64,000 nucleotides of DNA from Bacteriovorax stolpii. GTDB lineage: Bacteria; Bdellovibrionota; UBA2428. The notes under the pieces were generated by a model. The model saw only the letters and a list, made by a program, of their open reading frames with translations. It searched no databases and was not told the DNA's origin. Each line of letters starts with the position of its first letter. Position 1 is the stretch's first letter. Below are positions 1 to 64,000 of this stretch, piece by piece. The position numbers and the translations under genes are program-made. The stretch lies in contig CAMCVE010000008.1 in the NCBI GenBank assembly GCA_945881775.1, positions 1 to 64,000 on the forward strand. Reading direction: 5' to 3'.

Positions 1-1
1 G

Positions 2-121
2 AATTTAAAGGAGATTAGCTATGAAGACATCCAAAGAGTTCAACGACTACTTAACAGCCGCCCTCGAAAAACGCTGGGCTTCCTTACGCCGCAGGAAGTG
101 CACTTCAAAAAATCTTCTTGA
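2..121 (+). mobile_element. IS30-family transposase, C-terminal end (truncated by window start)
   Basis: Frame 2 translates as NLKEISYEDIQRVQRLLNSRPRKTLGFLTPQEVHFKKSS*, matching the typical IS30 transposase C-terminus (LNxRPRKxLGFxTPxEVF). The IS right end probably follows directly (gcacttgaaatgcgaattc). Confidence 0.8.
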
Positions 122-218
122 TCCGTCGCACTTGAAATGCGAATTCACCAGCCTATGACCTAATACCATAGCTACTTTTATACTTGACTCGTACCCTATT
201 CACGAGCAGAACCTCCAC

Positions 219-821
219 ATGCCCCAACAGCTTTCGCTACTTTCGACATGGCAGAAAGATCGTTTTGCTTTTGGTGGCAGTCTTCTTAAGAAATCCCACG
301 CTAAGGGCAAGCGACCCTTTTCAAAAAAGCTTGCCGTGCACCTTGTTCTGCGCTCCTCACGAGCCACTGGCACCTACTCGCTTCTGCGGCATGAGCGCCG
401 TGTGAGCGACGTGCTTCTCCAAGAGGCGTCTGCACGTGGCTTAAAACTCCATGGCGCCGCCAATGCGGGCAACCACCTTCACCTGCTTGTGCAAGCCCCG
501 TCCCGCGAGCGACTCAGCGCATTTCTAAGAGCCATCTCAGGACGAATTGCGATGCTCTCCAGCAGGGCCCGCAAGGGGCACCCGCTTTCCAAAGATAGCT
601 CGGTCTCGAGCACTCGATTCTGGGACCAACGCCCCTTTTCGAGGCTCGTTTCTATAGGACGAGATTTTGTAAACGTCCTTCGCTATATCTGCCTCAACTC
701 CACAGAAGTCGCTGGCTTCTCGCGCTCCAGCTCCCGAGCGATGTTTCGAGAAATCCGCGAACGGATGTTACGAGGTGAGATTGCCCGGACGACGGGACTT
801 GTTGCCGCGGGATTTGTTTAG
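219..821 (+). CDS. REP-associated tyrosine transposase (RAYT)/IS200-like Y1 transposase domain protein
   Basis: HUH motif in GNHLHLLVQ, and YICLNSTEVAG resembling the RAYT 'YixLNPvkAG' tyrosine helix. Confidence 0.7.
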   Translation: MPQQLSLLSTWQKDRFAFGGSLLKKSHAKGKRPFSKKLAVHLVLRSSRATGTYSLLRHERRVSDVLLQEASARGLKLHGAANAGNHLHLLVQAPSRERLSAFLRAISGRIAMLSSRARKGHPLSKDSSVSSTRFWDQRPFSRLVSIGRDFVNVLRYICLNSTEVAGFSRSSSRAMFREIRERMLRGEIARTTGLVAAGFV

Positions 822-890
822 AACAACCACTCGGCCACGAGACCAACTCGCAGGCTTGCGTCTGCTTGTCAGCGTGAACAATGACAGTAG

Positions 891-1073
891 CTACACGCAC
901 GCCAATTCGTTAAGACGTCGAGCCACCACTTCAGGCGCACAATACTGCCGAGCATAAGGCTGGAAAATACCAAAGTGCTTCGCCTCAGCGAGCACCTCGA
1001 CAATACCAAAGAACAAAATCCGGGCGTGAGCTAAGGCCATTTGCTCAAAAAACGCGTTCTCGAAGAAAGACAC
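891..1073 (-). pseudogene. Partial, internally deleted copy of miaE (tRNA hydroxylase)
   Basis: ILFFGIVEVLAEAKHFGIFQPYARQYCAPEVVARRLNEL closely matches the C-terminal half of intact MiaE at 2286..2891. A 26-nt identical stretch (tcaggcgcacaatactgccgagcata) occurs at 931..956 and 2371..2396. Confidence 0.8.
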
Positions 1074-1116
1074 TTCCCGTCATCTTGTGCCCAGCACTGA
1101 ACCCAAAACCACAAGT

Positions 1117-2094
1117 TCAATGCTCTGTCTTGATTTTGGTTTTGGTTGCAGCGGCAGGCTTAGAACCTTCAGGGACAACACTGCCGCGCTTCGATGGACA
1201 CAATCCACCGAGAGAGGCAAATTTGAGAGGAATCGAATCCAGATGCCACGATCCCATGCCGGGCATAAATCCGCCTTGCACCCACGCACCGATTTTTGAG
1301 CGGTCGAAGTATTTCAGAGGGATCTTAAACGACGGCATCTCAGTGACTCTGGCGTCTTTGGTGTAACCCATGCAACTCGTACCCGAGTACATAGCTCTAT
1401 AGGCCACAAGATACTCTTCTCCAGTCTTGGGGTCCTTTTCGGTGTCATAGTCCCATTGCATGAACGTGCGTCCAACGTGAGGGTTTCCGCTCGAAGCAAG
1501 GATACGGGCAAGGTCATCTATTTCGCTGCCGTTGAGAGAATTTGAGGATCCAAGCTTTTTGCGGAGCAGACGAGCCGAATCGAGGACTTCTGGTCTCTGC
1601 TGATTGATGTGAACGTCATCGGCGGTGTCCTTACTCCACTCAAGATCGTGCTGATAAACCTCATTGATCTTGTTTTGAGTTTCGGCACTGAGCTGCCCGC
1701 GATCGGCTTTTTTCTTGAGCTCAGCCACGAGTTGCTCGTGAGCAAGCTTCACTTTCTGATAATCCTCACTGCTCTCGACGCCAAAAGCCTGATTAGCTTC
1801 GGCACGACAAACTCTATCCTTTGCTTGCTCCTTAAGAGTCGCCTTATCGTCAGCACTCAGCTCAGGTTTTTTGCCCGCCAAGATGCCGTCCAGCTCCACG
1901 AGAAGTTTGTCTTTTGCTTTTTTATCGAGCACAAGCGGAGTAGATTCCTTGTCCGCAAATAGTTTCTCAATGATTTTGTTTCTTGCGCTTTCGTTTGAGC
2001 AGGGATCCTCAACCTCTTCGGCGCGGAGCGTAGGAATTCCAACGAGCACAATACCCAGAACTAACACGTTCCGTTTCAAAAAAAGAAATTTCAT
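1117..2094 (-). CDS. Secreted/periplasmic hypothetical protein
   Basis: Start chosen at MKFLFLKRNVLVLGIVLVGIPTLRAEE, which looks like a signal peptide. No family recognised. Confidence 0.65.
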   Translation of the reverse strand: MKFLFLKRNVLVLGIVLVGIPTLRAEEVEDPCSNESARNKIIEKLFADKESTPLVLDKKAKDKLLVELDGILAGKKPELSADDKATLKEQAKDRVCRAEANQAFGVESSEDYQKVKLAHEQLVAELKKKADRGQLSAETQNKINEVYQHDLEWSKDTADDVHINQQRPEVLDSARLLRKKLGSSNSLNGSEIDDLARILASSGNPHVGRTFMQWDYDTEKDPKTGEEYLVAYRAMYSGTSCMGYTKDARVTEMPSFKIPLKYFDRSKIGAWVQGGFMPGMGSWHLDSIPLKFASLGGLCPSKRGSVVPEGSKPAAATKTKIKTEH

Positions 2095-2285
2095 CTTCAA
2101 ATCCCCCCGACCAACAAAAGACAAGTCTTTGCCCAAGTTTGAGACCCTAGTTTATCCGGAAAACGGGGAGGTCATCTTAATGTGAGGAGAGGGTATTTGG
2201 TAAAAATTTGACGCCACGAGTTCCTTGTCTTCATCGGTCGATGGAAACCAATGACCCAAGCAGCTTCCTCGAAAGGTTTCACTTC

Positions 2286-2891
2286 TCAATGAAGCGACGC
2301 GCGCCAGGGGAGCCTAGAGACAATCTCAGCCTCAGCCGTGAGAAGCTCGTCCATACGCCGAGCCACAACATCAGGCGCACAATACTGCCGAGCATAGCGC
2401 TGAAAGATTCCAAAGTGCTTAGCCTCTGCGCGCGCGAGGCCCGAGTAGAACTCCCTGAGCTCAGCATCCGGAGAATCCTCTCCAATAAGCCCAAAGCGCT
2501 CACAGCCACGAGCCTCGACGATGCCAAAGACCAGGATACGATCCAGGAAACGATCGTGTTCACTGCCGTCGCGGCACAAATCCATGAGCGCGTTCACATA
2601 CGGATCCTTGGCATCACCGCGCAGGGCAATGCCGCGTGATTTCATGATTCGAAAGACCTGGTGAAAGTGCTCGAGTTCCTCGATTGAGAGCTGAATCATA
2701 GCCTCGCAGAAGTCAGGCTTATCGGGGTTGCTCATAAGAAGCTTCATGGCGTGGGCTGAAGCCTTACGCTCACAAAACGCGTGATCGATCATAAAGGCGT
2801 TCATGTTCGAGAGCGCCACTTGAGTCCAGGCGCGCGGAGTCTCGCTCTTTAAAGGAAAAAATTCCCGAAGTTCTTCGAAAACGCTGGCCAT
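2286..2891 (-). CDS. miaE: tRNA-(ms2io6A)-hydroxylase MiaE-like diiron protein
   Basis: HAFCERKASAHAMKLL, IEELEHFHQVF and LARAEAKHFGIFQRYA are typical MiaE ferritin-like motifs. Confidence 0.85.
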   Translation of the reverse strand: MASVFEELREFFPLKSETPRAWTQVALSNMNAFMIDHAFCERKASAHAMKLLMSNPDKPDFCEAMIQLSIEELEHFHQVFRIMKSRGIALRGDAKDPYVNALMDLCRDGSEHDRFLDRILVFGIVEARGCERFGLIGEDSPDAELREFYSGLARAEAKHFGIFQRYARQYCAPDVVARRMDELLTAEAEIVSRLPWRASLH

Positions 2892-2922
2892 GGCCCGACC
2901 CTAGACCGGCCAGGGCCAAGGC

Positions 2923-3666
2923 TCAAGCGCCAGCTTCGAGCTGAGGACGCTTCGAGGGAGCCTGGAAGAGGGAGTGCTCAACAATCGAGCGCTCCAGCAT
3001 AAGTCGCAACTTGGGTAAGCGAGACTCCTCGGGAAACTGATGCAGCATCTCCATCAGGAGCTCGCGGGCAGATTTGAGATTGCGGCGTCCCTTGGCCATC
3101 CTCGTGACCTTCAGAAGAATTTGCATGTAGTCGGCAACGCCATGACTCCACTTGAGCGGATCTTGTCCCATAAAGTGCCCCATCGAATAGTTGCGACCGC
3201 TGAGAATCTCTAGATCCATCTGACGGTAGAGATGGAGACTTCGCTTCAAAAAACGCAGTGACATTTCGAGGTCTCCTTGAGCCAAACTGAGATCGCCCAA
3301 GAGTCGCCACAGGAGCGAGGTGTCTCGCCCCAAACTCGCAGCCCTGTTGAGGGACTCAAAAGCCTGCTCGAGGTGGCCCTCTGCAAGCTCCACCTGCCCC
3401 ACCCATTCGTAGAGCACCGCGCGATCAGAAAGCGCTAGGCTGTCCCAAAATTCCACGTGCGGCCCGTGACCTGAGGTGAGCTCCTCGAGATGCAGCATGG
3501 CTCCGATGCGGTCCTTAGAGATCCAAATCTCCATCATCGACAAGAAGCACTCGAATGTTTCGTTCGAATTCTCAGGCACATCCCAAATAACTTGAAGCAT
3601 GCGCTGAGCGTCTGAGCGGTTACCATATCGAAAAAGAACCTTTGCGGCCTCGATGCGTTTGCTCAC
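2923..3666 (-). CDS. TPR-repeat protein
   Basis: Repeated helical segments (LAEGHLEQAFESLNRAASLG...LLGDLSLAQGDLEMSLRFLKRSLHLY). Confidence 0.7.
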   Translation of the reverse strand: MSKRIEAAKVLFRYGNRSDAQRMLQVIWDVPENSNETFECFLSMMEIWISKDRIGAMLHLEELTSGHGPHVEFWDSLALSDRAVLYEWVGQVELAEGHLEQAFESLNRAASLGRDTSLLWRLLGDLSLAQGDLEMSLRFLKRSLHLYRQMDLEILSGRNYSMGHFMGQDPLKWSHGVADYMQILLKVTRMAKGRRNLKSARELLMEMLHQFPEESRLPKLRLMLERSIVEHSLFQAPSKRPQLEAGA

Positions 3667-4004
3667 AACTCGGGCTCCCCAAGAACTTTGGCCATGCTCT
3701 CGTAGAGACGGTACTGTTCGCTCTTGCCCCGTTTTTGAGCCATTTTCTTCAGCTCATGCAAACGAATTTCTTTGCGAGAGCTGGTGAGCTTCTCGAGCCA
3801 ATCCGGCATGCAGATTTCTGGAGTCAAAGGGACTTTGGCATCGATACAAATATTCAGGAGCTCAACACGCGATTCCAGAAGCACGACAAAGATTTCCCAA
3901 ATGTCATCGTCGTTCAGGTCAGCGCTTTCGCTCAGCCAAAGATTCATCAGGCGAAGATCGATTTGTTCGATTTTCTTCAACAGCTCTTTTTTAGAGATTT
4001 TCAC
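3663..4004 (-). CDS. Small protein downstream of fliS; positional candidate for a FliT-like chaperone
   Basis: GTG start at 4004 gives (M)KISKKELLKKIEQIDLRLMNLW..., overlapping the fliS stop by 14 bp and the next gene by 4 bp. The longer ORF to 4259 is a frame artefact over fliS. Confidence 0.55.
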   Translation of the reverse strand: MKISKKELLKKIEQIDLRLMNLWLSESADLNDDDIWEIFVVLLESRVELLNICIDAKVPLTPEICMPDWLEKLTSSRKEIRLHELKKMAQKRGKSEQYRLYESMAKVLGEPEL

Positions 4005-4392
4005 GATCAACGCTCCCTTTCTTTTTGAGTTCTTCGACAGCAGCGACCCAACCTTCATAGAGAGTGCCCATAACTCTAAGTACGGCGTCCAAGGCCGCTG
4101 TATCGTTCTCGATATTGGCTTTGATAAGTTGCGAGACGCAGAAGGCATAGAGAGACTCGAGTTGTGCCGAAACTCCAGGCCCCTTCGTGTGATCAAGCGT
4201 ATTGGAGAGCTCATTGATAATGTCGTGAGCCTTGGTGATGTACTTGCACTTGTCGGCAATCTTTTTTTGCTCGATTGCGATCCGCGCCAATTTACAGTTT
4301 TTGATCGTTGCTTCGTAAAGCATCAGGAGAATTTGCTCCCGGCTTGCCGTCGTAACTGCAGTTTTCTTATAATTCTTCGCTCCGTAACTCAT
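3991..4392 (-). CDS. fliS: Flagellar export chaperone FliS
   Basis: REQILLMLYEATIKNCKLARIAIEQKKIADKCKYITKAHDIINELSNTLD is characteristic of FliS; it sits directly after fliD. Confidence 0.9.
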   Translation of the reverse strand: MSYGAKNYKKTAVTTASREQILLMLYEATIKNCKLARIAIEQKKIADKCKYITKAHDIINELSNTLDHTKGPGVSAQLESLYAFCVSQLIKANIENDTAALDAVLRVMGTLYEGWVAAVEELKKKGSVDRENL

Positions 4393-4429
4393 GTCCTCAT
4401 TACCCCCAAATACAAAACTTCAACCACGA

Positions 4430-5797
4430 TCAAACCCCCATCCCCTGAGGCAACCCGGCTTTCTGCGTGGCCATGTCTGCCATCGCAGCATCGGCCCGCA
4501 CAAACTGGGTCTTAATCTTCTCCAAGCGCTTCTGCGCCCGGTCGGTTGCATTGTCTCTGTCTTTTTCAACTTTTTCGAGACGCGTCTTTAAGGACGCTTC
4601 CTTGATCGTTACCAGACCATCTCCGCGACGAATGGCTCCATCGACGAGAGCGATCATTTCATTGGCAAAACCTGTGAGAGGGCTCGATCCCGCAAAAAAC
4701 GAAGAGACTCCGTCGAAATCGTCTTCGAGTGCCTTTTGCAGCTTGTTGGGTTCATAGTCCAAGGTTCCGTTGCGATTGAATGTGATGCCCAGATCCCTAA
4801 GACGAGTGAACTGAGAAGGACGCTCATTCGTGGTGAGTTGAATGACATTGCGCATTCGACTCTCGATCGCCTTCAGGCCGACGTCACCCCCGAGGGCTTT
4901 GGTGGGATCTTTGTAACTATCGGGTCCCAGAGAGTTCTGAGTCTGAATAAAGCTTAAGACCTCGTTCATCCCGTCAACGAAGCCTTTGGCGCGCTCCTTA
5001 ATGACTTCAATGTCTGGCTTGATGTCGACTTTGATCGTTCTGCCGGGTTGAGCATCCTTGAGGTCGATATTCACTCCGGGCAGCAGCTCCTTCAGAGTGT
5101 TCTCATCGGCCATAATCGGCTGACCGTTGAATCGGATAGTAGCGCTCTTGGCCTCGCGAATACGTTCCCGATCGAACTCAAGATCGCCATCGAGCAAGTA
5201 GAACTCAGGCCATTCAAAGTTCTCGCGCCAACCTGTGCCCTGCCCCGCAACAACCAAGCGCCAGGGCTCATCCGCGTCGGTGCCGTCGTTGACGACATAG
5301 GCCGTCACCCCGAGATTGGCTTTGTTGATCGAAGCCGCAACTCCGTCGAGAGTGTTGTTGTCGGACCCGATATAGACTTCGCGCTCCTCGCCCGCAGGCG
5401 TCTTGAAGCTGATGTAACCCACGCCAACTTCGCTTTTGTCGCGATCTGCCATGCCGTAGGTCATGATCGAGTTGGTGTTTGCCAGGTTCAGCACTTCGAA
5501 TTCATACGTGCCAACGGCCGCTTTGCTTTTGTCGATGCCGCTGACATCGAGAACTTCAGGCGACGACGAGCTGCCCTTGAGTTCGCGGAAATCTCCGGGC
5601 GTTCGAAACGGCGTAAGAGCTTCCTTGATCTTGGAGAAACGACCCTTAAGGTCGCCCACCAACTTCAATTGCCCTTCGACTTTCTGGGTTTTCTCATCGA
5701 ACTTGGCTAGCGACTTTTGCTCGAGACGTCCGACCTTTTCGAAGGCCTTCGCGAGCTGCATGTTGCTAGTCCCGAGTTCGGGAACTTCTAACGGCAA
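4430..5797 (-). CDS. fliD: Flagellar filament cap protein FliD
   Basis: N-terminal and C-terminal FliD domains (YEFEVLNLANTNSIMTYG..., LRDLGITFNRNGTLDYEPNKLQKALEDDFDGVSSFF). Confidence 0.9.
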   Translation of the reverse strand: MPLEVPELGTSNMQLAKAFEKVGRLEQKSLAKFDEKTQKVEGQLKLVGDLKGRFSKIKEALTPFRTPGDFRELKGSSSSPEVLDVSGIDKSKAAVGTYEFEVLNLANTNSIMTYGMADRDKSEVGVGYISFKTPAGEEREVYIGSDNNTLDGVAASINKANLGVTAYVVNDGTDADEPWRLVVAGQGTGWRENFEWPEFYLLDGDLEFDRERIREAKSATIRFNGQPIMADENTLKELLPGVNIDLKDAQPGRTIKVDIKPDIEVIKERAKGFVDGMNEVLSFIQTQNSLGPDSYKDPTKALGGDVGLKAIESRMRNVIQLTTNERPSQFTRLRDLGITFNRNGTLDYEPNKLQKALEDDFDGVSSFFAGSSPLTGFANEMIALVDGAIRRGDGLVTIKEASLKTRLEKVEKDRDNATDRAQKRLEKIKTQFVRADAAMADMATQKAGLPQGMGV

Positions 5798-5966
5798 TGA
5801 AGGATCCTCCTCTCTCTATGATCCGCTTTGCCGGGCCGCGTTTCCAGCCAATGCTTTGACCCGCGGTCGAGACCCAACGCGCTGCCGCCAGGCGTCAGAT
5901 GCCTCTAAAACTCAAGCTGAGGAGCAAAGTTTTGACGCACTCTTCGGCTCGGACTATCTGAGAGAG

Positions 5967-6773
5967 ATGTCGAAAGCTTTCACACCGTTCTTTGAGGGAA
6001 AATGGGCACTTGTTTTGGGGGCCTCGTCCGGATTTGGCGAAGCCACGGTCCTAAAACTCGCCGAGTCGGGCCTGAATATTTTTGGGGTCCACATGGACCG
6101 CAAAGCCGGACAAGCTCACGTCGACGAGATTCAAGCCAAGATCAAAGGACTCGGTCGCGAAGCCGTTTTCTTCAATATGAACGCTGCCGACGATGAGAAA
6201 CGCAAAGAAGCTCTCGTCATCATGAAGGAAAAAGCCAAAGGCAAGCTCCACATCGTTTTGCACTCGCTGGCTTTTGGAGCTTTGAAACCTTTCATCGAAA
6301 CCGACCCCGCCGAGGGTGCCCTCACAAAAGCCCAATTCGAGATGACCCTCGACGTGATGGCCAACAGTCTTGTCTACTGGGTGCAAGATCTCATGAAGGA
6401 AGGCTTGCTCGCAAATGGCGGACGCATCTTCGCGATGACTTCGGCTGGATCGAGCACCGTTTGGAAGAGCTACGGCGCCGTAAGCGCAGCAAAAGCTTCA
6501 CTGGAGTCTTACTGTCGACAGCTCGCAGTTGAACTCGCCCCCCGCGGGATCACGGCCAACGCGATCCTGGCCGGTGTGACAGACACGCCGGCTTTGCGCA
6601 AGATTCCTGGCAACGTTCAAATGATCGAAGCCGCAACCGCACGCAACCCGTTCGGGCGTCTCACTAAACCCCAAGATGTTGCCGATGCGATCGCCGCATT
6701 TTCGCTGCCACATTTTTCTTTCATGACCGGCAACACGATCCGTATCGATGGCGGCGAGAACGTCGTCGACTAG
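5967..6773 (+). CDS. SDR-family enoyl-[ACP] reductase-like protein (FabL/FabI-like)
   Basis: LVLGASSGFGEATVLKLAE Rossmann motif, YGAVSAAKASLESYCRQLAVELAPRGITANAILAG catalytic region and GNTIRIDGGENVVD. ATG at 5967 used rather than the longer ORF. Confidence 0.75.
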   Translation: MSKAFTPFFEGKWALVLGASSGFGEATVLKLAESGLNIFGVHMDRKAGQAHVDEIQAKIKGLGREAVFFNMNAADDEKRKEALVIMKEKAKGKLHIVLHSLAFGALKPFIETDPAEGALTKAQFEMTLDVMANSLVYWVQDLMKEGLLANGGRIFAMTSAGSSTVWKSYGAVSAAKASLESYCRQLAVELAPRGITANAILAGVTDTPALRKIPGNVQMIEAATARNPFGRLTKPQDVADAIAAFSLPHFSFMTGNTIRIDGGENVVD

Positions 6774-6776
6774 TCT

Positions 6777-7598
6777 CTAGATCCCGCGCTTCAGGGCTTC
6801 GATGCGCGCTTCCAGAGGCGGGTGTGTCACGAGCAGGCGACCAAAAACTCTAGGGGTGCTCGAAATTTTGAGTGCTGCCATCCAAGGTTTTCGGCGATCA
6901 GGAATGCTCGACCTGTCACGCAAGGCCTCAAGTGCTGCAATCATTTTACTAGCTCCTGCAAGCGCTGCCCCACTTCGATCGGCTCGAAACTCCCTACTTC
7001 GGCTATAGGCTTTCACCACCAGAGCACCAAAGAAGCCAAAATACATCTCCACAAAGAGTGTGTTGATGACTCCTTGCATGAGAGCGATGCGAAGCATGTC
7101 TCCATTTTCAATGTGCGAAATCTCGTGAGCAAGAACTCCTTCGATCTCGTTTCGACTCATCGACGAAAGCAAACCCGTAGACACGGCGACGAGCGCGTCG
7201 TTGTGTGAAGGGCCTGTTGCAAAAGCATTGAGTTCTGGCGATGAGTAGATGCCCACTTCGGGGACCTTGGAGAGCCCACTTTGATCCGAGAGCCGACGCA
7301 CGGTCTCATAGAGCCAGCGCATTTCACCATCAGCTTGAACGGGGTCAAGCACATCAATTCTCAGCGATCGTTTTACGAGCCATTTTGACAGAAACAGAGA
7401 AACTCCGGACCCCGCGAATCCAAAAACGAGACAGAAAATAAGAAGACCAAGATAATCTAGCCCGCGCTCTCCTAAATAGGGAGCCAGCCCTAAGAGTAGC
7501 AGCAGCAGACTGAGTGTCAGGGAGACACCGAGTGCCACCAAAAACATCAAAGCCACTGTGGAAACTTTTTTCACCTGACTTTGAATATACGGACCCAA
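6777..7598 (-). CDS. htpX: HtpX-like M48 membrane metalloprotease
   Basis: N-terminal TM helices, PEVGIYSSPELNAFATGPSHNDALVAVSTGLL and the zinc motif HEISH. Confidence 0.9.
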   Translation of the reverse strand: MGPYIQSQVKKVSTVALMFLVALGVSLTLSLLLLLLGLAPYLGERGLDYLGLLIFCLVFGFAGSGVSLFLSKWLVKRSLRIDVLDPVQADGEMRWLYETVRRLSDQSGLSKVPEVGIYSSPELNAFATGPSHNDALVAVSTGLLSSMSRNEIEGVLAHEISHIENGDMLRIALMQGVINTLFVEMYFGFFGALVVKAYSRSREFRADRSGAALAGASKMIAALEALRDRSSIPDRRKPWMAALKISSTPRVFGRLLVTHPPLEARIEALKRGI

Positions 7599-7691
7599 TG
7601 GAGCCGAGACAAGAGGCCGCGCGTCTCATTGGTCGCGTATCGCCAGCAATGGCCAGGTTTTACGCGTCACCAACAGTGCGTGCGCCAGGGC

Positions 7692-8414
7692 TTAGAAGCT
7701 TGAACGACCTTCTCCTGCGGGAAGCTTCAGCCAGGCGACAAGGCTCTCCGGTGAGCTGAGCCGCACATCACAAAGCTTCTCTTCCCACTTTTCCCAGGCA
7801 GCCTTGAAACGACCGCGAGCGGTCTTTCCGGGAACGTGAGAAAGGTCCCATAAAGCAGCTCCCGTCAGACAACCCGCAGCTTTCCCCGACATCATGTCGT
7901 GAGGATGATCGCCGACCATGAGTGTCCTACTCGGCGCAAATCCATTGAATTCCATAAGCGTGATCAAACCCTCTGGTGAAGGTTTGGCATCGTGTCCATC
8001 ATCGCCGCATGCGAGCTGCGTTTCAGTGAAAATTTCGTCGAGCCAGCCATGCGACTTGAGGATTCGCAAAGTACCCGCTCTGTCACGTCCCGTAAAAACT
8101 GCTAGGCCATAGCCCGCTTCTTTGAGATAGCGCAGCATCGCCTCGGTGCCTGCAAACATTTTCATCGTCGATGGCCCCTGAGTCGTTTCGAATTCGAGCC
8201 AGTGGGCCATTGCTACGGGAACCATTTCTTTGGGCATCCACTGCTCAAGAACTCCTTGCGGAGCAGGACCAAAACTGGCCATAAGTTCGTCTTTTGGAAT
8301 CTCGCGGCCGGTGGCATGTTTCACCGCAGCTCCTAGGCCTTCGACGACGCTCGACATCGTGTCGACAAGTGTCCCATCAAAGTCAAAAACTACGTTCTTT
8401 AAAGGTCCAAACAT
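7692..8414 (-). CDS. HAD-superfamily hydrolase (phosphoglycolate phosphatase-like)
   Basis: VVFDFDGTLVDTMSSV, FTGRDRAGT and MVGDHPHDM. Confidence 0.8.
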   Translation of the reverse strand: MFGPLKNVVFDFDGTLVDTMSSVVEGLGAAVKHATGREIPKDELMASFGPAPQGVLEQWMPKEMVPVAMAHWLEFETTQGPSTMKMFAGTEAMLRYLKEAGYGLAVFTGRDRAGTLRILKSHGWLDEIFTETQLACGDDGHDAKPSPEGLITLMEFNGFAPSRTLMVGDHPHDMMSGKAAGCLTGAALWDLSHVPGKTARGRFKAAWEKWEEKLCDVRLSSPESLVAWLKLPAGEGRSSF

Positions 8415-8417
8415 CGT

Positions 8418-9632
8418 CTATCTCCCCACAATGAATTTTTTGCTACGTGCTTTAATGTCGACTTCGCCCACTTCGATACGACGAATGACAGAATTAGAAG
8501 GGCCCATGACCTCTAAGGTCACTTGGTGTTTGCCCGCAGGAACAGGCAAGCGAAGGATTTGCAGAGACGCCGGCAGAGTCGACCACGAGCGAAGGTCCGC
8601 CTGGTCTGAAGCCATGAGCGCATAGAATGCGAGAAGCCCAAGATCATCATTCTTGGACATCTTAGCGACACCGACCCCGATCGCAGCCTTTGTCGCCAAA
8701 CCTGCCAGCTGAGCAGCCTTGAGGCGTCCAATACGATCTTCGAGATAACGAATCGAAGTGTTCGAGATGTCGAGCGTCGCTCGAAGCTCGCCACGAGCTT
8801 CGCCATCCACCACCACACGCGCTCCATAATCATCACTAGATCGGGCAACAAAACGCGGAAGAGTGCGGTCCTCATAGCGTGGCTGTTTGCGAGGACTGCG
8901 CCCCTGTTGGTAGATGAGCACCAACTCCCCCCAACCTTTCTGATCTTTTCGGATTGGAGCTTCAGGATGAGCGATGCGCCACTTGCTCTCTTCGTCGCGA
9001 AAGCCCATTTTCTGCGCAGCAAATATCAAATCCGAAGCGAGGCCCGGCAAAGTTGGGTCCAGTTCATAGGCGAATTTGTAATCGATGTAGGCCGAGTTCC
9101 ATTCTCCACTCGATTCCCAAAGCATGCCGCTGAGATAGCGTGCAAAAGGAGATTCCTCATAGTTTCGTTTGCCATCGGTGATCATGCGGTTGAGGAGTAG
9201 ATTGATTTTGCGGCATTCCACTTGCGCTTCTTCGACGTTGCCAAGGGCTGCAAAAGAAAGTGCGAGATAGACGTTGATCAGGACTTTTTCGAAATCTTCA
9301 CCCTTGTAGCCACGGGTGTTCTGCCCTGTTGCGAGCACTCCGACCTCTTCACCGATACTGGTGAAATCTTTGATTTCAGCGAGGTCCTCCGCCAACAGAA
9401 AAATGGGAATGGCCTCATTGTATTTTCCGGCATTAAAGAGAGCTGTCGCTTGGTCGAGCTTAAAGAGAAGTTGATTTGTTCCGGGCTTCTGCGCGTCCTT
9501 AGCCCAGACACTGGCAGCTTGATCCCAATCACGCTTTTCGAACGAGCGATGCCCCTCGGATCCCCAATAGCGATCCGAGGCACAGCCCGACAAAAATACT
9601 AGCAGAACACAGCAGAACCCGGCGCGGGTCAC
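8418..9632 (-). CDS. Lipoprotein, COG3014-like
   Basis: Lipobox FLSGC and TPR-like N-terminal half; located beside an LpoB-like gene. Confidence 0.65.
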   Translation of the reverse strand: MTRAGFCCVLLVFLSGCASDRYWGSEGHRSFEKRDWDQAASVWAKDAQKPGTNQLLFKLDQATALFNAGKYNEAIPIFLLAEDLAEIKDFTSIGEEVGVLATGQNTRGYKGEDFEKVLINVYLALSFAALGNVEEAQVECRKINLLLNRMITDGKRNYEESPFARYLSGMLWESSGEWNSAYIDYKFAYELDPTLPGLASDLIFAAQKMGFRDEESKWRIAHPEAPIRKDQKGWGELVLIYQQGRSPRKQPRYEDRTLPRFVARSSDDYGARVVVDGEARGELRATLDISNTSIRYLEDRIGRLKAAQLAGLATKAAIGVGVAKMSKNDDLGLLAFYALMASDQADLRSWSTLPASLQILRLPVPAGKHQVTLEVMGPSNSVIRRIEVGEVDIKARSKKFIVGR

Positions 9633-9635
9633 GGA

Positions 9636-10253
9636 TCAGAGACCAACGCTCCGTTTTTTGAAGCGCTTGCGGATCGGTTTCTCGTCGGACCATTCGATGA
9701 GGCCTGTCGTGAGATTGGTGAGGTTGAGCGTCAAGCGGTAGTAAACCAGTTTGCGGCTTCCCACCTGTTGAACGTTCGAGATCAAGTCACCCGTAAGGAT
9801 GTAGTCTGCTCCGATAGCTCCTTGGCGATCCTTGCGCGTATCCTTGCGAACACGACCCGAGTCGTTCTGATACTCGATCTCACCGTCGACGGTCGAACGG
9901 TCTTCTTTATTAGAGAAGCGAACCTTGCCTGTTTTGATGAGCGAAGTGCGTAGCGAATCTGTAAGCGCCTTGGTGTCGATGTGCTCAGCAGTTTTGTTGC
10001 GCACGCCTTCAACTTGAACGACGGGTGGAACCTGCGCATCGGCGAAGACGGGATGAGTTGCCATCGAGCCGATCATGTCTTCGATAAGAAGCTTCGCATC
10101 GCTTTCGTTGAACTTATCATCGAGGAGGCGTGCCTCGTCGACATCATCGTACTCGCCTTGAGCGAATTGTCGTTGACTGCAAGATGCGAGAACCGTGAAC
10201 GCACAAAAAAGCGCAAAAACGCGGGAGACTTTGAATGGCGAAGTTTGAAGCAA
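9636..10253 (-). CDS. LpoB-like penicillin-binding-protein activator lipoprotein
   Basis: Lipobox VLASC; GADYILTGDLISNVQQVGSRKLVYYRLTLNLTNLTTGLIEWSDEKPIRK is LpoB/YcfM-like. TTG start at 10253 gives a signal peptide; the longer ORF start is unlikely. Confidence 0.75.
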   Translation of the reverse strand: MLQTSPFKVSRVFALFCAFTVLASCSQRQFAQGEYDDVDEARLLDDKFNESDAKLLIEDMIGSMATHPVFADAQVPPVVQVEGVRNKTAEHIDTKALTDSLRTSLIKTGKVRFSNKEDRSTVDGEIEYQNDSGRVRKDTRKDRQGAIGADYILTGDLISNVQQVGSRKLVYYRLTLNLTNLTTGLIEWSDEKPIRKRFKKRSVGL

Positions 10254-10420
10254 GCGGTATCCTCCTGGATAAGAAAATACTAGGCGCAGTCCATGTCGGG
10301 GGCAAGACGACGGACTGTCAGTCCGCACAATTCGTGCCGATCGGGTGCACAACCTCGAAACAAGCATGGACAGAGTGGCACATGGACAGCCCCCCCCCTC
10401 TGGGGCATGTTATAGAAACA

Positions 10421-11521
10421 ATGACACGCGTGACCGACGCCGAGTTTCGAGCCGAGATCGAGAGAGCCCTTTCTAAGATCATCGACCCCGACCTAGGTCG
10501 TGACATTGTCTCGCTCGGTTTCATCAAAAACCTCATTGTCAAAAAACAGCTTCTGGGTTCGCGAGATATCAGCTTCGAGATCGAACTCACCACTCCTGCG
10601 TGCCCGATCAAAGATCAGTTTCAGAAAGACGCTCAGCGATACGTCTCGGAGATCGCCGGGGTGGGTCGGGTCGACGTCAAAATGACAGCGCAAGTCAAAG
10701 ACCCTCGAAACAAGTCCGGTATTCCTGGCATACGCAATATTCTCGCTGTCGGTTCGGGCAAAGGAGGCGTCGGTAAGTCGACGCTCGCCGTAAACCTCGC
10801 CTACGCACTGAAACAACAAGGTGCTCGAGTAGCCCTTCTCGATGCAGACATTTACGGTCCGAGCCTCGCGCAGATGCTCGGACTCTCGCAAAGTCCCAAA
10901 GTAAAAGACGGAAAAATTCTTCCCGCCGAAGCCTTCGGAATACCCGTGATGAGCTTCGCGTTCTTTGCTCCTGTGGGCGAAGCAGTGATTTGGCGAGGAC
11001 CTCAGATCGGGAAAGCCGTCCAGCAGATGCTGCTCGACGTGAATTGGCTCGAGACTCCCTCCAATCCTGAAAAAACAGACATCGATTATCTCGTGATTGA
11101 TCTTCCCCCCGGAACCGGCGACGTGCACCTCACAATCGCGCACACTGCACCAATCACCGGAGCGATCCTCGTTTCAACACCTCAGGACATCTCACTCATC
11201 GACACTCTCCGCGGTCTCTACATGTTCGAGAAGCTCAAGATTCCTGTGCTCGGCCTCGTAGAAAACATGAGTGGCTTTGTTTGCCCTAAATGCGGCACCG
11301 TGACAGACATTTTTGGCTCGGGAGGAGCCGAAAAAAAGGCGATCGAAAAAGGCCTATCATTCCTGGGACGTATCCCCTTGCATCCCCTCGTGGTGACAAA
11401 AGGCGACCGCGGTGTCCCCCTTGTGGTCGCCGAACCTGAACACTTTATCAGCAAACTGTTCCTGGAAATATCTTCGCGAAGCGCCCAGGAATTGAGTAAA
11501 GTCACTCACAAGGAAAGCTAG
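10421..11521 (+). CDS. mrp: Mrp/ApbC-type Fe-S carrier P-loop ATPase with N-terminal MIP18 (DUF59) domain
   Basis: ALSKIIDPDLGRDIVSLGFI, GSGKGGVGKSTLAVNLA and the CPKCG motif. Confidence 0.9.
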   Translation: MTRVTDAEFRAEIERALSKIIDPDLGRDIVSLGFIKNLIVKKQLLGSRDISFEIELTTPACPIKDQFQKDAQRYVSEIAGVGRVDVKMTAQVKDPRNKSGIPGIRNILAVGSGKGGVGKSTLAVNLAYALKQQGARVALLDADIYGPSLAQMLGLSQSPKVKDGKILPAEAFGIPVMSFAFFAPVGEAVIWRGPQIGKAVQQMLLDVNWLETPSNPEKTDIDYLVIDLPPGTGDVHLTIAHTAPITGAILVSTPQDISLIDTLRGLYMFEKLKIPVLGLVENMSGFVCPKCGTVTDIFGSGGAEKKAIEKGLSFLGRIPLHPLVVTKGDRGVPLVVAEPEHFISKLFLEISSRSAQELSKVTHKES

Positions 11522-11525
11522 AGCG

Positions 11526-12293
11526 ATGATTGTACGACTCGTCAAAGAAAGCCTGCGCACGCTCAGCGTGACGACCTACCATCCGCTGGGTTGGAGCCTA
11601 GGCTGGCTTCACAAACGACTTCGACACCAGTCCCTAAGCGAAGAAGAGCTCCGGATTGAGCACAACTGTCCGGTTCTTCTGGTGCACGGAATTTTTCATA
11701 ATTCCTCTGCATTTTACGCTATTGAGCGCATGCTCAAAAAAAATGGATTCTCGAAGCTCTCTGCACTCGAACTCTGGACAAGTCACCGAAGCATCGAGCA
11801 AATGGCCACCCAACTCAAAGAACGTGTTGAAGAACTGATTGCCGACCATCACACCAGTGGCCATGAAGGTAAAGTCCGCATGGTAGCCCACTCTCTGGGT
11901 GGAATTGTTGTGCGAACAGCTCTCCAAGACCTCAATTTTGCTCGCCGCATCGACAAGGTTATTTTCCTGGGAGTGCCCCATCAAGGAAACAACCTTTTCT
12001 TTCGACTGCGCTATCCTCGCTGCGTGAAACAGCTTTCTCCTCACTCCGACCTTATGCAGACGCTCAAGGAGCTGCCACTTCCCGGAGGCATTCAGTACTG
12101 GAATCTGCGCGGCACTCTCGACGTGGTGACACCTGCCCGCGAGACCATTTTGCCCCACATACCCAATCTCTATTTTGAAGGCGTAGGGCATGCGGGACTT
12201 TTGTCGGCCACACGCGTTCTTCAAGCGATTCTCGCAATTCTTGAAACGCCGCTATACGACGCCGACTTAAGCGGAGTAAAAGGGACTGCGTGA
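11526..12293 (+). CDS. Alpha/beta hydrolase (PGAP1/lipase-like)
   Basis: VLLVHGIFHNSSAFY oxyanion motif and VAHSLGGIVVR nucleophile elbow. Confidence 0.75.
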   Translation: MIVRLVKESLRTLSVTTYHPLGWSLGWLHKRLRHQSLSEEELRIEHNCPVLLVHGIFHNSSAFYAIERMLKKNGFSKLSALELWTSHRSIEQMATQLKERVEELIADHHTSGHEGKVRMVAHSLGGIVVRTALQDLNFARRIDKVIFLGVPHQGNNLFFRLRYPRCVKQLSPHSDLMQTLKELPLPGGIQYWNLRGTLDVVTPARETILPHIPNLYFEGVGHAGLLSATRVLQAILAILETPLYDADLSGVKGTA

Positions 12294-13264
12294 GTTCCAG
12301 GCCCAAGACCCAAGTGCACATCGTGACCGGCAAAGGCGGCGTCGGAAAGTCGACCCTCTCGGCCAGTATCGCGCGCGCACTATCCGATAAGGGCGAAGGC
12401 CCCGTGCTCCTCATCGAGGTCCAGGGATCGGGTCGTTCTCTTGAACTTCTTGGTCTCGAGGATCACTTTCGCTACGAGGCACAAGCCGTCCCCGAGATGA
12501 ATAATGTCTGGGCATGCCGGATTCTACCTCGTCCCGCATTTCGTCAATATTTCAGTCTTCTGCTTGCCCTGGGACAACAAGACTCCGCTTTTGCGCAGTT
12601 CACATCAGGCCTGAGGGATCGTCTCGTCGACACAGTCCTCGACAACAAAGTCGTCTCTGCATTTGTCGATGTCTGTCCAGGTCTCGAGCCCGCTGCACTT
12701 CTAGGTAAAGTTCACTGGGAGGCAACCGAAGGATTGGCGCCGGAGATCGACCGCCCTTGGCGTCACGTTGTGATGGATGCTCCGTCGACAGGCCACGCGC
12801 TCATGCTCTTTCGTAGCACTCAGGCGCTCGTCGAAGTTTTTGGAACCGGCATCGTCTTTAAGCAAGCCTCAGACATCATGTCGCTCATGCGAGACGCCTC
12901 CACCACCCGTCTCTATGTGCTCAGCACCCCTGAAGAACTTCCGCTCAAAGAGGCCACAGATCTCGCAAGTGGGCTCGCCACAATCGGCCTCCCTCGTCCT
13001 AGATTTGTTCTCAATCGCGTGCGCCCCATGACTCAAACGGGACCTGACGCTCCTTCTGGAGAATCCCTTGAAAAATGGAATCCGCAGTGGGCTCGTGAAG
13101 CTCGACTCGAGGGGGAACGCAGCCAAGAAGAGGCCGCCTTGCTCGGCGATTTTTTAAGTCAGCATCAAATCGCAGATTTTGCGGCACGTATTCCAGAAAT
13201 TTTCGCGGCCCGCGACCCGCTCTCTCCCATCGTTTCTCTGTGTAAGGAGCTTGTTGCCAAGTGA
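12290..13264 (+). CDS. ArsA/Get3-like ATPase 1
   Basis: Deviant Walker A VTGKGGVGKSTLS with signature lysine; GTG start overlaps the upstream stop. Confidence 0.8.
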   Translation: MSSRPKTQVHIVTGKGGVGKSTLSASIARALSDKGEGPVLLIEVQGSGRSLELLGLEDHFRYEAQAVPEMNNVWACRILPRPAFRQYFSLLLALGQQDSAFAQFTSGLRDRLVDTVLDNKVVSAFVDVCPGLEPAALLGKVHWEATEGLAPEIDRPWRHVVMDAPSTGHALMLFRSTQALVEVFGTGIVFKQASDIMSLMRDASTTRLYVLSTPEELPLKEATDLASGLATIGLPRPRFVLNRVRPMTQTGPDAPSGESLEKWNPQWAREARLEGERSQEEAALLGDFLSQHQIADFAARIPEIFAARDPLSPIVSLCKELVAK

Positions 13265-14373
13265 TTGAGTCAGACGTCCCCACAAAAGTCGACGCGCAAC
13301 TCGTGCTGGTGCTTGGATCCGGCGGCGTCGGCAAGACGAGCAACTCCGCTGCACTCGGACTTGCCCTCGCAGAGCGCGGCTTTCGCACAGCCGTGATCAC
13401 GATCGATCCCGCCAAGCGACTCGCGCAAGCGCTGGGCCTCGATTCCCTATCCAACGACCCCCAACGTGTCGTGACCCACGACAAAGGCTATCTGGATGCG
13501 CTTTGGCTTGATTCGCGTACGGCCTTTAGCGATCTCATCAAGCGTCATGTGAAGAACGAAGCACTTGCGGCTCGCGTGCTGAACAATCGTCTCTTCAATA
13601 TTATTCAAGAGCAACTGGGCGGCATCGAAGAGTACCTCAGTGTCGAGCGTCTGCTTCGACTGGGCGGATCGGGAAACTATGACGTGTGCGTTCTCGACAC
13701 GCCCCCGTCTCGACACGCACTCGACTTCATCGAGAGCCCCAGACACCTGTTGAAATTTTTTGACGACGGTATCTTAAAAATCTTCCTAAAAGACGACGAA
13801 GCACCAAGCAGTGGGTTCTTTACAAAAATTTTCCGTAGCACCAAAGGCCAAGCACTCGAGATTTTCCGTAAGTTCCTCGGCAATCGTTTCATGAGCGAGC
13901 TTTCTTCGCTGCTCGCGGAAAGCCGCCCGGTGCATCAAGCCCTCCGCGACACCGCTCTTGGCGCCGAGGCCTGGGTCAAACGCGACGACACCCGTATCTT
14001 GCTCGTCACACTACCTGAGCTCTACCCCATCGATGAGGCTCATTTGCTCGGCAAAGAGATCCTCGCACACGGCATGCACAAAGCCGATCTCCTCATTCTG
14101 AACCGTTGCCTTCCGAGCGAAATACCCGCAGATCTTGCTCCCCTGCGAGCCTCAATAGGGGAAGCCGCAACCACAGCACTCAAAGCGCAACATGAAGCGC
14201 AAATCAAACACGTCACCGAGCTCGGTGCTGCCCTCCCCGATTACGCGAGAGATTGGGTTCGAGTGCCGCGCCATTCCAGTTCTCAGCTCGATTTACCCAC
14301 CCTAAGTGCCATCGGAAAGGATATCCTCACACAATGGGAACAAAGCGGTCAGAAGCCTTTTTCAAAGAACTGA
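13261..14373 (+). CDS. ArsA/Get3-like ATPase 2
   Basis: P-loop VLGSGGVGKTSNSAALGLALAERGFRTAVITIDPAKRLAQALGL, typical of ArsA; translationally coupled to ArsA-like 1. Confidence 0.85.
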   Translation: MIESDVPTKVDAQLVLVLGSGGVGKTSNSAALGLALAERGFRTAVITIDPAKRLAQALGLDSLSNDPQRVVTHDKGYLDALWLDSRTAFSDLIKRHVKNEALAARVLNNRLFNIIQEQLGGIEEYLSVERLLRLGGSGNYDVCVLDTPPSRHALDFIESPRHLLKFFDDGILKIFLKDDEAPSSGFFTKIFRSTKGQALEIFRKFLGNRFMSELSSLLAESRPVHQALRDTALGAEAWVKRDDTRILLVTLPELYPIDEAHLLGKEILAHGMHKADLLILNRCLPSEIPADLAPLRASIGEAATTALKAQHEAQIKHVTELGAALPDYARDWVRVPRHSSSQLDLPTLSAIGKDILTQWEQSGQKPFSKN

Positions 14374-15617
14374 TCACCCGGCTACCCGAGGTTTTGCAGG
14401 CACTTGCAGAGCAAACCTCGACCTGCGGCTATCCGATCTACTCCTCGATGGACATCCGCGACGCGGGTTGGAAAATTTGTTCGGTGGATGTGAATATTTT
14501 TCCCGCCGGCTTCAACCTGCTCTCCGAAACCGACCGCGATCGTGGTGCCCAGAAAATGAGACAGTTCCTCTCAGCGAAGCTCCTGCAGCCGGGCCCTTGG
14601 AATGTTACCGTCGTCCCCGAAGCTCACACCAACAACATGGGTTACCTCGACAATCTCGCCGGTATTCTTAGCCTCCTCGAAAAGGCCGATGTTCGCCCGC
14701 GACTGGCTTGGTCTGGCCCTCCGATCCCCAAAGCCTGGACGCTCAAAACCCCCAGCGGCCGTGAGCTCACCTATCTCCCTGCTGAGGAAGCCCTCAAAGG
14801 CGCCGATGCGATTCTCTTGAATCATGACCTGAGTGGAGGCTTGCCAAAGTTTCTCGAAGCAAACACGCTGCCTATTTTTCCCAACCCTTCGCTCGGATGG
14901 TACCGCCGCCGCAAGAGCCAGCACTTCGAAATCATCTCGGGACTTCTGAAGATCCTCCATAAAAAGTTTGAGTTCTTTGATCCCTGGTACTTTGAAACCC
15001 TTTCATCGACCCTCAAGGGTATCAATGTCGAAGACGGCGCCGATCGCCAGCGTCTATTTGAGGAGGCCACTCGTCTCACCAAGATCCTAAAACAGCAATA
15101 CCTCGAGCGCGGCATCGATGAAGAGCCCGCGCTGTTTATCAAAAACGACGCCGGCACTTACGGTATGGGCGTGCTCCAAATCCGCCACCCCGATGAGATC
15201 CTCGCCTGGGACCGCAGCGACAAGAACAAGATGCGCAAAGGGAAGGAGTCGGTGCCGATCTCCGACTTTATTTTGCAAGAAGCCATCCCAACGGCGCTCA
15301 ACTACCTCCGCGACCCTGCAGATCCGACGTCCCGCGTTGCGGGCGAGTCGGTCCTCTACATGATCGACGGTATTCCGATCGGCGGCTTCTTGCGTCTCCA
15401 CGAGAAGCTAGGGGCCGAGGCCCAGTGGAAGAACCTCAACCAGCCCGGGGGAGCGCTTGAGCACCTCGGAGGCATCGCAGAACCCTGCTCTCCCCGCCCC
15501 TTCCCTAAAATTCGGGGCCTTTGCCCTCGAGAAGAAATCGAGGGAAGATATCTCTATCACTTCCTCGCCAAGCTCCACGCCACAGCGGCGGGGCTCGAGG
15601 AATGTCCGCCCGTTTGA
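14334..15617 (+). CDS. gshA: Glutamate-cysteine ligase (the type known from Acidithiobacillus)
   Basis: CSVDVNIFPAGFNLLSE, EAHTNNMGYLDN and FIKNDAGTYGMGV...LQEAIPT recall this gshA type. Start ATG at 14334. Confidence 0.75.
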   Translation: MGTKRSEAFFKELITRLPEVLQALAEQTSTCGYPIYSSMDIRDAGWKICSVDVNIFPAGFNLLSETDRDRGAQKMRQFLSAKLLQPGPWNVTVVPEAHTNNMGYLDNLAGILSLLEKADVRPRLAWSGPPIPKAWTLKTPSGRELTYLPAEEALKGADAILLNHDLSGGLPKFLEANTLPIFPNPSLGWYRRRKSQHFEIISGLLKILHKKFEFFDPWYFETLSSTLKGINVEDGADRQRLFEEATRLTKILKQQYLERGIDEEPALFIKNDAGTYGMGVLQIRHPDEILAWDRSDKNKMRKGKESVPISDFILQEAIPTALNYLRDPADPTSRVAGESVLYMIDGIPIGGFLRLHEKLGAEAQWKNLNQPGGALEHLGGIAEPCSPRPFPKIRGLCPREEIEGRYLYHFLAKLHATAAGLEECPPV

Positions 15618-15640
15618 GGCGGATAGAGGGGCTTCACACG

Positions 15641-16201
15641 ATGACCACAACGATTTCTCCCCAAAGGCGCCGAAAGCGCCTCTTAATCGAAAAAGATTTC
15701 CAGTATCGCTTCACCTTGAAGCTGTGTCTGATCTCCGGACTCTTGTTTGCGGTCTTTACCTCAATCTCATTATTTTTCATTCGCTTGAGCTACGAAATGC
15801 TCATCCAAAGCGCGCTCATTCAAATGCCTGAAATGGTCACCAAGCTCCGCTGGGAGTTCCGTAGTCTCTCGATGGCGATGTTTGTGAACTGGGCGCTTTT
15901 TGTGGGAGCGATCTTCGTCGTCGGCGTTCTCTACACCCAGCGCATCGCAGGACCCGTCTATGCCCTACGCCGCAAGCTCCAGGATCTCTCCAAAGACCTC
16001 AATTTCCATAAGCTGAAGTTCCGGCAGAGCGACGAGTTCCACTCGCTGGAACTCTCTTACAACCGCGCCATCGAAACACTCGAGAAGCACCTCGACGGCG
16101 TTGAAGAAAGCACGCGTCGGGCGCGCGAACATCTTGTTAACGAGGCTCCGCGCGAAGCCCTTGAAGAGCTCAACAGACTCATCGAAAAACGCCTGTCTTA
16201 A
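15641..16201 (+). CDS. Two-TM membrane protein with HAMP-like segment
   Basis: Two hydrophobic segments and YTQRIAGPVYALRRKLQDLSKDLNFHKLKFRQSDEFHSLELSYNRAIETL (HAMP-like). Confidence 0.65.
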   Translation: MTTTISPQRRRKRLLIEKDFQYRFTLKLCLISGLLFAVFTSISLFFIRLSYEMLIQSALIQMPEMVTKLRWEFRSLSMAMFVNWALFVGAIFVVGVLYTQRIAGPVYALRRKLQDLSKDLNFHKLKFRQSDEFHSLELSYNRAIETLEKHLDGVEESTRRAREHLVNEAPREALEELNRLIEKRLS

Positions 16202-16221
16202 AAACTGATCCACGAAAAAAG

Positions 16222-16256
16222 AAAAACCCTGGGTCCTTTCGGATCCAGGGTTTTTT
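16222..16256 (+). terminator. Rho-independent terminator (possibly bidirectional)
   Basis: aaaaaccctgggtcc-tttc-ggatccagggtttttt: strong stem, short loop and a T tract. Lies between two convergent genes. Confidence 0.9.
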
Positions 16257-16290
16257 GTTGGAACTTGAGAGTCCCTAAGGACTCGTCGCC

Positions 16291-16962
16291 TTACGCGTTG
16301 CTGGCACGAGCTTCGAAGACTTCAATCAGCTTCTCGAGGTTCGAGAGTTGGCTGTTGAGGTTCTGAAGCTGGATGTGGGTCGCGTTCAGAGCTTCACGGC
16401 TGAGGCCGGAGTTCTGAGCCTTCTCGTCGATGGCACGACGGAGGTCTTCTGCGGCGCGCTGGGTGATCAGGAAGGCGCCACGCAAGTTTTCTTCAGGAAT
16501 GAAGCTCTTCTCGAGGTCGGCCTTAGCCTTACTCAGCACGTTGGTTCCGCTCTCTGCAGTCTTCGTGAGGAAGCCCGAGAAAGTTCCGCCGCCGACTTGG
16601 ATGATATCGCGAAGCGTACTCACGGGAATCACAGTCTTGGAGCGTTTTTGTTTTTCAAAGATAATCTGGGTGAGCGTGCTGGACGTGATGTCCTTCTTGG
16701 TGCGGTTGTCGACAACGACAACGTCTTCACCGCGCATGATCATGTCTGCAATTTCATCCAGGGTCACATAGCAGCTCTGGTGAGTATCGTAGAGTTTACG
16801 GTTCTGGTAACGCTTGATGACCTTGACGTTCGCGTTGCGAGCGTTGAGTTCAGCATTTCCCTCGTTCATGAGGCCAGCCGTCAGATTGCTGTTCACGTTA
16901 TTTTGTGCGCCTGTCACTTCCATGTTTTTCCCTTCGTTCATTTCAGTTCCCCCTTCGATCAC
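16291..16962 (-). CDS. phaR: PhaR-type polyhydroxyalkanoate synthesis regulator (PHB accumulation DNA-binding domain)
   Basis: VIKRYQNRKLYDTHQSCYVTLDEIADMIMRGEDVVVVDNRTKKDITSSTLTQIIFE is diagnostic. Confidence 0.85.
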   Translation of the reverse strand: MIEGGTEMNEGKNMEVTGAQNNVNSNLTAGLMNEGNAELNARNANVKVIKRYQNRKLYDTHQSCYVTLDEIADMIMRGEDVVVVDNRTKKDITSSTLTQIIFEKQKRSKTVIPVSTLRDIIQVGGGTFSGFLTKTAESGTNVLSKAKADLEKSFIPEENLRGAFLITQRAAEDLRRAIDEKAQNSGLSREALNATHIQLQNLNSQLSNLEKLIEVFEARASNA

Positions 16963-17379
16963 AATCTCGTTCGTTCCGAAGACTGTTGTCCGCTATAACA
17001 TTATTTACCTTGCACCGCAAAAATCTTTCGCAACGCTTCAACAGTCGTTCTAGACATTAATACCCCGGAATTACAAGAGCTTTGATGAAAAACTTGGCGA
17101 CAAGACTGTCCCCAAGACCCTCAACTTTTCGAAGCCTTGCCTGTGTCCTGCACCCGCCTTAAGGAGCGTTTCCGGTATAAACTCAACAACTTGGTTACGA
17201 GCTCAGAAGCAAAAGGGGCCACAACGGTCACGCCGATCACCCACCATTCGTTTCCTTGAGGCATCCAAGTCATCACTTTTATGCGCTTAGTCAGGACCCT
17301 GTGAAGCTGTCAAGCTTGACCCCCAAAAGCCTTTCAATATATCCCCACTCCTCATAGACCGCGGAGCGGCAAGCCTGGG

Positions 17380-17784
17380 TTAATGCACCTCGTAATTTTT
17401 CGAGGCGACTCTTGGACTGAGTTTTCTAAGAAGGGCGAGCTCGGTTTCGCTGATACTGGTGCGCTTTGAGACATCGCTCAAGGAGTGTCCTTCTTGGAGA
17501 AGTTTTTGGGCGAGAGCGTAGCGCCCTGTCGTCGAGAGCGAAGTTGTGTCGCTGTCCGTGGGCGCCGCTTTGCGCTCCGAGAGCGTCGAAAGCGCTGATC
17601 CCAGCGGCGTGTTGATATTGGTTTCAAGAGGCACGGCACGCGAAGCACCCAAGTCGAGGCGGGTGAGTGCGATCATGAGCTGTCCCTCCAGCTCCAGAAG
17701 CCGCCGCCGCTGAATGATGTAGGACACGGCGAGCGCGACGAGCGAGATATCAATCAGACCCTGTAGGACCCAGAAGATCAGCAT
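17380..17784 (-). CDS. Single-TM hypothetical protein with C-terminal HTH-like segment
   Basis: N-terminal TM, then QKLLQEGHSLSDVSKRTSISETELALLRKL. Confidence 0.55.
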   Translation of the reverse strand: MLIFWVLQGLIDISLVALAVSYIIQRRRLLELEGQLMIALTRLDLGASRAVPLETNINTPLGSALSTLSERKAAPTDSDTTSLSTTGRYALAQKLLQEGHSLSDVSKRTSISETELALLRKLSPRVASKNYEVH

Positions 17785-17853
17785 GACTTCATTCTAACGC
17801 ATCGACCAAAAACCCGAAGCCAATCGTTTGACTGGATCCTGATTTTCACTCGA

Positions 17854-19932
17854 TCAGCGGGCACCCGAGGGGGCTGCGCTGGCCGAGAAGTCACCCTCAC
17901 CGAGGCTTGCTGCGCCCTGAATGCGGGACATGTCCTGGTTAAGAATACGGGGCGAAATAAAAATCAGCAGCTCGTTGGCAGTCTTAAGGAACGCCTTGCT
18001 CGAAGTGAAGAGGTTGCCGAAGATGGGAATCTTGCGAAGGAACGGAATGCCGGACTCTTTGTCGGTCACGTCGTTTTGATAGATACCGCCGATCACGGCC
18101 GTCTTGCCACTTTCGACGACCATCTTCGTCTTCGCGGAGCGCGTGTCGATACTTGGAATCGAGAGGTCGACCGGGATATCCCGCGTGATTGTGATATCGA
18201 GGAACACGAATCCGTCGGAACTCACTTGAGGTGTGACGGATAGACTTGTGGGAATGTTGATTTCCTGCGTGACCGTATTACCCGCCTGATCCTGACGGCT
18301 AACGGTGGTCTTGCTGCCCTGAGAAATTGTCGCCGTCTCGTTGGCAAGAACCGTAACGCGTGGACTTGAGATGGCGCGAGCGCGGCTCTCGTTCTCTTGG
18401 AAGCTTAAGAAACTATCGACGCTGGCAATGCCACCGAGATTGGCAAAACGCAGAGCCATTCCGTGTGCCGCGGCAGCTCGAGTTGGTCCACCCACGTTGT
18501 ACTGGCTGGCACCGCCGGTTTTGTCTGCCGGCGCCTGGCCGCCGGTCCAAGAAAAGGTGCGCGTTCTATCAAAGCCTTCTTTGGCTTCCACGATTCGAGC
18601 TTCGATGAGCACTTGAGGGGTTTGCTTGTCCACAGCGCGAACATAACGATCGACCTTCTCGAGGACTTCTGGGATGTCGGTAACGACCAAGGTGTTGGTT
18701 CGCTTTTCAATCGTCACGTTGCCGCGCTCTTTGGTGAGAAACGGCGTGATGTTGGTCTGCAGTGTCGAGACATCGGCGTAGTTGATCGGGAGAAGTCGCG
18801 TTTCTACAGGAATGAGATCTCGAGATTTGTTGGCCGCAATGACGGCGGTGTCGAGTTCCTTCTGAAGCTCTTCGACTGTTGCCACACGAATTACGGTGTC
18901 GAGGTCCTGATAACCAAGGCCATTGTTAAACAGCGCGATTGAGAGAGCTTGGTCCCAGGGAACATTGGTGAGGTTCATGGTGATTTTTTTATCGCCGCCG
19001 ATACCACCGCTCACAACGAAGTTCTTGCCAGCCGAACGAGAAATGAGGTTCAGGAAGTCGCCGAGTTCGGCACCTTTAACATTGAGGGTGATCGGAGCGC
19101 CTTTGAATTCTTTGAGATCATTAGACGAAATGTAGCTCTTGGGGACCACCACTCGAGTCGCGGACCTGGAGCGAAACAGCGTATCTCCACCCGAGATGGG
19201 GAAATCGATCACGAGGTCGTTGCCGGTGCGCAAAATGGTGGGATCCACAAAGGAGCGCAACTGGAAAAGAACCTTCACGGAGTCGCGTCCTCCCACTTTG
19301 GCGGGAAATGCCTGGACAAGAGCCACGGGACCTTCGAACTCTCCCGTGTCCAGAGCCCGCTTGAGGATATCGCGTGCGATGTCCATGTTGCGAAGTTCAA
19401 CAATCACCTGACGACGCTTCGAGCGAAGCTCGCGAGTCCAGTCGATGGGCCTGTCTGCGCTCACCACGAGGCGCACGCGGTCTTGGAGCTGCTTAAAATC
19501 GAGACTGGTGACGCGACCCTTGATGTCGTCACCAAGATTGGTATTTTGCTGGGCCTGCAACTGCTCGAGCCCTACTTTTCCGCCGTCTTTGAAACTGTCG
19601 AAATTGAGTTCCTGCTCGAGTCCTTGAAGGTCCAGATCTCCGACTCCGAGCTCTTTTGAAGACGAAGATCCCCCGCTCAGCGCAGAAGTGGCCGAAGGAT
19701 TGGCCGTCTCAAAGGAGCCTGCATCGGGAACACCCGAAGCGGAAGAGGAGGATCCGCCAGCGTCTACGGAGCCCGAGAGATCATCTTCCGGAAGATCATC
19801 GAGCGCATCGAGTTCGGCTTTGAGATCTTGCGCATGAAGAACAGGGGCCGGAGATCCCAAGCCCACGGAGACGAGGGCCGCCCACAACCAAACGATTTTG
19901 CTCGTACGTTTCATCACACCAGTATCCCCCAA
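17854..19932 (-). CDS. pilQ: Type IV pilus secretin PilQ
   Basis: AMIN-like region, STN/secretin N domains (VEKRTNTLVVTDIPEVLEKVDRYVRAVDKQTPQVLIEARIVEA) and a secretin C-terminal domain (GIPFLRKIPIFGNLFTS). Confidence 0.95.
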   Translation of the reverse strand: MGDTGVMKRTSKIVWLWAALVSVGLGSPAPVLHAQDLKAELDALDDLPEDDLSGSVDAGGSSSSASGVPDAGSFETANPSATSALSGGSSSSKELGVGDLDLQGLEQELNFDSFKDGGKVGLEQLQAQQNTNLGDDIKGRVTSLDFKQLQDRVRLVVSADRPIDWTRELRSKRRQVIVELRNMDIARDILKRALDTGEFEGPVALVQAFPAKVGGRDSVKVLFQLRSFVDPTILRTGNDLVIDFPISGGDTLFRSRSATRVVVPKSYISSNDLKEFKGAPITLNVKGAELGDFLNLISRSAGKNFVVSGGIGGDKKITMNLTNVPWDQALSIALFNNGLGYQDLDTVIRVATVEELQKELDTAVIAANKSRDLIPVETRLLPINYADVSTLQTNITPFLTKERGNVTIEKRTNTLVVTDIPEVLEKVDRYVRAVDKQTPQVLIEARIVEAKEGFDRTRTFSWTGGQAPADKTGGASQYNVGGPTRAAAAHGMALRFANLGGIASVDSFLSFQENESRARAISSPRVTVLANETATISQGSKTTVSRQDQAGNTVTQEINIPTSLSVTPQVSSDGFVFLDITITRDIPVDLSIPSIDTRSAKTKMVVESGKTAVIGGIYQNDVTDKESGIPFLRKIPIFGNLFTSSKAFLKTANELLIFISPRILNQDMSRIQGAASLGEGDFSASAAPSGAR

Positions 19933-19946
19933 AGCGGGCGGACCCG

Positions 19947-20357
19947 CTATTTATCGAGCGTCAGCTTTTCGTAACTTTTCTTCTCGCGGCCACGGAAGTC
20001 TTTGAAACTCTCGACGACAGTCAATTCCTTGGCGCTAATCTTCATCACGTAGCCACTGTTGCGACCGAGGCGATCGCCTTCTTGGACAATGTGAGTCTTG
20101 CCGCTCGGCAAAACAAGCATCGCCTTGGCGGCTCCGAGTCCAGTCATGATCGCCACAAGCTTCATCTCAAAAAGATCAAACTTGCGGAGCTCATCAACTT
20201 GCTCGGAAACCGTAACTTCGGGAGGAGAGAAAGGATCTCGCTTCACTTCGAGAGGGTTGAAGGTGAAATCTTCGATGCGCGCCTGCGCGTGCGTCTGAAC
20301 TGCGCTCAAAAGAGCGACAAGAACAAAGCAAGCAGCGAGGCAGCGCTTCAAATTCAT
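19947..20357 (-). CDS. pilP: Type IV pilus lipoprotein/assembly protein PilP
   Basis: RDPFSPP and GDRLGRNSGYVMKISAKELTVVE; position between pilO and pilQ. Confidence 0.9.
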   Translation of the reverse strand: MNLKRCLAACFVLVALLSAVQTHAQARIEDFTFNPLEVKRDPFSPPEVTVSEQVDELRKFDLFEMKLVAIMTGLGAAKAMLVLPSGKTHIVQEGDRLGRNSGYVMKISAKELTVVESFKDFRGREKKSYEKLTLDK

Positions 20358-20920
20358 CCGCCCTGATCTCCATAGTAGGTCAGAATTTTTAGTTCTGCGT
20401 CGATGCTCCGGAACTGGTTGTTTTCGAGAGTCGTTCCCGGCTTCAGCGTGAGAACTTCGGCATTCACAATGCGCTGAAGATTGGAAACTTGATCGAGAAA
20501 ACTCATGAGCTGCACATAGGAGCCTTTGATCTTCACATCGATCTGCGCGGCTTTGAGGAGCTCCACGGGGACTTCGCCCGCGGGTTTGAAGTTCGAGAAC
20601 TCAAGACCGATGCGCTCGGAAATATCGGCCAGCGACTTTAAAAGCGAGGGAAGTGCGGGCGAAGCCGGAAACTCTTTGCGAACTTTTTCGAACTCATCGA
20701 GGAGAGCGTTGTATTCGGCGAGTTTCTCGTCTTTGCGTTTGCGGTACTCTTCCACGCGTGCGAGCGAGGCCTCAGCTTGAGCGACCTCGGTCTTAAGACC
20801 TTCAACCTGCTGAAGCAGTGGCTCGTAGGTGTTGGTCTCCCACTCCTGATAGTCCATCACCACAAGCCCGATCGTGAGCGGGATCCAGAGCCAAAAAAGC
20901 TTTCCAATTTTTGAAATCAT
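20354..20920 (-). CDS. pilO: Type IV pilus assembly protein PilO
   Basis: N-terminal TM, coiled coil, FKPAGEVPVELLKAAQIDVKIKGSYVQLMSFLDQVSNLQRIVN; operon position. Confidence 0.9.
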   Translation of the reverse strand: MISKIGKLFWLWIPLTIGLVVMDYQEWETNTYEPLLQQVEGLKTEVAQAEASLARVEEYRKRKDEKLAEYNALLDEFEKVRKEFPASPALPSLLKSLADISERIGLEFSNFKPAGEVPVELLKAAQIDVKIKGSYVQLMSFLDQVSNLQRIVNAEVLTLKPGTTLENNQFRSIDAELKILTYYGDQGG

Positions 20921-21564
20921 GGAACCTCCGTGGTCTGGGCCCTAAGCTCGAAGCGCGAGGCATCAAACTCCTTGTTGCTGTCTCGTTTGATTTTTTCGCG
21001 TGTCGCTTCCACAAGCTGCCACTGCGAAAAGAACACACCGTTTTCGAGCTTCGTGAAAAAGGCGCTGATGGTCTGGTGGTTCATCGAATATCCCTTGAGG
21101 GCAACATCGCTCCCGGCCTTCGCTTCGACTTTGACTTCGGTGATCCAAATCGGCTCGGGCATCTGCGTGACGATGTAGTCGATCATCCGAACAATCTTGT
21201 CGCGATTCGAGTTCTTGATGCGATTGATAACGGCGATTTTTCCTTTGAGCTCACTGATACGCGCTTCGTTATCTTGAAGTTCTTTCTCTAGGTCTGTGAG
21301 CTGAGACTTCTTGGCATTAACGGCTGCGAGCTTCGATCCAAGTTCCGCAATCTCTGCGTTGGGTGCTTCAAGTTTGGCGGGGAGATAGGTGTCCGACACG
21401 TAACCCCTGACGCCAAAGAAGCCCACAAAACCTGCGACAAAGAGGAGCAGACGAATTTTGTCGGCAATCCCGATCTCGGAAAGAGCGCCGCCGCCCGTGC
21501 TAATGGCTGTTTGCTCGACAGTGGTTTCAGTTCGTATCTGTTTGAGAAGATTAACGCCAGCCAT
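20917..21564 (-). CDS. pilN: Type IV pilus assembly protein PilN
   Basis: MAGVNLLKQIR start, TM plus coiled coil; operon position. Confidence 0.9.
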   Translation of the reverse strand: MAGVNLLKQIRTETTVEQTAISTGGGALSEIGIADKIRLLLFVAGFVGFFGVRGYVSDTYLPAKLEAPNAEIAELGSKLAAVNAKKSQLTDLEKELQDNEARISELKGKIAVINRIKNSNRDKIVRMIDYIVTQMPEPIWITEVKVEAKAGSDVALKGYSMNHQTISAFFTKLENGVFFSQWQLVEATREKIKRDSNKEFDASRFELRAQTTEVP

Positions 21565-21567
21565 CGT

Positions 21568-22647
21568 TCAACCGTTCCGACATCCCAGCCCTGCGGCTGT
21601 CACGAGCCGATCGGCCCAAAGGTGGAGGAGGTCCTTGTCCACAGTTTTCGTGGATGCCTTGAGATGCTTGTCGAGACGCGCGAGTTTGACCCGATCACGG
21701 AAACGGTCGTCAGAGAGAATTTCGAGAAGTCCCGGAGTCTTCGAAGCCCCACCGAAAAAATGCCACTCTGAGAGCGTCGCATCCGAACCTTGAGACACAA
21801 AGATATCTTCGGTTTGTTGCAGCTCCATTTTCCATTGGCCCAAAACGCCTGACAAGGCATCGAGCGCTTCTTGCGGGAAGGCGCCGTCTTGGCCCTGAAT
21901 TTTGAGCGACTCTGCATCCTCAAACGAGAGCCCCAACTGTCCCGCAATGGCATCCGTGAAGGCGAAACCGCCAATCGGAAACTCACGAATAAAGATAGTG
22001 TTGCCTTGGTGCCGAACCGAGACGCGCGTTGCAGAAGCGCCGACGTCGACGAGGGCAATGTATTTTTTCCGAGAGAGCTTGAGCATTCCCTCGAGCATGT
22101 CGCCGACAACAAACATGTCCACGTCGACCATCTTCAGATCAAGGGATGATTCTTCGGCAATGGCCTTCATTGTCATGACATCATCTTGGTGAACGCCTAC
22201 GAGCAAAAGATCCCAGCCCTTAGTTCCTTTCGGGGAGTTGGGCACTTCAGACGTTTCACCAAGGAGCACGTGGTCCACAATGATCGTCGACAAATCCTGT
22301 GGGAAAACCTGCTCGGCTTCCCAACGAACTTGCTCAGGGATTTCTTTCTTAGGTATGCGCGGGAGCGTGATGCGTTTGGTGAAGACGCCGGGACCGTGCA
22401 CAGCTGCGGCGAAAGAAGACTTTTTGTAGGACGCGGACATTTCGAGGCCTTTAAGGAGAGCGTTCAACACCACGGGGGAATCTTGGATTCCTCGGTCATC
22501 GATCGCGCGTGGAGGGAGTGGAATCACCGTGAGGTGTTCCATCAAAAACTTTCCACCAGAGAATTTGCCCGAAACGATCTTCAAGGCGCTCGCTCCGAAA
22601 TCGAGGCCCACCAGGCGCTTGCCTTTGGACCCAAACAAAGATGCCAA
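21568..22647 (-). CDS. pilM: Type IV pilus actin-like ATPase PilM
   Basis: GLDFGASALKIV, KRITLPRIPKKEIPEQVRWEAEQVFP and ALVDVGASATRVSV. Confidence 0.95.
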   Translation of the reverse strand: MASLFGSKGKRLVGLDFGASALKIVSGKFSGGKFLMEHLTVIPLPPRAIDDRGIQDSPVVLNALLKGLEMSASYKKSSFAAAVHGPGVFTKRITLPRIPKKEIPEQVRWEAEQVFPQDLSTIIVDHVLLGETSEVPNSPKGTKGWDLLLVGVHQDDVMTMKAIAEESSLDLKMVDVDMFVVGDMLEGMLKLSRKKYIALVDVGASATRVSVRHQGNTIFIREFPIGGFAFTDAIAGQLGLSFEDAESLKIQGQDGAFPQEALDALSGVLGQWKMELQQTEDIFVSQGSDATLSEWHFFGGASKTPGLLEILSDDRFRDRVKLARLDKHLKASTKTVDKDLLHLWADRLVTAAGLGCRNG

Positions 22648-22696
22648 AATGCTCTCCCCCCAATAAATCCGACAATTTAAGTTTACGCGAGCTTTT

Positions 22697-23524
22697 CTAG
22701 AAAACCAATGTGCCTACAGAAAACGCCGAAAATTTGAGGCACCACGCCACAAGGGTCGCGAAAGCGAGGAAGGGCCCAAAAGGAAGCGCCGACTGCAGGC
22801 CTTCCTTCGACTTACGCATTTGGACGAGGCCCACAACAAGGCCACTCACAGACGCAACGAAAATAATGAAGGGAACCCACTCCAGGCCCAGCCAGGTGCC
22901 AAGCCAACCGATCATTTTGACGTCCCCAAAACCCAGACCCTCAACTCCCTTGAGCTTCTCGTAGCCCCAGGCCAAAAGAAAGAACATCCCAAAACCGAGG
23001 AGTCCCCCAAAGAGCGCGGGCCAAAGTCCGGGGTCGTCGAAATAGAACGCTGCCGCGACGGCCAGACCCCAGTTCCCGAGCGAAAACCTGTCGGGGATGA
23101 TGCGAAAATCGATGTCGATGTAGGTCACTACAAGCAGAGACCAGAGGAAATAGATTTGAAGTCCCAGAAAAAGTAGCTCGGGCCCTAGCGCCTCATAGCC
23201 CCAGGAAAATCCCCGAAAGCGAATGAAGATCAGGGTGGCGCCAAAGAAGAGGAGCGTGGAGAGAAACTCAACCGTAGGATAGCGAACGGAAATGGCTTCC
23301 CGACAATCCGCACAACGACCTCTGAGCAGGAAATATGAGAGCAGGGGAATGTTGTGCTTAGCGCGGATTAGGCTCTCGCACTTTGGACACTTTGAGCGCG
23401 TGTGCGAGAAGAGTCCAAGAGGGATCTCTCGCGGGATACGATGAATCGCAGCATTCCCAAAGGACCCCAGGAGAAGTCCCAAAGCGGACACAACCACAAG
23501 TAGCGCGACTTCGAGAGGATCCAT
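22697..23524 (-). CDS. pilD: Prepilin peptidase (type IV leader peptidase)
   Basis: CPKCESLIRAKHNIPLLSYFLLRGRCADCREAISVRYPTVEFL zinc motif; aspartates in DIDFRIIPD and GFGDVKM. Confidence 0.93.
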   Translation of the reverse strand: MDPLEVALLVVVSALGLLLGSFGNAAIHRIPREIPLGLFSHTRSKCPKCESLIRAKHNIPLLSYFLLRGRCADCREAISVRYPTVEFLSTLLFFGATLIFIRFRGFSWGYEALGPELLFLGLQIYFLWSLLVVTYIDIDFRIIPDRFSLGNWGLAVAAAFYFDDPGLWPALFGGLLGFGMFFLLAWGYEKLKGVEGLGFGDVKMIGWLGTWLGLEWVPFIIFVASVSGLVVGLVQMRKSKEGLQSALPFGPFLAFATLVAWCLKFSAFSVGTLVF

Positions 23525-23551
23525 TCGTCTCTAAGATTACGCGGGATTTGA

Positions 23552-24346
23552 TCAAAGATCGAGCTTCTGAAAACGCCAGCTCGCAAGACCCAAGAGAATC
23601 ACAGTCCACGCAAGGCCCAGCGCTGCCGTGGAGCCAAGCGTTGACCACGCAATCTGCGGTTCGTAGCCGACAAACATCTTGAGATCGAACCACTCGAGAG
23701 GGGGAAGAATTTTGGACACTTTGAGCACGCCAAGCGCCCACCTGGCATCGGTCAGAAGTCCCGTCTGCGGATCAGAAAAAACCCTCTCGACCGCACTGAC
23801 ACTATAGAGAAACAAGAAGAGCGCTCCGGACAAGAAGAGCGCTAGTAGGGGCCTGAGCAACAAAGAAAAGAGACTTGTAAAAGAGAGGACCACAAGAACC
23901 GAAAGCGCTTGGAGAATTTTGACCTGAACGAGGATCCAGGCTCCGGCCCAAGAGAAGCTTGCCAGTGAGACGAGCCACGTCGTGACAAACCAAATCATGT
24001 CGATCGCCACCAGACCGAGCCAAATCCCCAGAACGTTCCCCACAAGCCACTGCAAACGCGAAACCCCTCCCACAAGAACAAGGTGAAGGGTTCGACGGTC
24101 TTTTTCGTCATGGAAGAGCTGCGCGCCGAGATACAGCGCGAGAACATGAACCAGAACAAAACTTAGCCCGAGCGCAAAATCCCAAAATATTTTCTGAGGC
24201 GAAACAAATGAGACGCTCGCTGTGGAGTATCCGATGAGGATAAGAGCGAGACCCACGAGCAGACTCACCCATCCGATTTTTTGTCTTAGGAGCAGACGAA
24301 AACGCAGAAGTAGCAACGCGGAGAAAATCATCCGTCGAGACTCCAC
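23552..24346 (-). CDS. ABC-2-type permease in the pil cluster (Myxococcus PilI-like by position)
   Basis: About six TM segments; translationally coupled to the adjacent ATPase; lies between pilA and pilD. Confidence 0.8.
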   Translation of the reverse strand: MESRRMIFSALLLLRFRLLLRQKIGWVSLLVGLALILIGYSTASVSFVSPQKIFWDFALGLSFVLVHVLALYLGAQLFHDEKDRRTLHLVLVGGVSRLQWLVGNVLGIWLGLVAIDMIWFVTTWLVSLASFSWAGAWILVQVKILQALSVLVVLSFTSLFSLLLRPLLALFLSGALFLFLYSVSAVERVFSDPQTGLLTDARWALGVLKVSKILPPLEWFDLKMFVGYEPQIAWSTLGSTAALGLAWTVILLGLASWRFQKLDL

Positions 24347-25092
24347 GCTTCGGGGATCTCTCCCAGGGGATCTTCGTCCCAGGGTTCAGAGCTTCGGTAT
24401 TTCTCGACGAGTTCCTGCAGCACTTGGGCCGTGGGGCCGTCGAGAACTCGTTGGGATTTCTCGAGCACGATCACGCGGTCACAAAGACTTCTAATGTCCT
24501 CGAGGGAATGTGAAGAGATGAGCAGAGTTTTACCGGCCGCACGCAGCTTCAAAAGAATCGCGCGGAGCTTTTCTTGGGCGCGAGGATCGAGACCACTCAT
24601 CGGCTCATCGAGGATCAAAAAATCGGGATCATGAAGCAGAGCCGCGGCCACTCCCGTGCGCTGAAGCATCCCCTTGCTGTATCCTTCCATGCGACGGACT
24701 CCCCGAAGCCTAAGCCCAAGAATCCCGAGCAGCTTTTCGCGACGTTTTTTGACTTGCGAGGGATCCACTCTGCGCAGACGACCAAGCTCAGCCAGGAGCT
24801 CTGTGGCACTGAGCTCACCCCAAAAACCGGGAATCTCCGGCAAGTACCCAACGCGCTCTAGAGCCGACGAATCACCAGGCTCAAATCCAAAAAGTCGGAC
24901 CTTGCCGCTGGTGGGCTTCACAAGCCCCAGAAGAATCTTGATGAGAGTGGACTTGCCGGCCCCGTTGGCGCCGACGAGCGCTACGGACTCACCGCGCTTC
25001 ACAGAGAAACTCACGCTATCGAGCACGCGAGCGCCCTTGAGAAATTCTTTCGTGAGATCTTTCAGTTCGATGACCGGTTTGTCTTGCGACAT
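24328..25092 (-). CDS. ABC transporter ATPase in the pil cluster (Myxococcus PilH-like by position)
   Basis: GANGAGKSTLIKIL Walker A and FLILDEPMSGLDP Walker B; precedes the permease. Confidence 0.85.
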   Translation of the reverse strand: MSQDKPVIELKDLTKEFLKGARVLDSVSFSVKRGESVALVGANGAGKSTLIKILLGLVKPTSGKVRLFGFEPGDSSALERVGYLPEIPGFWGELSATELLAELGRLRRVDPSQVKKRREKLLGILGLRLRGVRRMEGYSKGMLQRTGVAAALLHDPDFLILDEPMSGLDPRAQEKLRAILLKLRAAGKTLLISSHSLEDIRSLCDRVIVLEKSQRVLDGPTAQVLQELVEKYRSSEPWDEDPLGEIPEAWSLDG

Positions 25093-25155
25093 CAGGGCTC
25101 AGTTTAGGTGTGAAGCCTCTCTTCCCGCAAGTGCTCGAGGCCAGGCAAAACAAAG

Positions 25156-25190
25156 AAAGCTCGGAGTTCCGTCTTGGAACGCCGAGCTTT
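25156..25190 (-). terminator. Hairpin downstream of pilA
   Basis: aaagctcggagttcc-gtctt-ggaacgccgagcttt stem-loop about 30 bp after the pilA stop; likely terminates or attenuates between pilA and the ABC genes. Confidence 0.75.
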
Positions 25191-25220
25191 TGTGGAGTTT
25201 TGGAACTGGGTCTCAGCCGA

Positions 25221-25892
25221 TTAAATACCAGATCTGACGTTCACGATCTGGCGGAGATGCGTAATAGCCCAGTCATCAAGCGCAGCTGCATTGGTATAGT
25301 TTGCAGTACCACGCGGGCATCCACGCGCTACCGCCACGAAGGATTCTCGTCTAGCTCCTGGGGTGACACCATTGCGGCCAGCTTGGATATTTGCAGCTAA
25401 TGCTGCTTGAGTGCAACCATTGTTGTGAGCCGGGTAGACTCCAGTCGTCTGGTAGTCGGCTGAAGCACCCAGGCCAATATCTGCATACAAAAGGTTGGGG
25501 GTGGCCGCAGCAGCGGCAAAACCCGGAAATCGAGGTGCAGCAGCGACCGGAACTGACCCAAGTCCCGTGGCCGCCACAGTGCCCATTGAACTGGCGTAGA
25601 TACGATTAATGTCGAGCACCTCGGCTGCAGTCACCCCGGCAGCGCCGTTGAGTTGGATGCCCTCTGGAGCGAACCCGGCAAGCTGCAAATCCGGCGTATA
25701 AGAATTGTACTCAACGTAAAAAGCCTTCTGCGCCGTGTAGATACCCGTGAGTTCGGTCTTGGCACTTGCCTGTTTAGCGCGTGCTTGGAAACGTTGGAAG
25801 TTTGGAACGGCGATGGTCGCAAGAATACCGATGATCGCAACGACCACCATAAGCTCTACGAGCGAAAAGCCCGATTTGGATTGAAGTTTCAT
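25221..25892 (-). CDS. pilA: Major type IV pilin PilA
   Basis: Prepilin site and N-terminal helix: KSG|FSLVELMVVVAIIGILATIAVPNFQRFQARAKQ. Strong Shine-Dalgarno (AGGGGGGA). Confidence 0.95.
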   Translation of the reverse strand: MKLQSKSGFSLVELMVVVAIIGILATIAVPNFQRFQARAKQASAKTELTGIYTAQKAFYVEYNSYTPDLQLAGFAPEGIQLNGAAGVTAAEVLDINRIYASSMGTVAATGLGSVPVAAAPRFPGFAAAAATPNLLYADIGLGASADYQTTGVYPAHNNGCTQAALAANIQAGRNGVTPGARRESFVAVARGCPRGTANYTNAAALDDWAITHLRQIVNVRSGI

Positions 25893-25941
25893 AAGTCCCC
25901 CCTAGAAGATTTCAATTTACCTTTGTCCCTTCTCAATATCT

Positions 25942-25957
25942 TGCAACGCGGGTGCCA
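25942..25957 (-). promoter_or_regulatory. Sigma-54 (RpoN) -24/-12 promoter of pilA
   Basis: Minus strand reads TGGCAC-CCGCG-TTGCA, an exact fit to TGGCAC-N5-TTGCW, about 50 bp upstream of the pilA ATG. Confidence 0.92.
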
Positions 25958-26128
25958 ATAATCTGTTCTTAACACTTGTGACTGGGACATATTGTCGCGG
26001 TCTTAGGCGCCTGGAGTGTCAACTTTATGTTCTCAGCCATGAGAAATTTAGCGTCCCGGCGCAAATGTGTCCGCAATTTGTGTTCCCAAGGCGTTGGCTT
26101 GAGCAGTGAAAGGGACGATACAGAGAGT

Positions 26129-26329
26129 ATGACAAAAGCCAAAGAGAGCGCACCCGTGACTCGTCTCGAAGAGGTCTTCTCACAGCAAGCCAAGGCTCTC
26201 GAAGGGGAGCTCAGAAAGTCCGTCGATAAGTCGGTCGAATTTGTGAAGGAGAATCCTCTGCTCGCTCTAGCGGGAGCCTTTGCTGTAGGATTTCTTCTCG
26301 CTAAAGTCACACAAAGGAAGAGATCATGA
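26129..26329 (+). CDS. DUF883/ElaB-YqjD-like membrane-anchored protein
   Basis: KSVDKSVEFVKENPLLALAGAFAVGFLLAKVTQRKRS matches the C-terminal TM signature of this family. Confidence 0.75.
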   Translation: MTKAKESAPVTRLEEVFSQQAKALEGELRKSVDKSVEFVKENPLLALAGAFAVGFLLAKVTQRKRS

Positions 26330-26790
26330 AATTTCTAGAAATCTTTCTCGCATTTGCTGCCACTCAGGGCAAAACAATGTTCCAAGACAACACGCAAGCT
26401 CTCTCAAGACACATCGTTAACAACGCCCGTAAAGTCGCCATCCTGCTGAGTATCGCTGTCATCTCGATCACGCTCTTTTGCACGGGCACTTCGATGGGAT
26501 ACACGGCACTTGTAACGGGTATCGATCAAGGCGAGGGTTGGACGTGGTCTGCGGGACTCATCGCGGGACTCATTTTAGCCGCCATTTCGTTTGGAGGACT
26601 CGTCTACAGCCTTGGCGAATCGCGCTGGCTCGAAGCGACGGGAATCCCCGAAGCCGAAGCAGCGGCCAAGCAAAAACCCGAGGGGCCCGGACTCGACACG
26701 GCCTTTGCACTGCTCATCACAGAATTTGCACTCCAACTCAAAGAAAGCCGCAACAAAAATGCTGAAGACGCTCCGGGAGAAACTTCATAA
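26326..26790 (+). CDS. Two-TM membrane protein (phage-holin-superfamily-like)
   Basis: Two TM segments; coupled to the preceding DUF883-like gene. Confidence 0.65.
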   Translation: MKFLEIFLAFAATQGKTMFQDNTQALSRHIVNNARKVAILLSIAVISITLFCTGTSMGYTALVTGIDQGEGWTWSAGLIAGLILAAISFGGLVYSLGESRWLEATGIPEAEAAAKQKPEGPGLDTAFALLITEFALQLKESRNKNAEDAPGETS

Positions 26791-27841
26791 ACACCGCAAG
26801 TGGGAACCGCTTGTTTTCTTCACGGCGGGCTTCACCTTCGATGCGCTGCTCTTGCATCGCATCGACGATCCTCTCATGCTCACGCATCAGGCTATCTATC
26901 TTTCGCTTGCAGCGCTGATCATCGCTTGGGATCTTTTTGGAGAAGAGGGTCATGATGTTGTTCCCTCTTGGCTTCAAAAAATTTGGAACTACCGTGAGGG
27001 CGCGCTCCATTTCATCCTAGGCACGCTGCTCAACGTCTACACAATCTTCTATTTCAAAAGTGGCTCACTGATGAGCTCAATTTTATTCCTGGCTCTCCTC
27101 GCGCTGCTGTTGTTTCTCAACGAGGCGCGGCCGCCCCGCATCTCCAAACATCTGCTCCGCAACGCGCTTTTTGGGCTTTGTCTGATCTCTTATATGAACA
27201 TTTTGGTTTCGATTGCCGTGGGCTCGGTCGGACCCTGGGTCTTCCTCCTGGCCATCGGTGTGGCCTTTGGCCTCCACGCTTGCTTTGTGAGTCTCTTACG
27301 CAGCAGGCTTCCTGGTCCGCGCATTTTGCGCGAAATTAAAGCTCCCTTCTACGCCACCGCATTGGTCTACGTGCTTCTCTACGCCTTCAAAGTGCTTCCC
27401 CCTGTCCCCGTGTCTGTGAAATACATGGGCATCTACAGGAGTATTGAGCGCGATGGTACCGAATATCGCCTGGGCTACTACGGGTCTTCATGGAAGTTTT
27501 GGCAAAACGGAGAAGATATTTTCGTTGCCCGCCCTGGAGACAAAATTGTCTGCTTCGCACAGATCTTCTCGCCCACCCGATTTAAAGACCAACTCTTTGT
27601 GCGCTGGCAACACCAAGACCCCAAACACGGCTGGCAAAGCTGGGACGCGATTCCAATCGAAGTTTCGGGCGGTCGCGAGGAAGGCTACCGCGGCTACACC
27701 GTAAAAACCAACTACCAACCCGGAAGCTGGCGCGTGTCGATCGAGACGGGAGACGGTCGGGAAGTGGGTCGCGTTGGTTTTCAAGTCGTCGCGGCAGACA
27801 CGAGCACTGCAGCACCCTCACTTGAATACGAGCGCCGCTAG
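26759..27841 (+). CDS. Multi-TM protein with C-terminal DUF2914-like domain
   Basis: Several TM helices, then GDKIVCFAQIFSPTRFKDQLFVRWQHQDPKHGWQSWDAIPIEVSGGREEGYRGYTVKTNYQPGSWRVSIETGDGREVGRVGFQV. Confidence 0.75.
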   Translation: MLKTLREKLHKHRKWEPLVFFTAGFTFDALLLHRIDDPLMLTHQAIYLSLAALIIAWDLFGEEGHDVVPSWLQKIWNYREGALHFILGTLLNVYTIFYFKSGSLMSSILFLALLALLLFLNEARPPRISKHLLRNALFGLCLISYMNILVSIAVGSVGPWVFLLAIGVAFGLHACFVSLLRSRLPGPRILREIKAPFYATALVYVLLYAFKVLPPVPVSVKYMGIYRSIERDGTEYRLGYYGSSWKFWQNGEDIFVARPGDKIVCFAQIFSPTRFKDQLFVRWQHQDPKHGWQSWDAIPIEVSGGREEGYRGYTVKTNYQPGSWRVSIETGDGREVGRVGFQVVAADTSTAAPSLEYERR

Positions 27842-28521
27842 TTCGCAAACCACTTAGGTCGAACGCGTTCGATGCGCTCGAGAATCTCCGGAGAAATATT
27901 GGTCTCGAGTATGCGACGGCGCTCCACGGAACTTTCAAAAGCGGCTGAACCAAACTTTAGTCGCTGAGACAAAACCGCTAAGTAATCCGGAGCTCCGGGT
28001 TTCAAAGCAGCCTGCTCATAGCAATAAGCAGCCATGGGTCGCACAAAAAGGTTGTCGACGGCATGGAAGCCTCCCCAGAACCAAACGTTGTAGGAGTTCG
28101 GTGCGCGCCTGACGAGCTCATCAAAGAATAGAGTCGCACCGGCATGATCGTGCCCCATGACGAAATAGTAAGGGGCGAGCATCGTGAGAAAAGAGATCTC
28201 TTTCTTGTCGGAATACTGTGCGACCGTAAATAGTTTTGAGAACATCCAGCTAAAATCGCCGTCATAGCTTTCTGGTATGTGAACCCCTTGGAGCAACTCA
28301 AGCCATGCCCATGAAATCTGCGCAGAGCGAAGCCCCGGCCAAGCCCAGTCTTCGCGGGCTCCTTTTCGGAGGCGTTCTTTAAAGGCGAGTGATTCGCGAC
28401 TTCGGACGAGACTCGCCACACGATCGGCACCGCGCGGATCCTTTCGGGCACCGGTCCAACTCGCCACCACAAGGCCCGACGAGAGAAGTAGGGCCAGAAC
28501 CTTAAGCGTCTGCGCCCTCAT
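27838..28521 (-). CDS. Exported/membrane-anchored TPR-like protein downstream of pilR
   Basis: N-terminal hydrophobic segment (MRAQTLKVLALLLSSGLVVASW); start overlaps the pilR stop by 20 bp. Confidence 0.65.
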   Translation of the reverse strand: MRAQTLKVLALLLSSGLVVASWTGARKDPRGADRVASLVRSRESLAFKERLRKGAREDWAWPGLRSAQISWAWLELLQGVHIPESYDGDFSWMFSKLFTVAQYSDKKEISFLTMLAPYYFVMGHDHAGATLFFDELVRRAPNSYNVWFWGGFHAVDNLFVRPMAAYCYEQAALKPGAPDYLAVLSQRLKFGSAAFESSVERRRILETNISPEILERIERVRPKWFAN

Positions 28522-29926
28522 CGTCGTCTCCACCTTGATCGAGATTGAATTTTTCGAGACGATAGCGCATCGAGCGCATCGAAATACTGAGCAGTCGCGC
28601 CGCATCGCGCTTGGTTCCGCCCGTCTGATGAAGCGCCTTGAGCAGGTATTCACGTTCGACGTTGGCAAGAATATCGTCGAGTTTTACGCCACTCGCATTC
28701 CAGGTAAGCGTGTTTGCGAGCGCGTCGAGTTTGGGCTTCAGAGGTTCGCGGATAAAATCGGGGAGCCCTTCGGGCATGAGAGATTGTCCGCTCTCAAGGG
28801 CCATCATACGTTCGATCACGTTCTCGAGTTCGCGAACGTTTCCGGGAAAATTGTAGGCACCCAGGAGATCCATTGTTTCTTGGGTCACGCTCTGAACATC
28901 TTTGCCGAATTTCTTCGAGAATTTCTCGACGAAGTGGCCCACAAGAAGAGGAATGTCGTCTTTGCGCTCGCGAAGAGCGGGAGCTTTGATGTGAATGACG
29001 TTCAATCGGAAGTAGAGATCTTCGCGGAAATTGCCTTTTGAAATCTCGACTTCGAGATCGCGGTTGGTCGCTGCGACAATCCGCACATTGGTCTTGATCG
29101 GTTCACTTCCTCCGACGGGATAGAAGGTGCCGTCGGCGAGAGCGCGTAGAAGCGAGGACTGCAGATGCATTGGCAACTCGCCAATCTCATCAAGGAAAAG
29201 AGTTCCGCCGTCTGCGCTTTCGAAGTAGCCTTTTTTATCCGCGATCGCTCCCGTGAAAGATCCCTTCACGTGACCAAACATTTCAGACTCAATGAGATTC
29301 TCAGGAATCGCTCCGCAGTTAACGGAAATAAAGGGACCAGGCGCCAAAGGGCTATTGTAGTGAAGCGCTTTTGCGATGAGCTCTTTACCTGTTCCGCTTT
29401 CACCGGTGACAAGGATGTTTGAGGGCGTAGGGCCCACGCGCCTGATGAGCTCAAAAATGCGGAGCATCGACGGCGCTTGGCCAATGATACTCGAGAACTG
29501 GTACTTCTCGCCGACCTCTTTGCGAAGGCGAACGTTGTCCTGTACGAGAGTCTTGTTCTCGAGAGCTTTCTCGATACGGATTTTAACGTCGTCGATCTTG
29601 AAAGGCTTTGAGAGATAGTCAAAGGCTCCGAGCTTCATCGCTTCGACAGCGGTCTCTGTCGAACCAAAGGCTGTGATCATGAGCACCGAAGCGCCTGGAT
29701 CGCGTTCTTTGACCTTGCTGAGTAGCTCAATGCCCGACATCTCTGGCATCTGGATGTCAGAGATGATCAAGTCGTATTGTTCGTTCTGGAGTTTGTCCCA
29801 AGCCACTCGACCGTTCTCGGCGAGGTCCACGTCCATACGTTCGCGCTTGAGCATGATTTGCAAGAATTCGCGAATACTTGTTTCGTCATCAACGACGAGG
29901 ATGCGGGCACGGGCTTTGGACTTCAT
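28502..29926 (-). CDS. pilR: NtrC-type sigma-54-dependent response regulator PilR
   Basis: Receiver domain, GESGTGKELIAKALH, GSFTGAIADKKGYFESADGGTLFLDEIGE and a Fis-type HTH (RDAARLLSISMRSMRYRLEKF). Confidence 0.92.
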   Translation of the reverse strand: MKSKARARILVVDDETSIREFLQIMLKRERMDVDLAENGRVAWDKLQNEQYDLIISDIQMPEMSGIELLSKVKERDPGASVLMITAFGSTETAVEAMKLGAFDYLSKPFKIDDVKIRIEKALENKTLVQDNVRLRKEVGEKYQFSSIIGQAPSMLRIFELIRRVGPTPSNILVTGESGTGKELIAKALHYNSPLAPGPFISVNCGAIPENLIESEMFGHVKGSFTGAIADKKGYFESADGGTLFLDEIGELPMHLQSSLLRALADGTFYPVGGSEPIKTNVRIVAATNRDLEVEISKGNFREDLYFRLNVIHIKAPALRERKDDIPLLVGHFVEKFSKKFGKDVQSVTQETMDLLGAYNFPGNVRELENVIERMMALESGQSLMPEGLPDFIREPLKPKLDALANTLTWNASGVKLDDILANVEREYLLKALHQTGGTKRDAARLLSISMRSMRYRLEKFNLDQGGDDDEGADA

Positions 29927-31470
29927 GACTTCTCACTCCCCAAGAAACTGATACGGAAGATGCTACCACCTTTTTCGCAAAAATCAGGTGCGGGAGATTC
30001 GACTTCTATGCGGGCTCCCATAGCCTCAAGAACCTTGTAACTCACCGCAAGACCAAGACCGGTGCCTTTGTCTTTTGTTGTAAAGAAGGGTTCAAAAAGT
30101 CGTTTTCGATTTGCGGGCGTGATTCCACTGCCGTCATCGCGAACTTCGAGAATGCCGTTGGGAGTCACAAACACTTCGACACGTTTGGCTCCGGCCTGAC
30201 CCGAGTTCAGGATAAAGTTGAGAAGCACTTGGGTAATTTTATTGGGCTCTCCTTGAATTCTAACAGGTGAATCGGGAGCGCTCAAAGACAGTTCGCAGCC
30301 CAGCTGGACCCACTTCGAATTGACATTTAGGCTCTCGAAACATTGCCTCGTGACCTCGAGGAGATCGAGACTTTTTAGATCGAGTTTTTGAGGACGCACA
30401 TACTCAAGAAATTCGGTAATAAGCGCGTCGAGGCGAGTGGATTCGCGTTGGATGATATTGAGGAGCTGTTTGTCTTCAGAGTGGAGGCCCGCGCTACCTG
30501 CGAGCAACTGAGCGCTGCCCGAAATTCCGGCAAGTGGGTTGCGAATCTCGTGAGCGATGCCCGCCGCAAGCTTACCGATCGCGGCGAGTTTCTCGGACAT
30601 GCGCAAGTCGTCTTCCATCTTGAGGACATGGGTCAGATCCTGGAACACAAAGAGTGTTCCGATGATGCTTTGGTCTTCAGGGTCTTTAAGTCGCGCAAGT
30701 GAGAAACCGAGCTTAAGCAGGTGTCCCTGCGAGTTCATGTAGTCCACAACCTCACGACTCCGCTCCAGCCCGGGATGAGTGTGCGCCGCCTCGAGATTGA
30801 GTCCAGGCACAAGATCTGAAATCGGACGATGCAGAACAGCCTCTTCACGCACTCCTAGGATGCGGCTTCCCACCTGATTGACTTGAATCACGCGTCCTTC
30901 CGAGTCAATACTCACAAGTCCGGAGGGAATATTGGCGAGGATAACTTTTTGCAAATTCTCGAGGCGACGCCTGGCCGTCTCGGAGCGAACAAGCGCGAAG
31001 TCCGTACGTTGAAGCAGTCTCGACAAATAAAAACTTAGGGCGCCCACAGCCAGGATGGCCACCCAAACACCGACCACGCCCAGTCCCCAGCCCATCGCGA
31101 GGCCTGAGAAAAAGACGCCCGCGCCGATAATGGCAAAAGAGAGCTTGCCACGAAAGATAATGGGGCCGAGCGCGCTAAGAATCGGAAATAGAACCAGGAA
31201 AGGTGAAGCGCTGCCACCCGAAACTCGGACAAGCACCGTAAACAGAGCGGCGTCGCAAAAAAATAGTCCGAGCAGCGAAGAAGTAGAAAGCGGCACAAAC
31301 AGCGAAAGCAATTGCCCGAGCGTAATAATCGAAGCGATCAGGAAAATCTGACTTTCACGAAATGGGGCGCCGTCGAGAACAATATTCGGAGCAATCCACC
31401 CCAAAAGAATCAAGAAGAAGACGTAGAAGAGGCCCCGAAACCCCAACACGCGCGAGGATTCGGACATCAA
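29923..31470 (-). CDS. pilS: Sensor histidine kinase PilS
   Basis: Six TM-like helices, PAS domain, AAGIAHEIRNPLAGISGSAQLL and an HATPase domain. Confidence 0.92.
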   Translation of the reverse strand: MMSESSRVLGFRGLFYVFFLILLGWIAPNIVLDGAPFRESQIFLIASIITLGQLLSLFVPLSTSSLLGLFFCDAALFTVLVRVSGGSASPFLVLFPILSALGPIIFRGKLSFAIIGAGVFFSGLAMGWGLGVVGVWVAILAVGALSFYLSRLLQRTDFALVRSETARRRLENLQKVILANIPSGLVSIDSEGRVIQVNQVGSRILGVREEAVLHRPISDLVPGLNLEAAHTHPGLERSREVVDYMNSQGHLLKLGFSLARLKDPEDQSIIGTLFVFQDLTHVLKMEDDLRMSEKLAAIGKLAAGIAHEIRNPLAGISGSAQLLAGSAGLHSEDKQLLNIIQRESTRLDALITEFLEYVRPQKLDLKSLDLLEVTRQCFESLNVNSKWVQLGCELSLSAPDSPVRIQGEPNKITQVLLNFILNSGQAGAKRVEVFVTPNGILEVRDDGSGITPANRKRLFEPFFTTKDKGTGLGLAVSYKVLEAMGARIEVESPAPDFCEKGGSIFRISFLGSEKS

Positions 31471-32747
31471 TTGCCTCCCGACATGACCTCTCCCATCTTG
31501 AAGATGGGCAAGTACATGGGGATGAGGATTCCCGCAACGACAACACCAACGAGAACGATCATAAGGGGTTCGATGATCGACGTGATACTGCCCACAACAG
31601 CATCAACTTCGTCTTCGTAGAAATCGGCGATCTTTTGAAGCATCGTATCGATCGCACCGGTCTGCTCACCGATTGCGATCATGCTTGTTGCCATCTTTGG
31701 AAACAAATTCGATTTCGTCAGGGGCGCTGAGATCGAGTTACCTTGGCTCACTTCTGCCTTAATGTTGAGAAGCGTGCGCTCGACGGCAACGTTTCCCGCA
31801 ACGCGAGCCGTAATATCAAGCGCTTCAAGAATCGGCACACCGGACTGAATGAGTGTTCCAAATGTCCGCGAGAATCGCGCAATCGCAACTTTAGCGATGA
31901 GAGGGCCAATGATTGGAAATTTGACGAGTACGGGATCGATGACAGCTCGAGCAGCTTCATTCTTAAAGAGATAAGTCACGAGACCGACCACAAGTCCAAT
32001 TCCACCGAGATAGGCCCACCAAAACTCGCGGATAAGATCCGAGAGTCGGAGGACCATTTTTGTGGGTCCCGGAAGTTCTTGGCCATTGGACGAGAACATC
32101 TCAGCAAACGTCGGAACAACAAACATCAGCATCACGCTGACGATCACCACCATAAGCACCAACATGAAAGCGGGATAAGTCATCGCTGAGACGACTTTGC
32201 GACGCAGTTTGCTGGTCTTCTCGTAGTAATGGGCGAGGCGCTCCAAGATTTTGTCGAGAGAACCTGAGATCTCACCGGCCGCAACGAGGTTGATGAAAAT
32301 TCGGTCAAAGATAGCCGGATGGTTCTTGAGGGCTTCTGTGAAGCTCTGTCCGCCTTCAACTTTAGACCGGATGTTAGCAAGCGCACGCCCAAAGCCGGGC
32401 GTTTCGACAGTGTCGGAAAGCACGTTTAGAGCCTGCACTGTGGGAATACCTGCGGCCTGCATCACAGACATCTGCCGAATGAACGCCGCGAACTCGGTAA
32501 GACTTGGCACGGGTGAGGACAAAGAATCAAAGACGGTAGAGAGATCGGACCAGTTGACCGCGGGCTTTTCGCCCGATCCGGCGGAGTTGGCCTTGCGTGG
32601 AGCTGCCCCACCCTTGAGAAGGACAAGCTTTGAGGCACGAATGCCTTTGGCCCTGAGCATCCCGCGCGCCTCAACGGCATCACCAGCTTCGAGTTCACCG
32701 GAAACTTTTTTAGCTGCGTTGTTGTAGCCCTCGTACTTAATTTTCAT
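31467..32747 (-). CDS. pilC: Type IV pilus inner-membrane platform protein PilC
   Basis: FIRQMSVMQAAGIPTVQALNVL and two T2SF domains ending LPIFKMGEVMSGGN. Confidence 0.95.
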   Translation of the reverse strand: MKIKYEGYNNAAKKVSGELEAGDAVEARGMLRAKGIRASKLVLLKGGAAPRKANSAGSGEKPAVNWSDLSTVFDSLSSPVPSLTEFAAFIRQMSVMQAAGIPTVQALNVLSDTVETPGFGRALANIRSKVEGGQSFTEALKNHPAIFDRIFINLVAAGEISGSLDKILERLAHYYEKTSKLRRKVVSAMTYPAFMLVLMVVIVSVMLMFVVPTFAEMFSSNGQELPGPTKMVLRLSDLIREFWWAYLGGIGLVVGLVTYLFKNEAARAVIDPVLVKFPIIGPLIAKVAIARFSRTFGTLIQSGVPILEALDITARVAGNVAVERTLLNIKAEVSQGNSISAPLTKSNLFPKMATSMIAIGEQTGAIDTMLQKIADFYEDEVDAVVGSITSIIEPLMIVLVGVVVAGILIPMYLPIFKMGEVMSGGN

Positions 32748-33835
32748 GCAGCCCTACCTTTGAGGCGCGGGCTCTTTGAGATGAGGCGCTCGAGTTCTTC
32801 GACGTCGGGGCTGTGATTGAGAGCATCCTCGAGCGTGATCACACCTTGTTCGAGATAGGACATGAGATTCTGGTTCATGGTGCTCATGCCCGTGTTCTCT
32901 TGACCGAGCTGCATGTGACCATAAACTTGGTGGAGTTTGTTCTCACGGATGAGGTTACGGACCGCTGGAGTCATCGCGAGATATTCGTAGACCATGACAC
33001 GTCCCTTACGATCGGCTCGCTTGATGAGGTTTTGAGAAATCACCGCCTCCAGACAGAACGAGAGCTGCAAGCGGATGTAATCCTGGTGATCGGCTGGGAA
33101 GAGCTGCACCAGACGCGTGATCGAGTGAATGGCGCCGTTGGTGTGCAATGTCGAGAAGACAAGATGACCTGTCTCAGCCGCATACATCGCCGACTCGGCC
33201 GTTTCTCGGTCACGCATTTCCCCCACCATGATCACGTCGGGATCCTCACGAAGGACCTGACGGAGCGCACGGTGGAAGCTCAGACAATCCACGCCAAGCT
33301 CACGCTGGTTGACGATGCTCGTATGGTGGGTGTGCGTGTATTCGATGGGGTCTTCAATTGTCACGACATGGTAGCGAGAGGTTTTGTTGATCTTATCGAT
33401 AAACGAGGCAAGCGAGGTCGATTTGCCCGATCCCGTAGCTCCCGTGACAAGCACAAGTCCGTGAGGTCGCTTCACGATGTCGCAGATCTGCTTGTTGAAG
33501 CCGAGCGTCTGCAGATCGGGGATCTCGTTGTTGATACGACGAAAGACAGCAGCCACGGCGCCGCGCTGAACAAATAAGTTGGCGCGGCAACGTGCGATAC
33601 CCTGAAGTCCAAAGGCAAAGTCGATTTCTTTTTCGCGGTCAAAGGCTTCGCGCTGGCGATGATCCAGTAAGGGATAACAAAGAGCCTTCACCTCCTCAGG
33701 AGTGAGAGGATCGGCCTTCACGCGCACGACCAAGCCATTCACTCGAAGCGCGGGCGGCGATCCAACCGTCAAATGCAAGTCGGACGCACCTTTTTCGACC
33801 ATCAACTTCAGGAGTGCAGAAAGTTCAAATCCCAT
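32744..33835 (-). CDS. pilT: Type IV pilus retraction ATPase PilT
   Basis: GASDLHLTVGSPPALRVNG, TGATGSGKSTSLAS and the AIRNLIRENK-like motif AVRNLIRENKLHQV. Confidence 0.95.
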   Translation of the reverse strand: MGFELSALLKLMVEKGASDLHLTVGSPPALRVNGLVVRVKADPLTPEEVKALCYPLLDHRQREAFDREKEIDFAFGLQGIARCRANLFVQRGAVAAVFRRINNEIPDLQTLGFNKQICDIVKRPHGLVLVTGATGSGKSTSLASFIDKINKTSRYHVVTIEDPIEYTHTHHTSIVNQRELGVDCLSFHRALRQVLREDPDVIMVGEMRDRETAESAMYAAETGHLVFSTLHTNGAIHSITRLVQLFPADHQDYIRLQLSFCLEAVISQNLIKRADRKGRVMVYEYLAMTPAVRNLIRENKLHQVYGHMQLGQENTGMSTMNQNLMSYLEQGVITLEDALNHSPDVEELERLISKSPRLKGRAA

Positions 33836-33847
33836 AACATCCTCGCA

Positions 33848-35536
33848 TTAGTCCGCCGCCTGAAGTTCGCCCACCGTTGTGGTGCCGGCGATCACTTTGC
33901 GCATACAGTTGATTTTAAGAGTTCTCATACCTTCGGCGATAGCCGCCTTACGGAGCTCAGCTGTGCCTACGTTCTGACCAATTTTTTCCTTAAGCGTTTC
34001 CGTGAGAACCATCACTTCATGGATCGCCACACGTCCTTTGTAACCCGTACCGCGACAAGCAGGGCAGCCTTTGCCCTTCATCGGCTTGAACTTGCCCATG
34101 ACGGAATCCGGAAAGCCCATCTTTTTTAGATCGGCGACGCTGTAGCTTGAGTCTTCGGTCTTACACTCTTTGCAAATGCGGCGAACCAGTCGTTGTGCCA
34201 CGATGATATGAACGGCGGCGTTGATGAGGAAGGAGTCGAGACCCATATCCTTGAGACGCATGATGGTACTCGCCGCGTCGTTGGTGTGCAGCGTCGACAG
34301 AACCATGTGACCCGTGAGAGCCGCCTTGAATGCGATCTCGGCCGTTTCCTTGTCCCGGACCTCACCCAGAAGAATCACGTCCGGGTCTTGGCGCAAGAGG
34401 GCGCGAAGAGTTTCGGAGAAGGTGAGCCCAATATGTTCTTTGGTCTGAGTTTGGTTGATCCCGCGGAAGTTGTACTCGACAGGATCTTCAATCGTGGAGA
34501 TGTTCACGTCGGGCTTGTTGAGAAAATTGATCGCGCCATAAAGCGTTGTGGTTTTACCAGAACCCGTAGCGCCCGTTACAAGGCAAATGCCCCAAGGTTT
34601 GGTGATCGCTGCGATAAATTTGGCAAGGTCGTCTTTCTCAAAGCCCAGCGACTCCATCTCGACGACCGCAGACGACTTGTCGAGAATACGAAGCACAACT
34701 TTTTCGCCGTAGATCGTTGGAAGCGTGTTGACCCGGAAGTCGATAACCTTGCCTTCGGGCGTCTTAAATCGGATACGCCCGTCTTGAGGGAGTCGTTTTT
34801 CGTCGAGGCGCATCTTCGACATGACCTTGATGCGCGCCACAAGAGCGCTCTTAGCGGCAACGGGTGGTTTTGCCGCGGGTACAAGGTCGCCGTCGATACG
34901 GAAACGAATCCGAACTTCGCCCTCATAAGGCTCGATATGAATGTCTGAGGCCCGCTTACGAACGGCATCGATAAGAACGCTCGAGACGAATTGAATGATC
35001 GGAGCATCGTCTTCCGAATGTTCGCTTTGACCCGATTCGTTTTCGGTGTCGATAACTGAGGCGTTTTCGGCGTCAGTGGCAAGGCTCGAAGCCATGTTCG
35101 ACATGACGTCTGCGCCCCACTCACGCTGGATAATTTCACTGAGAATACTAGGCGCACAAAGAACCTGCTCGACACGCAAACGTGTCTGGAAGCGAATCTC
35201 GTCGAGACACTGGACGTTGGTGGGATCACACGTTGCGATGACCAGTGTGCTGTTGCGTTTGCCGACAGGGAGAATCTTGTGTTTTTTGCAAAGTGAGGGC
35301 GAAACGAGTGCGATCAGCTCCTGATCAAGCTCGATCCCGTGCAGGTCCATGATCGTGAGACGATAATGCTTGGCGAGGATCTGCAGCAACGCTCCTTCGT
35401 CGATGATTTTCTCGGCAACGAGAGCATCGACAAAGCGCACGTTTTTCTTGCGACTGTCCTCCAAAAGCTTCGCGAGCTGCTCAGCATTGACGACTTTTTC
35501 GCCAATGAGAACGTCCGCAAGGCGGGTTGCCATCAT
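33848..35536 (-). CDS. pilB: Type IV pilus extension ATPase PilB
   Basis: GATGSGKTTTLYGAINFLN and tetracysteine zinc site CKEC...CPAC. Confidence 0.95.
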   Translation of the reverse strand: MMATRLADVLIGEKVVNAEQLAKLLEDSRKKNVRFVDALVAEKIIDEGALLQILAKHYRLTIMDLHGIELDQELIALVSPSLCKKHKILPVGKRNSTLVIATCDPTNVQCLDEIRFQTRLRVEQVLCAPSILSEIIQREWGADVMSNMASSLATDAENASVIDTENESGQSEHSEDDAPIIQFVSSVLIDAVRKRASDIHIEPYEGEVRIRFRIDGDLVPAAKPPVAAKSALVARIKVMSKMRLDEKRLPQDGRIRFKTPEGKVIDFRVNTLPTIYGEKVVLRILDKSSAVVEMESLGFEKDDLAKFIAAITKPWGICLVTGATGSGKTTTLYGAINFLNKPDVNISTIEDPVEYNFRGINQTQTKEHIGLTFSETLRALLRQDPDVILLGEVRDKETAEIAFKAALTGHMVLSTLHTNDAASTIMRLKDMGLDSFLINAAVHIIVAQRLVRRICKECKTEDSSYSVADLKKMGFPDSVMGKFKPMKGKGCPACRGTGYKGRVAIHEVMVLTETLKEKIGQNVGTAELRKAAIAEGMRTLKINCMRKVIAGTTTVGELQAAD

Positions 35537-35695
35537 TAGAATTCGACTCCTCTAGGAGTCCTATCGACAATTTTGACCGGAAAGTGAACCCTTCGACGCA
35601 TCGCCCTCTAGAGACAAAGTTCCGCCGCTTGGCGCCCTGCATCATCGCTTGAGACTGATTGGAGTTTCTATCGATGCGGGTTAAATTGGGAACTC

Positions 35696-36478
35696 ATGAA
35701 AATCGCAGTACTCGTCAAGCAAACCCCAGACACCGAAACCAAGGCCAATCTCGGAGCCCAAGGGCTCGAAACGACTGGCCTCAAATTCATTCTCAATCCT
35801 TATGATGAGTTCGCTGTCGAAGAAGCCATTCAGCTGCGCGACAAGCTCAAAGGTGAAGCTGTTGTGGTGAGCCTTGGACCCGACCGTGTGGTCGATGCCA
35901 TGCGCACCGCTCTTGCGATGGGCTGCGATACAGGAATCCATATCAAAGTCTCCGAAGACGAGCTCAAAAAACTCGACTCGTTCACGGTCGCAAAGGCTTT
36001 GGCTTCAGCCCTGAAGCAAAAGGGTCCCTTCGATCTTATCCTCGCCGGTAAACAGGCCATCGACGACGACGCCCTTGCCGTTCCGCAAATGGTCGCTGAG
36101 TTTCTTGAGCTGCCGCGGGTTACGGTGGTTACCAAACTTGAAATGAGCGCTGATGCCAAAAGTGCCAAACTTCGTCGTGCTGTCGAAGGCGGCGCAGAAG
36201 AAGTTATTGAGGTGACCTTACCTGTGCTTGTGGCCGCCCACAAAGGGATCAACACCCCTCGCTATGCTTCGCTCCCCGGCATCATGAAAGCCAAGCAAAA
36301 GAAAGTTGAACTCATTGAGCTCGCAGCTCTCGGGCTCTCGTCAAACGACGCCAAAGTGACCTACGAGAAATTCGAGCTCCCCCCTGAAAAAGCTCCAGGA
36401 AAAATTTTCAAAGGCAGCCCCCAAGAACTCGCCGAACAGATCGTCCAGCATCTGCGCAACGAAGCGAAAGTGATCTAA
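35696..36478 (+). CDS. etfB: Electron transfer flavoprotein beta subunit
   Basis: MKIAVLVKQTPDTE, NPYDEFAVEEAIQL and AGKQAIDDD. Confidence 0.93.
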   Translation: MKIAVLVKQTPDTETKANLGAQGLETTGLKFILNPYDEFAVEEAIQLRDKLKGEAVVVSLGPDRVVDAMRTALAMGCDTGIHIKVSEDELKKLDSFTVAKALASALKQKGPFDLILAGKQAIDDDALAVPQMVAEFLELPRVTVVTKLEMSADAKSAKLRRAVEGGAEEVIEVTLPVLVAAHKGINTPRYASLPGIMKAKQKKVELIELAALGLSSNDAKVTYEKFELPPEKAPGKIFKGSPQELAEQIVQHLRNEAKVI

Positions 36479-36488
36479 GGAGTCCATC

Positions 36489-37466
36489 ATGACAAAAGCC
36501 CTCGTACTTGTTGAACTGAAAAACGGAAATGCCAAAAAATCCAGCCTCGAGAGCATCCATGCTCTTGCAAGCCAAGGCGTCGAAGTCGATGCCATCGCAT
36601 TTGGACCTGACACTACCGGTAACAAAGACAAAGTGGCCAAAGCTGTCGGAGGACAAGGGGCGAAGAAACTCCTCATCGCCGACAGTGCTGACCTGAAGTT
36701 CTACCAACCTGATATTTTTACTGCCACGATTGCTGCGACTTTCAAGGCGGGCGGATATCAAATCCTTGCTGGATCGGCCTCTTCCCTCGTGAAAGATCTT
36801 TTCCCCACAATCGCTGTCCGACTGGATGCCGGCCTTGCTCCTGACTGCGTTGCGATCAAGATTGAAGGAGCTTCCCTTTCTGCCAAGCGCCCCATGCTCG
36901 CCGGCAAATACTTTGCGACTCTTAAGTTCAAAGCCTTCCCCGCAGTGGTGAGCCTCCGCCCCAACGTGCTCACGATCGGTGCCGACTCAGGTCAGTCTGC
37001 CCAAATTGTAGCAACTCCACCCTCGGGCAGCATTCGCGCCAAAACTCTCGAAGTGTCGGGCGCTGCTGGAAATTCTCGACCCGATCTCACCGAGGCTGAG
37101 CGCATCATGAGCGCGGGCCGCGCCATCAAGGAAGCCGCGAATTTCAAGATCATCGAAGAGTGCGCGGACGTGATAGGAGCCGCAGTGGGAGCCTCACGGG
37201 CCGCGGTCGATGCCGGAATGGCGCCGCATGCGATGCAAGTCGGACAAACCGGTAAAACCGTGAACCCCAATCTCTACATTGCCTGTGGCATCAGCGGCGC
37301 GATCCAGCATCTGGCGGGCATGAAGACTTCGAAGGTCATCGTTGCGATCAACACCGATCCCGAAGCCCCCATCTTCCAGAAAGCCGACTACGGCGCAGTA
37401 GGTGATCTTTTCGCAGTGGTTCCCGAGCTCACAAAAGAATTCAAGAAACTGCTCTCAGCGGGTTAA
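36489..37466 (+). CDS. etfA: Electron transfer flavoprotein alpha subunit
   Basis: [58 protein letters not shown]. Confidence 0.95.
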
Positions 37467-37472
37467 TTCGCG

Positions 37473-37700
37473 GTGGCGTGGCTCTATATTTTGGTGAGAA
37501 CCTTGCCCTTTTGGGCCATTCCCATAGGGATTGGTCTCATCACGGCCGCTCTTCGAAGTAAAAAGGGCAGCGGGAAAAAAAAGATTGCCTATATGTTGTT
37601 GGGAGTGATCTTTATTGTGGGCTCGGCATTATTTCTCTACGAGCAGGGGCACTTCAGTGCGGTCCCCTTCATCCACGATGTTTTTCACGGACAGCGCTGA
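37473..37700 (+). CDS. Small two-TM hypothetical protein
   Basis: 75 aa with two hydrophobic segments, directly downstream of etfA. Confidence 0.55.
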   Translation: MAWLYILVRTLPFWAIPIGIGLITAALRSKKGSGKKKIAYMLLGVIFIVGSALFLYEQGHFSAVPFIHDVFHGQR

Positions 37701-38860
37701 GAGAAATTTTGTTGCATGCGCAGCGACCATGAGTCGCCATCTCCGAGAGAGTGTTCTTCGCGCAACTTCTGGAAGAATTTCTTAGCTTCGGAACACTGGC
37801 CTTTGTCGGTCCACTTTAGAATTTTAGCTTCTGAGGCAATTCGAGTTCCCTCGTCGAGCGTTGACACTGAGGCTGGAGCGCGGCCCGGAAATTTCAAGGG
37901 CTTTACGAGGGCGATACTTGCGGGCATACGACCGAGCTCGCGGGCAAGGTCTTTGCCTCCACGACGGGAAGGAATTTCGAGAGGAATACTGACCACTTCG
38001 AAAGGCATGAGGTCGGATTCTTCGAGACTTTGCCGACGCCTGTCTTCGCCCTCGGCGGCGAGTCTGAGCTGGTCCTGGTAGAGCATCGCTTCGCGACGCC
38101 CATCAGATTTGAGAAGCTTAGAGAGTTCGCGCGCTTCAGCCAAGGTGGCCTGACGAACGTAGTCCAGATAGCGACCCGACATGCGTGACTCGGCATCGGG
38201 GAAGCTCTCTTTATCAACGATTCCCATCTGCGATGTCGCCATCCAACCATCACTCGGAGCGAGGGAATAGCGGATTCCGGAATTCGTCACGAGGTAAACC
38301 TTGCCCGTAGCATCACCGGGACGCTCGATGTGCATCATTCCTCTTTCAACTCTCAACAGAAGTTCAGAATCAGGAGCTTCTTTGTTGCTCCATCCGACTT
38401 CGACAACCGAGTCGTACTGCAGCCAAAGTTGGCTGCCGTCGGGCATTTCAAAATACGTGGAGTCGTTGCCCTCCGTGGAGAGCACGCTGCGTTTGTTTAT
38501 TTTTTCGCCGAGATGAACAAGTGAAAAACCCATTTGCGAAGGCATCGAGAAGTTTTTTCCATAGCTCGAAGTGGCGTTGCGATCGTCAGATCCAACTTTG
38601 CGAGCCTTCTGGGGAGTGGAACCGTCGGCCACATCACCTTCCACCGGAAGTCCCAGCCATGAAGCCATCATGGGATTTCTAAGAGCCTCTTCGATGAGTG
38701 GTTTTGCGAGGGCGTGCATCTCGCTCATAACAGGAGTTACAAAATCTTCGTAGAGGAGATGTTTCCGCACGGGAGCGTACATTTCGGGCTCTGCAAAATG
38801 CAGTGCCACGAAAGTGCCCGTTAAGAGCGTGCCATACACACAGACGCGAAGAAATCCCAT
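37685..38860 (-). CDS. Membrane-anchored protein with FecR-like segment
   Basis: N-terminal TM, DGSQLWLQYDSVVEVGW...LRVERGMMHIERPG (FecR-like). Confidence 0.55.
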   Translation of the reverse strand: MGFLRVCVYGTLLTGTFVALHFAEPEMYAPVRKHLLYEDFVTPVMSEMHALAKPLIEEALRNPMMASWLGLPVEGDVADGSTPQKARKVGSDDRNATSSYGKNFSMPSQMGFSLVHLGEKINKRSVLSTEGNDSTYFEMPDGSQLWLQYDSVVEVGWSNKEAPDSELLLRVERGMMHIERPGDATGKVYLVTNSGIRYSLAPSDGWMATSQMGIVDKESFPDAESRMSGRYLDYVRQATLAEARELSKLLKSDGRREAMLYQDQLRLAAEGEDRRRQSLEESDLMPFEVVSIPLEIPSRRGGKDLARELGRMPASIALVKPLKFPGRAPASVSTLDEGTRIASEAKILKWTDKGQCSEAKKFFQKLREEHSLGDGDSWSLRMQQNFSQRCP

Positions 38861-38954
38861 CTTATAGCTCTATCGGAGTACAGAGACTGAAACTTGACGG
38901 TGGGGCACGAGCGTACGCGAATTGTTAAGAACGGATTAGGAAGTCCTTAGGGTT

Positions 38955-39155
38955 TCAGGGCAATGCCACCTTTGCAAGCTCTCCAACCTTCAGAGGTCCA
39001 ACGCATCCAAGATAATTCTCCGCGAGATCTTGAATCGTGTAGCCTCGGTAGCTGAGCGTGGCCTCAACGACGCAGCTGATGCTTGTGGAGCAGGCGACCA
39101 CACCCTCCAAACCCTTATCCACTGACTCAGAATAGATCTTCAATTCGGCGGCCAT
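38955..39155 (-). pseudogene. Citrate synthase N-terminal fragment (remnant or stand-alone small protein)
   Basis: GLEGVVACSTSISCVVEATLSYRGYTIQDLAEN matches the citrate/2-methylcitrate synthase N-terminus, then diverges and stops at 66 aa. Confidence 0.65.
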
Positions 39156-39230
39156 ACAGAGATCAAATTACCCTCAAAAGCTTTCATGGCCTAGATGGTA
39201 TAACCCGCGTCTGTAGTTATACTGGGGAGC

Positions 39231-39926
39231 ATGCTTCCGAGTCTGCGCGCGATCCGTGTTGTCCAAAGTCCCGGCCGATTGCGCCACGGACCAAGTCTTT
39301 TCGAAGTGGACTGTGAGTGGAAGGGCCCCTCTTTGAACGTCATCATGGGCGAATCAGGCTCAGGAAAATCCACACTTCTGAAGACCCTAGGGGGAGTGTG
39401 GGAACCTCTTTCTGGACAGGTTCTATTTGAGGGTGAGTCTCTTTGGTCTGAGTCGGGACACAGGCAAAACAAAAGCCTCCTGTCTCGTATTGGATTCTGT
39501 TTTCAAAACAACGCCCTCTTTAATTCAATGACATGTTTTGAGAATCTCTGTTTTCCACGCAGCCAACGGCGTCCTCTTGAATCCGAAACTGCGCGCCGAA
39601 AAATCGCGACTCACTGGCTCGACAAGGTCGGACTCAGTGGAAGCGAGTCCCTCTTTCCCTTTGAACTTTCAGGAGGCATGCAAAAACGCCTGGCCATCGC
39701 GCGCACGCTGATTCTTGAACCCGACTACATCTTCTTTGATGATCCCACCGCGGGACTCGATCCGATCACGAGCCGACAGATCGCACTTCTCCTGCTTGAG
39801 CTTTTAGAAAACCGGCCCGCGCTCACGTTTGTGGTCACGAACGACGAAGACCGCGCTCGCTCCTGGGCTCCCAGCGTCTTCGAGTTGCGTGGTGGGCATT
39901 TGAACGAAAAGAGACATTTGCCATGA
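39231..39926 (+). CDS. ABC ATPase, divergent MlaF-like, subunit A
   Basis: Walker A GESGSGKST, signature LSGGM, Walker B IFFDDPTAGLDP (Glu to Asp), H-loop VVTNDED (His to Asn). Confidence 0.85.
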   Translation: MLPSLRAIRVVQSPGRLRHGPSLFEVDCEWKGPSLNVIMGESGSGKSTLLKTLGGVWEPLSGQVLFEGESLWSESGHRQNKSLLSRIGFCFQNNALFNSMTCFENLCFPRSQRRPLESETARRKIATHWLDKVGLSGSESLFPFELSGGMQKRLAIARTLILEPDYIFFDDPTAGLDPITSRQIALLLLELLENRPALTFVVTNDEDRARSWAPSVFELRGGHLNEKRHLP

Positions 39927-40651
39927 TCCGATTCGAAAATGTCCACAAGAGCTTCGGCCCGAAGAAAGTTCTAAACGGACTGAGTCTCTCAATTCAGCGA
40001 GGCGAAATTTTCTTTATGCTCGGCAGGTCGGGTACCGGCAAAAGCGTTTCCCTCAAACATCTCGTGGGACTTCTCACGCCAGACAGCGGAAAAATTTGGA
40101 TCGACGACACGGAAATCTCTCAGTTCTCGGAGAACCAATTCGTGCCCATTCGCAAGAAATGTGGACTAGTGTTCCAGCTGCCAGCTCTCGTTGACTCTCG
40201 CTCGCTCTACGAAAATTTGGTTCTGGGCATCCGACATCTCGACGCAGTCCAAAAGCTTGCGAGGATCTCTGCGACCCTCAAAGCGGTGGGTCTCGAATCC
40301 CTCGAAAAAGATCTCTTTGAAAGATTTCCGCCGTCTCTAAGTTACGGTGAACAAAAACGTCTCGCCTTGGCGCGCACTCTGCTTCCTGATCCTGAGATCC
40401 TGCTCTACGACGAACCCACAACGGGCCTCGATCCCACGACCTCGCTCCAGATTCACGATCTCATCAAGAAGATCTCGAAGGATTTTGGCAAAACTTCGAT
40501 TGTTGTAAGCCACGACATGCGCAATGCCCTAAAAATTGCAGACAGGTTGGCGGTGCTGGACGCCGGCCGTGTCGTCGATCTTGGAACTCCTGAAGAAATC
40601 AGGCGCAGCCCCGTTGCGATGACAATGGCTTTCATGGAGGATCTCCAATGA
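39923..40651 (+). CDS. ABC ATPase, MlaF-like, subunit B
   Basis: Walker A GRSGTGKSV, signature LSYGE, Walker B LLYDEPTTGLDP, H-loop VVSHDM. Confidence 0.88.
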   Translation: MIRFENVHKSFGPKKVLNGLSLSIQRGEIFFMLGRSGTGKSVSLKHLVGLLTPDSGKIWIDDTEISQFSENQFVPIRKKCGLVFQLPALVDSRSLYENLVLGIRHLDAVQKLARISATLKAVGLESLEKDLFERFPPSLSYGEQKRLALARTLLPDPEILLYDEPTTGLDPTTSLQIHDLIKKISKDFGKTSIVVSHDMRNALKIADRLAVLDAGRVVDLGTPEEIRRSPVAMTMAFMEDLQ

Positions 40652-41412
40652 TCCATCGACTGGAAGCCCTCCGTGAGCACCTTCGATTCTTCTGGATGCT
40701 GTTCATTCGTCTTCCCGAACTCTTCACGGAACGCCGAGAATTCATGCGCCAGTTTGCCGATGTGGGCGTGCGCTCGCTGAGCACCACCGTGACCGCTGGA
40801 ATCTTCACAGGAGCCATCATGGCCCTGCAGTTTCATCTTCAGCTGAAAGACTTTGGTGCAGAGTCCGTTCTAGGCGGCCTCAACACCTCAGGCACGATTC
40901 GCGAAGTAGGCCCCATTCTTATTGCCTTCATGCTCGCGGGAAAAGTCGGAGCTTTCACGTCGGCCGAACTTGGGACCATGAAGGTCACGGATCAAATCCA
41001 AGCCGTGCGCTGCCTAGGACTCGATCCCATATCCTTCTTTGTGGTCCCCCGCTTCTGGGCCGTGGCACTGAATTCTATTCTCTTGCTGGTCTTTGGACTT
41101 GTGATTTCTGTCTTGGGAGGAATGATTGCAGTCTGGATGGTTGCTGACATCAATCCCGACCAGTACCTGCTCATGGTCGAGCGTTTTGCGACTTCTGAGT
41201 CCATCTTTCTTGCAGTGAGCAAATCCGTGATCTTTGGACTTCTCATGGGTCATATTTGCTGCGCAAACGGCTACTGGACCGAAGGCGGCACCCAGGGCGT
41301 GGGCCTCGCGGTGAAGAAAACTGCTGTCCAAAGCATGGTTGCTATTGTCCTCGCGGACTTCTTCATCTCCTGGATCGTAGAGATCATCGTGCGGTCGGGG
41401 GATTTTCTGTGA
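40648..41412 (+). CDS. MlaE-like permease 1
   Basis: GPILIAFMLAGKVGAFTSAELGTMKVTDQIQAVRCLGLDPISFFVVPR is MlaE-family. Confidence 0.9.
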   Translation: MIHRLEALREHLRFFWMLFIRLPELFTERREFMRQFADVGVRSLSTTVTAGIFTGAIMALQFHLQLKDFGAESVLGGLNTSGTIREVGPILIAFMLAGKVGAFTSAELGTMKVTDQIQAVRCLGLDPISFFVVPRFWAVALNSILLLVFGLVISVLGGMIAVWMVADINPDQYLLMVERFATSESIFLAVSKSVIFGLLMGHICCANGYWTEGGTQGVGLAVKKTAVQSMVAIVLADFFISWIVEIIVRSGDFL

Positions 41413-42158
41413 ACGCGTTTCAGAGAGCCCTCGACACCGTAAAGATACTTCTGACAAGCGTGAACGCGCTCGCTCGGGGTCGTGTTCCCTCGCGCGACAT
41501 CTGGAAACAGCTCTACGAATTCGGAAATTCTTCAATCGGAATTGTTGTCCTCTGCGTGACCTTCATGGGCATCATCCTCATTTCCGAATACAGCTTTCAC
41601 ATGAAGCTTGTGATAGGCAACGACTCGATGATACCGGGATTCGCGATGATTCTGCTCATTCGGGAACTTGCTCCGATTGTCGGCGCACTACTGATCACAT
41701 CAAAAATGGGCGCGAGCATCGCCGCAGAACTCGCCGCCATGAAGAACACCGAACAAATCGACGCTTATCGCCTCCTCGGCCTCAATATCGTCGAGCTTTA
41801 CGTCGCGCCCCGCACATTGGCTTCGTCTGTGGCGGCTTGGTCTCTGGCCACGATCTCTTTGGCGATCGCGATTCTAGGGGCCTGGTTCTCGGCGGTGGTC
41901 TTTCTCAACTTCTCGACAGGTCCATTTTTTCAAAGTCTCTTCATCTTCGTTACAGCGGGTGATTTGATTCTTATGAGTATCAAAGCCGTGGTGTTTGGTT
42001 GCTGCATCCCCTCGATCTGCGCGCATTATGGCCTGCAGGCCAGCTTCGGTGCAGAGGGCGTAGGCCACGCAACTACCGACGCCGTCGTTGGGACCTCGAT
42101 TACGGTCATCGTGATGGACTTTGTCATCACCTACCTCTACGCCGTGTTAGCTAGCTAG
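41409..42158 (+). CDS. MlaE-like permease 2
   Basis: APIVGALLITSKMGASIAAELAAMKNTEQIDAYRLLGLNIVELYVAPR; GTG start overlaps the permease 1 stop. Confidence 0.9.
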   Translation: MNAFQRALDTVKILLTSVNALARGRVPSRDIWKQLYEFGNSSIGIVVLCVTFMGIILISEYSFHMKLVIGNDSMIPGFAMILLIRELAPIVGALLITSKMGASIAAELAAMKNTEQIDAYRLLGLNIVELYVAPRTLASSVAAWSLATISLAIAILGAWFSAVVFLNFSTGPFFQSLFIFVTAGDLILMSIKAVVFGCCIPSICAHYGLQASFGAEGVGHATTDAVVGTSITVIVMDFVITYLYAVLAS

Positions 42159-42979
42159 AAGAGCAGGTCCAAACCGAGCCCCACAAAGGCCTCTCGATTG
42201 TTGAAGGCAATTTGAGGACGCCATGCGACGAGCTTGGGCTTTACGAGTCCAATCTCGTGAGTGATCAACGGTCCGATCGAAACCAAAAAATACGAAGGGC
42301 GCTCGTCGAAGTTTTCTGAGGGAGAACCGAGTCTCATCAGGATGCGCATCGCGCCCCCGAAACCAAAGAATTCGTTGTAGGGCCCGTAGTAGCGCAGTCC
42401 GTAACCAAGCCACACCCCGCTTGAATACACCCTCTCATCAGAACGAGTTTTTCTGAGCTCGAGAAGATGTCCGAAAAGCACTTCTGCATCGAGGGCTTTG
42501 TCGCGCCCCACGACCCAGTGATGACCTGCTCCCACACTCAGTTGCCAAGCCTCAGACACATTCAGAAGTGCTCCACTAATGTTCTTAAGAGAACCCGATC
42601 CTTTTATGAGATCGTTACTCAAGACAAAATAGAATTTTTTTTTCGCGGGACTGGCCTCGGTGCTCGATGTCTCGGAAGCCTCAGGAAGAAGATAATCAAG
42701 GTCTTCGGCGCGGATCCAACCTTCGGTCGTTCTAAAGGCGCGTCCAAAACACCAGCCGTCATCGCCACAAGTTCCAACTTCAAAAGGTGCTCCCGCTCGC
42801 ACCCAGGAATGCACGGCCGCCGAATCACCGGGATCAAGACGAAGCGTCGTATCTTTGACGGTGTAGACAATCATACCCGCGCGCACAGGACGTACAACGA
42901 AACCGACGCAGAGTAACAGTCCCCAGATTAAGATTCGTTTAGGAATCGCCGATAGCGAAGACATGGACATTCGAGGCAT
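42155..42979 (-). CDS. Exported protein with SH3-like domain and C-terminal outer-membrane-like region
   Basis: Signal peptide, TLRLDPGDSAAVHSWVRAGAPFEVGTCGDDGWCFGRAFRTTEGWI (SH3b-like), beta-rich C-terminus ending in F. Confidence 0.6.
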   Translation of the reverse strand: MPRMSMSSLSAIPKRILIWGLLLCVGFVVRPVRAGMIVYTVKDTTLRLDPGDSAAVHSWVRAGAPFEVGTCGDDGWCFGRAFRTTEGWIRAEDLDYLLPEASETSSTEASPAKKKFYFVLSNDLIKGSGSLKNISGALLNVSEAWQLSVGAGHHWVVGRDKALDAEVLFGHLLELRKTRSDERVYSSGVWLGYGLRYYGPYNEFFGFGGAMRILMRLGSPSENFDERPSYFLVSIGPLITHEIGLVKPKLVAWRPQIAFNNREAFVGLGLDLLF

Positions 42980-43328
42980 TCAAAAAGCCAGAGCCTTTCT
43001 CGGGAGCATCATTGATGTTCGCCAGAAGCCTGTCAACGCCTCGAACGATCGAGATGCCCACCGCGATCAACACCAAGAGCGGCGTCAGTTTGCAAAACTG
43101 ACCGAGCCTCAGATCACGGAAGCTCTGGAAATCCTCGTGGAAAGTTTGGGAGCAAGCGGCCTTCAAGCCGAGCATCACAAAAGTCCCGAGGGCGACGTCT
43201 TTGTCGTTAAGGATTCAAGCGGCAAAGTCGTGCGCGAACTCAAAGGACTCCTCATCACCGATCTCTTCCTCAAAGGCCGCGCCTCTGAAGACACTTCATC
43301 GGGAACTCTTCTCAAACGCTCGGCCTGA
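42963..43328 (+). CDS. Hypothetical protein with weak FlaG-like C-terminus
   Basis: GDVFVVKDSSGKVVRELKG resembles the FlaG 'V(x)VkDxxTGEVIReIP' pattern; weak. Confidence 0.45.
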   Translation: MDIRGIQKARAFLGSIIDVRQKPVNASNDRDAHRDQHQERRQFAKLTEPQITEALEILVESLGASGLQAEHHKSPEGDVFVVKDSSGKVVRELKGLLITDLFLKGRASEDTSSGTLLKRSA

Positions 43329-43459
43329 GAGTCTACACTCAGTCTACGCTTTGTTGCTGCCCCACCTTCTTCTTGAAGCTTAGTCGAAATAGAACCTTTC
43401 ATGGGCCGAGAGCCTACGGAACTTTGATCACTGGAATATCGCCGCTAACTCCGCCTTGA

Positions 43460-44770
43460 TCAGGGGCTCAGACGATTGAGCATGCGTGGGAAGGGAATGC
43501 ACTCACGCACGTGGGCCGTGCCACAAAGCCAAGCCGTGCAACGCTCAACACCCATGCCAAAGCCGCCGTGAGGAACAGACCCGAAGCGACGCAAATCGAG
43601 GTACCATTCGAAAACGTTCTGATCGAGCCCGTGCTCTTTGATCTTGCGAACAAGTGTTTCGATATTTTCTTCGCGCTGACCGCCACCGATAACCTCGCCG
43701 TAACCTTCTGGCGCGAGCATATCCACGCAAAGAGCGCTCACGGGATCTTCTGGATCTTCCTTCATATAGAAAGCTTTGATGGCCTTTGGGAAACGATGCA
43801 CAAAAATCGGCGTTTCAAACTTCTCGGTGAGGATCGTCTCATCACCGCCGCCGAAGTCCATTCCTTTTTTGAAACCGTCTTTCGACTCTTTTTCGAGAAT
43901 GGCTGCCGCTTCATTGTAGTGAAGGCGCGGGAAAGGCTTTTTGATTTTTTCGAGTTTCGAGATGTCGCGCTCGAGAGCCTCGAGTTCAGGCCTGCGCGTG
44001 CGCAAGACCCGCTGGACAATGTGGCAGATCATGTCTTCGGCGAGCTCCATGTTGCCCTCGAGATCCATGAAGGCAACTTCGGGCTCGAGCATCCAAAACT
44101 CTGTGAGGTGCCGACGCGTCTTAGATTTTTCTGCTCGGAAAGTTGGACCAAAAACATACGCTTTGCCAAACGCCATCGCGCCCGCCTCTCCGTAGAGTTG
44201 TCCGCTCTGGGTGAGGTAGGCTTTGTCATCATCGAAATAGTTCACTTCAAAGAGGTTGGTGGTTCCTTCGCAGGCTGCAGGCGTGAAGATAGGAGCGTCG
44301 AATCCCACGAAACCTTGGTTGTCGAAAAACTCTCGTGCGGCTGCGACGATCTCGCTGCGAATACGCAAGATCGCGTGTTGGCGCTTGGAGCGAATCCAAA
44401 CATGTCGGTTATTGAGGAGAAAATCAGGGCCGTGCTCCTTAGGAGAAATGGGATAGTTCACCGACTCCCCAAGAATTTTGAGTTCTTTAACCTGAAGCTC
44501 CCAACCTCCCGGTGCTTTAGGGGCTTTGACGATCTTGCCTTGAACTTCGACAGAAGATTCTTGGGTTGCTTTGCCGAAGGCCTCGAGCGCCGCATCGGAT
44601 GAATCTCCGGGGAAAAGCACTCCTTGAATCGTGGCGGTTCCGTCGCGCAATTGAAGAAACTTCACCTTGCCACTGGCGCGTGAGTTGTAGACCCAACCCT
44701 TGAGTGTCACGATGTCATTTTCTTGGCGTTTCCCTTGGAAGATGTCTTCGATGTAAAGCGTGGGTCTCAT
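43460..44770 (-). CDS. asnS: Asparaginyl-tRNA synthetase
   Basis: Class II motifs; [30 protein letters not shown] and [26 protein letters not shown]. Confidence 0.93.
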
Positions 44771-44800
44771 GACTTCTTTATTTACCCGGAAGATCCTATA

Positions 44801-45079
44801 ATGACCAGTATGTTGCCCGAGACGACAATCAAGTATCTTCTCAAAGGCGCCCTACTCCTCGCTCTTTTTACAGCTGTGGGCCAAGTAAGATTTTCCGAGC
44901 GCAGTCTCGAAGATCGCTATCACAGCTTTGTAAATTCAGACGGCTTTCAGACGTGGTTCTGGGCGATGGCGCTCCCCGTCACTTGGACGGGCGAAAAGAT
45001 TCAGCAAGGCTTTGCCTCACTCCGCAAAAAAGCAACGAACTCCAGCAACCTCAATGAGGCTGCGGAGTCCGCACGTTGA
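44801..45079 (+). CDS. Single-TM hypothetical protein
   Basis: N-terminal TM ([19 protein letters not shown]); divergent from asnS. Confidence 0.5.
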
Positions 45080-45099
45080 TCAGAACTATTTTATAAAAT

Positions 45100-45381
45100 T
45101 CAGCGCCCTTGCGGGGCCATCATCGCGTGAACTGCATTGCCCGCGGGGTTCGCACCCGGAGCCTGCTTCTGCTCAGGATTCTGCGAGGCCAAGAGGGCCT
45201 TACAGTTCTGAGTGCTCGCAGCTTCCGGTGAACTCGTGCAATTGCACAACGCTAAGATGCTCGCACTGTTGTCGCTGAGTTCGCCGACTTTCTGAGCCTG
45301 AGCCTCGGGCGTGAGCGCAACGAGCGCGCACCACACTAGACCCGTCCCAAGAACGGCGTAAGTTTTCTCTAAGAACATCAT
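45100..45381 (-). CDS. Small secreted hypothetical protein
   Basis: Signal peptide-like N-terminus (GTGLVWCALVALTPEAQA); 93 aa. Confidence 0.5.
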   Translation of the reverse strand: MMFLEKTYAVLGTGLVWCALVALTPEAQAQKVGELSDNSASILALCNCTSSPEAASTQNCKALLASQNPEQKQAPGANPAGNAVHAMMAPQGR

Positions 45382-45719
45382 GACCCCCTATTGCTTTGAA
45401 AAGCCTTTCCCTTAGAGATGCGAAGCTTGTGCCAGCCCTTCACAACTTCTTAATGTATTATAAGTATAAGTAATTATTATTAATAATCACAAGGACCACC
45501 CAGCAAGCAAAGAGCAAATCGTCCAAACTTTGGACACCTGAGTGCCCAGCTAATCATTCCCGACGTCGCTTCGCTGCCGAGCCGTCCACGCATTCGAGGT
45601 GCGCATCGGACCAGGAGAAGCAACGGATGGGCCGTCCTTTAGGGGAGATCGCTTGGTGCCAGGCCAGACTCCGGAGGGCGTCTTAAACCAAGACGTTCGG
45701 CGATAAAAATTGTCTGTCC

Positions 45720-46865
45720 CTAGTTCGCGCTCTGAATTTGGCGGAAGCGAGGGATGCCCGATTGTGTGGTCTCAAGCACCAGCACGTCTCTCTGCGGAGT
45801 GGAGTCGGATCTAAACTGAAGTTTGCCACTCACACCCTCGAAAGGGAGAGAGGCTTTAAGCACTTTCTGCAAGGGAACCTCTGCTCGAAAGCCCGCTCGG
45901 GCAAAGGCCTGACCTAAAACTGAGACAGCCTCGTAACTGAGGGCCTCAAGAGTACTTGGCTCAGAAGCATGAGCCTCTTGAAACCGGTCCACAAAAACGC
46001 GACTCCCCTTAAAACTGCTCGAATACACATCCGCAAAGAAATGTCCGATGGGGCCCGGGGCCTTCCCCTTGTCGAGGCTGAACCCCCAAGAAGAAGCGCC
46101 CAAGAAAATTGCAGGGACTCCCTGACTCGGCGCCGGGTCCAAAATTGCGCGCGCCGCCTCCCAGGAACTCGTCGGAAGACTCACGACGTCGGGTTTGAGT
46201 TTGGCGATCTCACCCAAAAGCTTCGGCGATTCCTCTGCGAACGAAACAAAACTCATTCGCGCCAAGGTTTTCATCTTCTTCTTTGAGCTCGCTTTGAGAA
46301 ATCCCTCGTTGAAAGATTTGGAAGCATCGGAGGTGGCCTCGTCGACAACAATCACGCTCCTGGCCGACAGTTTGCTTGCCGCAAAATTTGCAAGAGCCTC
46401 ACCCAAACGAAAGTCTTCAACACGCAAAAATCTGGTGTTCTTATCGGCACCCCAATTGGACGCGCGGGCCAGAGGAACAACAAAAGCGATCCCAGCCGCC
46501 GAGAACAAAGACGCAGCCGCAGTCGCCCCAGCAAGAAAGGAAGGGCCCACGACAGCCTGCACTTTATGCTCCCGCACCAAGGACTCTGCCCGCTGGGAAG
46601 CTGCTTCGGCGCGGGACTCGTCATCGACAAAAACAAGCTGCAGTCGAGCGTGCCCCGCGTGCTTGGCATCAAAATCTTTAGCGGCGAAGACAGCGGCGCG
46701 GCGCATCTCGACGCCGGAGCTCTTGAGATCCCCTGTATCCGAGACCAACACGCCCACTTTGAACACCTTGACGGGCGCTGCGCGGAGCGCGTGAGGCTGC
46801 GGCAGAGTGAACAACGCTATGCCCAGAAAAATACGAGCTAAGCCCTTAACTTTTGAACCTCTCAT
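45720..46865 (-). CDS. Branched-chain-amino-acid-type periplasmic binding protein (Peripla_BP_6-like)
   Basis: KVGVLVSDTGDLKSSGVEMRRAAVFAAKDFDAKHAG...VQAVVGPSFLAGATAAASLF. Confidence 0.75.
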   Translation of the reverse strand: MRGSKVKGLARIFLGIALFTLPQPHALRAAPVKVFKVGVLVSDTGDLKSSGVEMRRAAVFAAKDFDAKHAGHARLQLVFVDDESRAEAASQRAESLVREHKVQAVVGPSFLAGATAAASLFSAAGIAFVVPLARASNWGADKNTRFLRVEDFRLGEALANFAASKLSARSVIVVDEATSDASKSFNEGFLKASSKKKMKTLARMSFVSFAEESPKLLGEIAKLKPDVVSLPTSSWEAARAILDPAPSQGVPAIFLGASSWGFSLDKGKAPGPIGHFFADVYSSSFKGSRVFVDRFQEAHASEPSTLEALSYEAVSVLGQAFARAGFRAEVPLQKVLKASLPFEGVSGKLQFRSDSTPQRDVLVLETTQSGIPRFRQIQSAN

Positions 46866-46903
46866 GTCCGATCAGATACTAGAGACCCAAAAAGGAGCTG
46901 GCA

Positions 46904-47125
46904 ATGGCAGGAGCACAAGAACCCAACGGAAAGAACTCATTGGTCGGAGAATTTTTGCTTGCGCTAGCCCGGGCACCCGAACCCATCCAAGAAGCCATTA
47001 TCATCTGGGGCCTCAAAAAGATGCAGCCTTTTGCGGGCGAACTGATCGCCCCCTACCCGATGATGAGTCACATGGTAAAAATTCTGCGCATCGATGCTAA
47101 CGACGAAACTCCTAAAAAGTCCTAA
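46904..47125 (+). CDS. Small hypothetical protein
   Basis: 73 aa ORF upstream of and overlapping the hydrolase ORF. Confidence 0.5.
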   Translation: MAGAQEPNGKNSLVGEFLLALARAPEPIQEAIIIWGLKKMQPFAGELIAPYPMMSHMVKILRIDANDETPKKS

Positions 47126-47138
47126 TTCCAAGACACAC

Positions 47139-48050
47139 ATGCGCTTGTTGCTCGACGCTATTGAATCCGGATACGCGACAAGCTTCGACGGGACGCCCAT
47201 TTTTTGGGAGCGCCATGGCCCCCGCCTCGACGATGCAATAGCTCTACGCCCCTTAATGTTTTGCTACGGGCTTGTTTGCAGCATGAACCAGTGGCGCCAT
47301 CAGATCGAGCGCTACTCGGCAGCCGGCCATCCCTGCATCCTCCTCGACTATCGCGGGCACCACCGTTCCGGAAACCCCGCCGATCCGCAACTCCTCAACA
47401 TCAGCGCGCTCGCCAAAGATGTCTCCGCAGTCGTGCATCACCTCGGGATCAAGAAGCCTTTGCAGATCTGGGGACACAGCATGGGTTGCAATGTGGTCAT
47501 CGAGTTCGCCATCGCAGAGCCCGCGCTTTGCCAGAGCCTCATCCTATGTTGCGGCACACCCGACAACCCCTTCAACCAAATGCTTGGTTCGCAGATCCCA
47601 GCAAAACTGAGCGGCAAACTTTTTGATTTTATGAAAAGCTACCCTGAGCCGATCCTAAAAGCATGGGATGCTTTCAGGGCGCGCCCCGCAATGACACACA
47701 TCTCTGCCTATCTCGCTGGATTCAACACCAGCGCGAGCACGCGTGACGACATTCAGGCCTACGCCGAAGCGGTGTGCGACGTGAGCAGCGAAACCTTCTT
47801 TGCCCTCCTCGAAGACATGAGCCGCGGACACACCCGCGCGGTGTTGCCTCGGGTCAAGGTCCCGGCCCTCGTGGTGGCGGGCGCACTTGACCGCGTAACT
47901 CCGCCCTCCGAGCAACGCGCGCTTGCTGAGCTTTTGCCCGATGCCACATACGTCGAAATTCCCGCGGGATCTCACAACGTCCAATTAGATTTTGGCGAAT
48001 ATGTGGGACTGAAAGTCGAAGAGTTTTGGCGCAAACGCGGACTCGACTAG
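47139..48050 (+). CDS. Alpha/beta hydrolase
   Basis: LDYRGHHRSG, IWGHSMGCNVVIEFA nucleophile elbow and ALVVAGALDRVTPPSEQRALAELLPDATYVEIPAGSHNVQLD. Confidence 0.85.
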   Translation: MRLLLDAIESGYATSFDGTPIFWERHGPRLDDAIALRPLMFCYGLVCSMNQWRHQIERYSAAGHPCILLDYRGHHRSGNPADPQLLNISALAKDVSAVVHHLGIKKPLQIWGHSMGCNVVIEFAIAEPALCQSLILCCGTPDNPFNQMLGSQIPAKLSGKLFDFMKSYPEPILKAWDAFRARPAMTHISAYLAGFNTSASTRDDIQAYAEAVCDVSSETFFALLEDMSRGHTRAVLPRVKVPALVVAGALDRVTPPSEQRALAELLPDATYVEIPAGSHNVQLDFGEYVGLKVEEFWRKRGLD

Positions 48051-48079
48051 CCCGGAGACTGCGCCTAGTCTCTGGATCC

Positions 48080-49051
48080 ATGAAACGCAGTCTCTCAGGC
48101 ATCAAGCCCACCGGAACCCCGCACCTCGGGAACTACCTCGGCATGATTGGACCCGCGATCTCCCTGCAAAAAACTCACGAGACTTTCTATTTCATTGCGA
48201 ACTACCATGCCCTCACCTCAGTGCGCGACGCGAAAGCCCTTCGTCTCGACACCTTGAGTGTCGCCGCTCAGTTTCTTGCTTTTGGACTCGATCCTTCAAA
48301 TGGCGCCTTCTACCGGCAGTCGGACGTGCCCCAGGTGACGGAGCTCTCCTGGGTCCTAAGCTGCATGACCTCGATGGGCGACCTCACTCGAGCCCATGCT
48401 TACAAGGCTGCCAAGGACCGCGGAGAAGAAGGGGCCATCAACTTGGGCGTGTTTTCCTACCCCGTTCTGATGGCCTCAGACATTATCCTCTTCGACAGCG
48501 ACGTGGTTCCCGTGGGCCAGGACCAAGTGCAGCACATCGAGATGGCTCGTGGCATGGCCCAGCGTTTTAATCACTACTTCGGAGAGACCCTGAAAGAGCC
48601 CGTCGAACTTGTGCAGTCGAGTGTTGCCGTGGTTCCGGGCATCGACGGACGAAAAATGAGCAAGAGCTACAACAACGGGATCGAGCCTTTGGCCGCCACC
48701 AAGGAACTCAAAAAACAAGTCATGGCGATCGTGACCGACTCCAAAGGTCTCGAAGACAAAAAAGACCCTGAAACCTGTAATATCGTGAACCTCTATAAAT
48801 TTTTCGCAAGTCCCGAAGAGCTCGAATCGATGAAGTCCAGTTACCGCGCGGGAGGATACGGTTACGGCCACGCGAAGCTTGCCCTGCTCGAAAAAATCGA
48901 GTCGCGCTTCTCGCCCGCTCGCGAGAAGTACAATGATTTCATGAAGCGTCCCGACGACCTTGAAGACATTCTCAAGGACGGATCCAAAAAGGCTCGAAAA
49001 GTGGCCGAAGGCGTTCTAGATAGAACCCTGAAAGCTTGCGGTATCCGATGA
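48080..49051 (+). CDS. trpS: Tryptophanyl-tRNA synthetase
   Basis: SGIKPTGTPHLGNYLG (HIGH region) and GRKMSKSYNN (KMSKS). Confidence 0.93.
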   Translation: MKRSLSGIKPTGTPHLGNYLGMIGPAISLQKTHETFYFIANYHALTSVRDAKALRLDTLSVAAQFLAFGLDPSNGAFYRQSDVPQVTELSWVLSCMTSMGDLTRAHAYKAAKDRGEEGAINLGVFSYPVLMASDIILFDSDVVPVGQDQVQHIEMARGMAQRFNHYFGETLKEPVELVQSSVAVVPGIDGRKMSKSYNNGIEPLAATKELKKQVMAIVTDSKGLEDKKDPETCNIVNLYKFFASPEELESMKSSYRAGGYGYGHAKLALLEKIESRFSPAREKYNDFMKRPDDLEDILKDGSKKARKVAEGVLDRTLKACGIR

Positions 49052-49590
49052 AAAAACCAATCACACCCCAACCCATCTCCAGCCCTGCAAAGCGCTTTGC
49101 AATTCTTGGCCTGAGCTCGGGATTGGGTCTTGGCTACGCACCCATCGCGTCCGGCACCTTCGGATCGCTCCTTGGTATTCCCTTTGGACTCTGGCTCCTT
49201 CAGTACCCCTCGTGGATGTCTCTCATTTTGCTCAGTGTCCTTGTTCTCGTGACGGCACCCATTGTTGAGCGCGCCTGCAAGCATTGGGGTCAAATGGATT
49301 CTGGTCGCGTTGTGTGGGACGAAGTCATTGGACAAGCGATTGCCCTGCTTGGTTTGCGGGGCCCTATCTACTCACAACTGCAGGTTGATTCTTCACGATT
49401 CGTATTCCCCGAATGGACTGCGGTGCTCGTTGCTTTCTTAGCGTTCCGCGTCTTCGACATCTTCAAACCCTATCCTGCCCGTTCCTTTGATCGCCGCGAC
49501 ACCGGATACGGCGTGATCCTGGATGACGTTGTTGCAGGTCTCTATGCCGCTATCACGGTTTGGTGTCTGATCAAAATCCGCTGGCTCTGA
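49048..49590 (+). CDS. pgpA: Phosphatidylglycerophosphatase A
   Basis: GYAPIASGTFGSLLGIP, VWDEVIGQ and FRVFDIFKPYPARSFDRR...GVILDDVVAGLYA. Confidence 0.92.
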   Translation: MKKPITPQPISSPAKRFAILGLSSGLGLGYAPIASGTFGSLLGIPFGLWLLQYPSWMSLILLSVLVLVTAPIVERACKHWGQMDSGRVVWDEVIGQAIALLGLRGPIYSQLQVDSSRFVFPEWTAVLVAFLAFRVFDIFKPYPARSFDRRDTGYGVILDDVVAGLYAAITVWCLIKIRWL

Positions 49591-49640
49591 GACGTTGACG
49601 AAAGACCCTTCACGGCATAAACATTTTGCAGTCCCTGCAC

Positions 49641-49726
49641 GGAGGGGTAGGATAATTGGTAATCCAGCAGATTCGAAATCTGCCGCCCTAACAGGCTTGC
49701 GAGTTCGAGTCTCGCCTCCTCCGCCA
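49641..49726 (+). tRNA. tRNA-Ser (anticodon CGA)
   Basis: Acceptor GGAGGGG/CUCCUCC, anticodon arm GCAGA-UUCGAAA-UCUGC, long variable arm, T arm GCGAG-UUCGAGU-CUCGC, G discriminator, encoded CCA. Confidence 0.88.
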
Positions 49727-49738
49727 CTTCCCCTACGC

Positions 49739-50467
49739 ATGAGCCAAAACTTGAAATCACTTCTACTGTTCTCGGGGCTCCTTTCGGCGCTTTGCGAAGC
49801 AAAGAGTGTCACAACCAATTCGGTGATCATCGACAATGCGCCCGCATGGGTGAGTGAGTATTCGGTCCAAAGTGTCGTGGACCGCATCGAATCGAGACTC
49901 GAATGGAGTATTCACCGCACACGCGCGACGTTTTATGCAGACCAAGCCCTGTTCATCTCGAAATTCAACGGCCGTGCCGCACCCGACATTCTCGCCTTTA
50001 CCAAGCGCAATGATCTTTCGATTCATCTTGGTCCAAGAATCAAGAAGGAAAACTTCGCAGGAGTCTTTGGTCACGAACTCGCCCACGTCATCCTTTTCCA
50101 GAAGTACAAAGATGCGATTCCACCCTGGCTCACGGAAGGTCTCTGCAACAGCGTCGCTGGCAACGAAAAAATCAGCTACGTATGGCTAGCAGCGCAAGAA
50201 CCGCGCTTCGATATTTCGACACTCGCACACCCTTACGACAAACAAAACAAAAACCGCGCGGATCTTCACTACCGCGCCTCACTCGCTGTCGTAAAAATGC
50301 TCGAAAAAAAATGTCCCGACTTCAGAGAGCTCCTGAACCTTTCTCTGAAGAGCAAACTCGCAGACTTTCTGCCGACCTACTGCAACATCTCCGATCTCAA
50401 TACGACCTTTTGGATCTTCGTGGATTCAGAGGCGAAGAAAGAAAAACGTCAGTCCTCCGGGAACTAA
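49739..50467 (+). CDS. Secreted peptidase_MA-like zinc-protease-domain protein
   Basis: Signal peptide; GVFGHELAHVILFQKYKDAIPPWLTEGLC (HExxH plus 'PpWltEGla'). Confidence 0.75.
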   Translation: MSQNLKSLLLFSGLLSALCEAKSVTTNSVIIDNAPAWVSEYSVQSVVDRIESRLEWSIHRTRATFYADQALFISKFNGRAAPDILAFTKRNDLSIHLGPRIKKENFAGVFGHELAHVILFQKYKDAIPPWLTEGLCNSVAGNEKISYVWLAAQEPRFDISTLAHPYDKQNKNRADLHYRASLAVVKMLEKKCPDFRELLNLSLKSKLADFLPTYCNISDLNTTFWIFVDSEAKKEKRQSSGN

Positions 50468-50477
50468 ACCGTCTCAC

Positions 50478-51071
50478 TCAACCTTCCGAGAGGTGCCCCT
50501 TGTTCACCGCATCCTCCACCAATCGCGCAGCGAAGTCCCAGAGAGTTTTTGAAGCGCCTTCGATCTTGCGATTCTTCTCGAGGACCTGACTTTTCACAAT
50601 GCCGTGTTTTTTCCAGGAATGTCCTTCGGTTTTCGAATTGGCGATGAGAGGGAGCAAACGATCAAGGCCCGCAACAAAGCGCGATTCGGGACAGTTCAAG
50701 CACTCGAACTCTATCCAAATCGAGCGAAGTTCAGCATCCAAGGGAGCCGGCAGGAGCCCAAATATTCTTTCTGCTGCGGCCTCTTCGCGAGCTTGTTTGT
50801 CGAGACTTGCGACCGTGTCGTAGACAAAGGTGTCACCGGCATCGATTTCAACGATGTCATGCACGAGGGCCATTTTGAGAGCTCTCGAGAGATCGATTTT
50901 TTCTTCGGTGAATGGAGACAGCACCAGCACAGCCATCGCGAGGTGCCAAGAATGTTCCGCGGTGTTTTCACGACGTGCGCCATCATAAACAAGCGTCTGC
51001 CGGAGAACACCTTTGAGACGATCGATCTCTTCAACAAATTGGAGGCTCTGGAGAGCAGAATCTAGCTTCAT
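50478..51071 (-). CDS. HD-domain hydrolase (YfbR/5'-nucleotidase-like)
   Basis: RENTAEHSWHLAMAVLVL, KMALVHDIVEIDAGDTF and ARE-EAAAERIFGLLP. Confidence 0.85.
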   Translation of the reverse strand: MKLDSALQSLQFVEEIDRLKGVLRQTLVYDGARRENTAEHSWHLAMAVLVLSPFTEEKIDLSRALKMALVHDIVEIDAGDTFVYDTVASLDKQAREEAAAERIFGLLPAPLDAELRSIWIEFECLNCPESRFVAGLDRLLPLIANSKTEGHSWKKHGIVKSQVLEKNRKIEGASKTLWDFAARLVEDAVNKGHLSEG

Positions 51072-52677
51072 AGAGCCTCTCTTTATCCCCCTCGGTGACG
51101 CTTTGCGAAGAATTTTCACCCCTCACTCACACAACTCTTACAGCGACGAAGGCTTGGTTCTGGGAACGGTCTGGGCTAGCTTCAATGACGTGAGAAACCC
51201 CATTATCATTCAAGGAGGCATGGGCGCGGGCGTCTCCGATTGGCGACTGGCTCGCACCGTCTCTTGTCTCGGGCATCTTGGCGTGGTCTCGGGAACTGCC
51301 GTCAACACCCTCCTTTTGCGCAGGCTCCAGGATGGCGATCCCCAAGGCCACTCGCGACGCGCACTCTCACAGTTCCCCGATCGCGCCATCGCAGAAGAGA
51401 TTCTCTCACTCTTTTTTCAAGAGGGCGGCCGCAACCCCGGCCAACCCTACAAGCTCAGTCCGCTCTCAAACCTCAACGCGAGTCTCCGCTTTCATCAGCT
51501 GAGCGTCGCCGGTGCTTTTGTCGAAGTGTGGCTGGCAAAAGAGGGTCATGACAACCCCGTGGGAATCAATCTCCTAGAGAAACTGCAACTTGCGAACTTG
51601 CCCGCCATCTACGGGGCGATGCTTGCCGGTGTTGACTACGTGCTCATGGGTGCCGGCATCCCCAGAGAGATCCCCGGAGTTCTTGATCTTTTCTCTGAGC
51701 AGAAAGCAGCATCGATCAAAGCTCATGCGGTGGGCCTGAGTTCAGCACCTGAGCACGAAGACGTGCGGACATCTTTCGATCCCGCACTCGTTTTTCCCGA
51801 TATGGAGAAGAAACCCCTCAAGCGTCCCCTCTTCCTCGCGATCGTTTCCTCCGCGACACTCGCCACACACCTCGCTAAAAAATCTACAGGACGCGTCGAC
51901 GGATTTGTTGTCGAGGGCCCTCTTGCGGGTGGACACAACGCCCCTCCTCGTGGACCCCTCAAACTCAGCGAAACAGGCGAGCCTATTTACGGCTCAAAAG
52001 ACGTTCCCGACCTTGTTGCCATCAAAGAGATTGGCTTGCCCTTCTGGATGGCGGGATCATTCGCTACTCCCGAGAAACTGCGTGAAGCTTTGGCTGCGGG
52101 TGCCGCAGGGATTCAAGTCGGAACAGCCTTCGCTTTTTGCGAAGAGTCTGGGATGTCGGAGTCCATCAAACGCGCTGCGATCCGCAAATGGGGCCTTCCC
52201 GAGTCCAACACCACCGATCGCGTGTTCACAGATCCCCTGGCTTCTCCAACGGATTTCCCATTCAAGGTGGCGCCTATGGAGGGCACACTTTCTGACAACA
52301 CACTCTACCAAGCACGCCCTCGTATCTGCGATCTCGGATATTTGCGAACACTTGCTGTGGGCCCGTCTGGAGACTTTGTGCATCGTTGTCCCTCGGAGCC
52401 CGTGGCAGATTATCTAAAAAAGGGCGGCAAGATTGAAGAAACGGTTGGCCGCAAATGTCTCTGCAACGCACTGATGACCAACATCGACATGGGCCAGTCC
52501 CAAAAGAGTGGTCACGAAGAGCTCGCGCTGGTCACTGCGGGCGACGACCTTGCCATGCTCAGGCGATTCCTGCGCGGTGGCAAAACCAGCTACTCCGCAC
52601 GTGACGTTCTCGAGCAGCTGCTCGAAGACGTGAAGCCCGCTTTTTCGGATGCAACTTCTTCTTCGGTTTCACCCTAG
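51013..52677 (+). CDS. Nitronate monooxygenase/FabK-like FMN TIM-barrel protein (true start probably downstream of 51013)
   Basis: NPIIIQGGMGAGVSDWRLA, FVVEGPLAGGHNAP, PFWMAGSFATPEKLREALAAGAAGIQVGTAF. The 5' end overlaps the opposite-strand HD gene, so the start is uncertain. Confidence 0.8.
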   Translation: MRRSISSTNWRLWRAESSFIEPLFIPLGDALRRIFTPHSHNSYSDEGLVLGTVWASFNDVRNPIIIQGGMGAGVSDWRLARTVSCLGHLGVVSGTAVNTLLLRRLQDGDPQGHSRRALSQFPDRAIAEEILSLFFQEGGRNPGQPYKLSPLSNLNASLRFHQLSVAGAFVEVWLAKEGHDNPVGINLLEKLQLANLPAIYGAMLAGVDYVLMGAGIPREIPGVLDLFSEQKAASIKAHAVGLSSAPEHEDVRTSFDPALVFPDMEKKPLKRPLFLAIVSSATLATHLAKKSTGRVDGFVVEGPLAGGHNAPPRGPLKLSETGEPIYGSKDVPDLVAIKEIGLPFWMAGSFATPEKLREALAAGAAGIQVGTAFAFCEESGMSESIKRAAIRKWGLPESNTTDRVFTDPLASPTDFPFKVAPMEGTLSDNTLYQARPRICDLGYLRTLAVGPSGDFVHRCPSEPVADYLKKGGKIEETVGRKCLCNALMTNIDMGQSQKSGHEELALVTAGDDLAMLRRFLRGGKTSYSARDVLEQLLEDVKPAFSDATSSSVSP

Positions 52678-53153
52678 ACTCTGAGAAGCAAAACCAATTC
52701 TTCGAGATACTTCTGATCGATCTCATCAAAGCTCGCGAGTTCTGCACTATCGATATCGAGCACGCCCCACACAGACCCCGACTGATCTTTGAGTGGGACC
52801 ACAATCTCGGAGCGAGATAAGGAGCTGCAGGCAATGTGGCCTGGAAATTTTGAAACATCATCCACAACGAGTGTTCGAGCCTCGGCCCAAGAGGTCCCAC
52901 AAACACCACGGCCCCGCGCGATTCGAGTGCAGGCAACAGGCCCCTGAAAGGGTCCCAAAACCAATTCATTTTGTTTCACAACGTAGAAACCCACCCAGAA
53001 AAATCCAAAGACTTCTTTAAGGGCCGCTGAAAAATTTGCCAGACAAGCCACAGCATCAGTTTCGCCCTCGAGAAGCGCTGCAAGCTGAGGCTTGAGCTCT
53101 TTATAAGTCTCTGTTTTTGTGAGATTTTTAGAGATAGAAATCGACTCAGACAT
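52674..53153 (-). CDS. msrC: GAF-domain free methionine-(R)-sulfoxide reductase
   Basis: FFWVGFYVVKQNELVLGPFQGPVACTRIARGRGVCGTSW...VVPLKDQSGSVWGVLDIDS, with the fRMsr cysteine pattern. Confidence 0.88.
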   Translation of the reverse strand: MSESISISKNLTKTETYKELKPQLAALLEGETDAVACLANFSAALKEVFGFFWVGFYVVKQNELVLGPFQGPVACTRIARGRGVCGTSWAEARTLVVDDVSKFPGHIACSSLSRSEIVVPLKDQSGSVWGVLDIDSAELASFDEIDQKYLEELVLLLRV

Positions 53154-53323
53154 GAGACTGATATTAGTTCGGGAACTGAGTTTTTACGAGTCTTAAGAGG
53201 GTCTCTTGCGGTCCGTACTATTGTATGGTTTCATCATTTTTAACAGCCGAGAGTTGTACCGGAAAAAAGTCATAAGTGGCCCGAAGCGTGCACAGGCACC
53301 CGCAGAGGCACCCATGTGACAGA

Positions 53324-53372
53324 TCTGCGGCCGGGGAGTTCAAATTTTTTGGACAAGCCCGACCACCGCAGA
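53324..53372 (+). promoter_or_regulatory. Structured recA leader (stem-loop)
   Basis: tctgcgg ... ccgcaga pairing with inner ccgggg/cccga, 33 bp upstream of the recA start. Confidence 0.5.
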
Positions 53373-53405
53373 CTAACCCGTCAACCTCTGGAGGAGTAAG
53401 AACAT

Positions 53406-54527
<1,122 letters not shown>

Positions 54528-54573
54528 GCTCCTAACGGTTTCCTACGGCAGCCTGCCGTAGTCCTCATCTTCG

Positions 54574-54607
54574 CCCGATCCGGCTCCCCCCGGATCGGGT
54601 TTTTTTT
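54574..54607 (+). terminator. Rho-independent terminator after recA
   Basis: cccgatccgg-ctcccc-ccggatcggg followed by a T8 tract. Confidence 0.95.
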
Positions 54608-54664
54608 ACCAAGAAGGTGCGAGTCTCTTTCGAAAACCCTTCTTTTCGTTAAACTCTCTCGACG

Positions 54665-55105
54665 ATGACGATTCGAAATCTCTGCACTTCGATGAGCCTC
54701 AGTCTTCTCGTCACAGGCTGCGCCCAACTCCACCACGTGCAGCTCTCTGACATCTCCAACCGTACAAACTCCTCCCCTAGCAAACAGATCGACATCAAAC
54801 TCAGTGAGACCGGTGTCAATCTTCAGGAGATCGCTGATATCGCTAAGGCCTTCAGCCGTAGCGACAAATCGAGTCAACAGATCCAAGAAGTCCAGAACAT
54901 CATCGCTCTCTTTCAAATGGGACCGGTCACAGGCAACCCTGTCTACGTCGAAAACTACTGGAGGGGCGTGCCTCAGATGCTCGAAGCGGAATGTCCAAGC
55001 GGCCGCATTACGGGTGTGACAAGCATTCGTGAAACACGCAAATATCCTGTCGTCAGCGGAGAGATCGTTCGCATCAAAGCCACCTGTCTTGGCAGTGCAA
55101 AATAA
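54665..55105 (+). CDS. Lipoprotein, tandem family member 1
   Basis: Lipobox LVTGC; C-terminal ECPSGRITGVTS...IRIKATCLGSAK shared with the next two genes. Confidence 0.7.
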   Translation: MTIRNLCTSMSLSLLVTGCAQLHHVQLSDISNRTNSSPSKQIDIKLSETGVNLQEIADIAKAFSRSDKSSQQIQEVQNIIALFQMGPVTGNPVYVENYWRGVPQMLEAECPSGRITGVTSIRETRKYPVVSGEIVRIKATCLGSAK

Positions 55106-55116
55106 GAATCTCAGGA

Positions 55117-55443
55117 GTGACTAACATGAAACGTTTCTCAATCTTTCTCAGCCTCAGTCTTCTTCTAGGGTCGTGTGCTTCTCTACAGAGCACATCTCTT
55201 TCGTCGATCCCCGTAACGCGCGACAATGTTGTCCGCGCCGAAGCGGGCCGCACCATTATCCTCGGATTTAATTTCGACAACGATTTCGTGAACACGCTTG
55301 AAGCAGACCTCAAAAAGCAATGTCCGAACGGCGACGTCCGCGGCATTCTTACCAAAGACGAAGCGATCTATTACTTCCTCTTCTTAGTGTGGAAACGCAA
55401 AGTTACTGCCAGCGGTTACTGTGTGGGAGCAGCCAAATCGTGA
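55117..55443 (+). CDS. Lipoprotein, tandem family member 2 (Bor-like architecture)
   Basis: Lipobox LLGSC; TIILGFNFDNDFVNTLEADLKKQCPNGDVRGILT...KVTASGYCVGAAKS. Confidence 0.72.
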   Translation: MTNMKRFSIFLSLSLLLGSCASLQSTSLSSIPVTRDNVVRAEAGRTIILGFNFDNDFVNTLEADLKKQCPNGDVRGILTKDEAIYYFLFLVWKRKVTASGYCVGAAKS

Positions 55444-55760
55444 GAAAATTTTTAGCTCCAGCGTTTGCGCTCGCCCTGTGCGCAGCGGGATGCACACACA
55501 GTCTTCACCAAGACCACGTCTCGGACTTCGGCCGCGGCGTGAATTTCGCCAAAGACAGAAAAGTCGAGGCCCAGACCGAACAGTTTGTGGTGATGGGTTT
55601 TGTAGGACAAACCAACTACCTGGATCAGGCCTACGAGCAGCTTCAGTCCCAATGTCCGAGCGGCGAAATCCTGGGAATCACCACCGAGTCTTGGACGAGC
55701 CACGGATTTCTTTCTTGGACGAATAAGATCCGTATGCAGGGATACTGTCACCTCAACTGA
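55440..55760 (+). CDS. Lipoprotein, tandem family member 3 (Bor-like architecture)
   Basis: GTG start at 55440; lipobox CAAGC; FVVMGFVGQTNYLDQAYEQLQSQCPSGEILGITTESWTSHGFLSWTNKIRMQGYC. Confidence 0.72.
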   Translation: MRKFLAPAFALALCAAGCTHSLHQDHVSDFGRGVNFAKDRKVEAQTEQFVVMGFVGQTNYLDQAYEQLQSQCPSGEILGITTESWTSHGFLSWTNKIRMQGYCHLN

Positions 55761-55805
55761 AGCTCGATTTGACTCGCGCCTAGCCCCGTTCCACAATCGC
55801 TCCTC

Positions 55806-56489
55806 ATGGACGGCCTTTTTAGCGCTCAAGCGATTCGCACCCTCGTACTCTTTGCTCCGATGCTGATCATCTGTCTGAGCATTCACGAATGGGCTCATGC
55901 CAAGAGTGCCGATCTGCTCGGCGATTCGACTCCTCGGTTTATGGGACGACTCACTCTCGACCCTATGGCACACATCACTCTCATCGGTACCGTCGTCCTT
56001 CCCTGCATCGCAGTGCTCACAGGACTTCCACTTTTTGGATGGGCTAAACCCGTGCCGGTCGACATGCGGAATTTTAAGAATCCACGTTCAGGAATGGCCT
56101 TGGTCGCAGCGGCGGGTCCAGCGTCGAACCTCGTGCTTGCGACACTCATGGTGGCTGGGCTCGCGATTCTCAATCAGAAATACCAGATGGGTATTGGAGA
56201 GCTTAAAGCCCAAGGGGGAATGCTGGGAGCGGGCGTTGAAATGCTGCTTCTGGGTGTGCAGCTGAATGCGTTTCTCGCATTCTTTAACCTCATCCCGCTG
56301 CCTCCGCTCGACGGTTCGCGCATTCTCCAAGGACTTGTGAGCCGTGATTGGGCGCTGAAGCTTGACCAGATGGAAGCCTGGAGCGGTTGGCTGATTCTCA
56401 TTCTTGCCTTCAGCGGGGTTTTCCGCGTGCTAGCGATTCCTGTTTTCCACTTCATCGGCACGCTGCTGGCGCTCTTCCAAGTGCACTGA
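55806..56489 (+). CDS. Site-2 protease family M50 zinc metalloprotease
   Basis: SIHEWAHAKSADLLGD (HExxH) and FFNLIPLPPLDGSRIL. Confidence 0.9.
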   Translation: MDGLFSAQAIRTLVLFAPMLIICLSIHEWAHAKSADLLGDSTPRFMGRLTLDPMAHITLIGTVVLPCIAVLTGLPLFGWAKPVPVDMRNFKNPRSGMALVAAAGPASNLVLATLMVAGLAILNQKYQMGIGELKAQGGMLGAGVEMLLLGVQLNAFLAFFNLIPLPPLDGSRILQGLVSRDWALKLDQMEAWSGWLILILAFSGVFRVLAIPVFHFIGTLLALFQVH

Positions 56490-56564
56490 TCCCCGTGTAA
56501 TACCTGAAAAATTAAGCCCTTGGCCCTTTGCATCATAAAGGGCTTTCCGCTCGCATGACTCGCA

Positions 56565-57401
56565 ATGACATGCTATCTCGGAAGGGTGGAAGCAAAAGAC
56601 AACGTTCCCTCGTTTTTGAAGCGGGGCCCCAGTGTTTTGATCGACTGCCGCGTCGAGCTTGCAAACTTCGAAGGTCCCCTGGACCTCCTCCTGCATCTGA
56701 TCAAGACCCACGAACTCGACATCCGTAACCTCTCGATCTCCAAAATCACCCAGCAGTACCTTTCCTATCTCAACTTCATGCGCGAGCTGAACCTCGACCT
56801 CGCCAGCGAATACCTGCTCATGGCGGCCACACTCACCTACCTTAAGAGTGAAGTGATCCTACCCCGCGACGAAACCGAAGAAGCAACGGGCCACGACCCG
56901 CGCACCCAACTCATCCGTCGCCTGATCGAGCTCAAGAACTACAAAGATCTCGCGAGAGATCTGTCGGAGCGTCCTCGGATGTTCCGCGACGTCTTCCCGT
57001 GCCGCAACACCGGCGCCGACGAAATCCAAGACGGTCTCGAGGCCGAGGTTGCGCTCACCAATCCCTTCCAGATGGCCAAGGCCTACAAAGATCTCATCGA
57101 GCGCCGCAAGACTCACGTGCACGCCATTTACATGGAAGAGGTCCCCGTTGCTACGTCCGTTGAGCGCATCGCCAAGCTCTTAGAGCTGAGCGAGCAAATG
57201 GGCTTCAAGCAACTTCTCCCTGAGAACTGCAAGACACAGGAATTTGTCTCCACTTTCCTAGCGGTTCTCGAAATGACTCGCATGCAGTTCACCACCCTTC
57301 AGCAAGAAGAAATTTTTGGAAGTCTCGGTATCACTCGCAAAGTGAGCGCCGAGGACATGGACCGCGCCAACCAAATGATCCGCGGCGGAAGCTGGAACTG
57401 A
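56565..57401 (+). CDS. scpA: Segregation and condensation protein A
   Basis: ANFEGPLDLLLHLIKTHELDIRNLSISKITQQYLSYL. Confidence 0.93.
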   Translation: MTCYLGRVEAKDNVPSFLKRGPSVLIDCRVELANFEGPLDLLLHLIKTHELDIRNLSISKITQQYLSYLNFMRELNLDLASEYLLMAATLTYLKSEVILPRDETEEATGHDPRTQLIRRLIELKNYKDLARDLSERPRMFRDVFPCRNTGADEIQDGLEAEVALTNPFQMAKAYKDLIERRKTHVHAIYMEEVPVATSVERIAKLLELSEQMGFKQLLPENCKTQEFVSTFLAVLEMTRMQFTTLQQEEIFGSLGITRKVSAEDMDRANQMIRGGSWN

Positions 57402-57421
57402 TTTTAGGACCTCACGAGGAT

Positions 57422-58294
57422 TTGATGATGAACCAAGAACTGAACCCCGTCACTGAAGAGCTTCTGATCGAAACCGAGGAAACACTCGAAATTTCCGTGA
57501 GCGAAAGCGACTCGGAACTTGAAATCGAGAACCCCAACCTCATTACAGACCTTGCCGAAATCACACGCGCTCTGGAGGCTTTGGTCTTCGCATCGCCCAA
57601 GGCCATTTCCCTGAAACGCATCAAGGGTATTCTCGGCACCTTCAACTACGACACACGTCCCGTGGTTGAGATTCTCGATCAACTGATCGAAGACTCCAAA
57701 GAGCGCGGCTTCCAGCTCGTCAAAGTTGCGGGCGCCTATCAGTACCGCTCAAACCCGACCCAATCTGACATTTTGCAAAAGCTCCTCGAAGACAAGCCTG
57801 TGCGTCTTGGCGCTTCGGCGCTCGAAGTGCTTGCGATCATCGCCTACAAACAACCTGTGTCGCGCTCCGAAATCGATGCCGTTCGCGGCGTCGACTCGGG
57901 CCACCTCACACGCGGCCTTCTCGATAAGAATCTCATCCGCACCGTCGGTCACGCCGAAACTCCCGGGCGTCCGCTTCTCTACGGAACCACACCCTACTTC
58001 CTCGAAGTCTTCACACTCAATTCCCTGGACGACATGCCGAGCCTTGAGGACTACGACCGCGAACTTGCCTCCAAGAAGACGGCGGAATCTGAAAACAGCG
58101 AAGATCAAGAGCACGAAAACATCGAAGGCATCAACACCGCGGCCCTCGAAGAAGCTTCCCTTTTCTTTGACCACGCCTCGCCGCTTGCGGCCAATCCTGA
58201 TCGCGGCAACTTCGACGAGCCCTCCGAAGAAAACGAAGAAAAGGCTGACTTTGGCCTGCGCGAGCGCGCTGCCGAAGAAGTTCAACAGAACTAA
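57422..58294 (+). CDS. scpB: Segregation and condensation protein B
   Basis: ALEALVFASPKAISLKRI, LSALEVLAIIAYKQPVSRSEIDAVRGVDS-like motif, GRPLLYGTTPYFLEVF. Confidence 0.93.
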   Translation: MMMNQELNPVTEELLIETEETLEISVSESDSELEIENPNLITDLAEITRALEALVFASPKAISLKRIKGILGTFNYDTRPVVEILDQLIEDSKERGFQLVKVAGAYQYRSNPTQSDILQKLLEDKPVRLGASALEVLAIIAYKQPVSRSEIDAVRGVDSGHLTRGLLDKNLIRTVGHAETPGRPLLYGTTPYFLEVFTLNSLDDMPSLEDYDRELASKKTAESENSEDQEHENIEGINTAALEEASLFFDHASPLAANPDRGNFDEPSEENEEKADFGLRERAAEEVQQN

Positions 58295-58360
58295 TTTTTG
58301 TCATTACGCTCCCCTAAGCAGGGAGCCCACTTGTGTCGGGAGACACAGAAGGAGGACGAC

Positions 58361-59149
58361 ATGTCGTCACCAACAAACGGAATCCGAGTTCAAAAAATTA
58401 TTGCAGACGCGGGCATGGCCTCGCGCCGTGAAGCCGAGAACTGGATCGAGATGGGCGATGTCACCATTAACGGCCGCGTCGCACAGCTGGGAGACAAAGC
58501 GCAACCCGGCATCGACCACATCAAGATCCGTGGCAAGCTGATGCAGTTCAGCGCCAAGCGCGTGGTGATCGCATTCTTCAAACCCCGCGATGTGCTCTCG
58601 CACAAGATCACCGACACACGCGATTCGCGCCAGGTTGACGCGGGCACGGTCTTCGAATTCCTTCGTGGCATCAAAGAGCGTGTCTTCCCTGTGGGCCAAC
58701 TTGATAAGGACGCGGAGGGCCTCGTGCTCATGACCAACGACGGCGAACTCGCCCAGCGTCTGAACCAAGAACGCTACGAGATCCCCAAAGTCTATAAGGT
58801 CAAGATCGATGGCCACCTTGACGAAGCTCGCATCAAACGCCTCATGACGGGCCGTTTTAAGGTCGAGGAAAAAACCCTCAAAGTGCTCGACGTGCGCCCT
58901 CTCAAAGAACTCGAAGGCAAACAGTGGATCCGCGTGAAGATCACAAACACTCAAAACCGCATCATCCGAAAGATGTTCGAAGCCGTAGGTCGTCCGGTCG
59001 ATAAAGTTCGCCGCATGAGCTTTGCGGGTATCTCGATCAATGGGCTGGACCGCGGCGAATGGCGCTATTTGGACCCCGAGGAAATCGGTGAGCTCTACAA
59101 AATCGTCGGTTTAGAGGTAGACTCCAAGAAAACAGGGAAGGATGCGTGA
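58361..59149 (+). CDS. rluB: Ribosomal large-subunit pseudouridine synthase (RluB/RsuA family)
   Basis: S4 domain RVQKIIADAGMASRREAENWI and PVGQLDKDAEGLVLMTNDGELAQRL. Confidence 0.88.
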   Translation: MSSPTNGIRVQKIIADAGMASRREAENWIEMGDVTINGRVAQLGDKAQPGIDHIKIRGKLMQFSAKRVVIAFFKPRDVLSHKITDTRDSRQVDAGTVFEFLRGIKERVFPVGQLDKDAEGLVLMTNDGELAQRLNQERYEIPKVYKVKIDGHLDEARIKRLMTGRFKVEEKTLKVLDVRPLKELEGKQWIRVKITNTQNRIIRKMFEAVGRPVDKVRRMSFAGISINGLDRGEWRYLDPEEIGELYKIVGLEVDSKKTGKDA

Positions 59150-59838
59150 TGCGCACTCAAGTCATTAAACGGAGTTTGGCAGTCTTAGCCCTCGTTGGCA
59201 TGATCTCCTGTGCCTCGAATGAGCTGAAAAACTCCGAGAGCCCCGAAGTCGTCTACAACGAAGGCGTGCGCCTGCTCGAAGACAAGAACTACCTCGAGGC
59301 CGCTGACTTTCTCCAAGAAGTTCGTCGCCGCTTTCCACAAAGTCGTTTTGCAATCCTGTCGGAGCTCAAAGCAGCCGACATGGATTTCATGCAGGACAAC
59401 TTTATCGAGGCCGCTGCGGGCTACGGCATCTTTGTGGATCTCTATCCGAACCACGCTGAAGCGCCCTACGCACTCTACAGAAAAGCTCTCTCCTTCTTTA
59501 ATGGAGCACCCGAGCTGATCGCTCGCGATCAGAGTTCCGCTTCGGACGCTGTCGAAACAAGTCGCTTCTTCCTGAAGCGCTACGCAAGCAGCAACCACGC
59601 CAAAGAAGTTCAAGAGATCTTGCTCAAATCCCGTTTGAAGCTTGCCGAAAAAGAAGCCTACATTGCGCGCTTCTACCGCAAGAAAGAAGCCTACGAGTCC
59701 TCCCTGCGGCGCTGGAAGGCTCTCACTAAAGATTTTTCAGACCTCTCCACATCGGATGAAGGTTCAAAGCTCCTCAACGAGGCCAAGGAAAATATCTCAG
59801 AACTTGAAACTCGCAGCAAAGGAGAGTCGAGCACTTGA
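59146..59838 (+). CDS. bamD: Outer membrane protein assembly factor BamD
   Basis: Lipobox MISC; YNEGVRLLEDKNYLEAADFLQEVRRRFPQSRFA...; TPR repeats. Confidence 0.85.
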   Translation: MMRTQVIKRSLAVLALVGMISCASNELKNSESPEVVYNEGVRLLEDKNYLEAADFLQEVRRRFPQSRFAILSELKAADMDFMQDNFIEAAAGYGIFVDLYPNHAEAPYALYRKALSFFNGAPELIARDQSSASDAVETSRFFLKRYASSNHAKEVQEILLKSRLKLAEKEAYIARFYRKKEAYESSLRRWKALTKDFSDLSTSDEGSKLLNEAKENISELETRSKGESST

Positions 59839-60593
59839 GCGCCTCCTACGATGCCTCCAAGGAACTCCTTCGCACGGAACTGGCTTCGCGTATCCGCGAG
59901 TGTCTGGTGCTGCGCGACTGGGTGCGGATGGAGCATTGGGCGAGTCACTGGGTGCAAGTCGATCCTCGCAACGCCAACCCCTTCAAGTGGCTGGCGCGTG
60001 CTGCTGTTGGCCTGAAGCGTCTTCAGAAAGCCTCTTATGCCTACGGGCGCGTTCTTGATTTCGAGCCTTCAAATGAAGAAGCTCTAAAGTTTTTCAAAGA
60101 CTATCCTTCGGCACTCCATCAAGACACCGTCACCACGCGCAGTATTGCCACAGCCATGAAGGACCGCCTCGCCGTCGAGAGAAAGGCCCTTTCGCCTGAC
60201 GAAACAAAAAGCCAAACCCTCGGACCCGAAGAGCGCCGCCTGCTTGCCTCCAAGTGCCTCGAGATGGGTGAGCTCTACGCGCGCTTTGAGCTTTTTGCGC
60301 GAGCTGCTCAATTCTTTAAGGATTCTTTCGAGTGGCTACGGAGTCCCGCAGCCGCCTTAGGCGCTGCTCGCTCGTTTCACAGCTCACAGCAAACCCATCA
60401 TGCCGTGCATTTCCTCAAGCAAGCGCTTTCATCGCAGCAAAACTGGGTGGAAGGCCGTGTGCTCCTCGGAAAAATTCTTTTCGAAACAGGGCAAGTTGGC
60501 GAAGCCCAACGCGAGTGGCAAACCGTGCTCAAAATTGAGCCCGACAACCGCGAGGCCCTGAACTTCCTTCGTCACCTTTTGGACAAACGCTAA
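59835..60593 (+). CDS. TPR-repeat protein
   Basis: TPR-like helices (AVHFLKQALSSQQNWVEGRVLLGKILFETGQVGEAQREWQTVLKIEPDN); overlaps the bamD stop. Confidence 0.75.
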   Translation: MSASYDASKELLRTELASRIRECLVLRDWVRMEHWASHWVQVDPRNANPFKWLARAAVGLKRLQKASYAYGRVLDFEPSNEEALKFFKDYPSALHQDTVTTRSIATAMKDRLAVERKALSPDETKSQTLGPEERRLLASKCLEMGELYARFELFARAAQFFKDSFEWLRSPAAALGAARSFHSSQQTHHAVHFLKQALSSQQNWVEGRVLLGKILFETGQVGEAQREWQTVLKIEPDNREALNFLRHLLDKR

Positions 60594-60600
60594 AAACTTC

Positions 60601-61128
60601 TTAGTTGCTCTCTGGCACCAGTGTGAGGTCGAGTTTGGTCTCGCCCACTTTGGTATTGAGACTCACACCCACATCACCTGGCTCGCGCGTGAGAGGATTG
60701 CCGTCACCGTCGAGTCGCAGCGAGAGATAGACCTCGCCGCTGAAATCTGTACCCGCCATCATGCGGTCTTTGTCGCTGAGCTCGAAGAGATAAGGAAAAT
60801 CAACCGCGCCCAGACGCTTCACCGCTAGCGGAGGCCCCCCGGCGAGTGGCCGTGCAGAAATAAAGAACGACATGCCAGGCTTGAGTTTGGCCCCTGGAGA
60901 AAGACGCGCGGTGCCTGCGATACGGCCGCCAGCTCCGCTTCCCGACGCTCGAGGATCGGATGACTCGAGTGGATTGTTGAGTGAATCCAGGCCGCCGAGA
61001 ACAGCCTTCGTGGTCTCGGCCTGAGCGATGTCTGTGGTTCGCCCTTGTCCACCGGGGAACTTCTCATGAGCAACCTCTGAACAAGACAAAAGTAGCCCAA
61101 GGCCCAGCAGCGCAAACGTATTTCTCAT
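60601..61128 (-). CDS. Lipoprotein with CcmI/CycH C-terminal-like domain
   Basis: Lipobox LLLSC; MSFFISARPLAGGPPLAVKRLGAVDFPYLFELSDKDRMMAG. Confidence 0.7.
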   Translation of the reverse strand: MRNTFALLGLGLLLSCSEVAHEKFPGGQGRTTDIAQAETTKAVLGGLDSLNNPLESSDPRASGSGAGGRIAGTARLSPGAKLKPGMSFFISARPLAGGPPLAVKRLGAVDFPYLFELSDKDRMMAGTDFSGEVYLSLRLDGDGNPLTREPGDVGVSLNTKVGETKLDLTLVPESN

Positions 61129-63728
61129 GGATACAAACCCTTCAGTGCTTCTTGCACTTTTTTTGCATTTTCAGTAGCCACAGCACCCTCAAAAGAGCCC
61201 TGTGCCGTGCGAGCTTGCCCGCCCCCACGTCCCCCAAGTTTTTCGGTGAGCTTCTTCAGGAGATCGCCGGAATTGAAACCCTTCAGCGAAGTTTCGTCTG
61301 CGGTGATGAGGACGTTCTTGCCCGCAAGAACGATGTGCGCAGCCGCTGCATCTTTTTGGCGAAGTGAATCGCCCATCTCGCGCAGGAGCTTAGCTTCGGT
61401 GTCGTCGTCAAGGGCATGAATCTTCAGTTGAAGACCTGCGCCCTTGTGCTCAAGAACATTGGACTGAGATGCGCCCGACATGAGCTTACGGCGAAGTTCG
61501 TGAAGTTCTTGTTCGAGTTTCTTCTGAGTTTCGAGGAGTTTCTCGATCCTGTCTTCTACCTGCGCAACGGGAGCTTTGAGCTTTTGAGCAAGCCCGGAGA
61601 GACGCTCGTCTTGGCTGCGGAAATAATCGAGAGCTGCTTGGCCTGAGAGAGCTTCCACGCGGCGAGTCCCCGCAGCGACGGCGGACTCCGAGAGAAGTTT
61701 GAAGACCTGGATGTCCGCGGTGTTTGTGACGTGGAGACCTCCGCAGAGTTCGGTCGACAGTCCGGGAATTTTTACCACGCGCACCACGTCGCCGTATTTT
61801 TCGGAGAAGAAAGCGAGTGCGCCGTGTTTCTTGGTGGCATCGTCGAAGGAGGTGCTTAGGATTTCGACGGGAGTGCCCGTTCTTATCGCGCTTGAAACCC
61901 AAGATTCGATTTTCTGAATTTCCTCGGTGGATATGGACTTGTTGTGAGAGAAATCGAATCGAAGCTTGTCCTCGGTGACGAGCGATCCCGCCTGTTGGAC
62001 ATGCGTGCCCAAAACAGTGCGAAGCGCGCTGTGGAGCAGGTGTGTGGCTGTATGATTGGAACGCGTGAGTTCGCGCTTGCTAAGGTCGACTCGGGCCTCA
62101 ATCATGTCTCCCGCTTTGAAGGCGCCCTTGGGAGCTTCGACATAAATGGCAAAACCATTTTCGTAGGGCTTTTGACTGTCGCGCACGGGGTAAGTTTTGC
62201 CGGCGAGACTGAGAGTCCCTCGGTCTCCGACCTGACCCCCTCCTTCGCCGTAGAACGGCGTGGGGTCGATCGCGAGCCAAGCGCCTTGCTCGCCTTCTGC
62301 AACAGCAAGAACTTTCGAGGTGGAGTGGTTCGCCTCGTAAAAAGTGGGCTTGGGGAAGATGCCTTTGTTCTTCCACTCTTTGACTCCCACAAGAGCACCC
62401 GTATCACCGGAACCCTTCCAAGATCCACGTGAGCGTTCTTGGGCCTCTTCCATGAGCTTGTGGAATCCAGCTTCATCCAGACCAAGACCCCTTTCCCGCC
62501 CAATAAGTGCTGTCAGGTCGAGCGGGAAACCGTAGGTGTCATAGAGCTTGAAGGCGACTTCAGCTGGAAGAGTTTTCGAGGAGCCCATCTTCGCAAAAGC
62601 CTCGTCGAGAAGTCCGAGCCCTCTTGAAAGAGTGACAAGAAACTTTTCTTCTTCTTCTTTGACGATGCTGCGGATAACGCTCTCGCGGGACTTCAGCTCT
62701 GGATAAACCCCACCCATCTGCTTGATGAGGTCGGGCACGAGCTCGGAGAGAAACGGATCGTTCACACCCAAGCGTTGGCCAAAGCGCACCGCACGACGCA
62801 GGATGCGACGAAGCACGTAGCCGCGACCCTCGTTTGAAGGAAGGATGCCGTCGGCGATAAGGAAACTCGTTGAGCGCAGGTGATCGACAATCACGCGAAG
62901 TGCGGAACTCTCAAGCGAGCGAGAGTGGGCGTCGTAGCGGATCTCTTTGCCGCTGCGCTTTGAAGCCAGTTGACGCGTGGCTTCGATGAGTGCCCCCATG
63001 AGATCAATGTCGTAGTTGCTCGGCATGCTTTGCATGATGGCTGCCATTCGCTCGAGACCCATACCGGTATCGACCGAAGGCTTGGGCAGCGGATTGAGTT
63101 TGCCGCTCGCGTCCCGGTCAAACTGCATGAAAACGCAGTTCCAAAACTCGAGCCAGCGATCGCCGTCGACTTCTTCACCCTGATCCCAAAAAATCTCGGA
63201 GCAAGGTCCACAGGGACCGGTGTCGCCCATCTGCCAGAAATTATCCGCCTCGTCGAAGCGCACAATGCGGTCAAGCGGCACGCCTTCTTGCTTGTGCCAA
63301 ATCTCGGCGGCCTCATCGTCATCACGGAAAACAGAAACGCGCAGACGGTCCTTAGGAAGACCAAGAACATTCGTTACAAAATCCCACGCAAAGTGAATGG
63401 CTTCTTTCTTGAAATAGTCGCCGAAAGAGAAATTGCCGAGCATCTCGAAAAACGTGTGGTGGCGCGCGGTGAAACCCACGTTCTCAAGGTCGTTGTGCTT
63501 GCCGCCAGCACGAACGCATTTTTGCGACGACGTGGCGCGCGTGTAGGCGCGCTTGTCGGCACCGAGGAAACAATCTTTGAACTGATTCATACCTGCATTC
63601 GTGAAAAGCAGAGTCGGGTCGTTAGCGGGCAGCAGACTCGAGCTAGCGACACGTGTGTGTCCCTGCTTTTCGAAATAACTCAGGAAAGCTTCGCGAATTT
63701 CGGCGGTCGTGCGAGGGGTCTTTGTCAT
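61125..63728 (-). CDS. alaS: Alanyl-tRNA synthetase
   Basis: EIREAFLSYFEKQGHTRVASSSLLPANDPTLLFTNAGMNQFKDCFLG, HTATHLLHSALR and CGGLHVTNTADI. Confidence 0.97.
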   Translation of the reverse strand: MTKTPRTTAEIREAFLSYFEKQGHTRVASSSLLPANDPTLLFTNAGMNQFKDCFLGADKRAYTRATSSQKCVRAGGKHNDLENVGFTARHHTFFEMLGNFSFGDYFKKEAIHFAWDFVTNVLGLPKDRLRVSVFRDDDEAAEIWHKQEGVPLDRIVRFDEADNFWQMGDTGPCGPCSEIFWDQGEEVDGDRWLEFWNCVFMQFDRDASGKLNPLPKPSVDTGMGLERMAAIMQSMPSNYDIDLMGALIEATRQLASKRSGKEIRYDAHSRSLESSALRVIVDHLRSTSFLIADGILPSNEGRGYVLRRILRRAVRFGQRLGVNDPFLSELVPDLIKQMGGVYPELKSRESVIRSIVKEEEEKFLVTLSRGLGLLDEAFAKMGSSKTLPAEVAFKLYDTYGFPLDLTALIGRERGLGLDEAGFHKLMEEAQERSRGSWKGSGDTGALVGVKEWKNKGIFPKPTFYEANHSTSKVLAVAEGEQGAWLAIDPTPFYGEGGGQVGDRGTLSLAGKTYPVRDSQKPYENGFAIYVEAPKGAFKAGDMIEARVDLSKRELTRSNHTATHLLHSALRTVLGTHVQQAGSLVTEDKLRFDFSHNKSISTEEIQKIESWVSSAIRTGTPVEILSTSFDDATKKHGALAFFSEKYGDVVRVVKIPGLSTELCGGLHVTNTADIQVFKLLSESAVAAGTRRVEALSGQAALDYFRSQDERLSGLAQKLKAPVAQVEDRIEKLLETQKKLEQELHELRRKLMSGASQSNVLEHKGAGLQLKIHALDDDTEAKLLREMGDSLRQKDAAAAHIVLAGKNVLITADETSLKGFNSGDLLKKLTEKLGGRGGGQARTAQGSFEGAVATENAKKVQEALKGLYP

Positions 63729-63740
63729 AGGCTGCGAAGC

Positions 63741-64000
63741 CTATCGCAGGGGATGGAATTCATCAAAGACTTGGCGGAGCTCGGAGTCGGTAATTTTCAG
63801 ATAGCGCTCGGTTGTGTTCAGTGAGCTATGTCCTAACAGCAGTTGCACCACTCGCACGTCCGCTCCGCCCTGCAGCAAGTGGGTCGCAAAGGAATGTCGG
63901 AGCATGTGCGGGTGAACAAGGGTCTCGACACCGCTCTCGAGCGAGCGTTTTTGGAGTATTTTCCAGACCGCCATGCGGGTGAGAGGTTTGGAGAGATGAC
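63741..64000 (-). CDS. XerC/XerD-type tyrosine recombinase, C-terminal part (5' end outside window)
   Basis: [41 protein letters not shown] contains the RHxxR...H...Y catalytic set. Confidence 0.9.

Follow-up and report, generated by a model that had tools for sequence, protein, structure and literature searches.

The described systems closest to the locus analyzed here are two transporters of the MCE class and the heterodimeric ABC proteins with a degenerate site, such as TM287/288, TAP, and BmrCD. MlaFEDB comprises an MlaE-family permease, an ATPase (MlaF) with an SGGM signature, and the MCE protein MlaD; its MlaE pairs with itself, and the direction in which Mla moves its substrate is under debate. 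To our knowledge, the ATPases of structurally solved MCE transporters are homodimeric; asymmetric ATPase pairs occur elsewhere, as in ECF, OppDF, and ABCG5/G8. MlaF itself is a homodimer (PMC7367683), and in the mycobacterial Mce1 system (YrbE1A/YrbE1B, MceG, and Mce1A-F) a YrbE1A/YrbE1B heterodimer is combined with a MceG homodimer and a ring of six different MCE proteins (PMC9882608). In ABC proteins, an ATP site is formed by Walker A/B and the Q- and H-loops of one subunit together with the signature of the other, and the catalytic Glu and switch His are required for efficient hydrolysis (PMC7544095). The degenerate site of TM287/288 combines an Asp in Walker B with a deviant signature and is hydrolysis-incompetent (PMC5216877), while the signature of ABCB11, a fused case, shows G-to-R and Q-to-E changes (PMC7544095). 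In open-licence papers, we found no description of a heterodimeric or degenerate-site MCE/Mla ATPase (a description elsewhere is possible) or of a Bdellovibrio Mla or MCE system; one 2025 Bdellovibrio paper mentions Mla in passing only (PMC12228718).

The stretch of Bacteriovorax stolpii DNA that we analyzed (64,000 nucleotides; hereinafter the window) contains four genes on the plus strand spanning positions 39231-42158, namely ATPase A (39231-39926, 231 aa), ATPase B (39923-40651, 242 aa), and the MlaE-family permeases E1 (40648-41412, 254 aa) and E2 (41409-42158, 249 aa). Every junction is a 4-bp overlap (ATGA or GTGA), with the GTG start of E2 overlapping the stop of E1. Open reading frames, DNA, and Pfam matches all agree with the first-pass annotation, which had described four overlapping genes coding for two ATPases and two MlaE-like permeases. 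Thus, A and B were recovered as ABC_tran domains (99 and 112 bits, both above the curated cut-offs), and E1 and E2 as MlaE domains (PF02405; 208 and 180 bits against a cut-off of 22.5). The closest PDB relatives of the permeases are MlaE and YrbE1A/B, and MlaF chains are among the top matches in a PDB search with an A profile; neither cassette ATPase reached the MlaF equivalog cut-off in a profile test. A and B share 35% identity over 191 columns of a pairwise alignment, and E1 and E2 share 28%. The membrane subunits thus belong to the MlaE family and not to the ABCB type, the different membrane fold of type IV exporters such as TM287/288, TAP, and BmrCD. A further gene, convergent with E2 and overlapping its end by four bases (42155-42979, minus strand), codes for a protein with a weak, below-cut-off match to SH3_4, the C-terminal part of which resembles a membrane β-barrel.

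Searches with A across 59 genomes of Bdellovibrionota, with the locus contexts annotated using phmmer, recovered tandem ATPase pairs in many families of the phylum, including 21 loci in the order A, B, E1, E2, 18 of which have a downstream MCE gene. In a contig profile search with the MCE alignment, from which the best 80 of 298 relatives were used, the complete A-B-E1-E2-MCE order is present at 62 of the 80 loci; another 8 have no A call, and the remainder are shorter and mostly truncated. The records behind these best 80 of 298 are almost all Bdellovibrionota-type or vaguely labeled, with one odd exception: a Streptomyces griseus MAG by title (L115, CALQIT020000001.1), probably mislabeled, that carries a Bdellovibrionota-type MCE gene (53% identity). 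The full order also occurs in Bdellovibrio bacteriovorus (kdesi A, NZ_CP102930.1:1222163-1222915), where the cassette spans about 1222163-1226081. In maximum-likelihood trees, A and B each form one clade (SH-aLRT 99 and 94), both apart from the single MlaFs, and E1 and E2 likewise each form their own clade (support 100 for both); the two paralogue pairs hence arose before the sampled families diverged.

A close examination of the ATPase motifs reproduced exactly those given in the first-pass annotation. In the window, A displays GESGSGKS, LSGGM, IFFDDPTAGLDP, and VVTND, and B displays GRSGTGKS, LSYGE, LLYDEPTTGLDP, and VVSHD. In the pairwise alignment, the Asp of A falls on the catalytic Glu of B, and the Asn of A on the switch His of B. 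A therefore retains an intact Walker A and signature and has Asp for the catalytic Glu and Asn for the switch His, whereas B retains Walker A, the Walker B Glu, and the switch His and has Tyr in place of a signature Gly. We tallied these positions for 80 A proteins and 87 B proteins. Only identical sequences were dropped beforehand, and the proteins are related to one another, some of them closely, such that the counts do not represent independent events. All 80 A proteins have Gly at signature position 3 (SGGM) and the D-loop AGLDP, and the 78 that could be aligned at Walker A all keep its Lys and Ser/Thr; the Q-loop is likewise intact. Their catalytic position is occupied by Asp in 63, Glu in 16, and Ser in 1, and the H-loop position by Asn in 69, Ser in 8, His in 2, and Thr in 1. 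The Asp-for-Glu substitution, as reported in the first pass, is hence common but not universal, and loss of the switch His (78/80) is the steadier feature. Both patterns looked for as counter-evidence are absent: no A protein combines Glu with His (0/80), the switch His being missing wherever Glu is kept (16 proteins) and the catalytic residue being Asp or Ser in the two proteins that retain His; and no B protein has an intact Gly at signature position 3 (0/87; Tyr 79, Phe 8). In B, the catalytic Glu is present in 87/87 and the switch His in all 86 readable sequences. The complementary defects proposed in the first pass were recovered in every orthologue pair examined and at three further loci, where the switch position of A is Ser or Gly and the B signature reads SFG, SFG, and SHS. 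In ten ordinary MlaF proteins encoded in the same genomes as the compared cassettes, all motifs are canonical. Judging from these alignments, the A/B asymmetry is a fixed feature rather than an isolated oddity. Conservation is lower in A than in B (mean identities of 49% and 58%); nevertheless, we rejected a decaying pseudogene, because its Walker A Lys and Ser/Thr, signature Gly, and D-loop are conserved across the phylum.

The ATPase sequences thus display the complementary defects characteristic of asymmetric heterodimeric ABC ATPases. Pairing A with itself would leave both sites defective in their Walker and H-loop residues, and pairing B with itself would leave both with a defective signature; accordingly, A/B alone offers one complete site. 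As two ATPase clades with complementary motifs depart, by sequence, from the homodimeric state of MlaF and MceG, we class the cassette as a variant. The same pattern points to assembly of A with B and to functional asymmetry between their sites, with a parallel in TM287/288, where one subunit likewise has the Walker B Asp and the other the deviant signature, and in ABCB11, where the altered G and Q of LSGGQ match the two altered positions in the LSYGE of the window's B. Given that 16 of the 80 A proteins keep Glu, some members of the phylum may have a degenerate site with residual activity. Those 16 proteins, along with the intact Walker A and Q-loop of A, could also be accommodated by an A/B heterodimer that hydrolyzes ATP at both sites, tolerating Asp, Asn/Ser, and SYG, with an asymmetry in rate only. 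We consider this unlikely, as Glu or His is missing from each A and a bulky residue occupies signature position 3 in each B, and changes of this kind are reported to render sites incompetent in other ABC proteins (PMC7544095, PMC5216877). That the operon instead houses two homodimeric transporters, one A-type and one B-type, has nothing direct in its favor beyond the homodimer being the rule for MlaF (PMC7367683); with neither A2 nor B2 having a complete site, the four genes staying together in a fixed order, and the complementary changes present in all pairs, it is highly improbable.

The absence of an adjacent MCE gene noted in the first pass is true of the window; genome-wide, the proposed search for an unlinked MCE protein yielded a candidate on contig C9 (C9:92818-93696; PF02470, 55 bits). 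The source genome codes for five MlaE and four MCE proteins; three of the MCE genes adjoin their own permease, and the one on C9 has no neighboring permease. The C9 protein scores 286 bits against the profile of cassette MCEs; across 59 genomes, no MCE from outside the cassette exceeds 87 bits. It also bears the motif DPPRIDQL, matching the DPPR[IVF]DQL found in 18/18 cassette MCEs and 0/10 others; in a same-family MCE (genome G001) the exact motif is altered and the PPR.DQL core, invariant in the cassette MCE alignment, is kept. By score and motif, then, the C9 MCE is the cassette orthologue. Phyletic patterns concur: cassette MCE and cassette E2 are found in the same 25 of 59 genomes, including G002 and G030, where E2 is split over two frames and two contigs, respectively. 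In the former, a genome of the window's family (C183:7104-7892; L045:7071-7898), the two-piece E2 match reflects either a frameshift or an assembly error. Across 369 genomes, 150 have both E2 and MCE, 6 (G002 and G030 among them) MCE alone, 2 E2 alone, and 211 neither; of the 158 genomes with at least one of the two, 150 thus carry the pair (Fisher p about 3e-93, ignoring relatedness, with the lists compared by hand).

All three cassette-bearing genomes of the window's family have the MCE gene on a separate contig, and its absence from the cassette there is, on comparison with relatives, a relocation. Because of this separation, the partnership in that family is drawn from orthology and co-occurrence, which together suggest that the C9 MCE works with the cassette. 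An MCE protein hence appears to belong to the system, adjacent in most relatives and represented here by the unlinked, co-occurring orthologue. A structural model of the C9-type MCE shows a TM helix followed by an MCE domain and an extended helical tail modeled at low confidence, with MlaD in MlaFEDB and the Mce1 subunits as its best structural matches; the same organization is seen in the MCE subunits of Mce1. The cassette could conceivably act independently of the C9 MCE, using none or one of the other three, and both the unlinked position in this family and the existence of those three genes would allow this. We judge it quite unlikely, as those three adjoin their own permeases, the C9 protein is by score and motif the orthologue, and E2 and MCE co-occur so regularly, a result that also weakens the case for an MCE-less transporter.

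The gene that immediately follows the C9 MCE codes for a predicted exported protein (C9:93696-94550; L010:5697-6548). As Pfam assigned it to no clear family, we predicted its fold: the C-terminal domain has eight predicted strands, mostly with pLDDT near 90, and Foldseek matched the model to OprF, OmpX, Ail, and OmpA. A homologue of this barrel follows MCE at 58 of 105 loci, including that of B. bacteriovorus, and was not found beside it at 46 of 105 in an automated check, which overlooked a few overlapping genes. The loci without it include those examined in families f7 and f12, and several families have no recognizable copy there. The C9 barrel, predicted to lie in the outer membrane, is a likely partner of the MCE protein, and its recurrence suggests a part in the system more generally.

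As for other Mla components, the source genome has one MlaC-family gene (C20:31248-31670; L176), distant from the MCE loci seen, no match to MlaA, and no STAS_2 match above the cut-off; the textbook Mla pathway is therefore incomplete in this assembly (95% complete). In these respects, and in its two ATPases and two permeases, the system differs from MlaFEDB. The same genome has another MCE system (C2:94402-96979; L012:4403-6980) comprising a permease, an MCE protein, and an ATPase-like protein from which the Walker A Lys, signature, catalytic Glu, and switch His are all gone. None of its relatives in other genomes of the phylum (L167-L175) has the switch His, and most lack the Glu, with some keeping Walker A; we regard it as a candidate pseudo-ATPase MCE system.

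With an MlaE-family permease, an MlaF-like ATPase, and an MCE protein all accounted for, we read the cassette as an MCE transporter variant. It probably specifies a type VIII (MCE, MlaFEDB-like) lipid transporter with E1/E2 and A/B heterodimers, one degenerate ATP site, and a ring of the C9 MCE. Under this model, the cassette would be the inner-membrane engine, with A pairing head-to-tail with B. The Walker motifs and His of B would join the signature of A in a complete catalytic site where ATP is hydrolyzed; those of A (Asp/Asn) would join the SYG signature of B in a degenerate site expected to bind ATP with little or no hydrolysis. Each cycle of E1/E2 would then be powered by a single ATP, while ATP at the degenerate site would hold the two ATPases together, a role proposed for that of TM287/288 (PMC5216877). 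The presumed substrate, a lipid, would be handed between E1/E2 and the membrane-anchored MCE ring, encoded in the source genome by the unlinked gene on C9, with the eight-stranded barrel encoded directly after it as the likely partner. More speculatively, and rather doubtfully, the MCE tube might dock by its helical tail on the barrel, with the asymmetry setting the direction of lipid transport and a possible link to predation (e.g., in Bdellovibrio).

The cassette resembles Mce1 in its heterodimeric MlaE-like permease and differs from it in having a predicted heterodimeric ATPase pair and one MCE gene per cassette. We infer an MCE transporter that works in the manner of asymmetric heterodimeric ABC proteins, a variant that we did not find described. 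The degenerate-site principle would thereby reach a class of transporters whose membrane fold is different, and a lopsided, one-site engine known from some drug exporters would be present in relatives of predatory bacteria (Bdellovibrionota). As a natural asymmetric MCE member conserved across much of the phylum, including the cultivable B. bacteriovorus, it would allow the role of each ATP site to be addressed by single-residue mutants, and the MCE and barrel genes are candidate partners that can be tested in Bdellovibrio.
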